Assembly (NCBI RefSeq): GCF_000221045.1
Contig: NC_015856.1
Span: 3,182,542 to 3,246,541 of the forward strand
DNA from: Collimonas fungivorans Ter331
GTDB taxonomy: Bacteria > Pseudomonadota > Gammaproteobacteria > Burkholderiales > Burkholderiaceae_D
Direction of reading: 5' to 3'
Length of the DNA: 64,000 nt
Positions within the stretch are counted from its first letter, which is position 1. Each line of letters opens with the position of its first letter. The notes under the pieces were generated by a model. That model did not search any database. It saw nothing but the letters and a program-made list of their open reading frames with translations, and had not been told where the DNA came from. A program made the position numbers and the translations under genes. Shown piece by piece: positions 1 through 64,000 of this stretch.

Positions 1-209
1 TAGCCAATGGGACCAGGAAGCCGTCCGGCTTCACCTGCCCCAGTTGCTAGTCCGCTGTATAACGCTGATGATCCTGCACCAAAGGCATCAGCCGCCGCAT
101 TTCCTGGGCCATCCTTTCCCTTGTAGCCCTGAGCATTCAGATTTCCTAAGAAATTATTTACTGACTGAATAACATTTGCTTGCCCGCTTGAATTCGTTGC
201 TCCGCCCAT
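1..209 (-). CDS. N-terminus of a Gly/Ala/Asn-rich protein of unknown function (partial)
   Basis: Sixty-nine codons are visible before the window edge, starting MGGATNSSGQANVIQSV and rich in Gly, Ala, Asn and Ser, with no signal peptide or membrane segment. The start is supported by a GAGGGG ribosome-binding site about seven bases upstream, inside the end of the preceding membrane-protein gene, whose stop codon lies one base before this ATG. The lack of a Sec signal, the Gly-rich composition and the position downstream of an HlyB/HlyD pair would suit a type I secretion substrate. This is inference only, because the C-terminus, where such signals and RTX repeats lie, is outside the window. Confidence 0.6.
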   Translation of the reverse strand, partial: MGGATNSSGQANVIQSVNNFLGNLNAQGYKGKDGPGNAAADAFGAGSSALYSGLATGAGEAGRLPGPIG

Positions 210-210
210 A

Positions 211-759
211 TTAAATTCCCCTCGTTTTTTTATTTAAATTAAACCGACGACACCCAGTCCCTAGAATTAATCCAGGTAAATATAAAGCGCCTGCAGTCAT
301 CCCCCAAGCTATAAGTCGGAATGGAATAGCATCGCTTACTTGGCTTATAAATGGACTCAAAAAACCTCCCAAAAACGGGAATACCCACACAAATACAAAT
401 ACAAACAGAAATACAACGCACATCCCCAAAAAGCTAACCTGACTTGCCATCACCATGTTTTTATATTTTTTCTCGGTTAGAAAAAAGGCCGAGAAAAAAC
501 CAAGAATAAAAAAAATGGGAGATATTCCCCAAAAACCCGCATAGAAAACTCCCCAAAAATTATTGTACGGCGGAGAGTGCCCTATCAAATTACTAAGGGC
601 TGGAACGATGGATGCCATAGTATTTATGAACGACAAAGCAAACGGCGTATCTGCCCACGCTTTTGGAAAAACATAAGACATGAATAAAACGTAAAAAACA
701 ATGATTGCGCATGCTGTCCAACCGTAATGCGATTCTTTTTTAAACAATGTATTTTTCAT
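211..759 (-). CDS. Small four-helix membrane protein, unknown function
   Basis: The 182-residue product has four strongly hydrophobic stretches at roughly residues 12-31, 66-94, 103-133 and 144-168, and a basic C-terminus (CRRFNLNKKTRG). I do not recognise a family. The gene is clearly more AT-rich than its surroundings (many A/T third positions), which suggests recent acquisition. It is followed after one base by the partial Gly-rich gene, so the two are probably co-transcribed and perhaps functionally paired, for example as membrane partner or immunity protein and exported protein. A terminator-like hairpin separates it from the secretion genes upstream, so it probably has its own promoter in the 760-866 interval. 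Confidence 0.65.
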   Translation of the reverse strand: MKNTLFKKESHYGWTACAIIVFYVLFMSYVFPKAWADTPFALSFINTMASIVPALSNLIGHSPPYNNFWGVFYAGFWGISPIFFILGFFSAFFLTEKKYKNMVMASQVSFLGMCVVFLFVFVFVWVFPFLGGFLSPFISQVSDAIPFRLIAWGMTAGALYLPGLILGTGCRRFNLNKKTRGI

Positions 760-866
760 CAGATTTACCGGACGGTTTCCAATTTATGAGGAAATTCTGT
801 ATAGCTTTGAACAGACTAATCGAATCCATTCATTGAGTAATTATTCAGACTCTATGAGAAACATCA

Positions 867-904
867 TTTTTTGCCCATGAAACGCCTAAAAATCGGGCAA
901 AAAA
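867..904 (-). terminator. Bidirectional rho-independent terminator after the type I secretion genes
   Basis: The inverted repeat TTTTTTGCCC / GGGCAAAAAA has an 18-base loop and A/T tracts on both sides, so it can work on either strand. It lies about 95 bases after the stop of the HlyD-type gene and before the AT-rich membrane-protein gene. Confidence 0.6.
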
Positions 905-997
905 ATATCTCAAAAGCCAGTTCTTGATATCCAAATCGCTATGAAAGCATTTTTTCATAGCAGCTGAATGCCACAAACTTTCAATCTTCATGTCATT

Positions 998-2404
998 TCA
1001 TCGCTCCCTTAATGCCTCACCCCGATATTTCAGCAACGGTGTCAGCAAATACTCAATAATCCGTCGTTGCTCCGTTTTGATCTCCACCGAACTCGCCATA
1101 CCCGGCGCCAATGCTTCACTCTTGCCGTCAGCAATGATGCTTGATTTCAGCAAGTTGATACGCGCCGGGTAAATCAACCCGAGCTTGTCATCCTTGACTG
1201 CATCCTGCGAAATCGAAATCACCCGACCAGGCAGCGTGCCGTAATGGGTATAAGGAAAAGCATCGAGCTTGATTGCCGCGTCTTGACCAGGCCGCACAAA
1301 TCCAATGTCCTGATTCAGAATCTGTACTTCGATTTCCAAACCTGCATCATCTGGCACAAGTACCAGTAATTCTTGCGCCGGTGTCACGACACCACCCACG
1401 GTATGAATCGCCAGTTGCTGGACCGTGCCAGCGACCGGCGCATTGAGGTGCGTTTGCGTTTGCTTCTGCTCAGATTTTGCTTCATCACCCTGTACCTGCG
1501 CCAGTTGCTGTTGCGCTTGGTTGAGCGCATCTAATTGTTCGCGCCGGAACTGCGCGATAGCGGTCTCGATGTCCTGCCGTTGTTCGGCAATGCCATCCGC
1601 AAGTTCGCGCGCGTAACTCTGCTGCGATGTCAGATCCTGCTCCACCTGAATTCGCGTCTGCTGTTTTTCCAGAACCGCATGGCGCGGAACATAATTCTGT
1701 CCTAGCAAAGATTGATAGTCGGCCTCCTCGGCACGGGCAATCGGCAGCGTCTGTTGTAGACCGTCGATCTTGTGCCGAGTCGTTTGCAGTTCCTGCTCAC
1801 GCTTTTGCAATTCGGCGCGCAGCGAGGTTAGCTTGCTGCGATATTCAATGAACGCGCCTTCAGCTAGTCGCTGGACATCGTGTTGTCGCTCTGGCGTAGC
1901 GTCGGCAATAGCTGGAAGCTGGGGTGGTTTGTTGTCTCGCTGAGCATCCAGCAGCGCTTGTGCCCGTTGAGCGGTCAGCATCGCATCAATCCGTGCAGTG
2001 CGCGATTTACCGACATCGGCAGTCGCGTCGGTGGGGTCCAGTTCGATCAATGGTTGACCAGCCATCACGTGCTGACCGTTACTCACAAGGATCGCCTTGA
2101 CAATGCCCGCCTCCAGCGGTTGAATCACTTTGCTATTGCCGTTTGGGACAATCTTGCCTTGTGCCACGGCGACAACATCGACCTTGCCGATGACGGACCA
2201 GATCAACGCAATGCTAAACAGCACCATCAACGCCCACATCAACGCTCGCCCTACGGGGGATGCAGGTGTTTCCAGCACCTCCAGTGCCGCAGGAAGAAAT
2301 TCGACTTCATCGCGCTGGCGCTTGGCAGGGTTGCCCTGCGCCCGCTCTTCCATCAGCGAAGCGCGAGCGATTTCCCAGTAGTGGCGCAAGGTATCAAACG
2401 ACAT
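998..2404 (-). CDS. HlyD-family membrane fusion protein of a type I secretion system
   Basis: This periplasmic adaptor should link the inner-membrane ABC exporter to a TolC-type outer-membrane channel. The 468-residue protein has the HlyD layout: a cytoplasmic N-terminus, one membrane helix near residues 50-75 (WALMVLFSIALIW), a first lipoyl half-motif (GKIVPNGNSKVIQPLEAG), a long Gln/Glu-rich coiled coil (about residues 150-300), the second lipoyl half (LNAPVAGTVQQL) and a beta-barrel C-terminus. A longer frame exists upstream, but MSFDTLRHYW is preferred. It overlaps the end of the ABC transporter gene by 11 bases, implying translational coupling. No outer-membrane channel gene is in view, so a TolC encoded elsewhere is presumably used. 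Confidence 0.9.
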   Translation of the reverse strand: MSFDTLRHYWEIARASLMEERAQGNPAKRQRDEVEFLPAALEVLETPASPVGRALMWALMVLFSIALIWSVIGKVDVVAVAQGKIVPNGNSKVIQPLEAGIVKAILVSNGQHVMAGQPLIELDPTDATADVGKSRTARIDAMLTAQRAQALLDAQRDNKPPQLPAIADATPERQHDVQRLAEGAFIEYRSKLTSLRAELQKREQELQTTRHKIDGLQQTLPIARAEEADYQSLLGQNYVPRHAVLEKQQTRIQVEQDLTSQQSYARELADGIAEQRQDIETAIAQFRREQLDALNQAQQQLAQVQGDEAKSEQKQTQTHLNAPVAGTVQQLAIHTVGGVVTPAQELLVLVPDDAGLEIEVQILNQDIGFVRPGQDAAIKLDAFPYTHYGTLPGRVISISQDAVKDDKLGLIYPARINLLKSSIIADGKSEALAPGMASSVEIKTEQRRIIEYLLTPLLKYRGEALRER

Positions 2405-4556
2405 GGAGATACCCCGTCTGATGTTGCCACAAAGAGGCATAGCGGCCGCCGCGACGTTGGATCAATTCGTCGTGCGTACCCTCTTCCACAATCTCACCCT
2501 TTTCGACCGTAATGATGCGTTCGGCAATCCGCACCGCAGATAATCTATGAGCAATGATAAAGACGGTGCGGCCGGCACAAATCTGATGCATATTGCCCTG
2601 GATGATTGCTTCGGATTCAGCATCCAGTGCCGAGGTTGCTTCATCAAAAATCAGAATCTTGGGATTGGTTGCGAGCGCCCGGGCAATCGCAATACGCTGC
2701 CGTTGGCCGCCGGACAGACCGTTGCCACGCTCACCGAGTTCTGTGTCATAGCCTTGCGGCAGTTCCAGCACGAATTCATGGGCACCGGCCAGGGTCGCTG
2801 CCTCAACCACTTTATCGAACGACATGCCTGGCGATGCGAAGGCAATATTGTCGCGGACCGTCCCTTTAAATAACATGTTCTCTTGCAGCACAGTGCCGAT
2901 CTGACGACGTAACGACGCTGGATCAAGTACGGCCAAATCCATGCCGTCAATCAGCACCCGTCCCCGCTCAGGGGAATAGAGTCGTTGCACCAGCTTGGTC
3001 AAAGTACTTTTACCGGAACCTGATGGACCGACAATGCCAGTGACGCTGCCCGGCTTCACGGTCAGCGACAGACCACGTAAAACTTCCGGCCCATCGTGAC
3101 GATAGCGAAATACCACCTTATCGAACACGACTTCGCCCTTGACTGCCGGTATCGAGGTTTGGCCCGCATTCGACTCAGCCTTATTGTCGAGGATGTCGCC
3201 TAAGCGATCCATAGACAAACGCACCTGCTGGAAATCCTGCCAGAGCTGCGCCAGGCGCAATACGGGGGCGCTGACGCGGCCGGCCAGCATATTGAAGGCG
3301 ATCAACTCACCAACTGAAAGGGTGCCGTCAATGGCCAATTTGGCGCCGTACCATAGCAGTGCGGCGGTGGTCAGTTTACTAATAAGAGACGCTACCTGGT
3401 TGGCGGCATTCGAGAGATTAGAGGCTTTGAAGGCGATCGACACGTAGCCGGCAAGCTGGTTTTCCCAGCGACGCTGCATCAGCGGCTCGACCGCCATCGA
3501 TTTGATGGTCTCCACACCGGTCACCGATTCCACCAGGAAGGACTGGTTTTCTGCGGAGCGACGGAATTTCTCGTTGAGGCGAGATTTCAATGCCGGCGTC
3601 ACCAGAACCGACAAAGCGATGTAGCACGGCAGCGATATGAAAACCACCAGCGTCAAGACGCCTGAGTAGGAAAGCATCACCGCGAAGAACACCAACGTGA
3701 ACAGCAAATCCATCACGACGGTCAAGGCGTTGCCGGTCAGGAAATTACGGATATTTTCCAGCTCGCGGACACGCGCGACGCTATCGCCGACCCGCCTGGC
3801 CTGGAAATAGGCCAATGGAAGATTCAACAGGTGATTAAACAGGCGACTGCCGAGCTCAACATCCATGCGGTTAGTTGTATGGCTGAAGACGTAGGTGCGC
3901 AAACCACCCAATAACGCCTCGAACACGGAAATCGCGACCAGGCCGAACACCAGCACATCCAGCGTCGACATCGATTTATGCACCAGCACCTTGTCGATCA
4001 CCACTTGCATGAACAGGGGCGACACTAAGCCGAACAATTGCAGGAAGAAGGAGCCTGCCAGTACTTCCAACAATTGCTTGCGATATTTGACTATCGAAGG
4101 AATGAACCAAGACACGTCAAACTTCCCCCCGCCCTGGGACAGAATGGCACGCGACGTAATCAAGATCAGACGGCCGGACCACAGCTGCTCAAACTCGGTC
4201 AGAGGAAGTTGAAAGGTGCGTTTCTGGACTTCGTCATGCAACAACACGCCGTTGGCACATTTGGCGAGAACGATAAAACTACCATCCTTGAGTTCAGCGA
4301 TAGCCGGCAATGGCGTCTGAGCAAGCCGGTGGAGTTGGCTATTGACCAGGCGGGCTTTGAGCGCGATCTGGCGCGCCAGCCGTACCAAGGTGATCGCATC
4401 GACGCGATCCGAGCTGCCGGATAAGTGCTGGAGACGTTCTGCGCTCGCGGCAACGCCTGACAACTGCGCCACGACCGTCAGCGCAGCAATACCGCTGTCC
4501 AGCGCACTGCCCGGCAGTTGCTCATCACCTTTGCCAGACAAGATACGCTCCCCCAT
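2394..4556 (-). CDS. HlyB-type ABC exporter with C39-like domain (type I secretion)
   Basis: The 720-residue inner-membrane ATPase/permease powers type I secretion. The first 130 residues form a C39-like peptidase domain in which the catalytic Cys is missing from the N-terminal position, as in HlyB-type exporters that bind but do not cleave their substrate. A six-helix membrane domain follows (about 150-440). The nucleotide-binding domain has Walker A GPSGSGKST near residue 510, signature LSGGQRQR, Walker B ILIFDEATSALD and the H-loop (IIAHRL). It is the first gene of the secretion operon and overlaps the adaptor gene. The substrate is not identified; the truncated protein at the window's left edge is one candidate. 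Confidence 0.92.
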   Translation of the reverse strand: MGERILSGKGDEQLPGSALDSGIAALTVVAQLSGVAASAERLQHLSGSSDRVDAITLVRLARQIALKARLVNSQLHRLAQTPLPAIAELKDGSFIVLAKCANGVLLHDEVQKRTFQLPLTEFEQLWSGRLILITSRAILSQGGGKFDVSWFIPSIVKYRKQLLEVLAGSFFLQLFGLVSPLFMQVVIDKVLVHKSMSTLDVLVFGLVAISVFEALLGGLRTYVFSHTTNRMDVELGSRLFNHLLNLPLAYFQARRVGDSVARVRELENIRNFLTGNALTVVMDLLFTLVFFAVMLSYSGVLTLVVFISLPCYIALSVLVTPALKSRLNEKFRRSAENQSFLVESVTGVETIKSMAVEPLMQRRWENQLAGYVSIAFKASNLSNAANQVASLISKLTTAALLWYGAKLAIDGTLSVGELIAFNMLAGRVSAPVLRLAQLWQDFQQVRLSMDRLGDILDNKAESNAGQTSIPAVKGEVVFDKVVFRYRHDGPEVLRGLSLTVKPGSVTGIVGPSGSGKSTLTKLVQRLYSPERGRVLIDGMDLAVLDPASLRRQIGTVLQENMLFKGTVRDNIAFASPGMSFDKVVEAATLAGAHEFVLELPQGYDTELGERGNGLSGGQRQRIAIARALATNPKILIFDEATSALDAESEAIIQGNMHQICAGRTVFIIAHRLSAVRIAERIITVEKGEIVEEGTHDELIQRRGGRYASLWQHQTGYLHVV

Positions 4557-4744
4557 TTTATAGTTTTCTACATACGTCTCACGTGGAAAGGATTCTATTC
4601 AATATTTCAAGTTAATAATTGTCGCCACTCTCGTTGTTTCAGACAGTTACACTTTTCAAAGGAACTACAGAAGGCCGAGTTGTATTGATGCAACAATTTT
4701 CACCGACAAATGTCACAGATTTGCTAAAACAAATTTTCCTTGCT

Positions 4745-5739
4745 CCAGTGGCCCAACGACGCCGCCGTGTGTTCGTTATCGCAAGTACTAGAGACGACTT
4801 CGATCCCACAGAGGTACTTTTTGAGTTCGAAGGTGTGCGCCGGGATTCTCCGCCGAGCCGTGAATCGGGGCAAGGAGTTACCGGCACAATTAGCAGCCGC
4901 ACTTCAGGCGGCGGCGGCTTCGGGACAGATTTCGAATGCGCTGAAGGATTGCAGCCAGTAGCCTTTGGTGGAAATAACACGAGGGGGAGCATAGATGTCG
5001 CCACAGCGCGCAACGCATGTGGCAGTGCCAGCGGAAGAATGGACTTCGAAACTGAAACGTTCCTAATTCAGCATGTCTCAGGAATGTTGCTGTCAAATGG
5101 CAAGGCGGCAGGAAGCGCAACTCAACAGGATGCAGAGTGCGGCATGCTGGTGCCAGCATACAGCGCGGCTGCCCTATCGCATTCAGCAGCAAAGACAACG
5201 GTCGCGACGCCTGTGTCGATCTTTCGCCAACCCTGCGATCCGGTAACCACGACAAGAGTCATGCCAAGGGCGGCCAGTCGCCGGCGGTTTGTGTTACTGG
5301 CGACGTAACGCACACACTGAAAGCAGCAGAATTTGATAGCAGCGAAGATGGAACTGGGCTCGACCAGACGATTGTAGCGGCCTTCGCCGAAAACAGCCGT
5401 TCCGAAATTCGCATAGAGGGTGGTGACGGCAGCCGCACCGGGGCATTATCAACAGGTGGTGGCAAGGCTGGGCAAGGAATGCCCGTGGCAATGATCGGGA
5501 TGGCAGTACGCCGCCTCGCGCCGCGCGAGTGCGAACGCCTGCAAGGATTCCCAGACGATTACACGCTAATCCCGACAGCGCGCGGTTCGTCAGTCAAACC
5601 CCACGAGCTAGACGAGTGGATCGCCTACCTACGCGCCGAGTATCCGCAGATCACTCGCATGGAAGCAAAGCAAATGGCACCTGACGGCCCGCGCTACAAA
5701 GCTCTAGGCAATTCAATGGCGGTGCCGCGCATGTATTGA
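4745..5739 (+). pseudogene. Remnant of a phage-type DNA cytosine-5 methyltransferase
   Basis: Two frames together resemble the C-terminal half of a phage Dcm-type enzyme. Frame one (from about 4745) holds PVAQRRRRVFVIAS, SSRTSGGGGFGTDFE and RMDFETETFLI. After a frameshift near 5150-5170 the second frame continues with PIAFSSKDNG, RRLAPRECERLQGFPDDY (conserved RECxRLQGFPD) and YKALGNSMAVP (late motif GNSMAVP). The N-terminal part with the SAM-binding and catalytic PCQ motifs is absent. With the N-terminus lost and a frameshift, the enzyme cannot be active. It marks an old prophage whose left boundary is not visible. Confidence 0.8.
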
Positions 5740-5788
5740 ATCGGCCGGCGCATTCACAATGCCTTGAATTTCGCCCATGAGCGCGAGA

Positions 5789-6166
5789 TTACGAGGGTAG
5801 CGTAAGTCTAAACATCTCTTCCTGCATGGTCTTAGCAACTTGAAGTTGGTGCTTGGGATTTGAAAGAGTCGGTAATTTGATCTTTAGCCAGGCCTACGCG
5901 ACCTTCTTGAAAGTCGGCGCCGTGTCACTCGCGGAGACATCTTGCACATCTCGAAACTTGACATGGGCCATGCCGGCGTCGGCAAGCGACATCGCAGGAT
6001 ACTGGCCAAACGTCTTTGTTTTGTCCTTACCACCGTCAAGGTAATTGCAACGCCACGACTTCGTGCCGGTAACGGCAATATATAGATAGAGCCGATTTGC
6101 ATCGGTCAGCTTGTATGGCTTGTCTTTTGGTTGTGCGGCAGAAACCTGCTTTGCTGTGAACGGCAT
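5789..6166 (-). pseudogene. P4-type tyrosine integrase fragment with an internal amber stop
   Basis: From MPFTAKQVSAAQPKDK at 6166 the reading frame shows the arm-binding (DUF4102-like) N-terminal domain of P4-family integrases, including DANRLYLYIAVTGTKSW and FGQYPAMSLADA. A TAG codon follows ...PTFKKVA, but the same frame continues in recognisable integrase style (AWLKIKLPTLSNPKHQ, then QVAKTMQEEM) to a TAA at 5789. The catalytic domain with its R-H-R-Y residues is gone. Orientation and closeness to the tRNA-Ser 3' fragment at 6326 fit the usual placement of a P4-type integrase beside its attachment site. Confidence 0.8.
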
Positions 6167-6171
6167 GGTGG

Positions 6172-6197
6172 TGTGGTATCCAGTGGTTGATACCACA
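6172..6197. promoter_or_regulatory. Inverted repeat at the start of the P4-type integrase
   Basis: Perfect nine-base arms TGTGGTATC and GATACCACA are separated by eight bases and end six bases before the integrase start codon at 6166. This is a suitable place for integrase autoregulation or arm-site binding; that role is inference. Confidence 0.4.
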
Positions 6198-6271
6198 ATA
6201 GCTGTCAGATATACAAAAACTGGACGGCACGACCCGGGAGAGGAAAAGACAGGAAGGAGACCCGCATAAAC

Positions 6272-6314
6272 AAAAAGCCCCGCAGAGACTTTAAGGATCT
6301 ATGCGGGGCTTTTT
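6272..6314. terminator. Bidirectional terminator next to the tRNA-Ser fragment
   Basis: The stem AAAAAGCCCCGCA / TGCGGGGCTTTTT has a 17-base loop. It lies just beyond the 3' side of the tRNA-Ser fragment on the minus strand, the same relative place as the terminator of the intact tRNA-Ser at 10314. It may therefore be the original tRNA terminator left behind at the old attachment site. Confidence 0.7.
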
Positions 6315-6325
6315 GATACATATAC

Positions 6326-6380
6326 TGGCGAGGGTGGGATTCGAACCCACGGTACGATTTAACGTACGCTTGATTCGAGT
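6326..6380 (-). repeat. Partial tRNA-Ser(CGA) 3' half: left attachment-site repeat
   Basis: Bases 6331-6375 are identical over 45 bases to 10374-10418 inside the intact tRNA-Ser(CGA). They cover the T arm, variable arm and part of the anticodon stem. The copy ends with an encoded CCA (TGG at 6326-6328 on the plus strand) but lacks three acceptor-stem bases and one base of the anticodon region, and has no 5' half, so it is not a functional tRNA. It is the expected scar of an element that integrated into the 3' half of tRNA-Ser. Confidence 0.85.
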
Positions 6381-6427
6381 GGAGCATTCGAACCAAGCAC
6401 GGTTTGAAACCCGCATAGAATAAGGGC

Positions 6428-6447
6428 TACTGTATATGCACACAGTG
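6428..6447. promoter_or_regulatory. LexA-type SOS box inside the prophage remnant
   Basis: TACTGTATATGCACACAGTG matches the CTGT-N8-ACAG LexA consensus with the usual flanking TA. It lies 144 bases before the small gene at 6592 and about 380 bases before the polymerase-like gene at 6828, so it may put one or both under DNA-damage control. Which promoter it overlaps cannot be determined from sequence alone. Confidence 0.55.
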
Positions 6448-6591
6448 CGCTATTTCCATCCAGCGCACCGAATGAGGCAGGAAAATCCCCCCCATTGGCA
6501 GAGCTGTGCAGGGAAGAGAATATGGGACTCGCGCAAAAGTCGCGCAAATAATCCATAATTACTTTTTGATTTCCGCTCGAAATAGAACATC

Positions 6592-6798
6592 ATGCTGATC
6601 TCGGCAAAAAGGAAGACGATAGCGCAACTTGCTGCGGATCTGTGCGACAAGAAAGCGGCGCATGAAATGCTGTCGATGCAGGGGTGGCCGAACGCCGAAA
6701 TTGCCGCAGCGCGCGTCGAATATAACGCTGCGCGCGAGGCTCTGGAACAGGCCATGCCCGGCACAGAATTGTCGGCCAATCGACCTCATCGGCTATAA
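6592..6798 (+). CDS. Small hypothetical protein, probably phage-derived
   Basis: The 68-residue product is Ala/Glu-rich and predicted helical (CDKKAAHEML, AAARVEYNAAREALEQA), without membrane segments. I recognise no family. Its position within the tRNA-bounded remnant and after the LexA-type box suggests a phage accessory gene. An internal start at MLSMQGW is possible. The coding call is tentative because the gene is short and lacks a clear ribosome-binding site. Confidence 0.35.
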   Translation: MLISAKRKTIAQLAADLCDKKAAHEMLSMQGWPNAEIAAARVEYNAAREALEQAMPGTELSANRPHRL

Positions 6799-6827
6799 TC
6801 GCCCTTCAAAAGCGATGCTAAATTACA

Positions 6828-7997
6828 ATGAAACAGCAAAAAATATACAGCCAGTTGATCAGCCCTGCATTCATTTTCTTGTCGATTTGGGCGATTCAGA
6901 TTATCGGGCATGCATTCCTAAGCGATGATTTTGATGCGTTTCAGGATGAGACTTGGTGGCTGCTGGCGGCGGCAATATCCGCTTTCTGTGTTGGTTGCAT
7001 TGGCGCTTCTGTATCGGTACGACAGCAAATTGCCCCATACTTCTCAGAGTCGGCGCGCAAGATAAAGGCAACGAAACTCTGCTTTCTAGTGCTGGCCGGC
7101 TTCTTCATCATCTATTCCGTGCTGCCGACCGTTGACATGGTGCTGGCCGCCGGATCAATCGCCGGCGCTCGGGCCGCTGTAGTGGCTGGCATCACTAATT
7201 ACGACAATTCGGCAGTGATTTCCTACTACGTCAGCACCTTGGTGGTGATCTTCTCAATCTACCTTGTTTCTCGATCATACCTTTTTACCAAGACATTTAT
7301 TGCGCTGGCACTATTCATCGGGCTATTCGCTGCGGTGTTGTCATCTGGCCGTACCCTACTCCTGCTGCTGTTCTCTGCGGTGCCGGTGTCGCTCTATCTC
7401 CAAGGCAGGATTAGGCTCAAAACAATCGCGGTGACCGTTTTGCTATTCATGGCCGCATTCCTGCTGTTGGCCGTGATACAGGGCAAAGGCGGCGACGACA
7501 TTGAAATGTGGGATCAGGTCACATGGAACCTTGAGGTGTACTTCTTGAATGGGCTGGCAGCGTTCAATTCGTTCGTCGTCAACAATTTTCCCAGCTTTGA
7601 CGGGAGCTTGCTGCTGCCGAACATGTTCCGGCGCCTGTTTGATATCGGTGGCGAACCAGCGGCGCTGGTGCTGCCATTTGTGGAAACGCCGCTGGTGGGG
7701 AATGTCTATACCGCCATGTACCCGTATTACCATGACGGCGGCCTGCTCGGCCTAGTCTGCGGATTCTTCGGCATCGGCTTCTTTAGCCAGTACCTATACC
7801 GCAAGCGCCGCAAGTCGAGCAACCATATTTTCTATTATTCGGTCAGCGTCTATGCGCTCATCATGACCGTTTTTCAAGAACAATATTTGCAGGCCTACCC
7901 GATCTGGGTAATGATCTTTGTGGTGCCCGCGCTGCCGCGGCTGGGAATTTTCTTCTTCAAGCCGGCAATCAAGGCGCAGATCCATTCTCCCGGCTAA
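6828..7997 (+). CDS. O-antigen/oligosaccharide repeat-unit polymerase-like membrane protein
   Basis: The 389-residue integral membrane protein has about ten to eleven hydrophobic segments and a large loop at roughly residues 220-300 (GGDDIEMWDQVTW ... PYYHDGGLLG), the layout of Wzy/OAG-polymerase proteins that join O-unit oligosaccharides on the periplasmic side. The motif of a loop ending in YYHDGGLLGL before a membrane segment is typical of such polymerases. It lies alone inside a prophage remnant, with no other sugar genes, next to a lysis-type gene pair. A serotype-converting phage cargo gene is therefore the best interpretation. The last 29 bases overlap the convergent gene at 7969. Confidence 0.7.
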   Translation: MKQQKIYSQLISPAFIFLSIWAIQIIGHAFLSDDFDAFQDETWWLLAAAISAFCVGCIGASVSVRQQIAPYFSESARKIKATKLCFLVLAGFFIIYSVLPTVDMVLAAGSIAGARAAVVAGITNYDNSAVISYYVSTLVVIFSIYLVSRSYLFTKTFIALALFIGLFAAVLSSGRTLLLLLFSAVPVSLYLQGRIRLKTIAVTVLLFMAAFLLLAVIQGKGGDDIEMWDQVTWNLEVYFLNGLAAFNSFVVNNFPSFDGSLLLPNMFRRLFDIGGEPAALVLPFVETPLVGNVYTAMYPYYHDGGLLGLVCGFFGIGFFSQYLYRKRRKSSNHIFYYSVSVYALIMTVFQEQYLQAYPIWVMIFVVPALPRLGIFFFKPAIKAQIHSPG

Positions 7998-8253
7998 GTG
8001 CGAGAGCCGTCTTCTTCATTTCATCGCGGGCGGCGTTGTAGTCGTCGATGCAGGCGTTGAGGTCGCGCACCGATCCGTCAGCGTCTGTGGCGACTGCGAC
8101 AAGAGCGTCAGCAAACGCCGGCAATAGTTCGGTTCTTGTTTCTTGATTGTCGGCGGCAACGGCGGCATTTCCGGAACTGGTGTTTTGACGAGCCGCGCGG
8201 GTGAGGACTGACACCAGCATAGGCAGAAGCGGCAGCGCGGCGCTGGGGATCAT
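7969..8253 (-). CDS. Hypothetical phage protein downstream of the holin-like gene
   Basis: The 94-residue product has a hydrophobic N-terminus (MIPSAALPLLPMLVSVL) followed by a polar helical part (FADALVAVATDADG, CIDDYNAARDEMKK). It overlaps the upstream holin-like gene by four bases (ATGA), as in a lysis cassette, and overlaps the polymerase gene tail by tail. An Rz/spanin-like or other lysis accessory role is possible but not shown. I do not recognise the family. Confidence 0.5.
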   Translation of the reverse strand: MIPSAALPLLPMLVSVLTRAARQNTSSGNAAVAADNQETRTELLPAFADALVAVATDADGSVRDLNACIDDYNAARDEMKKTALALSRENGSAP

Positions 8254-8564
8254 TTTGCCCAGCCTGCGGCCGTCAGCACCAGCAGCCCGACGAACACTAG
8301 TAGGCCGGCCACCACCACCGCCGCCGCTACGTTCCCGCCGCGCACATCAGCGATCAACTCGCTCAGTTTGATATCGGGAAAAACGATTCGCGAAAGGATG
8401 ATGGTCACGCCGACCACCACTGGCAAATGCGTCAGCCAGAGAACCACCACTTGCATTCCCAGAGGATCGAAGAAATACCAGACCAGCAAGCACGGCACCA
8501 TCAGCAGCCATGCACTGCCATCGACCAGCGCCGCAGCGCGTTGCATCCATTTTTCAAAGTTCAT
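8250..8564 (-). CDS. Holin-like phage membrane protein
   Basis: The 104-residue protein has three likely membrane segments, around residues 17-38, 40-60 and 78-100, with a short charged C-terminus, which fits a class I holin or a related phage membrane protein. It starts at MNFEKWMQ and is coupled to the next gene by a four-base overlap. In an intact phage an endolysin gene would be expected next; here that space is occupied by the polymerase-like gene. Confidence 0.55.
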   Translation of the reverse strand: MNFEKWMQRAAALVDGSAWLLMVPCLLVWYFFDPLGMQVVVLWLTHLPVVVGVTIILSRIVFPDIKLSELIADVRGGNVAAAVVVAGLLVFVGLLVLTAAGWAK

Positions 8565-8668
8565 TTTCTACCTCCAGTAATCTGCAATCTTGCAATCCGC
8601 TCCAGGGCTTCAATGCGCAAATCCTGCTTATCATCGACGCGATGAATATCCGAAATTGATGTCACGAT

Positions 8669-9148
8669 ATGATCGATCCTGACATCCCTGTTGAACGCCT
8701 TTGGGTGCGCGAAACATGGGGTATGGGTTCCAGGCCTGACCCTTGGGGTGGCTATGACGGCATTGAATATAGAGCCGACGAGGCATGGCTCAGCGATGAC
8801 GATGATCTTTACTGCCACAAGGTCAAAACGCCTGAGGACATTTGCTTGAGCGATTACCGTTCTGGGTGGCATCCATCCATTCACATGCCACGCTGGGCCA
8901 ACCGCATCCTGCTGGAGATCACCGCCGTGCGCGTCGAGCGGCTGCAGGACATCAGCGCTGAGGATGCCTACGCCGAAGGCGCAGCGGTCTGGGCGGCTGA
9001 GAACGCCGAACGGCTACTCCGCGAAGGAAATAAGTACCGCAATATCATTCAATCCTTCGCGGCCCTATGGGATTCAACCGGCGGCAGCTGGGCGGCGAAC
9101 CCGTGGGTGTGGGTTGTGGAATTCAAACGCATTGACGAGGTGAAGTGA
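8669..9148 (+). CDS. Phage protein of the RLWVRETW family, probably N-terminally truncated
   Basis: The 159-residue product shows the conserved blocks RLWVRETWG, HPSIHMPRWANRI, VRVERLQDISAEDA and NPWVWVVEFKR. These are common in phage-encoded proteins of unknown function that are sometimes linked to ASCH-like folds. In the relatives I recall, about 50 more residues (often with KTQTRR) precede the RLWVRETW block. They are missing here, so the gene has probably lost its 5' end. It overlaps the following excisionase-like gene by four bases. Confidence 0.65.
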   Translation: MIDPDIPVERLWVRETWGMGSRPDPWGGYDGIEYRADEAWLSDDDDLYCHKVKTPEDICLSDYRSGWHPSIHMPRWANRILLEITAVRVERLQDISAEDAYAEGAAVWAAENAERLLREGNKYRNIIQSFAALWDSTGGSWAANPWVWVVEFKRIDEVK

Positions 9149-9528
9149 TGAGCGACCAAATAACGGCCATTGAAGCAGCAAAAATACTCGGCGTCTCCAG
9201 CCGTCAGGTCCACGAATTGGCAGCGCCTGGCGGCCCGATTCCATGTTTCAGAATCGGCAAGCGTATCATATTCACCCAGACGGACATCCAGGAGTACTTA
9301 CAATCATGCCGATATACCGCGACAAAACGCGAGGTTGCTACCGCTTTGAATTCAACCGTGTTATTGAAGGCCGGCGGGTCCGCGCTAGAAAATACCTTCC
9401 GAAAACTTGGACTCAGTCCCAAGTGGACGCTTTCGACAGGCAAGAAACAGCCCGACTCTACGCGGTCGGAACAGCCATCGAACGTGTTGAATATTCCATT
9501 GAGGATGCGGTCAACGTCTACATCCTAG
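9145..9528 (+). CDS. Excisionase-like helix-turn-helix protein
   Basis: The 127-residue protein begins with a MerR/excisionase-type winged helix (ITAIEAAKILGVSSRQVHEL, then CFRIGKRIIFTQTDIQEYL), the kind of small DNA-binding protein that directs excision by a tyrosine integrase. It overlaps the phage gene upstream by four bases. It also shares about 220 bases with the integrase start in another frame, an unusually long overlap. The C-terminal half (residues 60-127) is Ser/Thr-rich and not recognisable, so either the overlap is ancestral or the original stop has been lost. Confidence 0.65.
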   Translation: MMSDQITAIEAAKILGVSSRQVHELAAPGGPIPCFRIGKRIIFTQTDIQEYLQSCRYTATKREVATALNSTVLLKAGGSALENTFRKLGLSPKWTLSTGKKQPDSTRSEQPSNVLNIPLRMRSTSTS

Positions 9529-10288
9529 AGCGGCTGCCGCACCTGAAGACCGGCGACCATGTAGCGCGCGAGTTGGCCCAAATGAACTGGGCCTACACCG
9601 GCAGGCCGATCACCGCGCTGGCCGATGCCTGCAAGTTCTTCGCCGCCAAGGGTGTGCGGACAAATGAGGATGACAAGCGCCCGTTCTCGCCGGCATCGAT
9701 CCGGAACCGAATCCGCTATCTGACTGCCGCATGCCGGTATGGCTGGAAGCACCACAACATGTGCAAGGACGACCCCGCGGCCCGGGTGAGTGTGCCAGTC
9801 GTCAAGAACGAGCGCCAGGAATACGCCAGCCGCCGGCAAATGCTGCAGCTCTCCAGGGCATGCACCAACAGGCCGGCGCGCCAAGCAATCCGAATTGCCT
9901 TTTATTCAGGGTTGCGGCTAAGCGAGATACTGCGTACCCAGGTGCGAGGCCAGACGTTTTACCTGATGGATACCAAGAACGGTGACCCTCGGGTCGTGCC
10001 TATCCATCCCCGCATCTGGTCTGCGTCCGGCGCTTCAACCAGAAAACGCCAAAGATCACAATCCAGCGAGCATTCCAGCGCGCAAGGCAAGTTTGCGATT
10101 TGGTGCATATTCACTTTCACGACCTGCGCCACAGTGCCGCCAGTGAATTAATCAATGCCGGCGTCGACCTTTTCACGGTGGGCCGGGTGCTCGGCCACAA
10201 AGACCCGCGCAGCACCCAGCGTTACAGCCACCTGGCAATCGACACGCTCACGGTTGCCGTCGGGAAGATTGGCAGGAAGTCAGCATGA
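9306..10288 (+). pseudogene. Phage tyrosine integrase, disrupted by a frameshift
   Basis: From MPIYRDKTRGCYRFEFNR the frame shows a short SAM-like N-terminal region and a catalytic domain with the first Arg (YSGLRLSEIL) and the beta-turn Lys (DTKNGDPRVVPIHP). Near 10015 the sequence changes to the -1 frame, where FNQKTPKITIQRAF, HDLRHSAASELI (HxxR), LGHKDPRSTQRYSHL (His and the nucleophilic Tyr) follow. All catalytic residues exist but in two frames, so a one-base deletion has inactivated the enzyme unless it is a sequencing error. The gene ends about 80 bases before the intact tRNA-Ser, as expected beside an attachment site. Confidence 0.85.
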
Positions 10289-10313
10289 TGGCAAGAAAAT
10301 CCCCCCAGAACGC

Positions 10314-10339
10314 AAAAACGCCCCGGTCTACGGGGCGTT
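10314..10339 (-). terminator. Rho-independent terminator of tRNA-Ser
   Basis: The stem AACGCCCCG / CGGGGCGTT has a five-base loop and is followed on the minus strand by a T run (AAAAA at 10314-10318 on the plus strand). It lies about 27 bases after the tRNA 3' end. Confidence 0.8.
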
Positions 10340-10365
10340 CAATATTACGTAAGTGCTTGATTATA

Positions 10366-10455
<90 letters not shown>

Positions 10456-10599
10456 GGTTTTCGGTCGACTTGCTGTGTTTAATGCAGCAAAGCGCAAGAT
10501 TATAGCAGACTCTTTTTGACTATGGAATGTCTTTTTATTCAAGCCATTCCACAACCGGCGTCGGCCCTAACCTCGCGCCAAATAGCCCTGTCAAATCAA

Positions 10600-13614
<3,015 letters not shown>

Positions 13615-13615
<1 letters not shown>

Positions 13616-14826
13616 CAGTTCTTGTCTCCCTCTGGTTTTATGTGTGAAACCGGTAAATAATCTTCTACCAAACGTACCCAGAACGTTGCTCCCAACGGGA
13701 TCAGGGCATCGTTGAAATCGTAATGCGGATTGTGCAAGGCGCATGGCCCCAGCGTGGCTTGCCCGTCGCGATGCTCGTCATTGCCGTTGCCGATCAATAC
13801 GTAGCATCCGGGCCGCTGCGCCAGCATGAATGAAAAATCTTCCGATGTCATCAATGGCGGCAAAGTGATCAGCGCCTGCCCGCCCAGCCAGTCTTTGATG
13901 ACTGTGCGGCATCTGGCGGTTTCAGCAGGATCGTTGATCAGCGCCGGCATTTCCCGGGTGAAGGCAAAATCCATGCTGCATTCATAGGAGTGCGCCACAT
14001 GTTCCGCGATGTGCCGCAGGCGCTCTTCTATGCGCTGCAATACATGTTCATCGTAGGTGCGCACCGAGCCGCCCAGCCAGGCCGTGTCCGGGATGACATT
14101 AAAAGCGGTCCCGGCCTCCAGCCGGGTGACCGAGACCACGGCCGGGTCGGTCGGAGACAAGCTGCGCGCGACGATGTTCTGGATTTGGGTGGCGATCTGC
14201 GCCGCTGCCAGCAAAGCTTCGGTGGTGACATGCGGCGTGCCGACATGCCCGCCCTTGCCGCGCACCGTGATAGTGAACACGCTGCAGCTCGCTTCGCGGC
14301 CGCCCGGTTCGGCGACAAAAGTGCCGAGCGCCAGGCCCGGCCAGTTATGCATGCCGAATATGGCGTCGCACGGAAATCGTTCGAACAGACCGTCTTCCAC
14401 CATCGCCAGCGCGCCGGCGCCGTCTTCTTCGGCCGGCTGGAAAATCAGGTTGACCGTGCCGTCGAACCGGCGCGTGGTGTGCAAATGATAGGCGGCGGCC
14501 AGCAGCATGACGGTATGGCCGTCGTGGCCGCAGGCGTGCATGCGGCCATCGTGCCGCGAGCGGTGCGGCATCGTGTTCTCTTCCTGCATCGGCAAGGCAT
14601 CCATGTCGGCCCGCAAGCTGATCGCACGCTGGCTGTTGCCGTTGCTTAAGGCGGCCACCACGCCGGTTTTTCCGATCCCCCGCGTGACCGCAATACCCCA
14701 GCCTTCCAAGGTAGTCGCGACTTGCTCTGCGGTGCGGTGCTCCTCATATGCCAGTTCCGGGTGCGCATGGATGTCGTGCCGCAAGGCCACCAGCTGGTCA
14801 AGATTGGGCAAATCAATAAGCTGCAT
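13615..14826 (-). CDS. M20-family amidohydrolase (hippurate hydrolase/aminoacylase type)
   Basis: This zinc- or manganese-dependent enzyme hydrolyses N-acyl amino acids or related amides in the cytosol. The 403-residue protein shows the family signatures: RHDIHAHPELAYEE near the N-terminus, the metal ligands ACGHDGHT, the catalytic/metal Glu pair PAEEDGAGA, GMHNWPG and the late TSEDFSFM. The start at MQLIDLPNL is chosen because AAGGA lies seven bases upstream; an in-frame ATG nine codons earlier has no such site. It lies between the TMADH-like flavoprotein gene and dppA, overlapping the latter, so it probably acts on compounds the peptide transporter brings in. The exact substrate is unknown. 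Confidence 0.9.
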
Positions 14827-14870
14827 GGCAGGTCCTTGTGCGATTTCGTTCATTAGATAATGAGCGCTGA

Positions 14871-16940
14871 TTATTGCAGCTCTTGCCGGAGGATGGGCAG
14901 TTCACGTTTGAAACCGCCCAATTTATCTGCAGCGATGCCGAGTTCGCGCGCAAAGCGATGGCCTTGATAAACGGCGGCGGCAATGGTGCCGGGGCCGAAA
15001 GCGTCGCCGATGGTGCACAAGCTGCGGTTCCCCGCCGCCGCCAGCTCCTGCCGCTTGTCGACGAGTTCCAGTGCGAGGCCGTCGGCAGGCAAGCGGGCGG
15101 TCACGCTGACCAGCGTGGAGCACGCTATTTCTCGCAGCTTTCCGGTAAGCTGGCATTCGACCGTCGCAGCTCTCTCGCTTAACTGCCTGACGTTGCTGTA
15201 GGTATGGACCTCGACGCCCAGGTGCAGTAGGCGGCGCAATATCGCCAGCGCTTCCAGCGTATCGCTGGTCCAGGCCGACACCAGCGCCGCCGGCGTGACC
15301 AGGACCACCCGGTTGCCGGCCAGCGCGCACCGCTCGGCCAGCAAGCCGCCCATGTAGTAATGGTCATCGTCAAACACCACCACCGCGCCTTGCGGCTGAT
15401 GGCCGCGCATCAGTTCATCCGGGGTCCGGACATTGTGCCGGTCGAAGCCTTGGACCGGCGTCCCGTTGGCGCGTCCGATACCGTCGCGGCGCCAGAAAGA
15501 ACCGGTGGCCAGCGCGATATGCGCCGCGCCGAATTCAAGCACATCGGCGGCGGCCAGTTTGCTGCCCCGGAAAATATCGACGTTGCTCATGCGCTGCAAT
15601 TGCGTCACCCGCCAGTCCCTGACCCGCGCCCATTCGCGCAAGCCCGGCAGCCCGGATTCCAGCGCCACGCGCCCGCCGAGCTCGCTGCCGGCCTCGACCA
15701 GCGTCACTTCATAACCGCGCCTGGCGGCGGCCAGCGCCGCTTCCAGACCGCAGGGCCCGGCGCCGACGACCAGCACCGAACCTTCATCCGCCTTCTCAGG
15801 CATGGTTTCCGGATGCCAGCCGCGCCGCCACTCTTCGCCCATGGTGGGATTCTGCGTGCAGCGCAGGTTGGAATTGCTGTGGTCCGACGATACGCAGATA
15901 TTGCAGCCTATGCATTCGCGGATTTCATCGATGCGCCCTTCTTCGATCTTGCGCGGCAAGAATGGATCGGCGATCGACGGCCGGGCGGCGCCGATGAAAT
16001 CGAGGATCCCCCGCCTTACCTGGCTGACCATGGCGTCCGGCGAAGTGAAGCGGCCGACGCCTACCACCGGCCTGGTGGTCAGCTGCTTGACGAAGGAGAC
16101 GTATTCCTCCTGGTAACCCTCCTTCTTGAAACGCGAGGTGGCGCTGTCATTGGCCCAGGAACTCACATTTACGTCCCACAGGTCCGGCAGCTCGGCCAGC
16201 AGGCCGACCACGTCGCGCCCTTCGGCTTCGCAGGAAACGCCGTCCGGCCCCAGCAACTCATCGACGCCCAGCCGCACCGCCACCGCGCAGCTGTCGCCCA
16301 CCGTGTCGCGCGTATCTTCGATCAGTTCGCGCAGCAGCCGCACCCGGTTCTCGAGTGAACCGCCGTATTCGTCGATCCTGTCGTTCTTGCGCTTTTGCAG
16401 GAAATGAAAAGGCAGGGACAGATCGTGCGATGCATACACGTAGATGACGTCGAAACCGGCGCGCCTGGCGCGCAGCGCCGCGTCCCGGTGCCAGCGCCGC
16501 AATTCGCGGATGTCGGCCTTGGTCATGGCGCGCGCCTGCATCGGCGCGACGCTGGTCACGGGGCGATGCGAAGGACCCAGCGGGATTTCGCGCGTGGTGA
16601 AGTTGGCGCTCGACATGCCCTTGTGCAGCAGTTCGATCCCGGCCAGGGAACCATGCTCATGGACCGCATCCGCCATCAGCTGCAATGCGGGAATGTCTTC
16701 ATCTCCCCACAAACGGCCCTCGTTGAACGGCGAGCAGTCGCTGCTGGGGTGGATTTCCACTTCTTCCGTGCACACCACGGCCCAGCCGCCTTCCGCCTTG
16801 ACCTTGCGCAGCTCGGCCAAGGCGCGCGGCTGGGTCCAGCCCATGCCGTTGCAGTGGGGCACCTGGAAGAAACGGTTCCTGGCCGTGACCGGACCGATCT
16901 GCACCGGCTCAAACAAAATATCAAAACGGGAATCGCGCAT
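14871..16940 (-). CDS. Trimethylamine-dehydrogenase-family FMN/4Fe-4S flavoprotein
   Basis: The 689-residue protein combines an Old-Yellow-Enzyme barrel (about 1-370), a 4Fe-4S site (CIGCNIC then Cys eleven residues later) and C-terminal ADP/FAD-like domains (VLVVGAGPCGLEAALAAA). Counting from MRDSRFDILF, Cys30 (QVPHC) is where trimethylamine dehydrogenase binds FMN covalently, and Tyr169 and His172 (VYASH) fall exactly on its catalytic residues; the partner Asp is in SWANDS (Asp265). Residue 60, a Tyr in trimethylamine dehydrogenase and, as I recall, Gln in the dimethylamine enzyme, is Glu here. An oxidative N-dealkylation of some amine is likely, with the substrate undetermined. First gene of the sigma-54 operon. 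Confidence 0.9.
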   Translation of the reverse strand: MRDSRFDILFEPVQIGPVTARNRFFQVPHCNGMGWTQPRALAELRKVKAEGGWAVVCTEEVEIHPSSDCSPFNEGRLWGDEDIPALQLMADAVHEHGSLAGIELLHKGMSSANFTTREIPLGPSHRPVTSVAPMQARAMTKADIRELRRWHRDAALRARRAGFDVIYVYASHDLSLPFHFLQKRKNDRIDEYGGSLENRVRLLRELIEDTRDTVGDSCAVAVRLGVDELLGPDGVSCEAEGRDVVGLLAELPDLWDVNVSSWANDSATSRFKKEGYQEEYVSFVKQLTTRPVVGVGRFTSPDAMVSQVRRGILDFIGAARPSIADPFLPRKIEEGRIDEIRECIGCNICVSSDHSNSNLRCTQNPTMGEEWRRGWHPETMPEKADEGSVLVVGAGPCGLEAALAAARRGYEVTLVEAGSELGGRVALESGLPGLREWARVRDWRVTQLQRMSNVDIFRGSKLAAADVLEFGAAHIALATGSFWRRDGIGRANGTPVQGFDRHNVRTPDELMRGHQPQGAVVVFDDDHYYMGGLLAERCALAGNRVVLVTPAALVSAWTSDTLEALAILRRLLHLGVEVHTYSNVRQLSERAATVECQLTGKLREIACSTLVSVTARLPADGLALELVDKRQELAAAGNRSLCTIGDAFGPGTIAAAVYQGHRFARELGIAADKLGGFKRELPILRQELQ

Positions 16941-17002
16941 GCAAGCTGCCCTCAATGAGATTCGATGCCACCGATTGGTGACAACAACATCGTTCTCTCT
17001 AT

Positions 17003-17018
17003 TGCAGCTTTTGTGCCA
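17003..17018 (-). promoter_or_regulatory. Sigma-54 (-24/-12) promoter of the flavoprotein-amidohydrolase-dppA operon
   Basis: Read on the minus strand, TGGCACAAAAGCTGCA has GG and GC exactly ten bases apart and matches the TGGCAC-N5-TTGCA consensus in all but one of the core bases. It lies 63 bases before the start codon at 16940, and the divergent gene next door encodes a sigma-54 activator. Confidence 0.85.
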
Positions 17019-17081
17019 AACCAAAACCCAAGGTAAGCGCCTGATTTATCGGCAAAATGTTTTTCGCGCCGGATGCCGGTT

Positions 17082-17111
17082 ATTCGTCGACTTAACGAGA
17101 AATTGACGAAT
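17082..17111. promoter_or_regulatory. Candidate upstream activator site for the sigma-54 regulator
   Basis: The inverted repeat ATTCGTC / GACGAAT has a 16-base spacer. It lies 65-95 bases upstream of the -24 element, a normal distance for an enhancer-binding protein, and 50 bases before the regulator's own start, so it could also mediate autoregulation. Confidence 0.45.
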
Positions 17112-17160
17112 TGACAAAATTTCGCCATCCTCTGCTCCATGACCCGATCATGGAGCGCCC

Positions 17161-18579
17161 ATGGATACAGAACTAGCCAGCGCACTGGCGATTTTTTCTC
17201 AGCTGTTCGACGCGATGCCGCAGCCGGTCGCCATCATCGATAGCGAGGGCAACTATGTCTATTACAACCAGGAGAGCGCGAAGATAGACGCCTATCCCGC
17301 CGAGCGCGCAGTCGGCCATCCATTGCTGGATATTTATCCTGCCATGGATGCGGAAAGCAGCACCTTGCTGCAAGCCCTGCATCACGGCAAGCGCTACACC
17401 GGCGCCTTCCAGGCCTTCATCAATGCGCAAGGCCGGCTGGTGCAGCAGATCCATACCACCTTGCCGTTGCTGAACCGGCGCGGCGCGGTTGTCGGCGCCG
17501 TGGAAATCGCGCGCGACCTGGCCGCTGCCGGCAGCGACGACGGCGCCTCAGCCATCGCGCCAAACAAACAGGAGGCATGCCGGCATGGCATCGTCAGCCA
17601 GGACCCCGCCATGCAGGTCTTGATACGCCAGGCTGAAGCGCTTGGCAAGGCAGGCGTCAACGTGCTGCTGTGCGGCGAGACAGGAACCGGCAAAGAGCTC
17701 TTCGCGCGCCTGTTGCACCAGTCCAGTCAGAGAGCCGGCGCGCCGTCGCCATCGCTGTCACCATTTGTTGTGCTGAATTGCGCGGCGATTCCGGAAACCC
17801 TGTTTGAAAGCACCCTGTTCGGCACGGCCCGCGGCGCCTTCACCGGCGCCCAGGAACGGCAGGGCCTGATCGAAACGGCGAATTCAGGAACCCTGTTCCT
17901 CGATGAATTGAATTCCCTGCCCTGGTCGGTGCAAGGCAAGCTGCTGCGGGTGCTGCAGGATGGCATGTTCAGCCGGGTCGGCAGCAACAAGGAAATCCGA
18001 GCCGACCTGCGCGTCATCGCCGCCGCCAACGAAACGCAACAGGAAATGCTCGCGGCCAGGAAGCTGCGTCCCGATCTGCTGTACCGGCTGAACATCGGGC
18101 AGCTGTCGATTCCGCCGCTCAGGGAACGGTGCGGCGACATCCCGCTGCTGGCGGAAGCATTCCTGCACAAGCATCGTGGCGTCGCCGGCGGCCGCGTCAA
18201 GCGGATCGCCCCTGCCGCCATGCGGCAGCTGCAGGCGTGCCGCTGGCCGGGCAATGTCCGCATGCTGGAAAACGTCATGCAGCGCAGCCTGATTTTCTGC
18301 GAAACCGGCGACGAGCTCCAGGCTATCTGGATAGGGGAGGATGCGGCCGATACCCGGTCGCATGACGCACCGGCGGAACCGGTGGCGGACACGCAAGGCC
18401 AAGGCAGCGGCCTGTCGCTGGAAGAGCAGATGTCATCTTACGAAAAAACGCTGCTGATAGGTTTGCTCAAGGAGCACGCCAGCCTGTCCGAAGTGGCACG
18501 ACGTTGCGCCATCCCGCGCGCCACCCTGCAGTACAAACTCAAGAAACACAACATCACGCTGCATCGCAGCGCCTCCTGA
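17161..18579 (+). CDS. PAS-domain sigma-54-dependent transcriptional activator
   Basis: The 472-residue enhancer-binding protein should activate the divergent sigma-54 promoter. A PAS sensor domain occupies about residues 10-115 (VAIIDSEGNYVYYN). The AAA+ domain (about 145-370) has Walker A GETGTGKE, the sigma-54 contact loop GAFTGA intact, and Walker B GTLFLDELN. The C-terminal Fis-type helix-turn-helix reads SLSEVARRCAIPRATLQYKLK. The layout resembles RocR-type regulators of amino-acid catabolism. The signal bound by the PAS domain is unknown. The start has a GGAG site eight bases upstream. Confidence 0.93.
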   Translation: MDTELASALAIFSQLFDAMPQPVAIIDSEGNYVYYNQESAKIDAYPAERAVGHPLLDIYPAMDAESSTLLQALHHGKRYTGAFQAFINAQGRLVQQIHTTLPLLNRRGAVVGAVEIARDLAAAGSDDGASAIAPNKQEACRHGIVSQDPAMQVLIRQAEALGKAGVNVLLCGETGTGKELFARLLHQSSQRAGAPSPSLSPFVVLNCAAIPETLFESTLFGTARGAFTGAQERQGLIETANSGTLFLDELNSLPWSVQGKLLRVLQDGMFSRVGSNKEIRADLRVIAAANETQQEMLAARKLRPDLLYRLNIGQLSIPPLRERCGDIPLLAEAFLHKHRGVAGGRVKRIAPAAMRQLQACRWPGNVRMLENVMQRSLIFCETGDELQAIWIGEDAADTRSHDAPAEPVADTQGQGSGLSLEEQMSSYEKTLLIGLLKEHASLSEVARRCAIPRATLQYKLKKHNITLHRSAS

Positions 18580-18586
18580 ATGCCGG

Positions 18587-19591
18587 TCAGCTGATTTCCT
18601 CCAGCCGATGGCAAGCCACCAGCCTGTCATCGAACGGACGCAGCACAGGCACCTCTTGCCGGCAGCGCTCGATCGCATGCGGGCAGCGGTTGTTGAAACT
18701 GCAGCCCGGCGGCGGCGCCAGCGGCGACGGCAGCTCTCCCGGCAGCATCATCTTTTGCTGCCGCTGCGCCGGATCGATGCGCGGGGTGCTGGCAAGCAAA
18801 GCCTTGGTGTAAGGATGCAAGGGACGGCTGAACACCTGTTCTTTGCTGCCATGCTCTACCGTTTTACCGAGGTACATGACCAGCACGTCGTCAGCGATGT
18901 GCTCCACCACCGACAGGTTGTGGGAGATGAACAGATAGGCCACGCCGCCGGCTTGCTGCAGGTCCATCAGCAGGTTCAGCACCTGCGCCTGGATCGATAC
19001 GTCGAGCGCGGAAACAGGTTCATCGGCCACGATCACTTTCGGATCCAGCATCAGCGCGCGCGCGATCGCCACCCGCTGGCGCTGGCCGCCGGAGAACATG
19101 TGTGGATAACGGCCATAGTGCTCGGGCCGCAGGCCAACCTTGGCCATCATCGCTTGCGCCTTGTCGGCGCGTTCTTTGCCGCTGAGCCGGGTATTGATGA
19201 TCAGCGGCTCTTCCAGCATCTGTCCGACTTTCTTGCGCGGATTCAGGCTGGCGTAGGGATTCTGGAACACCATCTGCACCAGCGGCCGTACCCGTTTCAG
19301 GGTCGCGTGGTCGGCGTCGGCGATATTGGCGCCGTCCATCCACAGCTCGCCGCCGGTAGGCGGTTCGATCATCGTGATCTGGCGCGCCAGAGTCGATTTA
19401 CCGCAGCCGGATTCGCCCACTACTGCCAGTGTCCTGCCCGGCTGCAAGGTGAACGAGATGCCGTCCAGGGCGCGCGCCGTGGCCTTCGGCTTGAACAGGC
19501 CCTGCGATACGCTGTAATGCTTGACCAGGTTTTTTGCTTCAAGCAAAACTACCGGATTGGCGATTGTTTCCATATTCGAATTCATCATCAT
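18587..19591 (-). CDS. dppF: Dipeptide ABC transporter ATPase DppF
   Basis: One of the two ATPases that energise dipeptide import. The 334-residue protein has Walker [10 protein letters not shown], the Q-loop [11 protein letters not shown], signature FSGGQRQR, Walker [13 protein letters not shown] and the C-terminal oligopeptide-transporter signature with clustered Cys residues ([10 protein letters not shown], later ACH) that in this subfamily can hold an Fe-S cluster. It overlaps dppD by four bases and ends the dppABCDF operon. Three ATG codons in tandem make the exact start uncertain by two codons. Confidence 0.94.
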
Positions 19592-20637
19592 GCAGCCCCA
19601 CTGCTCAGCATTAAGTCGGCTGTCTTGGCGTCTGTCTTGCGGGAGAGTTCCGACCAGCCGTTAGTCGGCTGGCCCGCAAGATCCAGCGGAAAATGGCAGC
19701 GCACCTGTTCCTGCGCCGCTCCCAGCAACTCCGGCCGTTCCTGGCGGCAGCGGTCTTGCGCGTAGGCGCAGCGCGGGCTGAGCAGGCAGCCGGCAGGCCT
19801 GTCGTACTGGCCGGGCACCACACCGGGAATGGTTTGCAGGCGTGCGCGGCCGATATTGTGCTCGGGCAGCGCCGCCAGCAGCGCCTGGGTGTAAGGATGT
19901 TTCGGCGCGTTGAAGATATCCGGCACGCGGCCGGTTTCCACTACCTGCCCGGCGTACATCACCACTACCCGCTGCGCGGTCTGGGCCACCACGCTCAGGT
20001 CATGCGTGATCAGCATCAGCGCCATGCCGCGGTCGCGCTGCAGCTGCAGCAGCAGTTCCAGCATTTGCGCCTGCACCGTGACGTCCAGCGCCGTGGTCGG
20101 TTCGTCGGCAATCAGCAGGCGCGGGTTGCAGGCGATCGCAATCGCCACCATGACACGCTGGCTCATGCCGCCCGACAATTGATGCGGATAGGCATCCAGG
20201 CGTCGTTCCGGATCGGGGATATCGACCTGCTTGAGCAGGGCCAGCGCCTTGGCGCGCAATTCTTTCTTGGAGCCGCCCTGGTGCACGCGCAGGGTTTCGA
20301 TCAGCTGGTATGCGACGGTAAAGGACGGGTTGAGGCTGGTCATCGGATCCTGGAAGATCATCGCGATGTCCTTGCCCAGCATGCTGCGCCTTTCCTTTTC
20401 CGGCATTTTCAGCAAATCGCGGCCGTCGAACGCCATGCGTTCGCCTTTGACGCGGCCCGGGTAGTCGATCAGTCCCATCAGCGCCAGCGAAGTGACGCTC
20501 TTGCCGGAGCCGGACTCGCCGACGATGCCGACCACTTCACCGGCTTCGACGCTCAGGTCGAGGCCGTCGACGGCGGTGAACGGCGCTGCCGTCGAGCCGA
20601 ACTCGACCCGCAGCTGTTTAATGTCTAGCAATGCCAT
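19588..20637 (-). CDS. dppD: Dipeptide ABC transporter ATPase DppD
   Basis: This is the second ATPase of the importer. The 349-residue product has Walker [11 protein letters not shown]-loop [11 protein letters not shown], signature [10 protein letters not shown], Walker [13 protein letters not shown] and the Cys-containing C-terminal region ([14 protein letters not shown]). Compared with E. coli DppD (about 327 residues) it carries roughly 20 extra polar residues at the C-terminus. It starts nine bases after dppC and is coupled to dppF. Confidence 0.94.
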
Positions 20638-20646
20638 AGTCCTGCC

Positions 20647-21573
20647 TTATCGTTTCAGTTTCGGGTCGAGCGCATCGCGCAAGCCGTCACCCATCAAATT
20701 GAACGCCAATACCGAGATCAGGATCGCCAGGCCGGGGAAAGCCACCACCCACCAGGCGCTCTGGATGAATTCCATGGCGCTGGCCAGCATCGAGCCCCAT
20801 TCCGGCGTCGGCGGTTGTGCGCCCATGCCGAGGAAACCGAGCGCGGCCGCATCCAGGATGGCGGAAGAGAAACCGAGCGTGGCTTGCACGATCAAGGGCG
20901 CCAGGCAGTTGGGCAGGACGCAGTTGAACATGATGCGCAAGGTGCCGGCGCCGGCGATGCGCGAGGCGCTGACATAATCGCGCGACATCTCGCCGATCAC
21001 CGCGGCGCGCGTCTGCCGCGCGTAGTGCGGCAGCATCACCACGGCAATCGCATACATCGCGTTCATCAGGCCAGGCCCGAGGATGGCGACCACCGCGATC
21101 GCCAGCAACAGGCTCGGCAAGGCCAGCATGATATCCATCAGGCGCATGATGGCGACTTCAACCAGGCCGCGGAAATAACCGGCCAGCAGGCCGAGCAGCA
21201 CGCCGGTGGTGAGCGACAGCGAAATCGACACCAGGCCGATCAGCAGCGACAGGCGCACGCCGTGGATCAGGCGCGACAGCATGTCGCGTCCGACCGGATC
21301 GGTGCCGAGCAGGAACTGGCTGCTGCCGCCTGCCTGCCATACCGGCGGCACCAGGGTCGACTGGCGGAACTGCTCGATCGGCGAATGCGGCGCGATGACG
21401 TCGGCGAACAAGGCCGCCAGCACCATGGCGATGATGATGGCGAGGCCGATGACGGCGCCGCGGTTCTGGCTGAAATAGCCCCAGAATTCGCGCAGCGGAT
21501 GCGGCGGCGCGGCCGGCCTGGAAGCGATTTGCGCGGCGGGTTTGACTTCAGGCGTAACGGTAGCGTTGTTCAT
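20647..21573 (-). CDS. dppC: Dipeptide ABC transporter permease DppC
   Basis: This is an inner-membrane permease subunit that forms the channel together with DppB. The 308-residue protein starts MNNATVTPEVKPAAQ; the ATG overlaps the dppB stop (ATGA). It has an N-terminal helix (AVIGLAIIIAMVLAALFADV), the OppC-type N-terminal region (HSPIEQF ... GTDPVGRDMLSR) and the BPD_transp_1 domain with the ATPase-contact EAA loop (YVSASRIAGAGTLRIMF). A longer open frame upstream is only the dppB gene in another frame. Confidence 0.93.
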   Translation of the reverse strand: MNNATVTPEVKPAAQIASRPAAPPHPLREFWGYFSQNRGAVIGLAIIIAMVLAALFADVIAPHSPIEQFRQSTLVPPVWQAGGSSQFLLGTDPVGRDMLSRLIHGVRLSLLIGLVSISLSLTTGVLLGLLAGYFRGLVEVAIMRLMDIMLALPSLLLAIAVVAILGPGLMNAMYAIAVVMLPHYARQTRAAVIGEMSRDYVSASRIAGAGTLRIMFNCVLPNCLAPLIVQATLGFSSAILDAAALGFLGMGAQPPTPEWGSMLASAMEFIQSAWWVVAFPGLAILISVLAFNLMGDGLRDALDPKLKR

Positions 21574-22580
21574 GAGCGATGGCGAATACGTGGATTGATC
21601 ACGCCGTACAGCAGGTCGACGGCCAGGTTGACGATGATGATGGTGATCGCCGACAGCAGGATCCCGCCCTGCACCACCGGATAATCGCGGCGCTGGATCG
21701 CCGCCACCAGCCACTTGCCGATGCCGGGCCAGGAAAAGATGGTTTCCGTCAGGATCGCGCCGGCCAGCAAGGTGCCGACCTGCAGGCCGACCACCGTCAC
21801 CACCGGAATCAGGGCGTTGCGCAGAGCATGCACCGCCACCACCCGCGCCCGCGACAGCCCTTTGGCGCGCGCGGTGCGTACATAGTCCTCGCGCAGCACT
21901 TCCAGCATGGCGGAGCGCGTCATGCGCGCAATCACGGCCAGCGGAATGGTGCCGAGGGCGATGGTAGGAAGGATCAGGTGCGACAGCGCCGACTTGAACG
22001 CGCCGCTGTCGTCCGACAGCAGGCTGTCGATCAGCATGAAGCCGGTCACCGGCGGTACGTCGAACAGGATATCGATGCGACCCGAAACCGGTGTCCAGCC
22101 CAGGGTCACGGAAAACAGCAGGATCAGCAGCAGCGCCCACCAGAACACCGGCATCGAATAGCCGGTGAGCGAAGCGCCCATCACGGAATAATCCAGCACG
22201 GTGTTACGTTTCAGGGCGGCCAGTATGCCGGCCGGCAAACCGACGATCAGCGCAAACAGTATGGCGCAGAAAGACAGTTCCAGCGTCGCCGGGAACAGCG
22301 TCTTGAATTCGCTCAGCACCGACGTATGGGTCATGATCGACATGCCCAGGTCGCCCTTGAACAGGTTGCCCAGATAGTTGAAGTACTGCATGTAGATCGG
22401 CTGGTCGAGTCCCAGGTCATGCGCCATTTGCGCATAACGGGCCGGGTCCATGCCGCGCTCGCCGGTCATGGCTTCGACGGCGTTGCCAGGTATCAGGTGT
22501 ATCAGTAAAAACACCAGCAGCGTGATGCCGAGAAAGGTCGGGATGACCAGACCGACACGGCGCAGGAGAAATCCAAACAT
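21570..22580 (-). CDS. dppB: Dipeptide ABC transporter permease DppB
   Basis: This partner permease subunit has 336 residues. The start MFGFLLRRVGLVIPTF is preceded by AGGTAA at six bases; an ATG eleven codons earlier lacks a site. The sequence shows the DppB/OppB N-terminal signature (GITLLVFLLIHLIPGN), six membrane segments, and the EAA loop (YVRTARAKGLSRARVVAVHALRN split over the loop) contacting the ATPases. It follows dppA after a stem-loop and is coupled to dppC. Confidence 0.94.
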   Translation of the reverse strand: MFGFLLRRVGLVIPTFLGITLLVFLLIHLIPGNAVEAMTGERGMDPARYAQMAHDLGLDQPIYMQYFNYLGNLFKGDLGMSIMTHTSVLSEFKTLFPATLELSFCAILFALIVGLPAGILAALKRNTVLDYSVMGASLTGYSMPVFWWALLLILLFSVTLGWTPVSGRIDILFDVPPVTGFMLIDSLLSDDSGAFKSALSHLILPTIALGTIPLAVIARMTRSAMLEVLREDYVRTARAKGLSRARVVAVHALRNALIPVVTVVGLQVGTLLAGAILTETIFSWPGIGKWLVAAIQRRDYPVVQGGILLSAITIIIVNLAVDLLYGVINPRIRHRS

Positions 22581-22640
22581 TGGCGTTACCTGTTCGATGA
22601 AAGATGACAGCAACAGCGCTGTCGATTGCTAGCGGTAAAT

Positions 22641-22677
22641 TTAAGCCGCTCCCTACTGCGCGTAGCGAGCGGCTTAA
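22641..22677 (-). terminator. Stem-loop between dppA and dppB
   Basis: A perfect ten-base inverted repeat, TTAAGCCGCT / AGCGGCTTAA, has a 17-base loop but no T run. Such intercistronic hairpins commonly protect or attenuate the transcript so that binding protein exceeds permease; that role here is inference. Confidence 0.55.
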
Positions 22678-22701
22678 TCAGAACAAAACCATGGCCACGA
22701 C

Positions 22702-24310
22702 TTATTTGGCCAGGTCAACCTTCTCGAAGTGGTGATGCGCGAACACAGCCATCTTGAAGCCGATCACTTCCTTGCGCACCGGCGTGAAACGCACCGAGTG
22801 GGCCAGGTCTATCCATGGCGCTTCTTCATGCAGGATCACCTGGGCCTGTTCGTACAGCTTGGCGCGTTCGTCCTGCTTCGGCGTCAGCTTGGCTTTCTGG
22901 ATCAGCGCTTCGTAGTCCTTGTTGCACCAGCGCGCGGTATTGCCGCCGCCCTTGACGCCTTCACAGCCCAACAGCGGCGCGAAGAAATTGTCCGGGTCGC
23001 CGTTGTCGCCCGACCAGCCGAACATCATCGAGTGCTGGTCGCCCTGCTTGCTGCGCTTCAGGTACTCGGTCCATTCGTAGGTGGTGAGCTTGGTCTTGAC
23101 GCCGATCTTCGCCCCAGTCGGCCTGGATCAGCTCGGCCATGCGCTTGCCGTCCGGATTGTAGGGACGGGTGACCGGCAGGTACCACATCTCGACTTCGAC
23201 GCCGTTCGGGTAGCCGGCCTTGGCCAGCAATTCCTTGGCCTTGACCGGATCGTAGGTGTAATCCTTGATCTTGTCGTTATAGCCCCACAGCGTAGGCGGG
23301 ATCGGGTTCTTGGCCGGGACGCCGGCGCCCTGGTAAACGGTCTTGAGGATGGTCTGCTTGTCGACCGCCATGTTCAGCGCCTGCCGCACCAGCTTGTTGT
23401 CGAACGGTTTTTTCTCGACATTGAACGAGATGTAGCCGATGTTCAAGCCCGGCTTGGTCATCATGGTGACGGCCGGATCGGCTTTCATCAATTCGATGTC
23501 GGCCGGTTTCGGATACGCCATTACCTGGCACTCGTTAGCCTTGAGCTTGGCGTAGCGCACCGAAGCGTCAGGGGTGATGGCGTAGATCAGGTTATCCAGT
23601 TTCGGACGGCCGCCCCAGAATGCGTCATTGGCCTTGTAGCGGATCACGGCGTCCTTCTGGTAAGAGACGAACTGGAACGGTCCGGTGCCGATAGGCTCGC
23701 GGTCGATCACTTCCGGCGTGCCGGCCTTCTTCATGTTGTCGGCATATTCGGCCGACAGGATGGACGCGAAATCCATGCCGAGGTCGGCGATGAACGGCGC
23801 TTCCGGATGTTTCAGCTTGAACACGACAGTGTTGTCGTCGACTTTTTCCACCTTGTCGATGATCTTGTCCATGCCCATGTCCAGGTAGTAGCCGAAGCTC
23901 TGGCCGGCGGCCAGCTTGTGGAACGGATGGCTGGCGTCGCCCATGCGGTTGAACGAGAACAGCACGTCATCGGCGTTGAAATCGCGGGTCGACTTGAACT
24001 TGGCGCTGCTGTGGAACTTGACGCCCTTGCGCAGCTTGAACGTGTAAGTCAGACCGTCATCCGACACGGTCCACGATTCCGCCAGGCCCGGAATCGGCTT
24101 GGTGGTGCCCAGTTCGAACTCGACCAGGCGGTTGTACATCGGCACTGACGACGCATCGAAGGTGGTGCCGGTAGTGAACAGCTGCGGATTGAAACCCTCC
24201 GGGCTGCCTTCCGAGCAAAACACCAGGGTCTTGGCCGCCGCCGCATAACCGGCAGTGGCGCACAGGACGGCTAGCAGCGCCGCCTTGGCGATCAATTTTC
24301 TTTTCATCAT
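22702..24310 (-). pseudogene. dppA: DppA-type dipeptide-binding protein (copy 2), frameshifted
   Basis: The gene encodes a DppA with signal peptide MMKRKLIAKAALLAVLCAT and the same body as copy 1 (CSEGSPEGFNPQLF, ITPDASVRYAKLK). At 23112-23115 the sequence has four C's where copy 1 has three, which shifts the frame after ...ELIQADW. The intact frame continues as MFGWSGDNGDPDNFFAP to HHHFEKVDLAK at 22702. As it stands the protein would lose its last 140 or so residues, including part of the second lobe. It lies in the right place, upstream of dppB, so the change is either recent or a homopolymer sequencing error. Confidence 0.85.
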
Positions 24311-24420
24311 AGGTCTCTTTCCTTAGGTTATGGTGAAACTGATGCATTTAACAACGATTCACAAGGGGAACACAAGTTTGAATGTAATACGCCTGCCGTT
24401 ACTGCGATTTCTGTCATCTC

Positions 24421-25809
24421 CTAGGCCGCCATCAAGGCTTCGATCTCGGCGCAGGTTTTGGGAATGGCCGGGCCCAGCACTCTTGCGCCCGCTTCGGTCA
24501 CCAGCACGTCGTCTTCAATCCGGATGCCGCCGAAATCCATGTGTTCTACAAATTTGTCGTAGTTGATCAGCGCACTGTGGCGCGCTTCCGCCTGCCAGCG
24601 CTGGATCAGGGCCGGGATGAAATAGATGCCCGGCTCCACCGTCACCACCATGCCGGCTTGCAGCGGCTTGGCCAGGCGCAGGTTGCGCAGGCCGAACAGT
24701 TCGCTGCGGCTGACGCTGGCATCGTAGCCGACCCGGGTTTCGCCCAGGCCTTCCATATCGTGCACGTCCAGGCCCATCTGGTGCCCCAGGCCATGCGGGA
24801 AACAAATGGCGTAGGCGCCGGACTCCACCACCTGCTCCGGCGTACCGTTAAAAAATCCGAGCCCGGACATGGCGGCAACCATGTGGGCGGCAGCCCGCTT
24901 GTGGACTTCCAGATAAGAGACGCCCGGCCGCATGGCGCCGATGGCAAGCTGCTGCGCGGCCAGCACGATTTCGTACAAGCCGCGCTGGCGTTCGCTGAAA
25001 CGGCCGCCGACCGGAAAGGTGCGCGTGATGTCGCTGGCGTAGCCGAGGACGCTGGACGCGCCGGAATCGTTCACCACCAGGTCGCCTGCCTGCAAGCGGT
25101 TCTTGTGGTCGCGGTTGTGCAGGATCTCGCCGCTGCGGGAAAAAATCATCGGATAAGCGTTTTGCAGGTCATGGCTGCGCATGATGCCTTCCATCGCCGC
25201 CACCACCTGGTATTCATAGGTATCCGCCTTGGCTTGCCGCATGGCGGCGACGTGCATGTCGCGCGTCACGCTCAGGGCGTTTTCTATTTCCGCGATTTCC
25301 TCGTCGCCCTTGATTTCGCGCAAGGCGATCACGGCGGCCATCAGGCTTTCGGAAGCGCCGGACTTGCATTGTTCCGGCGTGCAATCGAGCAGGCTGGCCA
25401 GTTCGAGTATGGTTTCGCCGCGGTAAGGCGGCAAGTAGTGGATAGTGCGGCCTTGGCGGCGCGCCTCTGCCAGCACCTCGACCAGCTGTTTGTGCGGCTG
25501 CACCGCGCTGATGCCCACCGTCTCGGCGCGCTGCGCAAAAGAGCTTTGCGGTCCGACCCAGATCACGTCGTCCAGGCTTGGATCATCGCCGAACAGGGTC
25601 TCGCTGCCAGCCTCGATATCGATCAGCGCCGCCAGGTCAGGCTGGTTCAAGCCGAAGAAATAGGAAAACGATGAATCCTGGCGAAACCAGTAATGGTTGT
25701 GCAGGTAGTTCATGGAAACATCGGTATTGCCCGGAAACAGCAGCAGGCCGGAAGAAAAGCGCTGTTTCAGCTGCTGCCGGCGCTGGCTGTAGACGGCCGG
25801 CTTAAACAT
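24421..25809 (-). CDS. pepP: Aminopeptidase P (Xaa-Pro aminopeptidase), M24B family
   Basis: This cytosolic metallopeptidase releases the N-terminal residue from peptides with Pro in second position. The 462-residue protein has the AMP N-terminal domain (about 1-135, QRRQQLKQRF ... DSSFSYFFGL) and the pita-bread catalytic domain with all five metal ligands in order: VVNDSGA, SDITRTFP, PHGLGHQMG, TVEPGIYF and GGIRIEDD. The start MFKPAVYSQ has GAGG eight bases upstream. It precedes dppABCDF on the same strand, consistent with a peptide uptake and degradation operon. Confidence 0.92.
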   Translation of the reverse strand: MFKPAVYSQRRQQLKQRFSSGLLLFPGNTDVSMNYLHNHYWFRQDSSFSYFFGLNQPDLAALIDIEAGSETLFGDDPSLDDVIWVGPQSSFAQRAETVGISAVQPHKQLVEVLAEARRQGRTIHYLPPYRGETILELASLLDCTPEQCKSGASESLMAAVIALREIKGDEEIAEIENALSVTRDMHVAAMRQAKADTYEYQVVAAMEGIMRSHDLQNAYPMIFSRSGEILHNRDHKNRLQAGDLVVNDSGASSVLGYASDITRTFPVGGRFSERQRGLYEIVLAAQQLAIGAMRPGVSYLEVHKRAAAHMVAAMSGLGFFNGTPEQVVESGAYAICFPHGLGHQMGLDVHDMEGLGETRVGYDASVSRSELFGLRNLRLAKPLQAGMVVTVEPGIYFIPALIQRWQAEARHSALINYDKFVEHMDFGGIRIEDDVLVTEAGARVLGPAIPKTCAEIEALMAA

Positions 25810-25985
25810 CGTGGCCTCGCGCCTGGTCCGCATCGAACATCTGTCTGATTGGTTGTTGGTGCATCGTCACTCCATTCCGCTGTCATTGCCGACGTCTTTG
25901 TCGACTTCGTGTCTGGCGCCTGCAGCCGGGGCAATATATGGTTTTCTGTAAGTGCAAAAACCATGCCACGGACCTGTCCTGCGTC

Positions 25986-26600
25986 TCAAAAAAATTCAGT
26001 GCCGCGTAATAACTGTTCCTGCTCCCGGCACGCAGTCGATTGCGGGCCGTCGAACAGCGCCACGGTGCCGACCCAGATCACTTCAGCCACCTGGTTTTCG
26101 TGCGGCAGCGATTCGATGCTGTGCGGGATATTGGCGTCGAAATGCAGGCTGTCGCCGACACTCAGCACATAGCTGTCTTTACCTACCGTGTAGCCGACCT
26201 GTCCGCTCAGCACGAAGATCATTTCATCGCCTTCGTGCGACACCAATTCCGATTTGTAGCCGGCCGGCATGGTGAACTTCACCGAATGCACCTGGCTGCC
26301 GGGGAATACCGTCGAGAGTCGTTCGTATTTGACGCGGCCGCTGGCCACCGAGTAGGGTTGCCGCTGGCTGCGGTAGGTATCCGGCCGCAATTGCGCCGGT
26401 TGTTTGATCAGGTCGCCAATCGTCACGCCGAGCGCCTTGGCGATCACCACCAGCGAAGTGATCGAAGGACTGGTCTGGCTGCGCTCAAGCTGCGAAATGA
26501 AGCCCGCGGTCAAGCCGGTTTCGGCCGCGACTTGCACCAGTGTCTTCTTGACAGCATGACGCCGCGCACGGATCGAGCTCCCCAGCTGTGGCATTTCCAT
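25986..26600 (-). CDS. XRE-family regulator with cupin sensor domain
   Basis: The 204-residue protein has an N-terminal lambda-repressor-type helix-turn-helix (about residues 8-62, TLVQVAAETGLTAGFISQLE) and a C-terminal cupin_2 barrel (about 115-185, MPAGYKSELVSHEGDEMIFVL, split by GDSLHFDANIPHS). This is the layout of PuuR-like regulators of amine and amino-acid metabolism, where the cupin binds a small metabolite. It lies upstream of pepP-dpp on the same strand and divergent from the amino-acid transporter operon, so it may control either or both. Confidence 0.9.
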   Translation of the reverse strand: MEMPQLGSSIRARRHAVKKTLVQVAAETGLTAGFISQLERSQTSPSITSLVVIAKALGVTIGDLIKQPAQLRPDTYRSQRQPYSVASGRVKYERLSTVFPGSQVHSVKFTMPAGYKSELVSHEGDEMIFVLSGQVGYTVGKDSYVLSVGDSLHFDANIPHSIESLPHENQVAEVIWVGTVALFDGPQSTACREQEQLLRGTEFF

Positions 26601-26635
26601 CGTTTCTGTCTCCGGCCCGTACCTTGTCGTATTTA

Positions 26636-26664
26636 ATACTCATTTGGTACTTATTTGTTACTTT
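26636..26664. promoter_or_regulatory. Tandem 11-base direct repeats in the regulator/transporter intergenic region
   Basis: Three adjoining degenerate repeats, ATACTCATTTG, GTACTTATTTG and TTACTTTG, lie 36-64 bases before the XRE-cupin gene in a 417-base intergenic region that is otherwise AT-rich near 26790-26830. An operator for that regulator is plausible but unproven. Confidence 0.3.
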
Positions 26665-27017
26665 GTTTATTGCTTCCACATCGAACAACGCCAGGCGTTA
26701 ATTCAACAGTAACTTTTTAATAATCAGCGTCAGCACCCAGCGTCCATTGCAGCTGCGACTGCGGCGATCGGGCGTCGGAAATTATAGTCACACTAAAATT
26801 TGAGTCAAGAACCTTTTTTAAATTATCTTAGTACATGGTCAAAACAAAGAAGGCAGGCCGACCTGGCGCCTCGGCCGGAGCCCGATGCCGCTGGCCACAG
26901 GCCTTGATCTTGCTTAAGGATGAGAGGCAGCGGGCGCATTTTCGGATGACTTTCAACTTCAAAGCGGGTATTTTCAACTATACCTTTTCCAGCCAACCCT
27001 CATTCAAGAAGGCAGAC

Positions 27018-27854
27018 ATGCATATCAATCGACGCAACTTCATCGCCCAAGCCATTGCTGTCGGCTCGCTGGCCGCCGCCGGCCCGGTATTTTCCCAGGA
27101 ACCGGAATCGACCGCCGCCAGGATCAAACGCACCGGCAAGCTGCGCATGGGGGCCATCAACGGCGCCTCGCCGTATTTCACCAAGGACCTGGCAAGCGGC
27201 GAATGGAAGGGTTTCATGGTGGACCTGGGGCGCGACCTGGCGAAATACCTGAAAGTCGACGTCGAATGGGTGGAAACCACCTGGGGCAATGCCGTGCTCG
27301 ACGTGCAAACCAACAAGATCGATTGCCAGCTCGGCATGGCGCCCTCGCCGGCGCGGCGCGAAGTGGTCGATTTTTCCGCGCCGATTTTCCAGAACTACAA
27401 CACGGTGGTCGCCAAGAAGGGCTTCAATTTCGAACGCTGGGAACAGCTCAACTCGCCCAGCGTCAAGGTCGCGGTGGACGTCGGCTCGAGCCACGACCAG
27501 CTGGTCACCAGGATATTGCCGAAGGCGACAGTATTACGATTTGAAACTTCCGCGGCCGCCACCATGGCGCTGCAATCCGGCCGCGTCGACTGCCAGGTGC
27601 TGGTGATCCTCCTGTCAACCGCCCTGCTGACCAAGCTGCCGAACGTCGGCCATATCGTGTTCCCGTCCCCCGATGAAACCAACCCCACCAATGTCGGCAT
27701 CCGCAAGCAGTCCGACCAGACTTTCACCAAGTCGGTGAATGCCTGGCTGGAAGAAGCCAGGGCCTCAGGCAAAGTGAAAAGCACCATCATTTCCAATATG
27801 CAAACGCTGGTCGGCGTGCCGCCGACAGCATTTCCATCCCAGGTTCACTTTTAA
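27018..27854 (+). CDS. Periplasmic amino-acid-binding protein of an ABC transporter
   Basis: The 278-residue protein of SBP_bac_3 type binds a polar or charged amino acid or a related compound. The start MHINRRNFIAQAIAVG is chosen because a Tat-like signal (N-R-R-N-F-I, then a hydrophobic stretch and an Ala-rich cleavage region) begins there and AAGG precedes it; the upstream in-frame extension has no signal character. The mature part carries the family pattern (GKLRMGAINGASPYFTKD, WGNAVLDVQTNKIDCQLG, VVDFSAPIF). It is the first gene of a five-gene operon with permease, ATPase, FAD oxidase and racemase. Confidence 0.9.
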   Translation: MHINRRNFIAQAIAVGSLAAAGPVFSQEPESTAARIKRTGKLRMGAINGASPYFTKDLASGEWKGFMVDLGRDLAKYLKVDVEWVETTWGNAVLDVQTNKIDCQLGMAPSPARREVVDFSAPIFQNYNTVVAKKGFNFERWEQLNSPSVKVAVDVGSSHDQLVTRILPKATVLRFETSAAATMALQSGRVDCQVLVILLSTALLTKLPNVGHIVFPSPDETNPTNVGIRKQSDQTFTKSVNAWLEEARASGKVKSTIISNMQTLVGVPPTAFPSQVHF

Positions 27855-27868
27855 GCTGTGAGGCAGGC

Positions 27869-28537
27869 ATGTATCAGTGGGATTTTCATACGCTTTGGCA
27901 GTACAGGAACATCATTCTCACAGGTTTTGGCTACACGGTAGGCTACACCGTCATCGTCGTCATACTGGGACTGCTGGTTGGATTGATCGCCGGGCTGTGC
28001 CGGCTGTCGCCTAAGGTTTATATATCCGGACCATTCCGCGCTTATGTCGAATTGTTCAGGTGCACGCCGGTGCTGGTGCAGCTGATCTGGTTTTATTATG
28101 CGCTGCCGATCCTGACGGGCATCGAACTGACGCCGGGCATGGCGGCAGTGCTGTCGCTGACCCTGTACGGCGGCGCCTTCTATTCTGAAATCATCCGCGG
28201 CGGCGTGATTTCCATCGATCCCGGGCAGTCGGAAGCTGGCATGGCGCTGGGCATGACCCAGTTCCAGCTGATGCGGCGCGTGGTGTTGCCGCAAGCGTTC
28301 AAACGCATGACGCCGCCGCTGGTCAGCCAATCCATCATGCAGCTGAAGAACACGTCGCTGCTGTCGGTGCTGGCGGTGCCGGACCTGCTCTACCAGGGGC
28401 AGATCATTGCCCACGACACCTATCGTCCGCTGGAGATCTATTCGCTGATCGCCATCCTGTATTTCGCGATCTTGCTGCCGGCGACAATCCTGGCCAAGCG
28501 GCTCGAAGTCAAGGTGTCCGACGGACGGGGAGCCTGA
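27869..28537 (+). CDS. Amino-acid ABC transporter permease
   Basis: This 222-residue HisM/GltJ-type permease has about five membrane helices and the conserved N-terminal block of this family (FRAYVELFRCTPVLVQLIW). Its ATPase-contact loop is DPGQSEAGMALGMTQFQLMR. It starts 14 bases after the binding-protein gene with GAGG upstream. With only one permease gene present, it probably works as a homodimer. Confidence 0.93.
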   Translation: MYQWDFHTLWQYRNIILTGFGYTVGYTVIVVILGLLVGLIAGLCRLSPKVYISGPFRAYVELFRCTPVLVQLIWFYYALPILTGIELTPGMAAVLSLTLYGGAFYSEIIRGGVISIDPGQSEAGMALGMTQFQLMRRVVLPQAFKRMTPPLVSQSIMQLKNTSLLSVLAVPDLLYQGQIIAHDTYRPLEIYSLIAILYFAILLPATILAKRLEVKVSDGRGA

Positions 28538-28539
28538 CC

Positions 28540-29310
28540 ATGGACAACCCAATGATTGCCATCAGCAACCTTAAAAAATGTTTTGGCGATAACACCGTCC
28601 TGAAAGATATTTCCCTGCAGATCGGAAAAGGCTCGGTAGTGGCGATGATCGGACCTTCCGGTTCCGGCAAGTCGACCCTGCTACGCTGCATCAACCTGCT
28701 GACGATCCCGGACGCCGGCGTGGTCAATGTCGGCGGCCAGTCGATCATATTCGACGGCAAGCAGACCGCGCTGCCGAAAGCGCGCAACCTGGCGAAATTC
28801 CGTTCCAAGACCGGCATGGTGTTCCAGCACTTCAACCTGTTTCCGCACATGACGGTGCGGCAGAACGTCATGGAAGGCATGGTCACGGTGCTGAAGATAC
28901 CGAAACAGGAAGCGCGCGCCGCAGCCGACGCCTTGCTGCAGCGGGTTGGACTGAGCGAGCGCGCGGACGCTTATCCAAGCATGCTGTCGGGAGGACAAAA
29001 GCAGCGGGTCGCGATTGCGAGAGCACTGGCCATGAAACCCGATGTCATGCTGTTCGACGAAGCCACTTCCGCGCTGGATCCGGAACTGGTGGGCGAAGTG
29101 CTGAACGTCATCCGCTCGCTGGCGGCGGAAGGCATGACCATGATCCTGGTGACGCATGAAATCGCGTTTGCCAAAGAGGTAGCCGACCAGGTCATTTTCA
29201 TGCGCGACGGCGTTGTGGTCGAATCCGGGCCGCCGGCCATCGTCATCGACAATCCTGTGCAGGAAGCCACGCGCAGTTTCCTATCGCGCTTCAAGAACAG
29301 CGGCCACTGA
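28540..29310 (+). CDS. Amino-acid ABC transporter ATPase
   Basis: The 256-residue GlnQ/HisP-type ATPase has Walker A GPSGSGKST, Q-loop VFQHFNLFPHMT, signature LSGGQKQR, Walker B VMLFDEATSALD and H-loop LVTHE. It begins two bases after the permease stop. Length and motifs are complete. Confidence 0.95.
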   Translation: MDNPMIAISNLKKCFGDNTVLKDISLQIGKGSVVAMIGPSGSGKSTLLRCINLLTIPDAGVVNVGGQSIIFDGKQTALPKARNLAKFRSKTGMVFQHFNLFPHMTVRQNVMEGMVTVLKIPKQEARAAADALLQRVGLSERADAYPSMLSGGQKQRVAIARALAMKPDVMLFDEATSALDPELVGEVLNVIRSLAAEGMTMILVTHEIAFAKEVADQVIFMRDGVVVESGPPAIVIDNPVQEATRSFLSRFKNSGH

Positions 29311-29338
29311 GCATGGCGCCGCCTTTGAAGGAAACAGC

Positions 29339-30622
29339 TTGAATCCGATCGAGAAGCGACCCGCCCCCTTGCGCGTGGTGGTCATCGGCGCCGGCATCGT
29401 CGGCGCCGCCTGCGCCATCGAACTGCTGCGCGACGGCCACCATGTCACCCTGCTCGATCCAGACGAGCCGGGCGGCACGCAGGCCGCCAGCTACGGCAAC
29501 GCGGCATGGCTGAGCCCGGCTTCGGTGGTGCCGATGTCGATGCCTGGCTTGTGGAAAAAATTACCGGGCTATCTGTTCGATAAAAACAGCCCTTTGACCA
29601 TCCGCTGGAGCGCCCTGCCGTCGCTGCTGCCGTGGCTGGCCAGGTTCATCTGGGCCGGCGCCAGCGTTGCCCGGGTCGAAGCCACGGCGCGCGCGTTGTC
29701 CGCCCTGCTGCGCGATGCGCCCGCGCGCCATCGGGCGCTGGCGCAGGAAGCCGGCGTGCCCGGCCTGATCGTCAGCCGCGGGCTGCTGTATGCCTATCCC
29801 GATCGCGCCGCCTTCGAAGCGGAAGCGCTGGGCTGGCGCTTGCGGCGCGACAATGCGGTGAGCTGGAAGGAACTGGACGCACAGGCAATACGCGAACTGG
29901 TTCCTGAACTGGACCGCAGGTATCAGTTCGCCATCCTGCTGCAGCAAGGCGCCAACTGCGCCGACCCGGGCGCCTATGTGGCAGCGCTGGTGCGCCATGC
30001 GCTGGGCCAGGGAGCTGCCCTGCATCAAGCCAGGGCGACCGGGTTCGACCTGCAGAACGGCCACTTGCGCGCCGTGCTTACCGACCGCGGCGCACTCCCC
30101 TGCGAACGCGCCGTGATTGCCGCCGGCATCCATTCCAAGGCGCTGGCCAGGTCGGTGGGCGACAATGTCATCATGGAAAGCGAGCGCGGCTATCACGTCG
30201 TCATAGAAAATCCGCCGTTCAAGCTGGCCTTGCCGGTGATGCCGGCGGACGCCAAGACCGGCAATACCTCGACGCTGTCCGGCCTGCGCATTGCCGGCCA
30301 GGTAGAGCTGACCAGGTTACAGGCGGATCCGGACTGGAGCCGCGCCGACACCCTCCTGCGCCACGCAGCAGCGACCTATCCGGCGCTAGCGACATCGATC
30401 GGGAGCGCCGCCGTCCAGCGCTGGATGGGACACCGGCCGTCCACCACCGATGGCAGGCCGGTGCTGGGACCGGCGTCCGGCTGTCAGGACGTGTTCCACG
30501 CTTTCGGGCACGGCCATGTCGGCCTGGCGTCGGCGCCGGTTTCCGGACGGCTGGTGGCCGACCTGATATCCGGCCGGCCGCCGGTCGTCGATCCGGCGCC
30601 CTACTCGGTAAAACGGTTTTAG
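29339..30622 (+). CDS. DadA-like FAD-dependent D-amino-acid dehydrogenase/oxidase
   Basis: The 427-residue DAO-family flavoprotein probably oxidatively deaminates a D-amino acid or an N-substituted amino acid to a keto acid. The N-terminal dinucleotide fold reads VVVIGAGIVGAACAIELL; the family's AASYGNAAWLSP block follows, and GHRPSTTDGRPVLGP and FGHGHVGL near the C-terminus are typical of DadA relatives. The start is a TTG at 29339 with AAGGAAAC six bases upstream, 28 bases after the ATPase gene; the longer frame would run inside the ATPase gene. Together with the transporter and racemase it suggests use of amino-acid enantiomers. Confidence 0.88.
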   Translation: MNPIEKRPAPLRVVVIGAGIVGAACAIELLRDGHHVTLLDPDEPGGTQAASYGNAAWLSPASVVPMSMPGLWKKLPGYLFDKNSPLTIRWSALPSLLPWLARFIWAGASVARVEATARALSALLRDAPARHRALAQEAGVPGLIVSRGLLYAYPDRAAFEAEALGWRLRRDNAVSWKELDAQAIRELVPELDRRYQFAILLQQGANCADPGAYVAALVRHALGQGAALHQARATGFDLQNGHLRAVLTDRGALPCERAVIAAGIHSKALARSVGDNVIMESERGYHVVIENPPFKLALPVMPADAKTGNTSTLSGLRIAGQVELTRLQADPDWSRADTLLRHAAATYPALATSIGSAAVQRWMGHRPSTTDGRPVLGPASGCQDVFHAFGHGHVGLASAPVSGRLVADLISGRPPVVDPAPYSVKRF

Positions 30623-30684
30623 AAACGCCGGATTCTCAGCCGCTGCAGATCCGGCTTAAACTTGCATCAAACTCGGGAGAAAAC

Positions 30685-31431
30685 ATGATTGTTCGCGGCG
30701 GACGCGCCATATACGGAGAGAGCGTCGGCATTCTTGTGCTGGATACGAAGTTTCCACGCATCCCCGGCGATATCGGCAACGCCACCACATTCGACTTTCC
30801 GGTGCGTTACAAGGTCGTGGCGGGAGCAAAACCGCAACAGATTGTTGCTACGCCCGATCGGGCCCGCGCGCTGCTGCCGGCATTTATCGAAGCCGCCAAG
30901 GAGCTCGAGCACGACGGCGTGCGCGCCATCACCACCACCTGCGGTTTCCTGACCGTAGTCCAGGATGAAATTGCCGAGGCTGTCAGCGTGCCGGTCATTA
31001 CTTCGAGCCTGTTTCTCGTCCCGCTGCTGAGGCGCATGCTGGGCCCCAGGCGCACCATCGGCGTGGTCACTGCCGATGCGCATAGCCTGTCGGCCAGCCA
31101 TCTGCGCGCTGCCGGCATCGAACCGGACTGGCGGCTGGTTATCAAAGGAATGGAATCGCGCCCGTCTTTCGGAACCATCCTGGGCACAAGCAGCGATCCT
31201 GAGCATGCGCTTGATGTCGACCAGGTCAGGCGCGAAGTGGTGGAAACATGCCTGGCCATGCAGGCCGAAGCGCCTGACCTGGGCGCGTTCCTGTTCGAAT
31301 GCACCAATCTGCAACCGTACGCGGCGGCAGTGCAAGCCGCCACCGGACTTCCTATCTTCGGCATCTATCACGTCGTCAACCTGCTTCACTCTGGCGCAGT
31401 GGCGCCTGGTTTTGCGCACGGCTATCTGTAA
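30685..31431 (+). CDS. Asp/Glu/hydantoin racemase superfamily protein
   Basis: The 248-residue protein belongs to the cofactor-independent racemase superfamily. The two Cys residues expected for acid/base catalysis are visible in TTTCGFLT and FECTNLQPY. The N-terminus (GESVGILVLDTKFPRIPGD) resembles the uncharacterised aspartate/glutamate racemase-like branch found beside amino-acid transporters. It closes the transporter operon and could interconvert enantiomers for the DadA-like enzyme. The substrate is not known. Confidence 0.8.
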   Translation: MIVRGGRAIYGESVGILVLDTKFPRIPGDIGNATTFDFPVRYKVVAGAKPQQIVATPDRARALLPAFIEAAKELEHDGVRAITTTCGFLTVVQDEIAEAVSVPVITSSLFLVPLLRRMLGPRRTIGVVTADAHSLSASHLRAAGIEPDWRLVIKGMESRPSFGTILGTSSDPEHALDVDQVRREVVETCLAMQAEAPDLGAFLFECTNLQPYAAAVQAATGLPIFGIYHVVNLLHSGAVAPGFAHGYL

Positions 31432-31474
31432 TCTCAAGCCTGGCCGCCGGCAGACGTGCCGTGGCATATGAACC

Positions 31475-31915
31475 TCACTCGCGCACCAGCCGCAACCAAT
31501 GCAAGGTCGAATCATCGTCCGCCGGCAGTGCCGCCCTGAGGCCGCCGAGCTGCTTCATGGCAGCGTCATAACTTGCCTGGCTGTCCGTTTTGCGGGACCT
31601 GTGCTCAATTCTCTTGCTCCACTCCTCGCCGAAGTCAGCGATGCGTTCAAGCATCATGCGCAACTCCTGGTCATCATGCATTTCCGCCGCCAGGCGACGC
31701 CAGACCGCATTTTTATTCCAGCGCAAAAAACGCATATAGGTAGTGTTCCACTTGCCGAATCGTAGCGGCAAATCGTGCCAGAGGCGGCGCCCGGCCGAAA
31801 TCCACAGGATGGCATCGATAAACAGGCGATTGTTGTGCGCCCTGGCGCCGCTGTCCCCTGCCTTGCCCGTCATCAGCGGTTCCAGCTTTTCCCACTGGGC
31901 ATTTCGCAGTTTCAT
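31475..31915 (-). CDS. Transposase-derived protein with a DUF4096 head and no DDE domain
   Basis: Residues 1-75 (LRNAQWEKLEPLMTGKAG, RLFIDAILWISAGRRLWHDL, WNTTYMRFLRW) match the N-terminal DNA-binding part of IS5-type transposases. The rest (ERIADFGEEWSKRIEHRS ... STLHWLRLVRE) is not transposase sequence, and no DDE catalytic region follows in any frame. No terminal inverted repeats or target duplication are seen. It is either a remnant or a domesticated DNA-binding protein; the clean frame and a defined C-terminus favour the latter. A small Cys-rich gene lies 24 bases upstream on the same strand. Confidence 0.6.
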   Translation of the reverse strand: MKLRNAQWEKLEPLMTGKAGDSGARAHNNRLFIDAILWISAGRRLWHDLPLRFGKWNTTYMRFLRWNKNAVWRRLAAEMHDDQELRMMLERIADFGEEWSKRIEHRSRKTDSQASYDAAMKQLGGLRAALPADDDSTLHWLRLVRE

Positions 31916-31939
31916 AATGAAGGTGGCCTCGCGCCGGTC

Positions 31940-32155
31940 CTATTTATTCCGCGTTGCCGCCGCTTCGCGCTGGCGCCGGCGGTTTTCCTGGCAGCGATAG
32001 CAGATCCAGCGCCGGGTCTTGTTGCACTCGACGAAATCGCCGTCGGCGGCGGGCACCTCGCCTTGATGGTGCGCGCAGAACCGCCTGCCGGTGGCGTTTG
32101 CGGCGGCCTGGGTCACCAGCACCAGCCGGTCCGGCCGCTGTGAATATGCACTCAT
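31940..32155 (-). CDS. Small Cys-rich, probably zinc-binding protein
   Basis: The 71-residue basic protein has Cys/His pairs spaced as a possible zinc site: FCAHHQ, VECNKTRRWICYRCQEN. The start is well supported by AAGGAG eight bases upstream. It is followed by the transposase-derived gene on the same strand. I do not recognise a characterised family. A nucleic-acid-binding role is a guess from its basic, Arg-rich tail (ENRRRQREAAATRNK). Confidence 0.55.
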   Translation of the reverse strand: MSAYSQRPDRLVLVTQAAANATGRRFCAHHQGEVPAADGDFVECNKTRRWICYRCQENRRRQREAAATRNK

Positions 32156-32410
32156 TGTTGGTCTCCTTTTGCAAAAACAACTTCAGGAAATCCTGTACTT
32201 TCCGTGCGACTCAAGCCTGTTCCATAGTGCTGGCGCCGCAACGCCGGGAAGCACCGGCCACGCAACAAGGGAGACGCCGTAAGGCGGGATTGCTGCCGGT
32301 TGTCGGGGTTTTTTCATGTGCAGGCACTCGCCGACTGATCCTGCGGGCACTCACCGCTTGCGCGGAGCCGTGCCCTGGCTGTCATCAAATCTTTCCCTTC
32401 GCATGCATTC

Positions 32411-35400
32411 TTACCAGTTGTACCGTGCGCCCACGGCAAGGCCCTGGTCCTGGCCGTGCGCTGCAATGTCGCCGGTATAGTCGACCAGGAAAGCCCAGGC
32501 CCCGGCGTGGCTGGCCACCACTCCCAGGTTGAACTGGAGATGGTTGGGGCCGACGCTCGGTCCGCGCACTTCGAATGTCCCAGCCTCGGAAGCGTTGGCG
32601 AAGCGATTCGTAAAATATCCCTCGCGGTTGCCGAATGCACGTTGCACCAGGACCCGCGCATGCGGGGTCCAGCTGGTGGGACTGGCCGATTCTTTCGACG
32701 CCAGGGTGAAGGTCTTGCCCAGCTGCAACCCGGCGCCGATCCGGGTGTCGGTCACCTGGTCGGCATGCACCGACAATGCGATAGCCGGATCCGTGGCCTG
32801 GTCGCGGAAATCGACGCCCGGCAGGCGCACCACATCAACAGCCGGCAGGATCGGCTGCCACACCCATCCTCGCTGGTCTTGTATGGTCCAGCCATGCTCC
32901 ACATGCAGCGACAAGGCGTTGCCGGTATTGCGCGCCTGGGCTTGTGCAGAAAAAGGCAGCCGCGACATGCTCAAGTCAACCGAGCGTGTGGCGGTGCTCG
33001 ACAGATGCGTCGCTCCGGCCGAGGCATCCAGGTAATGGCGCTCGGTTGCGTAGCGCAGGTAAAGGCGGCCGTCGATGGCGTTGGTTTGTCCGCGGTAGCC
33101 GTTGCCGACGCCGTTCACCGACAGCGTGCCGTAACCGAGCGAGCCGCCCCAGGTCAGGCGTTCGCCGGCGCGCCGGTCCAGGCCCAGCACCAGTCCTGAG
33201 CTGTCTTGTCGCCAGGCCGACATCTGGTCCTGTCCGCTCAGGTGTCCGTAGTGGCCGAACACGCGGCCCCAAAGATTGGTGTCGCTGGCTGGAGCATCCG
33301 GTTTCGCAGCTGGGTCGTCGCTGCCGACCAGGTAGCTGAGCATGCCGGAGGCGTCGACAGCATGGCCAGGTGCGCCCGAATTGAGCGGCATCGCTGCGGC
33401 GATGGCAGCCGTGCCCTGCCGTTCGGCGGCGCGGTCGGTGGAACGCAAGTGCTGGGTCAGGGCCGCGCTGAAGTCGTTGATCAGATACAGCGAGGCGGTC
33501 CGCTGGGCGGCATAACCGGCGCCCTCGATCTGTTGCCGGGCCTGCGCCGCCTGGGCGTTGGTGGAGAACTGCAGCGCACCCAGCAGCGGCGCCAGCGCCG
33601 AGCCGCTTTGCTGGGAAGCAGAGCTGAGGGCGCTGCCTAGGCCGCAGCCTGCACGGTTGCAGAATGCGGACTTGCCGAGAAACGCTTCGTCGGCGCTGAG
33701 TGAAATGCTGTCATTCTTCTGGGTCACGTGGAAACTGATCACGGAATCGTCGAAAGGATGAAAGGCGTCCGTGGCGGGATTGACATCGTAGCCGGCGACC
33801 GGCTGGCCTTGCGCATCGGCGCGCACCAGGTGCGCGAAGCGGTTGACCACGATGTTCACATTGGCGGGAGCCAGGCCTTTCTTTTCCGCCTCCTGCAGCT
33901 GTGCCTGGAAGCCGGAAGAATAGCCGACCAAAGCGTACGATTGAGCCGTGTGATAAAAGCCGGGAGTCATATGCAGGGCAAGTTGCGCCGTATTGGAACG
34001 GATACTCAGCGCACTCATGGAGGTATAGCTACCGCCATTGTAAAGACCGAATCGCAACAAGGCCGGCTGCCCGGCCTGGCCAGGCGCAATATCGAAGGCC
34101 AGCGCCGAATAGTCATTCAATCGCGGATTGCCGCTCCAGTCGATCCCCTTTCCGGTCGGATGCAGGACGGCGCGATCCATGAAATTCATGCGCGCCCACA
34201 GCTGAGACTCGCCGAGCTGGCCTTCACCTTCAAGGGCGCTGCGCCTGTAAAATGTGTTGACCGGAATGTCAAGGATGCCGCCTCGCAGATGCAAGGCGCT
34301 GTCCTGCATGACCAGCGCATCCATAGCGGTATGGATTCCCTTGGGCAGGGTCCATTGGGAGTTTACCAAGGTCATGAAACCAAAAGAATCGCCGGTCGAT
34401 ATGCCCGAAGTGTCGATCAGCGGCGTCGCGCTATATTTTACGAAGGCCCGGATTGCCTTGTTGTAGTCTGAATTCGGATCGGCGCGCTGGCTCTTGGCTT
34501 CATCGGGATCATATTGGCTGGGGTCGTTGTAGACGGCGTTCAAGCCCTGCGTGAGCGCCTTGACCCGGTCGGCCGGACTCATTGCGTTGTATATGCTCCG
34601 TTCCTGGTCAACCAGGTTGATCAGATAGGGCTCGCCGCTCAGGACGGGGGCAGATCCCTTGGGTAAATAGGCTCCCAGCAGATTCCAGTTGGTCAGCCAG
34701 CTGACCAGCGTCGTATCTATCTTTTTAGCGGCAGGGTCATACTTGTTAGCGTAGTTCGGATTGATATTGCCAGACAATGCCTGGCCCGTTATGGTTACAG
34801 AGTCCACGGTCGTTTCGGGCGTGCGCTGGGTGACGAAGCCGGTGTTGTAGACATCGTCCTTGGGATAGGCCTTGTACTGTTTCGGGTTGGCGCAGTCCGG
34901 GTGGCACCAGAATACGGATGGCGTTTTGCCGGCGGCCGGATCGAACAGCCTGGCATAGGCATTGCCGTGGTCGCTGAAGGCATCGTCCAGCAACTGGGCG
35001 TCGGTGGCGGCAAGGTTGCCATTGGCGATCGCTTTCAGAAAATACTGGTAGAAAGAAGTGTTCCGGCTGGAATCCAGATAGCTATCGTGACCGCCGGTCA
35101 TGCCATGGATGCCAAGAAAGTGGCCGCTGTTGATATCGCCAGGATTCGGCTGGTCGAGGTTCGAAAAGGCGCGCACCGCGCCGCCCGCAAACATCATGGT
35201 GCAGGCCGAGATGCAGTAGCCGGAGAAGACCGTCTTCAGGCCCTGGCGCCGCGCCAGGTCGCCAACATCGTAACCGCCGGTTACGGAGCCGCCGTTCGAA
35301 TTGCGCATCACCAGCGTATCGATGACCCGTCCCTGGGCGCGCAGCCGGGCCAGGTAGTCCGCCAGCACGTAGCCATCCGAAAACACCACGTCGCCCGACA

Positions 35401-35506
35401 GGAACACCTGGTTCCCATGCACATGCATGTCCATCGCATACGCATGGTGTACGCCCGCCTCCATGCCCAGCGCCCCTAAAATGGCCAGCAACAGCTTGTA
35501 TTTCAT
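32411..35506 (-). CDS. Autotransporter with an N-terminal ClpP/crotonase-like serine-protease domain
   Basis: The 1031-residue protein starts MKYKLLLAILGALGMEAG with a Sec signal ending near AYA. Residues about 30-140 carry the periplasmic ClpP-fold pattern (COG3904-like): VMRNSNGGSV (oxyanion-type Gly pair), a probable nucleophile Ser100 in GYCISACTMMFAGG, and His134 in FLGIHG. A long passenger of unknown fold follows (140-740), with Cys pairs (WCHPDC, FCNRAGCG). The last 280 residues are an autotransporter beta-barrel (NLWGRVFGHYG ... VLGLDRRAGERLTWGGSLGYG) ending in an aromatic residue (GARYNW). It is predicted to display or release a protease-like domain at the cell surface. Confidence 0.82.
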   Translation of the reverse strand: MKYKLLLAILGALGMEAGVHHAYAMDMHVHGNQVFLSGDVVFSDGYVLADYLARLRAQGRVIDTLVMRNSNGGSVTGGYDVGDLARRQGLKTVFSGYCISACTMMFAGGAVRAFSNLDQPNPGDINSGHFLGIHGMTGGHDSYLDSSRNTSFYQYFLKAIANGNLAATDAQLLDDAFSDHGNAYARLFDPAAGKTPSVFWCHPDCANPKQYKAYPKDDVYNTGFVTQRTPETTVDSVTITGQALSGNINPNYANKYDPAAKKIDTTLVSWLTNWNLLGAYLPKGSAPVLSGEPYLINLVDQERSIYNAMSPADRVKALTQGLNAVYNDPSQYDPDEAKSQRADPNSDYNKAIRAFVKYSATPLIDTSGISTGDSFGFMTLVNSQWTLPKGIHTAMDALVMQDSALHLRGGILDIPVNTFYRRSALEGEGQLGESQLWARMNFMDRAVLHPTGKGIDWSGNPRLNDYSALAFDIAPGQAGQPALLRFGLYNGGSYTSMSALSIRSNTAQLALHMTPGFYHTAQSYALVGYSSGFQAQLQEAEKKGLAPANVNIVVNRFAHLVRADAQGQPVAGYDVNPATDAFHPFDDSVISFHVTQKNDSISLSADEAFLGKSAFCNRAGCGLGSALSSASQQSGSALAPLLGALQFSTNAQAAQARQQIEGAGYAAQRTASLYLINDFSAALTQHLRSTDRAAERQGTAAIAAAMPLNSGAPGHAVDASGMLSYLVGSDDPAAKPDAPASDTNLWGRVFGHYGHLSGQDQMSAWRQDSSGLVLGLDRRAGERLTWGGSLGYGTLSVNGVGNGYRGQTNAIDGRLYLRYATERHYLDASAGATHLSSTATRSVDLSMSRLPFSAQAQARNTGNALSLHVEHGWTIQDQRGWVWQPILPAVDVVRLPGVDFRDQATDPAIALSVHADQVTDTRIGAGLQLGKTFTLASKESASPTSWTPHARVLVQRAFGNREGYFTNRFANASEAGTFEVRGPSVGPNHLQFNLGVVASHAGAWAFLVDYTGDIAAHGQDQGLAVGARYNW

Positions 35507-35571
35507 ACCCTCTATCCCCTCACGTGTATTCCAGCGCCTTAACGTCCCCACTAGAGATGCCCGTCCAGAAT

Positions 35572-35630
35572 AAAAAAAGGGCCACGCTGCGGCTCACAAA
35601 AAAACCTGAACAGGCCTGGCCCCTTTTTTT
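35572..35630. terminator. Long hairpin with A/T tracts in a divergent intergenic region
   Basis: The arms AAAAAAAGGGCCA and TGGCCCCTTTTTTT can pair with one bulged base, giving terminator-like ends on both strands. It lies 66 bases before the autotransporter start codon and about 210 bases before the lipoprotein gene. A promoter for the autotransporter located beyond 35630 would have to read through it, so attenuation is possible. The rest of the 35507-35842 interval shows no gene. Confidence 0.45.
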
Positions 35631-35842
35631 ATCTCGCGGGGCAGGTTAACAAGGCCTGCCGGCAACATCTTCCACAAGAGGAATTTCGCGGCGACTGATT
35701 GCTCACTTCTAAACTATCAATAAGGAGTCATGCATATGTGCGGAAACACGGAATTGCCAGAGTCGGCAAGACACGTCTTTGATACCGGCGGCGCAATGTC
35801 GGGAGTTGAAATGAATGCTTCTTTTCACTATCAAGGATAGAC

Positions 35843-37606
35843 ATGACAGAACACATCGAATTGAAAGGCAGCCTGGCAGCCGCCACGCTCGCCACCCTAT
35901 TTCTTGTCGCCGGCTGCGGTGACGGCAGCAATACCGGCGCCGACGCCCTGGCAAAACGAAACCAGAACGCGGATGCGGTCAAGCCGCCGGCCCAGAGTTC
36001 GGCGACTACCGCCGCCGTCTCCGGCAAGATCACCTATGACTTTGTGCCCGCGGTCGCCAGCAAGGACCAGCAAGGGCGCTGGCAAGCCAAGCTCGACTAC
36101 GCAAAAACGGTACAAAAACCGGCCCGCAATGTCGTGGTCGAACTGATCGACGACAAGACAGGCAAGGTATTGCTGTCGGCGGAAACCGACGCCCAGGGTG
36201 GCTATGCGTTCCAGGCGCCGCTCAATACCGCCGTCCGCGTGCGGGCAAAAGCGCAGATGCTGCGCACAGGCAGCGCAGGACCAAGCTGGAATTTCGCGGT
36301 TCGCGACCACTCGTCGGCAGGCTACGGCGTATCGACCAACGGCGCCGCTCTGTTCGCCATGGAAAGCGCCTCCTTCAACAGCGGCAAGCAAGCCAGCATC
36401 CATGACCTGAACGCTGCTTCCGGATGGGACGCCACGAAATCGACCTATGCCACATCCCGCTCGGCCGGACCGTTCGCAATTCTCGACACGGTCTACAACG
36501 CCAGCCATAAAGTGCTGGAAGCCGATAAAAATCTCGCGTTCCCGCCACTTAACGTCTTCTGGAGCCCGGGCGACACGGACGGCACTTATTTCGGCAGCGA
36601 GAGCGGCAAATCCAATTCCAGAGGCTTGCATATCCTCGGCCAGGCAGACGTCGATACCGACGAATACGATGCCGGCGTGATTGCCCATGAGTGGGGACAC
36701 TACTTCCAGGCCAGTTTCTCTCGCGACGACAGCACTGGCGGCAGCCACGGACAGGGAGACTTGCTCGACATGCGCCTGGCGTTCAGCGAAGGCTGGGGAA
36801 ATTCGTTTTCCAGCATGGCGCGCAATGATCCGATGTACGTCGACACCAATGGAAAGAGCCAAGGCAAACGCGCGGTAGTTTTCAAGGTCGACGATATTCC
36901 GGCGGACGATCCGAAAGCCTGGTTCAGCGAAACAGCGGTACAGTCTGTGCTGTATCGCCTGCACCAGTCGCCGGACATCGGCTTCGGCCCTATCTACCAG
37001 GCCATGGCAGCGCAGAAGACATCACCGGCTTTCACCAGCCTGTTTTCATTCGCAGCCGCGCTGCGCGGAAAAATCAATGCGGCCGGCCAGGCCACGCTGG
37101 ATAGCCTGCTGACCGAGGTCAATACGATAAACAAGGACAATCTAGACATGTTCGGTTCCAAACAGGCGAGCCTTCCAGCATCCATCATTGCTGCCAACAA
37201 GGATTTTGTGCTGCCGGTCTACACGCTTCTTGATGTCGGTTTGCAGACCACGGCCCAAACGGCCGGCAAGGAAAGCACAGCATGCAACACGACTGCATAC
37301 GACGCGGGCAACAATTACAATAAGCTCGGCGTATATCGCTATCTGCGTTTCGGCATCGCGGAAAAAGGCAAATACCGGCTGCGTATCGTCCCCGACCAGG
37401 GCCTGGCGCCTTACCTCCAGCTTTATAGCAAGGGAACGGCACTGGCTGGCGACACCGTCAAAAATCAGCTCATTGAAGACCCGAATCATCCCGGCACTTA
37501 TTATGCGAACTACGATTTGCCGGTGCAAAATGACTACGTAGCCACACTGACCACCGTGGGCGATGCTCCAGGATGCTTTAAGCTCCTGCTCACCCAAGTC
37601 AAATGA
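35843..37606 (+). CDS. Exported lipoprotein with HEXXH zinc-metalloprotease motif
   Basis: The 587-residue protein has a signal ending in a lipobox (LFLVAGC), so it should be membrane-anchored outside the cytoplasm. A carboxypeptidase-regulatory/Ig-like region is likely at about 60-135 (VVVELIDDKTGKVLLSAETDAQGGYAF). The motif VIAHEWGHYFQ near residue 280 supplies two zinc-binding His and the catalytic Glu, and FSEGWGNSF about 40 residues later offers the third ligand Glu, as in gluzincin-type enzymes. Its C-terminal half resembles a pre-peptidase C-terminal domain (YLRFGIAEKGKYRLRI). Followed 14 bases later by an exported partner gene. Confidence 0.72.
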   Translation: MTEHIELKGSLAAATLATLFLVAGCGDGSNTGADALAKRNQNADAVKPPAQSSATTAAVSGKITYDFVPAVASKDQQGRWQAKLDYAKTVQKPARNVVVELIDDKTGKVLLSAETDAQGGYAFQAPLNTAVRVRAKAQMLRTGSAGPSWNFAVRDHSSAGYGVSTNGAALFAMESASFNSGKQASIHDLNAASGWDATKSTYATSRSAGPFAILDTVYNASHKVLEADKNLAFPPLNVFWSPGDTDGTYFGSESGKSNSRGLHILGQADVDTDEYDAGVIAHEWGHYFQASFSRDDSTGGSHGQGDLLDMRLAFSEGWGNSFSSMARNDPMYVDTNGKSQGKRAVVFKVDDIPADDPKAWFSETAVQSVLYRLHQSPDIGFGPIYQAMAAQKTSPAFTSLFSFAAALRGKINAAGQATLDSLLTEVNTINKDNLDMFGSKQASLPASIIAANKDFVLPVYTLLDVGLQTTAQTAGKESTACNTTAYDAGNNYNKLGVYRYLRFGIAEKGKYRLRIVPDQGLAPYLQLYSKGTALAGDTVKNQLIEDPNHPGTYYANYDLPVQNDYVATLTTVGDAPGCFKLLLTQVK

Positions 37607-37620
37607 AAGGGAGAACAATC

Positions 37621-38154
37621 ATGAACATCAAAAACATCCTGGGCAACGGCATGCTGCTGCTTGCAACCCTTGCCTGCCATGCGCAAAGCACCGTCGCCAA
37701 ACCGCTTCAGCCTGTTGCTCCTGGCAAGGCAGCTGCGAAAAGCCAGCCCGACGGTAAAATCGGGGCGCCCGTCAGCGTCGAACTGATATCCGGCGGCGCC
37801 ACCAGCAAGAACGTCACGCTGCCGGTGCAGCTGCAATTCAAAACCGACCAGCCCAATACCCCGCTGCAAGTGGAATACCGCAGCAATGACGGTTTGTCGC
37901 TTGTCACTCTCGGCACCGCCACGCTGATCAGCAACCAGCAAGGGATCGTGACCGATACGCCGAACGTGCGGGCAACGGCTGACGGCGTCTACGACCTGAA
38001 CGTGTTCGTCACAGTCGGCGACCGCACACGGGCGGTATCGATTCCCGTCACCGTGGGTAATGCCAAGCCAGTGAAGAAAGCTTCAGGCAAGGCCATGCGC
38101 ACGCCGCAAGGCGAAGACCTGACGATCATGCCGGCACAAGAGAAGTCGCAATAA
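37621..38154 (+). CDS. Exported protein of unknown function downstream of the metalloprotease lipoprotein
   Basis: The 177-residue protein begins MNIKNILGNGMLLLATL with a Sec signal, probably cleaved after CHA. The mature part looks like one beta-sandwich domain (VSVELISGGATSKNVTLPVQL ... YDLNVFVTVGDRTRAVSIPV), with a basic Pro/Lys-rich tail. An AAAGGGAG site lies upstream, only 14 bases after the lipoprotein stop, so the two are co-expressed. An accessory or inhibitor role for the protease is conceivable. I recognise no named family. Confidence 0.65.
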   Translation: MNIKNILGNGMLLLATLACHAQSTVAKPLQPVAPGKAAAKSQPDGKIGAPVSVELISGGATSKNVTLPVQLQFKTDQPNTPLQVEYRSNDGLSLVTLGTATLISNQQGIVTDTPNVRATADGVYDLNVFVTVGDRTRAVSIPVTVGNAKPVKKASGKAMRTPQGEDLTIMPAQEKSQ

Positions 38155-38169
38155 GCGACGGCGAGCCGT

Positions 38170-38204
38170 GCCGGGGATTGACGCAACGACTATCAATCCC
38201 CGGC
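38170..38204. terminator. Strong hairpin between convergent genes
   Basis: A perfect 12-base inverted repeat, GCCGGGGATTGA / TCAATCCCCGGC, has an 11-base loop and lies 16 bases after the exported-protein stop and 16 before the stop of the convergent STN gene. It lacks a T run, so it may be a rho-independent terminator of weak type or a transcript-stabilising hairpin. Confidence 0.6.
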
Positions 38205-38219
38205 CAAATTCATCATTGC

Positions 38220-38618
38220 CTACTCAGGCGGCCGGATCGCAGCGGCCGGCGTTTCGTAGATGTATGGCGAGGCCGGCGCAAGTGCTGGTCCAATCCCGCG
38301 CAACAAATACCCCCGCTCTGCTTTCTCCACGCTTTCCAGGCCGGTGCCCCGCAATAATCTGGCGAATGCTTCGGTCAGCGGGAAATTTCCTTCCAGGCCC
38401 GGACTGCATTTGTTCCGCACCGACTCTGGGGCATAGACAATCGAAATGCCTGCAGTGGCGGCAAACAGCGCCAGTTTCTGGCTCAATGGTCCGGCTGCGA
38501 TAGCGTAGCTGCGCCCGGCTTCAAAGCCGGTGTTCAGCGCCGGCGCCGGCAGCGCGCTCGCCGCCAGCAGCAAAGCGCACACCTTGATAGCCGCATGTTG
38601 TGCATGTTGGAAGGTCAT
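38220..38618 (-). CDS. Stand-alone secretin/TonB short N-terminal (STN) domain protein
   Basis: The 132-residue exported protein has a signal peptide (IKVCALLLAASALPAPA) followed by a single STN domain (YAIAAGPLSQKLALFAATAGISIVYAPE ... LTEAFARLLRGTGLE, split by a gap). This is the signalling domain normally fused to the N-terminus of FecA-type receptors, where it contacts the FecR anti-sigma factor. Here there is no receptor barrel. It follows 87 bases after the TonB receptor gene, whose own STN domain is similar, so it may be a decoy or second input for the adjacent FecR. A truncated receptor is the alternative, but the signal and a clean C-terminus speak for a complete small protein. Confidence 0.78.
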   Translation of the reverse strand: MTFQHAQHAAIKVCALLLAASALPAPALNTGFEAGRSYAIAAGPLSQKLALFAATAGISIVYAPESVRNKCSPGLEGNFPLTEAFARLLRGTGLESVEKAERGYLLRGIGPALAPASPYIYETPAAAIRPPE

Positions 38619-38705
38619 GCCATGTATTCTCTTGTTTGTTCATCGCTAAAGCACTCTTACTTGATTGCCCCGCGAAACAGGAAAAAAGGCCAGTACTTTC
38701 CGGAC

Positions 38706-41159
38706 TCAGAAATTGTAGCGGCCAGTCAGCACGATGGTGCGGCCCTGTTCAAAGCCGCTGCCTTCCGGAATGCTGGCGAAGCTGCCGTACAGCTTGCGAT
38801 CGAAGATGTTCCGCATGCCGAGCGTGAGCGACCATAACCTCGTTTTATAGCGCAGGTTGGCGTCGGTGCTGAACTGGCCTCCTATGTAGGCGTCGTTGAT
38901 GTTGCGGTAACCGCCGCGGCTGCTCATTCCCAGGCCGTAGCCCCAGCCTCGCCAGCCGGGGCTCTGCAGATCGTAGCTGCTCCAGAAACTGGCCTGGTGG
39001 CGCGCCACGCGATCCACCGCAAAAGTAAAATCGGACGGCTGCCCATCCTTGAATCCGGTGTAGCTATAGGATGCAATCAGATTCCAGCCCGGCGCCGGGC
39101 TCCCGGCCACATCCAGTTCCGTGCCATAGCTGACTGTCGGCGGCAGTGATCCCAGCGGGCGGGTGACGCCGGCATCGTCGACCTCGCCGTACAGGACTTT
39201 GGAATGGGTCGCGCGGAACACCGATGCGGTAAGCAGCAAGCGTTCGTCGAACAGGTTGAGCTTTAATCCCGCTTCGATTGACCTGCCTTCGGTCGGCGGA
39301 AAATTATAGATTCCGGCCGGGCCGCCGTTGGGGCCGGGTCCTGAAGCCTGCGCCTGCAGCACAAAACTCTTTTGCTGGTTAACGTACACCATCATGCTGT
39401 CGGTCAATTGATACGCCAGGCCGATGTTGTAGACCGGCTTGCTGCGCGGATGCAGCGCGGTGTCGTCGCCGGTCTGCACATCGATGCTGTGGGACCAGGC
39501 TTTGGTATAACCGAGATTGGCCAGAAAATGCCAGCGCCGCCAGCTCAGCTGGTCTTGCAAGAACCAGTTATTGGTGTGATAGCTCTGCGAAGGAGAGCCC
39601 TGCCACGGGGCCAGGCTGGACTGGGAAACTTCCGGCAGGCTGTCCGCCGACAAGGAAGCCATCACCGAATCGCCAATTTCGATCTGCGGCGCCGCGCGCC
39701 AGCTATGGTGAAACGCTAAGCCGGCCAGCAGCACATGTTTTACAGGTCCGGTAAAAAAAATGCCGCGCACGCTGTTCTCGACATTCCAGCCGTAAGAGGT
39801 CGCCCCTCCCGCCTGCGGCTGGCAGCCGCGCATGGCTGCACCGCTGCTATCGGCCTGGCTTTGCGCACAATAGTAGGACTCGAAGGAGAGCTGCGTCTTC
39901 ATGTAGTTGCCCTTGCTCTGCCAGCTCCAGCCGCCGCCCAGTTTCTGCTGCCAGTCGTAGTTGGTGCCGGTGCTGGTGCTGCGGGTGCCGTCGTCAATCG
40001 CACCCAAGGGCCCAAAGCCGCCGCTTGCATGCTGGTTGCGTTGGTAACTCAGGCCAACCACCGCGCTCGTATCGCCGTGACGATAACCGAGCGACGGCGC
40101 GGCATACACCTCGCGCTCGCTGTCATAACGGCCAGTTGCGTTCGGGTCGCGGTTGCCGGACAGGATCAGCCTGTGGCTCCACGCCTGGTCCTCCGACAGC
40201 GCGCCGGCGAGGTCGAGCGTCATGCGCTGATGGCCGTAGCTGCCGGCTTCCAGCGTCAGCTCGCGCATCGCTTCGGCTTGCGGCCGCTTGGTGATGATAT
40301 TGGCCAGGCCGCCGGGCCGCATCTGGCCGTTGGCGATGATCGAGTCGGCGCCCTTGAGCACGTCGATCCGCTCGATGGCCGCCAGCGGCGTATGCAGCGG
40401 CGAGCTGGCGTTGTCGATGGGAGAAGGCCCTTGCTCCAGGCCATTGATGCGGGACGGCGCGACAAACCCTCGGATATAGATGGCGGAATCGACGCCGCGG
40501 TTGTAGATGTTCACGCCGCTGACGTCATGCAGGGCATCCAGCAGCGACTGTGCCTGCTGGCTGGCCATGACATCCTTGGTCACCACCTGCACCGATTGCG
40601 CGATCTCGGACAGCGGCGTATCGCCGCGCGTAGCGCTGCTGCTGCTGGCGGCGGCAAATCCTTGGGCCGGCTCAGGCGCTTCCGTGGTCCCGGTGACCGT
40701 CATTGCCATCAGCACCGTATCCTCTCTTGCGCCTGCTTTCTCGGCCGCTGCAGCGGCGGTCGTAGCGGAAACGGCAGGCGCCGCCGGCGTTGCTGCCCGC
40801 AGCAGGTATCCGCCTTCCGCCTTGGCCGCGGCTTCGAGTCCGGTGCCGTTCAGCAGGCGGGCCAGGCCTTCGGCGACCGGATAACGCCCGGCCAGCCCCG
40901 GACTATGTTTGTCTTGCACCAGGGCCGCATCGTAGGCAAGCGAAATGCCGGCCTTGACCGCAAACACCGCCAATGCCTGGTTCAGCTTGCCGCCGGCGAT
41001 CGAATAGTCTTTTGCCGGCTGCCCCGCTTGCGCCCACGCTTGCTGGGGAGTGATCGACCCTGCGGAAACCAGGAAGCAGCAGGCAACGTGCATGCGGATT
41101 GCCGTCGATAACGGCAAGGTCGTTCCGGAAATCCGCCGCCGAGAATTTTGTAGAACCAT
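38706..41159 (-). CDS. TonB-dependent receptor of the FecA signal-transducing type
   Basis: The 817-residue outer-membrane receptor presumably imports a ferric siderophore. After a signal peptide (cleavage near AWAQA) come an STN signalling domain (about 50-105, YSIAGGKLNQALAVFAVKAG), an Ala-rich linker, a plug domain (about 165-290, IAQSVQVVTKDVMASQQ, with GGLANIITKRP) and a 22-strand barrel ending in Phe (LTGRYNF). The block SGVNIYNRGVDSAIYIRGF is typical of siderophore receptors. Downstream of fecI-fecR homologues, it should signal through FecR to the ECF sigma factor. The particular siderophore cannot be named. Confidence 0.93.
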   Translation of the reverse strand: MVLQNSRRRISGTTLPLSTAIRMHVACCFLVSAGSITPQQAWAQAGQPAKDYSIAGGKLNQALAVFAVKAGISLAYDAALVQDKHSPGLAGRYPVAEGLARLLNGTGLEAAAKAEGGYLLRAATPAAPAVSATTAAAAAEKAGAREDTVLMAMTVTGTTEAPEPAQGFAAASSSSATRGDTPLSEIAQSVQVVTKDVMASQQAQSLLDALHDVSGVNIYNRGVDSAIYIRGFVAPSRINGLEQGPSPIDNASSPLHTPLAAIERIDVLKGADSIIANGQMRPGGLANIITKRPQAEAMRELTLEAGSYGHQRMTLDLAGALSEDQAWSHRLILSGNRDPNATGRYDSEREVYAAPSLGYRHGDTSAVVGLSYQRNQHASGGFGPLGAIDDGTRSTSTGTNYDWQQKLGGGWSWQSKGNYMKTQLSFESYYCAQSQADSSGAAMRGCQPQAGGATSYGWNVENSVRGIFFTGPVKHVLLAGLAFHHSWRAAPQIEIGDSVMASLSADSLPEVSQSSLAPWQGSPSQSYHTNNWFLQDQLSWRRWHFLANLGYTKAWSHSIDVQTGDDTALHPRSKPVYNIGLAYQLTDSMMVYVNQQKSFVLQAQASGPGPNGGPAGIYNFPPTEGRSIEAGLKLNLFDERLLLTASVFRATHSKVLYGEVDDAGVTRPLGSLPPTVSYGTELDVAGSPAPGWNLIASYSYTGFKDGQPSDFTFAVDRVARHQASFWSSYDLQSPGWRGWGYGLGMSSRGGYRNINDAYIGGQFSTDANLRYKTRLWSLTLGMRNIFDRKLYGSFASIPEGSGFEQGRTIVLTGRYNF

Positions 41160-41191
41160 GCAAATTGCTTTCTCGGTTGACTAGACCTGCG

Positions 41192-41208
41192 TCCGGCCAA
41201 TGGCCGGA
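41192..41208 (-). other. Small hairpin between the FecR gene and the receptor gene
   Basis: A perfect seven-base stem, TCCGGCC / GGCCGGA, has a three-base loop in the 76-base gap before the receptor gene. It has no T run and may modulate receptor expression relative to the regulator genes. Confidence 0.3.
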
Positions 41209-41235
41209 TCCAGCTGAAACGCTTGTGCGCGCACC

Positions 41236-42189
41236 CTAGGCGGCCCTTACAGTGACCCAGTACTGGGTGACTCTCTCTATCCGCACCGGCAGCGCCTTGC
41301 TGAGCAGGGTCAGCGCCTGGTCGGTGTCCTTCAGCTGGAAGGCGCCCGAGACGCGTTGCTCCGCCACCGCTGGATCGCAGCTGAGACGGCCGTGGCGATA
41401 GCGAGAGAGTTCCTGGACAAAATCAGCCAGCCGCATCTTGTCGGCGTACAGCACGCCTTGCGACCAGAGCGCCTGAGCATCGTCGACCGCCAGCACCGGT
41501 CCGGCCTGGTTCGCGGTAAAGCTGCACTGCTGGCCGGCTTGCACCACGACGGCTGCCGCTTTCAGCGGCGTCAGCTCGACTGCTCCCTCGAACACCGCTA
41601 CATGGCTGCGCATGCCCTCTTGCCGGACATCGAAGCGGGTGCCGAGCGCACGCAGCAAGCCATGCCGTGTCTGCACTCTGAACGGACGCGCCGGCAGCAT
41701 CCTGTCGGCTGCCGTGGTCACCAGCACTTCGCCGGTGTAAAGCTGGACCAGGCGCTGGCGGCCGTCGAATTTGACATCGACCGAACTGGCGGTATTCAGG
41801 ATCAGCTGGGTGCCGTCCGCCAGCGCAATCGTGCTGCGCTCGCCGGTTGCGGTCTGGTATTCGGCAGTCCAGTCCTGCCACGGCAGCTTGGCGGCGAGCC
41901 AGGCCACCGGCGCTGTGCTTAGCAGCACAACCAGAGCCTTGAGCGCTGCCCGACGCTGCTGCGGATAGGCCGGGCGGTCAAGCACCGGCATGCCCAGTTC
42001 GGGCGGGATATCGCTGAACGAGTTGGTGAGCCGTTGCGCGCATTGCCACGCGCGCTGGTGTTCGGGGCTGCGTGAACGCCAGTGCTGCCAGGCTTGCTGG
42101 TCGGCTTCGGTAGCGTCGTCGCCATGCAGCTTCATCAGCCAGGTGGCGGCTTCGCGAATGATGGCCGGATTGATCGATGTCTCTGTCAT
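41236..42189 (-). CDS. FecR-type anti-sigma/sigma-regulator
   Basis: The 317-residue inner-membrane protein relays the receptor signal to the ECF sigma factor. It starts MTETSINPAIIREAATWL, with the ATG overlapping the sigma-factor stop by four bases. The cytoplasmic N-terminal DUF4880 part (LHGDDATEADQQAWQHWRS) is followed by one membrane segment (ALKALVVLLSTAPVAWLAA, near residue 90) and the periplasmic FecR domain (TATGERSTIALADGTQLILN, FRVQTRHGLLRALGTRFDV). A C-terminal region of STN-interacting type closes the protein. Confidence 0.93.
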   Translation of the reverse strand: MTETSINPAIIREAATWLMKLHGDDATEADQQAWQHWRSRSPEHQRAWQCAQRLTNSFSDIPPELGMPVLDRPAYPQQRRAALKALVVLLSTAPVAWLAAKLPWQDWTAEYQTATGERSTIALADGTQLILNTASSVDVKFDGRQRLVQLYTGEVLVTTAADRMLPARPFRVQTRHGLLRALGTRFDVRQEGMRSHVAVFEGAVELTPLKAAAVVVQAGQQCSFTANQAGPVLAVDDAQALWSQGVLYADKMRLADFVQELSRYRHGRLSCDPAVAEQRVSGAFQLKDTDQALTLLSKALPVRIERVTQYWVTVRAA

Positions 42190-42686
42190 GGCAAGGAAAA
42201 CGTCAGGCACTGTTCAAAACCCAGCACCATATGGCGCTTCACGGTCCTGACTGAAATGTTCAGCTGCTCCGCGATCTCGGCGTAGGTCAGGCCTTCCAGC
42301 TGCGACAGCAGGAAAGTGCTGCGCGCCTTGGGCGGCAGGCGGTCCAGCATGGCGTCGATTTCGAACAGGGTCTCCAGCAGGATGGCGCGATATTCCAGCG
42401 ACGGCGTCTGTGCTTCAGGCAGCAGTGCCAGCGTTTCCAGGTAGGCGCGCTCCAGCGCTTCGCGCCGGTAGGCATTGGCCACCAGCCCTTTGGCGATCAC
42501 CGTCAGGTAGGCGCGCGGCTCTTCGATCACCTCGATTGCCGGCTTCAGCAAGACCCGTACAAAAGTGTCTTGCGCGATATCCGCAGCGTGGTCGATATTG
42601 CCGAGGCGCCTGCGCAACCAGCCTACCAGCCAGTTGTGATGGTCAATGTACAACGACTGCATCGGCGTGGCCTCCACCTTGGGCAT
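42186..42686 (-). CDS. FecI-type ECF sigma factor
   Basis: The 166-residue sigma-70-like factor has region 2 (HHNWLVGWLRRRLGNIDHAADIAQDTFVRVL, shown here only as its span, residues 13-45) and region 4 with a helix-turn-helix (EGLTYAEIAEQLNISVRTVKR). It is the length of FecI/PvdS-type iron-starvation factors. The start MPKVEATPMQ is chosen for the AGGAGA site seven bases upstream. It heads the fecI-fecR-receptor operon and should activate the receptor gene on siderophore binding. No convincing Fur box was found upstream by eye. Confidence 0.94.
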   Translation of the reverse strand: MPKVEATPMQSLYIDHHNWLVGWLRRRLGNIDHAADIAQDTFVRVLLKPAIEVIEEPRAYLTVIAKGLVANAYRREALERAYLETLALLPEAQTPSLEYRAILLETLFEIDAMLDRLPPKARSTFLLSQLEGLTYAEIAEQLNISVRTVKRHMVLGFEQCLTFSLP

Positions 42687-43380
42687 GAGCGGCTCTCCTA
42701 ACAATGTGCTTCTTTCAAAGCCAAGACAAAATCAAAGATGCTGGCAGTTGCATGAAAACCGCCGGTCCATGTCCGGCGCGGCGTTTCCAGGCAAAAGGAA
42801 AACATCGCAGAGATGATTGCGTTTTTCCTCTACTCAATCCAAGACCAAAATGTATGACCAATCTGCGTCGATCGTCAACAAGACGACAGGAACAAAACAA
42901 CACAATCGCCACTAAACATTTAATTATTTGAACATTTCCCTTTTGCGCTCAGCGATTCTAACCAGCAAAGTCCGATTGTTACCCGATATTTTATTGGACC
43001 TCCGCGCGGCGCCGATTCACGCATTTTTACGAAAATGCCGCACATGGATTGCGAGAGACACTATCACTCCGGGAATGAAGCAATATCGAGGCCAAGATGC
43101 GGCAGATTGCGCCTGTTTTGGGCTCGGCAAACAAATATGGAAATTTAAAAAAAGAATGGCACTTTTTTTTGTCTCAAGTGGCAAGACTAGTGACAGGTCT
43201 TAATGCGTGCAGGAAGATTTTGAGCGAATGTTTACAGTATCCGCTAAACAATCATTGCGATAGTCCAGCGGCAAGCGCGCATTTTGGTGCATCGCGCACC
43301 GCTATTGCCTTGTCGGCAAGTGCACAACGGAAACCGGGGATAAGCTGGATATGCCGATTGTTACCTGGCCGGCCAGGCGC
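42687..43380. other. Intergenic region without a convincing gene
   Basis: This 694-base stretch separates the sigma-factor start from the racemase stop. It contains AT-rich segments near 42890-42950 and 43140-43175 that could hold the sigma-factor promoter. Short open frames here show no protein-like composition, ribosome-binding site or recognisable family. I see no RNA gene. Confidence 0.5.
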
Positions 43381-44133
43381 CTATGGCAGGCCAGGCGCGC
43401 GATCCCAGGAAAATTTTTCCAGCGGACCGGTATAGGGCTTGGCCAGGGGAAACGCCAGGTCGCCGCGCTTGCCTGTCTTCAAACCCAGCTGCACCAGGCT
43501 TTCCGCCAGTTTCAGCGCCACCGTCACGCCGTCGATCACGGCGATGCCGAGCTCTTCTGCAATCGCCTTGCAGAGATCGCTCATGCCGGCGCAGCCGAGC
43601 ACGATGCTGTCGACCCGGTCCTGCTCCATCGCCTGCCGGCATTCGGCCAGGATGATGCGGTACGCATCCGAGCCCGGCCGCTCCAGCTCCAGCACATTCA
43701 GTTCGCAAGCGCGCACCTTGCGGCAAAAGCGCTGCATGCCGTATCTCTCGGCCAGGTGCCAGGCGATGCCGCAGGTCCGCTCCAGCGTGGTAACCACGCT
43801 GAAACTGCCGCCGATCAGGCTGGCGGCGTGCATCGCCGCTTCGGCGATGCCGATCACCGGGCCGCGCGCGGCTTCGCGTGCCGCGTACAGGCCGGGATCG
43901 CCGAAACAGGCGATCACGTAGGCATCGATGCCGGCCGCCTCGCCCTTCCTGATTTCATCGAGGATGCCCGGCACGCTCAGCGCTTCGTCGTAGTGGCTTT
44001 CAATCGATGCCGGCCCCATGTCCGGGCTGACCGCGATCACCTCGGTGCCGATGGCGGCGACCCGGCGCGCGCACTGGCCGATTTTCTCGGTCATGCTCCA
44101 GGTCGTATTGGGATTGATGATTTTGATTTTCAA
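43381..44133 (-). CDS. Hydantoin/allantoin racemase (Asp/Glu/hydantoin racemase family)
   Basis: The 250-residue enzyme probably racemises a 5-substituted hydantoin or allantoin. The N-terminus KIKIINPNTTWSMTEKI is the family hallmark; the two catalytic Cys residues are in IACFGDPGL and VLGCAGMSDL. It starts two bases after the permease stop, so the two form an operon. The pairing with an NCS1 permease favours allantoin or hydantoin as substrate. No hydantoinase or allantoinase gene lies in the window. Confidence 0.88.
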   Translation of the reverse strand: MKIKIINPNTTWSMTEKIGQCARRVAAIGTEVIAVSPDMGPASIESHYDEALSVPGILDEIRKGEAAGIDAYVIACFGDPGLYAAREAARGPVIGIAEAAMHAASLIGGSFSVVTTLERTCGIAWHLAERYGMQRFCRKVRACELNVLELERPGSDAYRIILAECRQAMEQDRVDSIVLGCAGMSDLCKAIAEELGIAVIDGVTVALKLAESLVQLGLKTGKRGDLAFPLAKPYTGPLEKFSWDRAPGLP

Positions 44134-44135
44134 GA

Positions 44136-45599
44136 TCAGGCGCTCGCTGCTCCTGCCGCCTTCGGCATTGTCTGTTTATCGCTGATGGTCCAGTAAATCG
44201 CCAGGCCGCAGGCCATGCCGATGAACCAGGTGAAATTGGCCAGGCTGGCAAGCGACGGCAGCAATACGCACAAGACCGGAATCACGGCCGACGGAATCAG
44301 CGCGATGATGGCCTTGGGGTTATAGCCGTTGCTGTACCAGTAAGCGCCCTTCGGATCCATGCTGTACAGATCGTCGACGATCACCTGCTGTTTTTTCACC
44401 AGGTAGAAATCGGCAATCAGGATGCCGAACAAGGGGCCGATGAAGGAACCCAGGATGTCGAGCGTGTAATGGATCACGTGCGGATTGTTGAACAGGTTCC
44501 AGGGTGTGATGAAAATCGAGGCGACCGCGGCGATCATGCCGCCCATGCGCCAGCTGATCAGTTTCGGCGCCACGTTGGAAAAATCGAAAGCCGGCGAAAC
44601 GAAATTGGCGACGATGTTGATGCCGACCGTGGCGATCATGAAAGTCAGGCCGCCCAGCACCACCGCAAAGGTGTTGTCGATATGGCTCACCATCTCTACC
44701 GGATCGGTAATCAGCTTGCCGTACAACGGCAAGGTGGCGGCGATGCAGACTACGGTCAACAAGGAGAAACCGAGGAAATTGACCGGCAGGCCCCAGAAAT
44801 TTCCCCGCTTTACCGATCGGTAATCCTTGCCGTAGCGCGAAAAATCGCCGAAGTTGAGCATGGGTCCAGAGAAATAAGACACTACCAGCGCGGTAGCATT
44901 GATCATGATCGGGATCGCCGCCGCGCCGCTGTATTTGATGCCGCCCAGGTTCAGGTCGATATTGCTCCAGCCGGCCTTGCTGATCAGCCAGGCGGCCAGC
45001 AGGAACATCACCACGTATACCGCCGGCCCGGCCCAGTCGATGAACTTGCGGATCGCATCCATGCCGGTCCAGAACACGATCGCCTGCAACACCCACATCA
45101 CCATGAAACCCAGCCAGCCGAGATAGGACAGCCCGGCAAAACCGTATTGCCTGAGGTCGGCGTAGACTGCCAGCTGCGGGAAAAACTTGAGCACGATCAG
45201 CAGGAAGGCGCCGGACGCCAGGTAGGTCTGGATGCCGTACCAGGCCACCGCAATCAGTCCGCGGATAATCGCCGGGATGTTCGCGCCCAGTACGCCGAAG
45301 GTAGTGCGGCAGATGACCGGATAAGGGGCGCTGGTGACTTGGCTGGGCTTGGCCACCAGGTTGGCGAAGAACTGCACGATCATGATGCCGGCCAGCAGCG
45401 CCACCAGCACCTGCCAGCTGCTCAGCCCAAGCGCAAACAGGCTGCCGGCGGTCACGTAGCCGCCTACGCTATGCACATCGGACATCCAGAACGCAAAAAT
45501 ATTGTAGCTGCCCCAGGTCTGTTTTTTCAGCGGCGCCAGGTCGTCGTTGGTCAGCCGGTCGTGGTACGAGGGCTTGATAATCGCATTGTGCTGTTCCAT
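44136..45599 (-). CDS. NCS1-family hydantoin/allantoin/nucleobase permease
   Basis: This 487-residue sodium- or proton-coupled permease has about twelve membrane segments. The family pattern is clear: LTNDDLAPLKKQTWGSYN at the N-terminus, FWMSDVHSVGGYVTAGSL in the first helices, and NFVSPAFDFSNVAPKLISW in the second half. It resembles PucI and Mhp1-type transporters of allantoin and benzyl-hydantoin. It lies upstream of the racemase and divergent from a GntR regulator, with operator repeats between. Confidence 0.92.
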   Translation of the reverse strand: MEQHNAIIKPSYHDRLTNDDLAPLKKQTWGSYNIFAFWMSDVHSVGGYVTAGSLFALGLSSWQVLVALLAGIMIVQFFANLVAKPSQVTSAPYPVICRTTFGVLGANIPAIIRGLIAVAWYGIQTYLASGAFLLIVLKFFPQLAVYADLRQYGFAGLSYLGWLGFMVMWVLQAIVFWTGMDAIRKFIDWAGPAVYVVMFLLAAWLISKAGWSNIDLNLGGIKYSGAAAIPIMINATALVVSYFSGPMLNFGDFSRYGKDYRSVKRGNFWGLPVNFLGFSLLTVVCIAATLPLYGKLITDPVEMVSHIDNTFAVVLGGLTFMIATVGINIVANFVSPAFDFSNVAPKLISWRMGGMIAAVASIFITPWNLFNNPHVIHYTLDILGSFIGPLFGILIADFYLVKKQQVIVDDLYSMDPKGAYWYSNGYNPKAIIALIPSAVIPVLCVLLPSLASLANFTWFIGMACGLAIYWTISDKQTMPKAAGAASA

Positions 45600-45720
45600 C
45601 GTGACTCCTAATCCAGAGTGTTAACAAATCAGGCCGGGCTGGACATCGCCGGGGACTGGCGTTGATTGGCAAAGCTGGTTGACAATGAAACCGCATAAAT
45701 CATCGACAATCAAATACACA

Positions 45721-45732
45721 ATTGCGCACAAT
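45721..45732. promoter_or_regulatory. GntR operator candidate 1
   Basis: ATTGCGCACAAT differs by one base from the perfect palindrome at 46020. It lies 122 bases before the permease start, in a position to control the permease-racemase operon. Confidence 0.5.
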
Positions 45733-45885
45733 CATTCCTGATCTGTAAGCCAGAATCGTGCCAAGCATTGTAGAAGCCAGGGTAAGCAAGAATAGGATGA
45801 CTGTATAAAAGGGATTTTTCCGGCTGCGAGACGGGCGATGACAGGGACTTGGAAACCGGCACAAACTGGTGCAAACCCAGCCATA

Positions 45886-45897
45886 ATTGTGCACCTG
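45886..45897. promoter_or_regulatory. GntR operator candidate 2 (half-site)
   Basis: ATTGTGCACCTG carries one complete half of the ATTGTGCACAAT palindrome. It lies in the middle of the divergent 474-base intergenic region, between the other two copies. Confidence 0.35.
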
Positions 45898-46019
45898 CCT
45901 CGCAATGATGCAATTTTCAAGGAGCTGGACACGCGAAAGCCAAGCTAGCCGTGCAAGCTGCAGGCTTCGGACTTATACTGTTGCCATGTCAATGGGAAAA
46001 TGCTGCGATCCATGTATAA

Positions 46020-46031
46020 ATTGTGCACAAT
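46020..46031. promoter_or_regulatory. GntR operator candidate 3 (perfect palindrome)
   Basis: ATTGTGCACAAT is perfectly symmetrical and lies 43 bases before the GntR start codon, suited to autoregulation. Confidence 0.6.
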
Positions 46032-46073
46032 ACCGATATTGAATACGCTTGTAACCGAACCGGAGGCCGCGGC

Positions 46074-46787
46074 ATGAGCGCAGTTCCCAGAGACGAGCAG
46101 GCCGAATTGAGCAACGATGAAATCGATGCTCGGATCCACCTCGCCATCATCGACGCTATCCTCGACCACCAGCTGCCGCCGGGAACACGCCTGGTAGAAG
46201 CGCCGCTGTGCGAAGCATTCGGCGTCACGCGCGGCACCTTAAGGCGGGTTTTTGTGAAACTGGCGCATGAGCGCGTGATCGACCTGCAGCCCAACCGCGG
46301 CGCGGTGATCGCCATGCATGACGTGAAGGAAGCGCGCGAAGTGTTCGAGGCGCGCGTCATCCTCGAAGGCGGCTCGGTCAAGAGCCTGGCCGGCAAACGC
46401 AAGGTGTTGCCGGAATTGCGCGCGCTGGTGAAACGCGAGCATGCATTGCGCGAACAAGGCAGCTGGGGGGAATGGATACGCCTGTCGGGCGAATTCCATA
46501 TCAAGCTCAGCGAAGCCAACCAGAACAACATCGTCAGCGCCTACCTGCGCACCCTGATCGCCCGCACTTCGCTGCTGATAGGCTTGTATGAAACGCCGAA
46601 GCGCAACAGCTGCTCGGCCGACGAACACGGCGGCATCCTGGATGCGATCGAACAAGGGGATGCGGAACGCGCCGCCAGGCTGATGGAGCATCACCTGGGC
46701 GAATACGCCTCCGAGCTGTTGACCGAAACCAGCCAGCCCAAGGAAGTCGATTTCGCCAGGCTGTTTTCGCCGGTGCGCGCGGCCTGA
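46074..46787 (+). CDS. GntR/FadR-family transcriptional regulator
   Basis: The 237-residue protein has an N-terminal winged helix-turn-helix (about 20-85, RLVEAPLCEAFGVTRGTLRR, VIDLQPNRGAVIA) and a C-terminal all-helical FCD ligand-binding domain (about 95-220) with conserved His and Asp metal-site residues (LSGEFHIKLSE, EHGGILDAIEQGD, LMEHHLGE). The start MSAVPRDEQ is chosen for GGAGG seven bases upstream rather than the earlier in-frame ATG, which would place the operator in the coding region. It probably represses the divergent permease-racemase operon. Confidence 0.9.
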   Translation: MSAVPRDEQAELSNDEIDARIHLAIIDAILDHQLPPGTRLVEAPLCEAFGVTRGTLRRVFVKLAHERVIDLQPNRGAVIAMHDVKEAREVFEARVILEGGSVKSLAGKRKVLPELRALVKREHALREQGSWGEWIRLSGEFHIKLSEANQNNIVSAYLRTLIARTSLLIGLYETPKRNSCSADEHGGILDAIEQGDAERAARLMEHHLGEYASELLTETSQPKEVDFARLFSPVRAA

Positions 46788-46803
46788 CGCTTCTTTCCCG
46801 GGC

Positions 46804-48111
46804 TTAGTCTTTGCCGTTGGCCTGGTCGTCCAGGCTTTTCAGGAACTGCATTTTCTCGGCGATCTTGGACTCCACTCCGCGTGGCACCGGCTGGTACCAG
46901 CCGGGGTCGCCTATGCCGTCCGGCAGATAGGTCTCGCCGGCCGCATAGGCATGCGGTTCGTCGTGCGCATAACGGTACTCATGGCCATAGCCGAGTTCCT
47001 TCATCAGCTTGGTCGGCGCATTTCTCAAGTGTACCGGCACTTCCCGCGACTTGTCCTTGCGAACAAACGCCATGGCCTGGTTGAAGGCGTTGTAGCCGGC
47101 ATTGCTCTTGGCCGCGATCGCCAGGTAGATGACCGCCTGCCCCAGCGCCAGCTCGCCTTCCGGCGATCCCAGCCGTTCATAGGTCGCCGCGGCGTCGTTG
47201 GCGATCTGCATCGCGCGCGGGTCGGCCAGGCCGATATCTTCCCAGGCCATGCGCACGATCCGGCGCGACAGGTACATGGGATCGGCGCCGCCGTCCAGCA
47301 TGCGGCACAGCCAGTACAGCGCGCCGTCCGGGCTGGAGCCGCGCACCGATTTGTGCAAGGCTGAAATCTGGTCGTAGAAATTATCGCCGCCCTTGTCGAA
47401 GCGGCGCGCATTCAGGGTCAGCGCATTTTGCAGGAATTCGCTGGTGACCTGGGTCACGCCGGAAGCCTTGATGGCGCTGCCGATCTGCTCCAGCAGGTTG
47501 AGCAGCCGGCGCGCATCGCCGTCGGCATAACCGATCAGGGTATCGACCGCGGCCTCGTCGAACTGCAGGTGCGACAAGACCCGCTCCTGCGCACGCGCCA
47601 GCAGCAGCTTCAGTTCATCCTCGGTCAGGGCCTGCAGCACATACACCTGCGCCCGCGACAGCAAAGCCGAGTTGACTTCAAACGAGGGATTTTCGGTGGT
47701 GGCGCCGATGAAGGTCACCAGGCCGGATTCGGCATACGGCAGCAAAGCGTCTTGCTGAGACTTGTTGAAGCGATGGATTTCATCGACGAACAGGATCGTA
47801 TGCCTGCCTTGCGCCAGGTTCTGCTGCGCCTGTTCCATCGCCGCGCGGATATCCTTGACGCCGGAAAACACCGCCGACAGCGGGATGAATTCACAGTCGA
47901 AGGCATTCGCAGTCAGGCGCGCCAGCGTGGTCTTGCCGACACCGGGCGGCCCCCACAGGATCATGGAATGCGGCTTGCCGGATTCAAACGCCAGCCGCAG
48001 CGGCTTGCCCGGCCCCAGCAGGTGGCTCTGCCCGATCACCTCGTCCAGGGTCGCCGGACGCAGGGCTTCGGCCAGTGGCGGTGTGGGTTCTACTTTGAAG
48101 AGATCGGACAT
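46804..48111 (-). CDS. rarA: Replication-associated recombination protein A (AAA+ ATPase)
   Basis: This AAA+ ATPase of the clamp-loader type acts at stalled replication forks. The 435-residue protein starts MSDLFKVEP and has Walker A WGPPGVGKTT, Walker B ILFVDEIHRFNK, sensor 1 (FIGATTENPSF) and the C-terminal MgsA tetramerisation region (DGALYWLCRMLDGGADPMYL). In this lineage it usually follows ftsK-lolA; here a ferredoxin gene on the opposite strand separates it from lolA. Confidence 0.95.
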   Translation of the reverse strand: MSDLFKVEPTPPLAEALRPATLDEVIGQSHLLGPGKPLRLAFESGKPHSMILWGPPGVGKTTLARLTANAFDCEFIPLSAVFSGVKDIRAAMEQAQQNLAQGRHTILFVDEIHRFNKSQQDALLPYAESGLVTFIGATTENPSFEVNSALLSRAQVYVLQALTEDELKLLLARAQERVLSHLQFDEAAVDTLIGYADGDARRLLNLLEQIGSAIKASGVTQVTSEFLQNALTLNARRFDKGGDNFYDQISALHKSVRGSSPDGALYWLCRMLDGGADPMYLSRRIVRMAWEDIGLADPRAMQIANDAAATYERLGSPEGELALGQAVIYLAIAAKSNAGYNAFNQAMAFVRKDKSREVPVHLRNAPTKLMKELGYGHEYRYAHDEPHAYAAGETYLPDGIGDPGWYQPVPRGVESKIAEKMQFLKSLDDQANGKD

Positions 48112-48269
48112 GGTTCGGTGAAAAATGGTCTTTGTTTGAAAAATCAAATGTCATGCAGCATCTGTAAAGCTTGGCGGCCGGCCCCGAAACCTGCCGGCTG
48201 CGCCCCGGTGCGCGAAGACGGCGATTGTGAGAGAATCCCTGTCGATTTCGACCAGCTCTCCGCCCCGCC

Positions 48270-48602
48270 ATGCCCTTTGTCGTCACCGATTCCTGCATCC
48301 GCTGCAAATACACCGACTGCGTCGAGGTCTGCCCTATGGATTGCTTCCGGCAAGGGCCGAATTTCCTGGTGATCGTGCCAGAGGACTGCATAGACTGCTC
48401 GATGTGCGTGCCGGAATGTCCGGTCGGCGCGATCTACAACCAGGCCGACCTGCCCGACGAACAGCGCCATTTCGCCGAAATCAACGCCCGCCTTGCCGCC
48501 CATCCGGACTGGAAACCGATCACTCGCTCGCAACCACCGTTGCCTGACCACGAAGCCTGGCGCGAGGTCGCCAACAAGCTGGAATTCCTGGAACAGGCGT
48601 AG
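48270..48602 (+). CDS. fdxA: Ferredoxin FdxA (7Fe-8S type)
   Basis: This small electron carrier of 110 residues has CIRCKYTDCVEVCP and CIDCSMCVPECP, which give the ligands of one 3Fe-4S and one 4Fe-4S cluster. The roughly 50-residue C-terminal extension (ARLAAHPDWKPITRS) is typical of FdxA of proteobacteria. It is transcribed alone on the plus strand, and its stop codon is part of a repeated palindrome. Confidence 0.95.
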   Translation: MPFVVTDSCIRCKYTDCVEVCPMDCFRQGPNFLVIVPEDCIDCSMCVPECPVGAIYNQADLPDEQRHFAEINARLAAHPDWKPITRSQPPLPDHEAWREVANKLEFLEQA

Positions 48603-48664
48603 GGTGGGCAGTTTTTTCCCACGCGCCACTTAAATCTGCGTGGGCACCCGTGCCCACGCTACTG
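48598..48664. repeat. REP-like intergenic palindrome, copy 1 (double)
   Basis: Two related palindromes adjoin: GTAGGGTGGGCA...TTCCCACGCG (imperfect) and GCGTGGGCAC/GTGCCCACGC. They share the GTAGGGTGGGCAC core with the copies at 53034 and 53744. The element fills the gap between convergent fdxA and lolA and could act as a bidirectional terminator. Confidence 0.65.
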
Positions 48665-49348
48665 ATTCAATACATCCGCCCCCTTGGGCACGACAAACTG
48701 GAACTGCCCGGTCGACAGCGGCGGATTCTTGACGAAATTCTTGAAGGTCAGCAGCGATACCTGGCCAAACGAATCGCGCAGTTCCATCGCCTGCGGCACA
48801 CCGTCCTTGAGGCCGATGCCGATATGGTCGAAGGTGGTGTCCTTGGCTTTCGGCGTCGCTTCCAGCCACTCCATGCCATCCTTGGCCTGGCCTTCTTTCA
48901 GGACAAAGTTCTTTTCCAGGTCGTTGCTGCCGAACAGGATCGCCGCCGGTGAGGAACCGAGCGCATTGCCCAGGCTCTTGGTGGTGACCTGGTTCAGGTC
49001 CTTGTCGTAGATGTACAGCTTGTCGCCGTCGGCTTGCAGCACCTGTTCGTACGGCTTCTGGTAAGTCCAGATGAACTTGCCGGGCCGGGCGAAGATGAAA
49101 ACGCCGCTGGAAGTGCTGGTGACCTTGGGCGCCTTGCCGGCGTCGATTTTCACCAGTTGCTGCGAGAATTCACCCTTGGCCGACTGCGTGCTGCTGACGA
49201 ACGACTTGAACTGCTCCAGCGCACTGGCATGGGCCAGCGACGGCAGCAGCGCCATGCTCAGCGACAGGCCGACGATCAGGCGGCCCGATTTGAACTTGGC
49301 GAACATGTTGCTCTTGCCGGCCAGGCTGGCGATGATTTTCTTTTGCAT
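48659..49348 (-). CDS. lolA: Outer-membrane lipoprotein carrier protein LolA
   Basis: This periplasmic chaperone takes lipoproteins from the LolCDE complex to LolB. The 229-residue precursor begins three bases after ftsK, with GGAG about ten bases upstream. The hydrophobic signal core lies at residues 24-38 and the cleavage site is near AHA, so the n-region is long; an internal start at MFAKFKSG is possible. The mature part has LolA blocks ([44 protein letters not shown]). Confidence 0.93.
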
Positions 49349-49351
49349 ATC

Positions 49352-51700
49352 TTATTGCTCCGTGTTGCTATTCCCCGCCGGCACCAGGATTTCCCGGTTG
49401 CCGTTGGATTGCATGGTTGAAACCAGTCCGCTTGTTTCCATCTGCTCCAGCAAGCGCGCCGCGCGGTTGTAGCCGATGCGCAGATGGCGCTGCACCAGCG
49501 AAATCGAGGCGCGCCGATTCTTCAGCACCACCGCCACCGCCTGGTCGTACAATTCGTCGCCTTCGCTGCCGCCGGTCGCCGCGCCGCCGAGCGGGCCGTC
49601 GGTGCCGTCTTCCAGCACGCCGCCTTCCAGTATTCCTTCGATGTAGTTCGGCTCGCCCTGTTCCTTCAGGTAGTCGACCACCCGATGCACTTCTTCATCC
49701 GAGACGAACGCGCCATGGACCCGGATCGGCAAGCCGGTGCCGGGCGGCATGTACAGCATGTCGCCCATGCCGAGCAGCGCTTCCGCTCCCATCTGGTCAA
49801 GGATCGTGCGCGAATCGATCTTGCTGCTGACCTGGAACGCGATCCGGGTCGGCACATTGGCCTTGATCAGGCCGGTGATCACGTCTACAGATGGGCGCTG
49901 CGTCGCCAGAATCAAGTGGATGCCGGCGGCGCGCGCCTTTTGTGCGATACGCGCGATCAGCTCTTCCACCTTCTTGCCGACCACCATCATCAGGTCGGCC
50001 AGCTCGTCGATGATGACGACGATGGTAGGCAGCTTTTCCAGCGGTTCGGGCGCATCCGGCGTCAGGCTGAACGGATTCGGGATTTTTTCTTCGCGCTTGT
50101 CGGCGTCCGCGATCTTCTGGTTGTAGCCGGTCAGGTTGCGCACGCCCATCTTCGACATCAGCTTGTAGCGGCGCTCCATCTCGTTGACCGCCCAGTTCAG
50201 CGCATGGCCGGCCTGGCGCATGTCGGTCACCACCGGCGCCAGCAGGTGCGGGATGCCTTCGTAGATCGACAGCTCCAGCATTTTCGGGTCGATCAGGATC
50301 AGGCGCACCTGGTTCGGATCGGATTTATAAAGCAGGGACAGGATGGTGGCGTTGATGCCCACCGATTTGCCCGAGCCGGTGGTGCCGGCCACCAGCAAGT
50401 GCGGCATCTTGGCCAGGTCCGCCACCACCGGATGGCCGGCGATGTCCTTGCCGAGCGCGATGGTGAGGCTGGAGACGCCGTCATTGTAGACCTTGGAGCC
50501 GAGGATCTCGGTCAGGCGCACGATTTGACGTTTGGGGTTGGGCAATTCCAGGCCCATGAACATTTTGCCGGGGATCACTTCCACCACGCGGATCGAAGTC
50601 AGCGACAGCGAACGCGCCAGGTCGCGCGCCAGGCCGACGATCTGGCTGCCCTTGACGCCGGTCGCCGGTTCGATTTCGTAGCGGGTAATCACCGGGCCGG
50701 GATAAGCGGCCACCACTTTCACCTGCACGCCGAAATCGGACAGTTTTTTCTCGATCAGGCGGCTGGTGAATTCCAGCGTTTCGACGCTCACGGTCTGCTG
50801 CTGCGGCGGCGCTTCGTCCAGCAGCGACAACGGCGGCAGGTTGGTGTCCGGCAAATCGGTGAACAAGGTGGTTTGCCGCTCTTTTTCCACCCGCTCCGAT
50901 TTCGGCACGGCAACTACCTGCGGCTCGATCCGGATCGGCGACGCCACCACGATCTTGGCGCGCTCCTGCACCACTACTTCTTCACGCTTGACGGCGGCGA
51001 CCTGCCCGACCTTGCGGTCTTCGCGCGCGACATAAAAATTCTTCAGCCACAGCAGCCCGTTTTCGATGCCGGCACCGATGCGCTCGGCCACGGTCAGCCA
51101 CGACACATGGAAAAACAGGCTGATGCCCAGTGCGAACAACAGCAGCAGGAACAAGGTGGAGCCGGTAAAACCGAGCGCGGTTTGCGCGCCGCTGCCGATC
51201 AGCTGCCCCAGCACGCCGCCGGGCGCGCGCGGCAGTTGCACGTGGCTAGCCAGCCATTGCATGCGGGTATATTCGAGGCCCAGGCTACCCACCAGGATCA
51301 GGACAAAGCCGGCGCCGCGGATCAAGCCTTCGTGGCGATGCTCGGGTTCGGCGTTTTTCTCAACCACAAAACGCTGCGAAATGCGGCGGTAGCCCTGCCA
51401 CAAGGTGCGCAGCAGCAGCGCGCACCACCACCAGGCCGAGGCGCCGAAGACAAACAGCATCAGGTCCGACAGCCAGGCGCCGATGCGGCCGCCCCAGTTA
51501 TGCATGCGCGGCACCAGGGTGCCGTGCGACCAGCCCGGGTCGGACTTGGAATAGGTGGCGAAAATGATGATCAGATAGGCTGTGATGACCGCATAGACGA
51601 TCCAGCGCGCTTCATACAGCAGCCGGACCAGGCGGCTCGGCAAAGGCTGCGCCTCTTGCGGCTTGGTGTTGCGGGTATAGGCTTGGCTTGTTCTAGTCAT
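49352..51700 (-). CDS. ftsK: DNA translocase FtsK
   Basis: This cell-division protein pumps chromosome dimers toward XerCD/dif. The 782-residue protein has four N-terminal membrane segments (about 25-195), a short linker compared with E. coli, the RecA-like motor (Walker [15 protein letters not shown], Walker [31 protein letters not shown]) and the winged-helix gamma domain at the C-terminus ([23 protein letters not shown]) that reads KOPS sites. It heads the ftsK-lolA unit, with divergent trxB upstream. Confidence 0.97.
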
Positions 51701-53025
<1,325 letters not shown>

Positions 53026-53033
53026 AGGTCACG

Positions 53034-53058
53034 CGTGGGCACGGTGTGCCCACCCTAC
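53034..53058. repeat. REP-like intergenic palindrome, copy 2
   Basis: CGTGGGCACGGTGTGCCCAC followed by CCTAC shares the GTAGGGTGGGCAC core (here reverse-oriented) with the copies at 48598 and 53744. It lies between trxB and the Smr gene. Confidence 0.65.
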
Positions 53059-53093
53059 CCCGCCGCCTTTCACCATCAGCAGACGCATATATC

Positions 53094-53741
53094 ATGGCCG
53101 GCCCGATCAAAGACTTCAGCGCCCTCAAATCGCTGCGCAAGGAAATCAAGGCGCAGGACGAAGCACGCCAGGCCGCCGCGGCCGAAGCCAAGCGCCGCGA
53201 GCAGGAAACACGGCGCGACGCCGACATCTTCCGCAGCAGCATCGGCAACGTCAAGCCGCTGGCGGTTCCGCCCAAGTTCACGCCTGACATCCCGCGCCCG
53301 CTGCCGATCGCGCGCCAGCACCTGGCCGACGAGCAAGCCGCGCTGGCAGCATCGCTGTCCGACGATTTCAACATCGAAACCCTGCTCGACACCGACGAAA
53401 CGCTCAGCTTCGCCCGCAACGGCATCGGCCCCGACGTCATGCGCAAGCTGCGGCGCGGCCACTGGACCATCCAGCAGCAGCTCGACCTGCATGGCCTGCG
53501 GCGCGAAGAAGCACGCGAAGCCCTGGCCGAATTCCTGCGCCTGGCGGCCAAGCGCGGCTGGCGCTGCGTACGCATCATCCACGGCAAGGGACTGGGTTCC
53601 ATCAACAAGGAGCCGGTGCTGAAATCCAAGGTCCGCAACTGGCTGGTGCAGAAGGAAGAAGTACTGGCCTTCTGCCAGGCCACCGCTGCCGAAGGCGGTT
53701 CCGGCGCCTTGCTGGTGCTGCTCAAGGGCCAGGCCGCCTGA
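53094..53741 (+). CDS. Smr-domain protein (YdaL/SmrA type putative nuclease)
   Basis: The 215-residue protein has a charged, helical N-terminus (about 1-60) and a C-terminal Smr domain with the two hallmark motifs LDLHGLRREEA and RIIHGKGLGS. Smr domains of this type are nicking endonucleases on DNA or RNA; the cellular role of this branch is not settled. The start MAGPIKDFSALKSL is preferred because an upstream in-frame ATG falls within the repeat. Confidence 0.9.
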   Translation: MAGPIKDFSALKSLRKEIKAQDEARQAAAAEAKRREQETRRDADIFRSSIGNVKPLAVPPKFTPDIPRPLPIARQHLADEQAALAASLSDDFNIETLLDTDETLSFARNGIGPDVMRKLRRGHWTIQQQLDLHGLRREEAREALAEFLRLAAKRGWRCVRIIHGKGLGSINKEPVLKSKVRNWLVQKEEVLAFCQATAAEGGSGALLVLLKGQAA

Positions 53742-53743
53742 TT

Positions 53744-53772
53744 CGTAGGGTGGACACCTGTGCCCATCCTAC
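53744..53772. repeat. REP-like intergenic palindrome, copy 3
   Basis: CGTAGGGTGGACACCTGTGC followed by CCATCCTAC is an imperfect palindrome of the same family as those at 48598 and 53034. It sits exactly between the convergent Smr and radical SAM genes and touches the radical SAM stop codon. Confidence 0.65.
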
Positions 53773-54917
53773 TAAAACAAACCCATCTGGCCCGACAAGC
53801 GGTCTTTTTCCGGCTGCACGTACGGCCGCTTGAAACGGCTCGTATCCAGCGTGCCGAACGAACCGCCGTGCGTCATGCCGAACCTGAGCACGGCCTTTTC
53901 AAAACGCTGGCGCAGCAGATCGGCCCACACGCCCTCGCCGCGCATGCGGGTGGCAAAATCGGCGTCATAGTCGGCGCCGCCGCGCATCTCGCGGATGCGG
54001 TTCATCACGCGGTTGGCGCGCTCCGGAAAATGCGCCTGCAGCCAGTTCTTGAACAAGGGATTCACCTCCCACGGCAGACGTAAAACGGTATAACCGGCGC
54101 GCACCGCGCCAGCCTCGGCGGCCGCCTCTATCACGCGTTCCATGTCCGGTTCGGTGATGAACGGAATCATGGGCGCCACGCTGACGCTGACCGGGATGCC
54201 CGCCTCCGCCAGCGTGCGGATGGTGCGCAGGCGCCGCGCCGGCGTCGCCGCCCGCGGCTCCAGCGTGCGGGCGATGGTCGCATCCAGCGTAGCGATGGTG
54301 ACCGCCGCCACCGCCTGCCGCTTGGCCGCCATGGCGGCCAGCAAATCGATATCGCGCTCGATCAGCGACGATTTGGTGATCAGGGCCAGCGGATGTTCGC
54401 AATCGTGCAGCACCTGCAAGATGCGCCGCGTCAGCAGCAATCCGCGCTCGCAAGGCTGGTAGGCATCGGTGTTGATGCCCAGCGCGATCGATTCGGCGAC
54501 ATATGACGGCCGCGCCAGCTCCCGCTGCAACAATTCCGGCGCATTCACCTTGGCAAAAATCCGGCTCTCGAAATCCAGCCCGGGCGACAGTCCCAGGTAG
54601 CTGTGGGTCGGCCGCGCGAAACAGTAGATGCAACCGTGCTCGCAGCCGCGATAGGGATTCAGCGAGACATTGAACGGCAGGTCCGGCGAGGCATTGCGGC
54701 TGAGGATGCTCTTTGCCTGTTCTTCGGTGACGATGGTGCGCAGCGCTGCCGGTTCATCCAGTTCATCTTCCGCCGCCCAGCCGTCGTCGAACTCCTCGCG
54801 CTGCGCAACTTCAAAGCGGCCTTGCATATTGCTGGTCGCGCCGCGGCCCTTGCGCGCCACGCCGGCAGGCTGGAACTGGATTACCTGGGGAAAAGGCTTT
54901 TTTTGATAATCTGACAT
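53772..54917 (-). CDS. PA0069-family radical SAM protein (spore-photoproduct-lyase-like), SOS-controlled
   Basis: The 381-residue protein has the radical SAM cluster motif CEHGCIYC (CxxxCxxC) near residue 90, followed by FARPTHSYLGL, the signature of the PA0069/Rv2578c branch related to spore photoproduct lyase. A DNA-repair role is likely but unproven. The start MSDYQKKPFPQ is chosen because an earlier in-frame ATG would put a perfect LexA box inside the coding region. The box ends 13 bases before this ATG, so expression should be induced by DNA damage. Confidence 0.88.
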   Translation of the reverse strand: MSDYQKKPFPQVIQFQPAGVARKGRGATSNMQGRFEVAQREEFDDGWAAEDELDEPAALRTIVTEEQAKSILSRNASPDLPFNVSLNPYRGCEHGCIYCFARPTHSYLGLSPGLDFESRIFAKVNAPELLQRELARPSYVAESIALGINTDAYQPCERGLLLTRRILQVLHDCEHPLALITKSSLIERDIDLLAAMAAKRQAVAAVTIATLDATIARTLEPRAATPARRLRTIRTLAEAGIPVSVSVAPMIPFITEPDMERVIEAAAEAGAVRAGYTVLRLPWEVNPLFKNWLQAHFPERANRVMNRIREMRGGADYDADFATRMRGEGVWADLLRQRFEKAVLRFGMTHGGSFGTLDTSRFKRPYVQPEKDRLSGQMGLF

Positions 54918-54930
54918 CGCGGCGCTAATA

Positions 54931-54950
54931 TACTGTACATATATACAGTA
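54931..54950. promoter_or_regulatory. LexA-binding SOS box of the radical SAM gene
   Basis: TACTGTACATATATACAGTA is a perfect-arm match to the canonical LexA operator (CTGT-N8-ACAG with TA flanks) and lies 13 bases before the start codon of the radical SAM gene. Confidence 0.88.
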
Positions 54951-55001
54951 TATTAGCGCAAATCCTGCCTTTTGCAATGGCTACATCCAGTTCAGGGCAG
55001 C

Positions 55002-58000
55002 CTAAAGACTTAGCGGCGTCTCGGCGCGTTTGCGGCGCAACCGCTGCACCATTCTGTCCATATACAGATACACAACAGGCGTCGTGTACAAGGTCAACAC
55101 CTGCGACAGCAGCAAACCGCCCACCATGGCGATGCCCAGCGGCCGCCGCAGCTCTGATCCCGCGCCCGCACCCAACGCCAGCGGCAATGCGCCCAGCAGC
55201 GCCACCATGGTAGTCATCATGATCGGCCGGAAGCGCAGCAGGCATGCCTTGTAAATTGCCTCTTCGGGCGACAGGCCGCCGGCTTCCTCCACGATGGCGA
55301 CGTCGACCATCATGATTCCGTTCTTTTTGACAATGCCGATCAGCAGCATGACGCCTATCAGCGCCACCAGCGAAAAATCGTAATGCAGCAGGATCAGCGC
55401 CAGCAGTCCGCCGATGCCGGCCGAAGGCAGGGTCGACATGATCGTGATCGGGTGGATAAAACTTTCATACAGGATGCCAAGCACGATGAAAATGGCCAGC
55501 AGCGCCGCCAGGATCAGGAACGGCTGGTTTGCCAGCGATTCTTGAAACGCTTGCGCGCTGCCGGCGAAAATCGAGCTCAGGCCGGCAGGCTTGGCCATCG
55601 AACGTTCCTTCGCATTGATGGCGTCGATGGCGTCGCCCAGCGCCTGCCCTGGCGCCAGGTTGAACGACAAGGTCGAAGCTGGAAACTGGCCGTCGTGGTT
55701 GACCGTCAGCGGCGCCGATGAATGTTCGAACCTGCTTATGGCGCTGAGCAGCACCGGCACGCCGCTCTTGGACGGCACGTAGATGCGGGCCAGCGCGCTT
55801 TCGTCGAGCTGGAAGCGTGGATCGACTTCCAGCACCACCCGGTACACACTGACCTGGGTGTAAAAGCTCGCCACCTGGCGCTGGCCGAAGGCGTCATACA
55901 AGGTATCGTCCACCGCCTGCGTGTTGACGCCGAGGCGCGCCATCGCCTCCCGGTCCAGAACGATTTGCAGGCGCGGCGCCGTCGGCTCGCTGTCGCCTTC
56001 GACGTCGCGGATCTGCGGGATTGTCCGCAGCGCCGCCAGCATGCGCGGCGTCCATAGCTGCAGTTCGGCCAGGTTGGCGTCGCGCAGCGTGTACTGGAAT
56101 TGCGTTTTGCTGACGCGCGCGCCGATCTGCAGATCCTGGCGCGCTTGCATGTGCAAGGTGATTTCCGGAATATTCCTGACCCGCTTGCCGATGCGGTCGA
56201 TGACTTCGTATACCGAGGCACGGCGCAGCTCAAACGGCTTCAGGTCGATCAGCAGCCGGCCGACGTTAAGCGACGGATCGCCCTCGATCCAGAAATAGAC
56301 GTTCTGGATATCCGGATCTTGCCGCACCGTGTTCGCCAGCGCTTGCATCTGGCGCAGCATCGCCGGGTAGGAGATATCCGGCGAGGCTTCGGTCACGCCG
56401 GCGATCAATCCGTTATCCTGCTGCGGGAAAAACCCTTTCGGGATATAGACATAAATGCCAAGCGTGACCACCAGCGTCGCCAGCATCACGCCCAGCGTCA
56501 GGCGCTGGTGCCGCAGCACCGTGCGCAAGCCGCCGGCATAGGCCTGGCGCATGCGCTCGAGAAAATGTTCGCAGCGCTGGTGGAACCAGTCGCTGCGGTG
56601 TGTTGACTGGACGCTCAGGAAGCGTGCGCACAGCACCGGGGTCAGGGTCAGGGAAACCACGCCGGAGATCAGGATGGCGATGGCGGCAGTATCGGCAAAT
56701 TCGCGGAACAAGCGCCCTACCACGCCTCCCATGAACAGCAGCGGGATGAATACCGCCACCAGTGAAATCGTCATGGAAAAAATCGTAAAGCCGATTTCAT
56801 GCGAACCCTTGAACGCTGCCGCCTGCGGTTCCATGCCCTCTTCCACATGGCGCAGGATGTTTTCCAGCATCACGATCGCATCGTCCACCACAAAGCCGAT
56901 CGAAATCGTGAGCGCCATCAGGGAAACGTTGTCCAGCGTGTAGCCAAGTCCGTACATGGCGGCCATGGTGCCGAACAGGGACAGCGGGATGACGATCGCC
57001 GGGATCAGGGTGGCGCGGATGCTGCCCAGGAAAATGTAGACGACGAACACTACCAGCAGGCAGGTCAGGAACAGCGTAAATTGCACGTCGCTGACCGATG
57101 AACGTATGGTCTGGGTGCGGTCGCCCAGCAGCACCAGGTGCAGCGAAGGCGGCAGGTTGCGCTCAAGCGCAGGCAATGCTTCTTTTACTTTCGCCACGGT
57201 AGCGTTGACGTTGAATCCTATCTGCTTGTGCACATCGATCATGACCGCCTGGTGCTGGCCCAGCCAGGCACTCTGCTTGACGTCCTCCACGCTGTTGACG
57301 ATGACGCCGGCATCGCGCAGCTTGACTGTGGCGCCGTTGCGCGACGTCAAGGCAATGGCGCCATATTCCGCCGACTGGCTGAGCTGGTCGTTGGTATCCA
57401 GGGTGATCGATTGACGGCTACCGTTCAAGGTCCCCTTGGGGCCGTTGGCAGTCGCTTCAGCTATGCGTTGGCGTACGTCTTCCAGCGTCAGGCCCATCGC
57501 GGCGACACGGTTCGGGTCCATCTGAATACGCACCGCGGGTTTTTGCCGGCCGTGGTAATCGATCGCACCTACACCGCGTACGCGCGCAATCTCGGGCGTC
57601 AGGAAATTCTCGACATAGTCATCGACCTGGCCGATCGGCATGTTGTCGGCATAGACCGCGATCGTCATCAGCAAGGCATCCGACGGATTTTTTTTCTCGA
57701 AGGTCGGCGGATGCGGCAGGTTCTTGGGCAGGTCGCCAAGCGCTGCGTTGATCGCACTTTGCACATCCAGCGCCGCCGCATCCACGCTGCGCGCCAGGTC
57801 GAACTGCACGCTGATCGAGCTGGCGCCGAGCGAACTGGTCGAGGTCAGGGAGGTGACGCCGGGCAGGATCGCCAGCGCCCGCTCCAGCGGCGAGGTAATC
57901 GAGGAGGCGACTGTTTCCGCGCTGGCGCCAGGTAAATCGGTATTGACAGAAATCGTCGGGATGTCAACCTGGGGCACGCCGGCTATCGGCAATTGCGTAT

Positions 58001-58085
58001 AACTGGCGATACCGATGAACAGCAGCCCTATCATCAGCAGGAATGTGGCTACCGGGCGCCGGATAAACCATGCGGAAAGGTTCAA
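55002..58085 (-). CDS. RND-family efflux pump inner-membrane transporter
   Basis: This proton-driven multidrug/HAE1-type pump of 1027 residues starts MNLSAWFIRRPVATFLLM, as in the MdtB/MdtC branch. It has twelve membrane helices, two large periplasmic domains and the proton-relay Asp pair in TM4 (GFVVDDAIVMLENI). The porter region carries typical motifs (LPGASAETVASSITSPLE, PKGFFPQQDNGLI). The adaptor gene lies 14 bases upstream; no outer-membrane factor gene follows, so a separately encoded channel is needed. Substrates unknown. Confidence 0.94.
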   Translation of the reverse strand: MNLSAWFIRRPVATFLLMIGLLFIGIASYTQLPIAGVPQVDIPTISVNTDLPGASAETVASSITSPLERALAILPGVTSLTSTSSLGASSISVQFDLARSVDAAALDVQSAINAALGDLPKNLPHPPTFEKKNPSDALLMTIAVYADNMPIGQVDDYVENFLTPEIARVRGVGAIDYHGRQKPAVRIQMDPNRVAAMGLTLEDVRQRIAEATANGPKGTLNGSRQSITLDTNDQLSQSAEYGAIALTSRNGATVKLRDAGVIVNSVEDVKQSAWLGQHQAVMIDVHKQIGFNVNATVAKVKEALPALERNLPPSLHLVLLGDRTQTIRSSVSDVQFTLFLTCLLVVFVVYIFLGSIRATLIPAIVIPLSLFGTMAAMYGLGYTLDNVSLMALTISIGFVVDDAIVMLENILRHVEEGMEPQAAAFKGSHEIGFTIFSMTISLVAVFIPLLFMGGVVGRLFREFADTAAIAILISGVVSLTLTPVLCARFLSVQSTHRSDWFHQRCEHFLERMRQAYAGGLRTVLRHQRLTLGVMLATLVVTLGIYVYIPKGFFPQQDNGLIAGVTEASPDISYPAMLRQMQALANTVRQDPDIQNVYFWIEGDPSLNVGRLLIDLKPFELRRASVYEVIDRIGKRVRNIPEITLHMQARQDLQIGARVSKTQFQYTLRDANLAELQLWTPRMLAALRTIPQIRDVEGDSEPTAPRLQIVLDREAMARLGVNTQAVDDTLYDAFGQRQVASFYTQVSVYRVVLEVDPRFQLDESALARIYVPSKSGVPVLLSAISRFEHSSAPLTVNHDGQFPASTLSFNLAPGQALGDAIDAINAKERSMAKPAGLSSIFAGSAQAFQESLANQPFLILAALLAIFIVLGILYESFIHPITIMSTLPSAGIGGLLALILLHYDFSLVALIGVMLLIGIVKKNGIMMVDVAIVEEAGGLSPEEAIYKACLLRFRPIMMTTMVALLGALPLALGAGAGSELRRPLGIAMVGGLLLSQVLTLYTTPVVYLYMDRMVQRLRRKRAETPLSL

Positions 58086-58099
58086 GGTCTCGATCCAGG

Positions 58100-59278
58100 T
58101 TAGCGTGAAACCACGCTGTTTGTCGCAGGCTTGACCTGCGCCGGCGGCGCTGGCGCGGCCTTGACATCGACGCGCGCTCCCGCCTGCAGCTGGAACTGCC
58201 CTTCCACCACGACCCGTTCGCCGGCGGCAAGCCCGGCCAGGATCACGGTCCGCTCATCCGATACCGGCCCGACCGTGACTTCCCGCGATTCGGCGATATT
58301 GTCAGCTGTAACGATATACACGAAAGGATGCTGCGCTCCGGTCTGGATCGCCGTCGACGGCACCGATATCGCATTCGGCAGATCGTTCAGCACCACGCGC
58401 ACCGACGTGAACGCCCCGGGCCACAGGTTTTCCTGGGCATTCTTGAAGATCGCCTTGCAGCGGATGGTGCCGGTGGCGACATCGATCTGGCTGTCGATCA
58501 GCGTCAGTTCGCCCTCGTCCAGCACCTGCCTGCCGTCGTCCGCCAGCGCCAGCACGGGCAGAGCCTGGCGTTCCTGCTGCCGGCGCAAGACCGGGAGCAA
58601 AACCTGGGGCAGCGAAAAGACCATGGCGATCGGCTGGATCTGGCTGACGACCACCAGACCGTTGACATCGCCGGCGTGCACCAGGTTGCCGGCATCCACC
58701 AGCCGGGCGCCGAGACGGCCGTCGATCGGGGTGCGGATCGTGGTGTAGCCCAGCTGCAGCTGCGCCAGATCAATCTGGGCCTGGTCGCCGTCAAGGGTGG
58801 CGCGCAGCTGGTCCAGCTGCGAGCGAGTGGTGTCGCGAATCTGCGTCGTGCCGGAATCGTGCTGCACCAGGAATTCGTAGCGCTCCAGATCGCGCCGGGT
58901 GTTGACGAACTGGGCGCTGTCTTTCTGCTTTTGCGCCTGGGCCGCGTGCAGTTGCACTTCAAAAGGTTGACGGTCAAGCTCGATCAGGACATCGCCGCGT
59001 TTGACGTTCGCGCCTTCCTGGAACAACACCTTGTTGATTTGAGCGTCGATGCGCGCGTGCACCACCACGGTATTGAGAGCCTGCACCGTAGCGGCGCTGT
59101 CGAGGTAGCTGCGCACGTTCTTCTGCTCTGCCAGCGCAACTTTGACGGCAACCGCTTTTCCCGCGCCGCCGCCCTGGCCGGCGCTCTGGCCAAACAATCC
59201 AAAATGGGCGCCGGCGATGTACAACCCCGCCGCAGCGACTGCCGTGCCGACCAGCCACCGAGATTTTGCCAGTTTCAT
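58100..59278 (-). CDS. RND efflux periplasmic adaptor (membrane fusion protein)
   Basis: The 392-residue adaptor connects the RND transporter to the outer-membrane channel. It starts MKLAKSRWLVGTAVAAAG with an N-terminal membrane anchor or signal. It has the lipoyl halves (TVVVHARIDAQINKV and TIRTPIDGRLGAR), a hairpin of about 60 residues between them, and the beta-barrel and membrane-proximal domains (NLWPGAFTSVRVVL, VPSTAIQTGAQHPFVYIV). The chosen start lies before the hydrophobic segment; the upstream in-frame extension is unlikely. Confidence 0.93.
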   Translation of the reverse strand: MKLAKSRWLVGTAVAAAGLYIAGAHFGLFGQSAGQGGGAGKAVAVKVALAEQKNVRSYLDSAATVQALNTVVVHARIDAQINKVLFQEGANVKRGDVLIELDRQPFEVQLHAAQAQKQKDSAQFVNTRRDLERYEFLVQHDSGTTQIRDTTRSQLDQLRATLDGDQAQIDLAQLQLGYTTIRTPIDGRLGARLVDAGNLVHAGDVNGLVVVSQIQPIAMVFSLPQVLLPVLRRQQERQALPVLALADDGRQVLDEGELTLIDSQIDVATGTIRCKAIFKNAQENLWPGAFTSVRVVLNDLPNAISVPSTAIQTGAQHPFVYIVTADNIAESREVTVGPVSDERTVILAGLAAGERVVVEGQFQLQAGARVDVKAAPAPPAQVKPATNSVVSR

Positions 59279-59650
59279 TCTTTGTCTTTTTGATAGAGGG
59301 ATGAGCGCGTTACAGATCGACGCATCAGCGATGCACAGCGCTCCGACGCGAGCAAAGCCCAAGCAGCGGAGATTTTATGGCGGGACATTGCTGGCGCCGG
59401 GACATGCGCACAACTCTGCGCGAGTGCGAATTTATCAAGCGATACTTAGCCGAAACTTAGCCGTGGCCAGGAATCACTTGTCCAAAAGTCTTGCCTCGAC
59501 AGCATCTTCTGCCCTACGAGGTTGCAGAGAACCACCTTCGAGCCAACTCTCGACCCGGACTATCTCCTCTTTCTGCGCTTGCGCGGCATTTGACTCTTCA
59601 TGCGGCCGTCTTTGACTGAAAGAGGAGGACGGACAGGCAGCAAGCCTGCC
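59279..59650. other. Intergenic region upstream of the efflux operon
   Basis: These 372 bases hold no gene I can support. On the minus strand an open frame without a start codon ends at 59474 with a protein-like tail (KEEIVRVESWLEGGSL), which may be the remains of a lost gene. The efflux promoter probably lies within the first 150 bases before 59278. Confidence 0.4.
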
Positions 59651-60694
59651 CTATAGGCGAAATGGCAGGAAACGCAGGAAATAAATCAGGGGAATACAAA
59701 GCAGGATAGCCAGGGCGCTGCTGATCACACTCCAGCCGAGCGCGTAATGATAGTCGTTCGTAATGATATGCAAGGAAATCGCTGCGCCGCGCACCAGGCC
59801 CAGGAAAACGAAATGCGCCGGGAAAATCACCAGCGTATTGTCTGAAAGCCAGCCGGCTATCCCTGACGCCGGCAATAACTTGGAAATACATAAAACGGCG
59901 GCGATCCCGAACAGGGAAACCGGCAGGTAAAGCAGCGGTTGCGCACCGAAATACATGGTGGCCAGATCTACCCTGTCGTTCAATTGCCCGAGACCGACCA
60001 GCAGCGCACAAGCAATCAGGCCCGCCAGGAGCAGATTGCCGGCGCGCATATTGTCAAACCAGGCGCGTTCGCGGACATACTGTCCGATGGCGTAAAACGA
60101 CAGCGCCGGCCACATCGTATCCAGGCCAAGCAGCAGCCTGTATGGCGGACGGCTGACGGCCAGCGTGACGGCAAATCCGAGAATTACAAACCAGCAGGTG
60201 GCGGCGCTCAGGTTCAACAGCTTGCGCGCCGCCTGGTACACGATCACCGTCGCCACCAGGCAAGGAAAGAACCAGAGCGGCGGATTGATATACAGGTCCG
60301 GCTCCAGGCCAGTCAGCAAGCCGGCGATGGGGTCGTACCACAGACGTCCGGCAGACATTGCGGCCTTCGCTCCGATGTTGCGGGTAGCCAGCCAATACAG
60401 GTAAGCGAAGCAGAAAAACAGGAAATACGGCCAGGCCAGGGTGCGCAATATTTTTTTTGCATTGCCGTACACGGACTCTTCCAGTTTTCCTGGCTTGAGC
60501 AAGAATCCGGAAATGAAGAAAAACAACGGCACGTGGAAGCTGAACAGCAGGCGCACCATGTAGTCCGACAGGCCTTTGCTGTGGCCGATAACGATCAGGA
60601 CAATGCCGATGGCCTTGGCATTGTCGATGAACACGTAGCGAGCGGCTGTGCCCGGGTTGAGCGATGAACGTTGGAGCGATGGAAAAAAAATCAT
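59651..60694 (-). CDS. Acyltransferase-3 family membrane protein
   Basis: This 347-residue integral membrane protein has about ten helices. The family hallmarks are FIDNAKAIGIVLIVIGHS (with the essential His of the first helix) and FSFHVPLFFFISGFLL. Such proteins O-acylate sugars of surface polysaccharides. It follows the phosphomannomutase gene by eight bases, so it is probably the last gene of the polysaccharide operon and may acetylate the mannose-containing polymer. Confidence 0.85.
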   Translation of the reverse strand: MIFFPSLQRSSLNPGTAARYVFIDNAKAIGIVLIVIGHSKGLSDYMVRLLFSFHVPLFFFISGFLLKPGKLEESVYGNAKKILRTLAWPYFLFFCFAYLYWLATRNIGAKAAMSAGRLWYDPIAGLLTGLEPDLYINPPLWFFPCLVATVIVYQAARKLLNLSAATCWFVILGFAVTLAVSRPPYRLLLGLDTMWPALSFYAIGQYVRERAWFDNMRAGNLLLAGLIACALLVGLGQLNDRVDLATMYFGAQPLLYLPVSLFGIAAVLCISKLLPASGIAGWLSDNTLVIFPAHFVFLGLVRGAAISLHIITNDYHYALGWSVISSALAILLCIPLIYFLRFLPFRL

Positions 60695-60702
60695 CGGGAA
60701 AA

Positions 60703-62094
60703 CTACGGGAAAGGCAGCGCCGCATCCGGCTTGACGGCCAGGATTACGCGCTTGAATTCCGCCTGTATGCGCAGCAGCGCCGATGGCGACTCGGCTTCGA
60801 AGCGCATCACGATCACCGGCGTGGTATTGGATGAGCGCGCCAGGCCGAAGCCGTCCGGATATTCGACACGCAGGCCGTCGATTTTGATGATGTCGTCGGC
60901 GCCGGGGAATGTCGCCTCGCCTTGCAGTTTTTCGATCAGGCTGAAGTTCTCCCCTTCTTCCAGTTTCAGCTGCAGCTCGGGCGTGCTGGACGATTGCGGC
61001 AACGCGTTCAACACCGCCGACGGATCGCTTTCGCGGCTCAGCAGTTCCAGCAGGCGCACGCCAGCGTACAGGCCGTCGTCGAAACCGTACCAGTGGTCCT
61101 TGAAGAACACATGGCCGCTCATCTCGCCGCCCAGCGGCGCCCCGGTTTCACGCATCTTGGCCTTGACCAGCGAATGGCCGGTCTTCCACATCAGCGGCTT
61201 GCCGCCATGCGCGGTAATCCACGGCGCCAGGTGGCGCGTGCATTTGACGTCGTACAGGATCTCGCGGCCCGGATGGCGTGTCAGCACGTCCGCGGCAAAC
61301 AGCATCAGCTGCCGGTCCGGATAGATGATCTGGCCATCCTTGGTGACCACGCCGAGGCGGTCGCCATCGCCGTCGAAGGCCAGGCCGATTTCGGCGTCCG
61401 AATTTTGCAGGGCGCGGATCACGTCCTGCAGGTTCTCCGGATGGGCCGGATCGGGATGGTGGTTGGGGAAAGTGCCGTCCACTTCGCAGAATAGTTCTTG
61501 CACCTCGCAGCCGAGCGCACGGTACAGCTCGCCGGCAAAAGCGCCGGCGACGCCGTTGCCGCAATCGACCACGATCTTCATCTGCCGCGCCAGCTTGGTG
61601 TCGCTGACGATGCGCTGCAGATAAGCCTGCCGGATGTCGTGCTGGCGGTAGCTGCCGCTTGGCACAGATATGGTTGCCTCGACGCTGCCGTCTTCGATGG
61701 CCTGGTACAGCTGCTGGATGGTCTCGCCATATATCGCCTCGCCTGCCAGCACCATCTTGAAGCCGTTGTAATCAGGCGGATTATGGCTGCCGGTGACCAT
61801 GATGCCGGACTGTGCGCCCAGTACATGGGTCGCAAAATACACCATAGGCGTCGCTACCAAGCCCAGATCGACCACATCCACACCGGCATCGCGCAAGCCG
61901 GCAGCCAGGGCGGTGGCAAGTTCAGGTCCGGATAAACGGCCGTCGCGGCCGATAATCACCGTTTTTTCGCCCTTGGCCCGGGCGGCGGTGCCGAAGGCCT
62001 GGCCGATCTGGCGCGCGATGCCGGCGTCCAGGGTTTTACCGACGATGCCGCGAATGTCGTAAGCCTTGAATATGGAATTTTGAATCGGGAGCAT
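60703..62094 (-). CDS. manB: Phosphomannomutase/phosphoglucomutase
   Basis: This enzyme converts mannose-6-phosphate to mannose-1-phosphate (and the glucose pair) for GDP-mannose and other sugar nucleotides. The 463-residue alpha-D-phosphohexomutase has the phospho-Ser loop GIMVTGSHNPPDYNG, the metal-binding DGDGDR (LAFDGDGDRLGVV), the sugar-specificity loop GGEMSGHVF and the phosphate-binding C-terminal loop (VMRFEAES). Length fits the AlgC/ManB family. Followed by the acyltransferase and preceded by manC. Confidence 0.94.
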   Translation of the reverse strand: MLPIQNSIFKAYDIRGIVGKTLDAGIARQIGQAFGTAARAKGEKTVIIGRDGRLSGPELATALAAGLRDAGVDVVDLGLVATPMVYFATHVLGAQSGIMVTGSHNPPDYNGFKMVLAGEAIYGETIQQLYQAIEDGSVEATISVPSGSYRQHDIRQAYLQRIVSDTKLARQMKIVVDCGNGVAGAFAGELYRALGCEVQELFCEVDGTFPNHHPDPAHPENLQDVIRALQNSDAEIGLAFDGDGDRLGVVTKDGQIIYPDRQLMLFAADVLTRHPGREILYDVKCTRHLAPWITAHGGKPLMWKTGHSLVKAKMRETGAPLGGEMSGHVFFKDHWYGFDDGLYAGVRLLELLSRESDPSAVLNALPQSSSTPELQLKLEEGENFSLIEKLQGEATFPGADDIIKIDGLRVEYPDGFGLARSSNTTPVIVMRFEAESPSALLRIQAEFKRVILAVKPDAALPFP

Positions 62095-62117
62095 AGTGTT
62101 GTACCAGGTTGGCTGCC

Positions 62118-63539
62118 TTAGCAGCGTTTATAGATGTCTTCGAAACGCACGATGTCGTCTTCTCCCAGGTAGCTGCCCGACTGCACCTCGATCAGGTGCA
62201 GCGGCAGTTTCCCTGGATTCTCCAGCCGGTGCCGGACGCCGATCGGAATGTAGGTCGATTCGTTCTCGGTCAGGAATTTCTCCTCGTCGCCGCAGACAAT
62301 GCGCGCCGTGCCGCTGACCACCACCCAGTGTTCGGCGCGGTGGTGATGCATCTGTAGCGAAAGTTTCCCGCCCGGATTGACGGTAATCCGTTTCACCTGG
62401 AAGCGGTCGCCGCCGTCGATGCCTTCATAACAGCCCCACGGCCGGTAGACACGTATGTGGTTCATGTGTTCCGTGCGGCTGTTTTTCTTCAGGGCTTCGA
62501 CGATTTTCTTGACGCCTTGCACCTGGTCCTTGTGCACTACCAGCACCGCGTCCTTGGTTTCCACCACCACCGTGTCCTGCATGCCGATCACCGCCACGAA
62601 GCGGCTCTCGGCACGGATCATCGAATCGCGGACACCGTCGGTATACACATCGCCGCGCAGCACGTTACCGTCGGCGTCGCCGTCCAGTATCTGCCATAAG
62701 GCCGACCAGGAACCGATATCGCTCCAGCCGATGTCCGCCGGCACCACCACCGCGTGCCGGGTATTCTCCATGACGGCATAGTCGATCGATTCCGCCGGGC
62801 AGCTGGCGAAGGCGGCCTCATCCAGGCGGCAAAAATCGAGATCATGGTAAGACGCCTGGAAAGCCCGGGCGCAGCTCTCGGCGATCGCCGGCCGGTACTC
62901 GCGCAGTTCCGCCAGGTAGCGCGCCGGCTGGAACAGGAACATGCCGCTGTTCCAGCTATAGGCGGCATCCGCCGCAAATGTCTCGGCGCGCGCCTTGTCC
63001 GGCTTCTCGATGAATTTCTCCACCGCGTAGCAGCCGTCGATGCCATTGAATGCGGCCTTGGCGCGGCGAATATAGCCATAACCGGTTTCGGCGGCGCTAG
63101 GCACGATGCCGAAGGTCGCCAGCGCGCCTTGTTCGACTGCCTGCGCTGCGCACTGGACGGCCTTGTGGAAGGCTTGCGCATCGCCGATCACATGGTCGGC
63201 CGGCAGCACCAGCATGATGGCGTCCTTGTCATGTTGAAGCAGGAAATGCGCCGCCACCGCGACCGTCGGCGCAGTATTCTTGCTTTCCGGCTCCAGCAGG
63301 ATGGCCAGCGGCGCCATGCTGATGCCGCGCAACTGCTCCGCCACCATGAACCTGTGCTCATTGCCGCAGGTGAGCAACGGCGGCATCAGTTCCGGCCAGT
63401 CCGCCAGCCGCAGCAGCGTTTCCTGCAGCATCGAATGCTGCGAACGCAACGGCAGCAACTGCTTGGGCATGGCCTCGCGCGAGAGCGGCCACAGACGCGT
63501 GCCGGAACCTCCGGCCAGGATCACTGGATAGATTTTCAT
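62118..63539 (-). CDS. manC: Mannose-1-phosphate guanylyltransferase/mannose-6-phosphate isomerase (bifunctional)
   Basis: This AlgA/ManC-type enzyme makes GDP-mannose. The 473-residue protein has the nucleotidyltransferase signature LAGGSGTRLWPLSREAMPKQ, the FIEKPD motif, and a C-terminal cupin isomerase domain (about 345-473) with the metal-binding LQMHHHRAEHWVVVSG. It lies 23 bases upstream of the phosphomannomutase gene and two bases after the partial nucleotidyltransferase gene. Confidence 0.95.
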   Translation of the reverse strand: MKIYPVILAGGSGTRLWPLSREAMPKQLLPLRSQHSMLQETLLRLADWPELMPPLLTCGNEHRFMVAEQLRGISMAPLAILLEPESKNTAPTVAVAAHFLLQHDKDAIMLVLPADHVIGDAQAFHKAVQCAAQAVEQGALATFGIVPSAAETGYGYIRRAKAAFNGIDGCYAVEKFIEKPDKARAETFAADAAYSWNSGMFLFQPARYLAELREYRPAIAESCARAFQASYHDLDFCRLDEAAFASCPAESIDYAVMENTRHAVVVPADIGWSDIGSWSALWQILDGDADGNVLRGDVYTDGVRDSMIRAESRFVAVIGMQDTVVVETKDAVLVVHKDQVQGVKKIVEALKKNSRTEHMNHIRVYRPWGCYEGIDGGDRFQVKRITVNPGGKLSLQMHHHRAEHWVVVSGTARIVCGDEEKFLTENESTYIPIGVRHRLENPGKLPLHLIEVQSGSYLGEDDIVRFEDIYKRC

Positions 63540-63541
63540 GG

Positions 63542-64000
63542 TCAGCTCACCGCGCTTTCATTTTCCGGCAGCCGGTCGCGGGCATCGCCCCAGTCGGGTA
63601 TGCCGGCTTCAGGCAAACGGCGCATCTGGCCGGCACGGTCTACGCTGTATTGCTTGAATACGATCGCCTCGTCCAGCTGGGCGCCGCCCAGGATCCGGGT
63701 GTATTCGAACAATACGCTGCGCACTACTTGCGCGCCGGAGCATATATGGCTGCCATGCCCGATCCAGGTAGGGCCGACGATCTTGCTGCCGGCATCGATG
63801 CGGCAGCCCGAACCGATATACACCGGCCCCTCGATCGTCGTACCATCCCAGTCTATGCTGATGTTGAGGCCGGCCCAGACGCCCTCGGCGATCTGCTTGC
63901 CGGGTATTTCCAGCTGCGCTACCCGGCCCTGCATCACGTTCTGCAGGACGCTCCAGAAATCGGTGACGCTACCGATGTCTATCCAGTTGAAAAACCGCTG
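63542..64000 (-). CDS. Sugar nucleotidyltransferase, C-terminal part (partial)
   Basis: The open frame continues to the window edge, so 152 residues of the C-terminus are seen. The part at the edge (FNWIDIGSVTDFWSVLQ) and the hexapeptide left-handed beta-helix repeats (GPVYIGSGCRIDAGSKIVGP, WIGHGSHICSGAQVV) are typical of mannose-1-phosphate guanylyltransferase or glucose-1-phosphate nucleotidyltransferase relatives. It precedes manC by two bases in the same operon. Which sugar nucleotide it makes cannot be told without the N-terminal catalytic domain. Confidence 0.85.
   Translation of the reverse strand, partial: QRFFNWIDIGSVTDFWSVLQNVMQGRVAQLEIPGKQIAEGVWAGLNISIDWDGTTIEGPVYIGSGCRIDAGSKIVGPTWIGHGSHICSGAQVVRSVLFEYTRILGGAQLDEAIVFKQYSVDRAGQMRRLPEAGIPDWGDARDRLPENESAVS

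Follow-up and report, generated by a model that had tools for sequence, protein, structure and literature searches.

A predicted type Va autotransporter with a ClpP-like N-terminal head in Collimonas fungivorans Ter331 and other soil bacteria

The stretch analysed here (the window) comprises 64,000 nucleotides of the Collimonas fungivorans Ter331 genome (NC_015856.1, 3,182,542 to 3,246,541) and carries a gene whose product is probably a type Va autotransporter; its passenger would contain a serine hydrolase of the ClpP type (S14-like), in all likelihood a peptidase. An earlier note on this DNA had proposed an autotransporter with a ClpP-fold serine-protease domain at its N-terminus, and this reading is supported by profile-profile comparison, by a Pfam match in an ortholog and by a family that spans several genera. 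The open reading frame of the window copy is intact (32411-35506, minus strand) and encodes 1031 amino acids counted from the ATG; an alternative in-frame GTG start would extend the product to 1046 amino acids. The existence of orthologs in four genera, the conservation of Ser and His and the low dN/dS of the head show that the gene is more than a chance reading frame, and that it is under purifying selection. The dN/dS of the head, calculated like the identities, trees and mosaic scan below from columns present in the window protein (insertions of other copies being dropped), is 0.05-0.18 in seven of the eight computable pairs and 0.40 in the eighth, which is the window copy against the diverged copy of the Collimonas genome G007. 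The parts of the gene and its 3' flank are as follows.

35435..35506, minus strand: likely signal peptide, residues 1-24 (MKYKLLLAILGALGMEAGVHHAYA), recognised by eye from a short basic start, a hydrophobic core and A-x-A before MDMH
34787..35434, minus strand: ClpP-like head, residues 25-240, from hhalign against bacterial ClpP and the S14 set and from Pfam CLP_protease
35207..35209, minus strand: Ser100, putative nucleophile, in 42 of 43 aligned rows and in register with the ClpP Ser
35105..35107, minus strand: His134, putative general base, in 42 of 43 aligned rows and in register with the ClpP His
35201..35215, minus strand: C98-x-S100-x-C102, cysteine pair around the putative nucleophile, both Cys invariant across the 43 aligned rows
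34886..35227, minus strand: residues 94-207, segment apparently exchanged between lineages, as seen in the G004 copy by mosaic scan, identity tables and trees
34412..34786, minus strand: predicted helical segment, residues 241-365 (AlphaFold2 helices 265-358; 10-residue blocks at pLDDT 30-72)
33662..34411, minus strand: predicted strand-rich stalk, residues 366-615 (AlphaFold2 strands 377-605; 10-residue blocks from 381 to 610 at pLDDT 60-91)
33287..33661, minus strand: predicted alpha-helical linker, residues 616-740, with the C616/C621 pair (AlphaFold2 helices 622-726; Cys positions)
32414..33286, minus strand: autotransporter beta-barrel, residues 741-1031, with terminal Trp (PF03797, E 2.2e-41; TIGR01414)
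32298..32380, minus strand: Proteo-phage-1 RNA (RF03044), directly 3' of the gene and outside the protein (cmscan 55.9 bits, gathering threshold 42)

The motifs NSNGG at residue 69, CISAC at 98 (with Ser100) and GIHG at 132 (with His134) lie exactly where they had been numbered before. The C-terminal autotransporter barrel claimed for the same polypeptide is likewise confirmed, since PF03797 matches residues 745-1011 of the window copy (E 2.2e-41) and TIGR01414 also matches there; a PF03797 barrel was found in 8 of 8 fusion rows.

The relationship of the head to ClpP was examined with hhalign, whose E-values here are pairwise and refer to one comparison each. A 28-row head profile aligned with 13 bacterial ClpP rows at probability 96 (E 3.9e-9), Ser on Ser and His on His, while a profile of eight fusion rows only reached probability 94 (E 1.5e-7) with the His out of register. 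Against a phage-plus-bacterial S14 set of 14 rows, 10 of which had been obtained by similarity to head relatives, the probability was 98.7 (E 3.9e-16) and both residues were in register; the S49 (SppA) profile gave a weaker match than ClpP (probability 67, E 5.2e-5). The Pfam CLP_protease model scored 12.4 bits (E 0.14) on the window head alone, below the curated cut-off of 20.2, and 33.4 bits, above it, on the Janthinobacterium lividum ortholog; it was matched at E<=1 by 14 of 23 head rows and at E<=0.5 by 5 of 8 fusion rows, the best at 6.1e-7. Neither a Peptidase_S8 nor a chymotrypsin-like S6 match was present in the window copy at E<=1. Judged by these profiles, homology to ClpP extends to the N-terminal 215 residues, and the putative nucleophile and base are in register.

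In an alignment of 43 head rows, which represents part of the known head relatives (L001, L019, L016, L020, L025, L056 and L004 were left out, being duplicates, fragments or near-copies), 42 rows have the Ser, 42 have the His and all 43 have the GG. All 12 fusion heads examined retain the C-x-S-x-C motif and the His, with a Ser-His spacing of 27 to 38. The homology between ClpP and the head stops soon after the His, and no conserved acid was found across the 43 rows where ClpP has its Asp, a region that hhalign leaves unaligned; D189 is invariant in eight fusion rows but varies in the wider family of the 43-row alignment. The lack of a conserved third catalytic residue would suit an adhesin, whose head would be a module for binding or adhesion with a ClpP fold and with residues kept for structure. 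The same reading draws on C98 and C102, which are found in 43 of 43 rows against 42 of 43 for Ser, so that the motif could be structural, and on the description of many autotransporters as adhesins in PMC6555100. We consider an adhesin rather unlikely, because the sole row without Ser is also the row without His, a joint loss expected of a catalytic pair, and because Ser and His are invariant in a joint alignment of 24 rows that includes phage ClpP relatives.

ClpP and crotonases share a fold, and the C-terminal half of the head does not align with ClpP; the head might thus hydrolyse non-peptide bonds (ester, thioester or lipid) like crotonase-fold relatives. GDSL esterases, moreover, are another enzyme class among autotransporters (PMC9289746). 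Ser and His nevertheless occupy the ClpP protease positions and the S49 profile is the poorer match, and we regard such a specificity as unlikely. That the head stays unexported and acts in the periplasm, with the barrel serving merely as an anchor, is highly improbable. The stand-alone relatives with a signal-like start (judged by eye) would be periplasmic or secreted, and four head cysteines could form bonds before export; however, in all 10 full-length copies that were examined, cysteines occur only as close pairs, 4-5 residues apart, and the model places a strand-rich stalk between head and barrel.

This cysteine pattern fits the reported passage of short-spaced cysteine pairs through autotransporters (PMC9769942) and hence the preferred reading, a displayed ClpP-type hydrolase. 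For a few autotransporters, however, that study describes a single cysteine pair, most commonly spaced by 11 residues, whereas the window copy has three pairs, four of these cysteines being in the head; this difference counts against our reading. The AlphaFold2 model of the full protein, built on an 11-row alignment, has a mean pLDDT of 54, and the head lies mostly below 50 (residues 95-237). In this model the long middle region consists of a helical segment followed by the strand-rich stalk, whose strands may form a beta-helix.

The earlier note had asked for a search for the same fusion in other genomes. The fusion was found in at least 5 of 15 Collimonas genomes, including four same-genus orthologs with 57-95% identity, and also in J. 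lividum, two Dyella, two Luteibacter and two further genomes; it thus recurs in four named genera and two more genomes, yet is rare. The two fusion searches overlap, as four Dyella and Luteibacter genomes of one make up four of the five matches of the other. Head relatives, mostly short frames, are present in at least 47 of 399 genomes of the order, and relatives were found in at least 52 of 299 genomes of the phylum; both counts include the fusion of the window and the latter also G956. All genome-search counts are lower bounds, the candidates scored per genome being capped at 7, 10 or 2-3 for profiles and 150 for the RNA. The head matches of the order search include an 839-aa frame of G122, and L049 and the G003 copy share one contig. 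In one stand-alone group (L055, L057 and L058) a C-terminal rhodanese domain takes the place of the barrel. The stand-alone secreted proteins with C-x-S-A-C, which we take to be COG3904-like, have the same type of head, but are mostly encoded by frames too short for a barrel; we know of no measured activity for this family. No head match was found among 72,556 plasmid records. Close head alignments likewise gave no match when used to scan viral contigs, while other scans of these contigs found relatives including phage ClpP-like proteins; a pattern scan gave four loci, one of which (weak match, E 0.007) was not accepted as a relative. The PHROGs comparison covered the head rows and the Collimonas neighbours.

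The head and the barrel differ in their history. When the window copy is compared with Dyella tabacisoli, conservation is highest in the head (69% identity, against 47% for the barrel), whereas within Collimonas the order is reversed: 68% for the head and 85% for the barrel with G004, and 56% and 73% with G007. We attribute the lower conservation of the Collimonas heads to exchange. In G004, residues 94-207 are of the Luteibacter type and the barrel is of the Collimonas type according to a mosaic scan, identity tables and trees, which suggests that distantly related soil bacteria have exchanged part of the head. In the mosaic scan gaps are a state, whereby one deletion adds several sites, its shuffles ignore rate variation, and the pair was chosen after viewing the alignment. 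The suggestion that the long middle region acts as substrate recogniser found no support here, the type-variable, exchanged segment being located in the head.

In several genomes the gene has a secreted peptidase and a TonB receptor in its vicinity. The neighbour is an S8 peptidase by Pfam in D. tabacisoli, with a near-copy by eye in D. silvatica, and an S9 peptidase in Luteibacter anthropi, with a look-alike start in the other Luteibacter; meanwhile, a HEWGH lipoprotein is the neighbour in three Collimonas. We do not build upon these neighbours as a functional unit, because nine genomes counted carry 23-74 receptors each, the Collimonas genomes G004 and G007 have the gene elsewhere with the lipoprotein unlinked, and G008 retains the neighbourhood without the gene. 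G008 was also considered as the empty site of an insertion cassette. Its gap, however, contains 35 bases that resemble the gene's 3' terminus on both sides of the stop codon, with identity at 26 of 35 positions and a score attained in 7 of 1000 shuffles; on this modest evidence, loss is a better fit than insertion.

ClpP is a cytoplasmic, ring-forming protease that itself needs the ring, whereas the head described here is predicted to be secreted and tethered, with a C-x-S-x-C motif and without a matched Asp. The two share the GG motif, Ser and His in register. Phage ClpP-like or head-maturation proteases from viral contigs likewise share invariant Ser, His and GG with the heads in the joint alignment, but the second Cys of C-x-S-x-C is missing in 10 of their 13 rows. 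Among known autotransporters, the subtilisin-like NalP, SphB1 and Ssp (Group 15), some of which process other surface proteins (PMC9289746), resemble the present protein in having an N-terminal serine-protease head, a stalk (a beta-helix in theirs) and a barrel; their head is of the S8 type and about 400 aa long, in contrast to about 215 aa of ClpP type without a Peptidase_S8 match here. SPATEs and IgA proteases (Cluster A in the same review) also combine a protease subdomain, a stalk and a type Va barrel, but have a chymotrypsin fold, for which the window copy gave no Pfam match. As described there, autotransporter enzymes are sorted into chymotrypsin-like proteases, subtilisin-like proteases and GDSL esterases; 'clp' and 'crotonase' are absent from the main text of PMC9289746 and PMC6555100, and we found no report of a ClpP-class protease on the autotransporter secretion system. 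In a 2008 survey, Clp proteases were nearly always single-domain, with 3 of 121 multi-domain (PMC2605481). Within the coverage of these reviews and that survey, it is reasonable to speak of a new class of putative autotransporter protease, as had been proposed.

We envisage that the likely signal peptide takes the protein to the periplasm, where the barrel would insert and the passenger pass outward, the close cysteine pairs forming loops small enough for passage. The stalk would fold outside and keep the head away from the cell, and Ser100, activated by His134, would cleave peptide (or ester) bonds of outside substrates. A head anchored through a barrel is unlikely to form a ring oligomer that works with an AAA+ unfoldase. 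With a single head per barrel, which would have to act without either ring or unfoldase, the substrates are more likely to be short or unfolded peptides. The segment after the nucleophile, which in ClpP bears the handle, varies by type and appears to have been exchanged between lineages, suggesting that it may set specificity or partner contact. Cleavage might feed the cell or process surface proteins of the cell itself or its neighbours. Some of the soil bacteria concerned, namely Collimonas, feed on fungi (PMC4690342).

A bolder reading, which we offer tentatively, is a new surface-displayed protease class: a tethered, ring-free ClpP-fold head whose active-site half would be an interchangeable cassette for specificity, passed between distant soil bacteria (Collimonas, Janthinobacterium, Luteibacter and Dyella), each lineage keeping its own barrel, and whose cysteine pair astride the nucleophile might be a redox switch outside the cell. 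If lineages do exchange the active-site half, this would indicate selection on what the head cuts. If the assignment is true, a ClpP-fold protease displayed singly on the surface would add a third class of protease to the autotransporter route, and would allow one to test directly whether the ClpP fold can cut without a ring.

The gene at 32411-35506 (minus strand), in a window that is part of a single 5.19 Mb contig, is intact and encodes a protein of 1031 residues. Pfam finds a single domain in it, the autotransporter barrel at residues 745-1011 (E 2.2e-41), and NCBIfam concurs. Judged by eye, residues 1-24 are a predicted signal peptide. The earlier note had read a ClpP-type protease head on an autotransporter, and the motifs and residue numbers that it quoted proved correct in the protein sequence. 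The AlphaFold2 model of the whole protein has a mean pLDDT of 54; it is good in the stalk alone (strands 377-605), of moderate quality over some of the barrel and not usable in the head, where pLDDT lies below 50 at residues 95-237. We infer that the stalk is a beta-helix.

The relationship of the head (residues 25-240) to ClpP was examined with sequence and profile searches. Among PDB sequences, a single-sequence search matched ClpP at E 0.7, and head profiles of 23 and 28 rows matched it at E 0.0014 and E 0.0018, respectively. Pfam CLP_protease was found at E<=1 in 14 of 23 head rows (best 5.3e-8) and at E<=0.5 in five of eight fusion rows; the window head scores under the cut-off (E 0.14, 12.4 bits), and the Janthinobacterium lividum fusion scores above the curated one (33.4 bits against 20.2). 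In profile-profile comparisons, whose E-values apply to one comparison each, the head profile matched 13 ClpP rows with probability 96 (E 3.9e-9) and S49 rows with probability 67 (E 5.2e-5). The match to 14 phage and bacterial S14 rows reached probability 98.7 (E 3.9e-16), although this set is not fully independent because 10 of the 14 rows were fetched by a scan with head relatives. The eight fusion heads alone still matched ClpP (probability 94, E 1.5e-7), with the His out of register. In both the 13-row ClpP and the 14-row S14 comparisons, NSNGG, Ser100 and His134 coincide with the motifs of ClpP, the alignment ends shortly past the His, and nothing in the head visibly corresponds to the ClpP Asp.

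The putative catalytic residues are highly conserved. Among 43 aligned rows of the head family, GG, C98 and C102 are present in all, and Ser100 and His134 in 42 each. The sole row without the Ser, a head relative (L039), also lacks the His, both being replaced by Ala, and it is likely a dead enzyme. All 12 fusion heads examined carry C-x-S-x-C and the His, at a Ser-His spacing of 27 to 38 residues. In addition, dN/dS of the head could be computed for eight pairs and is 0.05-0.18 in seven of them, the window-G007 pair giving 0.40. Compared with Dyella tabacisoli, the window copy is most conserved in its head (69%, against 47% for the barrel), whereas within Collimonas the barrel exceeds the head (85% against 68% for the G004 copy, and 73% against 56% for the G007 copy).

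A search for the same fusion in other genomes showed that it recurs, for example in Collimonas, Dyella, Luteibacter, J. lividum and genome G956. With counts of matches taken as lower bounds, the full-length fusion is present in five of 15 same-genus genomes (own included; 100 relatives searched) and in six of ten named loci, namely a Collimonas fungivorans MAG (the G003 copy, also in the same-genus count), D. tabacisoli, D. silvatica, two Luteibacter and J. lividum. In the family of D. tabacisoli, 5/233 genomes match at E<=1e-60, four of them the named Dyella and Luteibacter genomes and one diverged (G540). At E<=1e-25, matches occur in 3/369 genomes of the class sample (own, G956 and G885) and in 2/299 of the phylum sample (own and G956). 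G956 has both head and barrel; in the G885 match, the head was not found within 887 of its 979 residues. Head matches occur in 47/399 genomes of the order (own fusion included) and 52/299 of the phylum (own fusion and G956 included). Among the matches listed, frames of at least 1000 aa are the own one in the order (next 839) and those of own and G956 in the phylum (next 531). Head matches far outnumber long frames; therefore, the head usually belongs to a smaller protein and only rarely to an autotransporter. By eye, a signal-like start is frequent in the smaller proteins. Three loci, from Hylemonella, Variovorax and Rhodoferax (L055, L057 and L058), have a rhodanese domain C-terminal of the ClpP-like head.

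The topologies of the head tree and the linker-plus-barrel tree conflict. The latter sets Collimonas and Janthinobacterium apart from Dyella and Luteibacter (100/100), whereas the head tree puts the G004 copy of Collimonas with Luteibacter (100/99). With gaps excluded, the G004 copy shares 86-88% identity with three close Collimonas copies and 76-77% with Luteibacter at residues 25-110, 48-50% and 61-64% at residues 111-215, and 82-87% and 37-38% at residues 241-365. The window copy is 70-71% identical to Dyella at residues 111-215. A scan of informative sites placed the foreign stretch of the G004 copy at residues 94-207, where 27/32 sites are Luteibacter-like, against 19/183 outside (reached in 0/200 shuffles); these numbers are soft because gaps were counted as sites and the pair was picked after the fact. 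We read this as an apparent exchange in which the active-site half passed between lineages and joined a stalk and barrel that were already resident.

The window autotransporter has six cysteines (98/102, 201/205 and 616/621). In the ten full-length copies examined, cysteines occur only as pairs, 4 or 5 apart, the middle pair being missing in three. According to the accessible part of PMC9769942, translocation of autotransporters tolerates short-spaced cysteine pairs, and few autotransporters have a single pair, the commonest spacing being 11 residues. The paired pattern agrees with export of the head, without being proof of it.

Phage-type features follow the gene in Collimonas:

Window 32298-32380, minus strand: Proteo-phage-1 RNA (RF03044), directly 3' of the autotransporter gene on the same strand
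L062 7661-7843: isrK and C4 RNAs, after the autotransporter gene in Collimonas G007
L061 3827-7385: baseplate, endolysin and Rz-like genes, after the autotransporter gene in Collimonas G004

The isrK and C4 RNAs are linked to prophages. Proteo-phage-1 RNA lies 3' of the gene, on the same strand, in three Collimonas. It was detected once each in 4/15 Collimonas genomes, every time at this site, and in G008 without the autotransporter gene, which looks like gene loss. A phage-type RNA or phage gene therefore stands just 3' of the gene in 5/5 Collimonas carriers, at three different sites; the RNA search found no phage-type RNA at the Dyella, Luteibacter and Janthinobacterium loci. These neighbours hint that the gene may have been moved by phage. 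Putative peptidases also lie near the gene. Window 35843-37606 (plus strand) encodes a divergent lipoprotein-like protein, present in 9/15 Collimonas genomes, that contains HEWGH followed further on by an E-G-W motif and has no Pfam match above cut-off; it is likely a metallopeptidase. The neighbour is a secreted S8 peptidase in Dyella (L050 9171-11234, by Pfam; L054 7055-9124, by likeness) and a secreted S9 peptidase in Luteibacter (L052 9053-11512, by Pfam; L069 5412-7874, by likeness).

No report of a ClpP-like head fused to an autotransporter was found in the part of the literature covered, and 'clp' and 'crotonase' are absent from the accessible main text of PMC9289746 and PMC6555100. As far as PMC2605481 was available, an extra domain occurs in 3/121 Clp homologues, all NfeD-like. 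The available part of PMC4690342 reports positive exoprotease tests in its Collimonas strains and does not use 'autotransport'. Among the Collimonas genes given as regulated in the available part of PMC12542777 is one for an 'outer membrane autotransporter barrel domain protein', which may or may not be the window gene. An autotransporter with an N-terminal ClpP-like head is confirmed, and the protease reading of that head is supported as far as sequence goes, with catalysis putative. The protein would be an enzyme autotransporter with a mosaic head and a type of protease without precedent in the literature searched.
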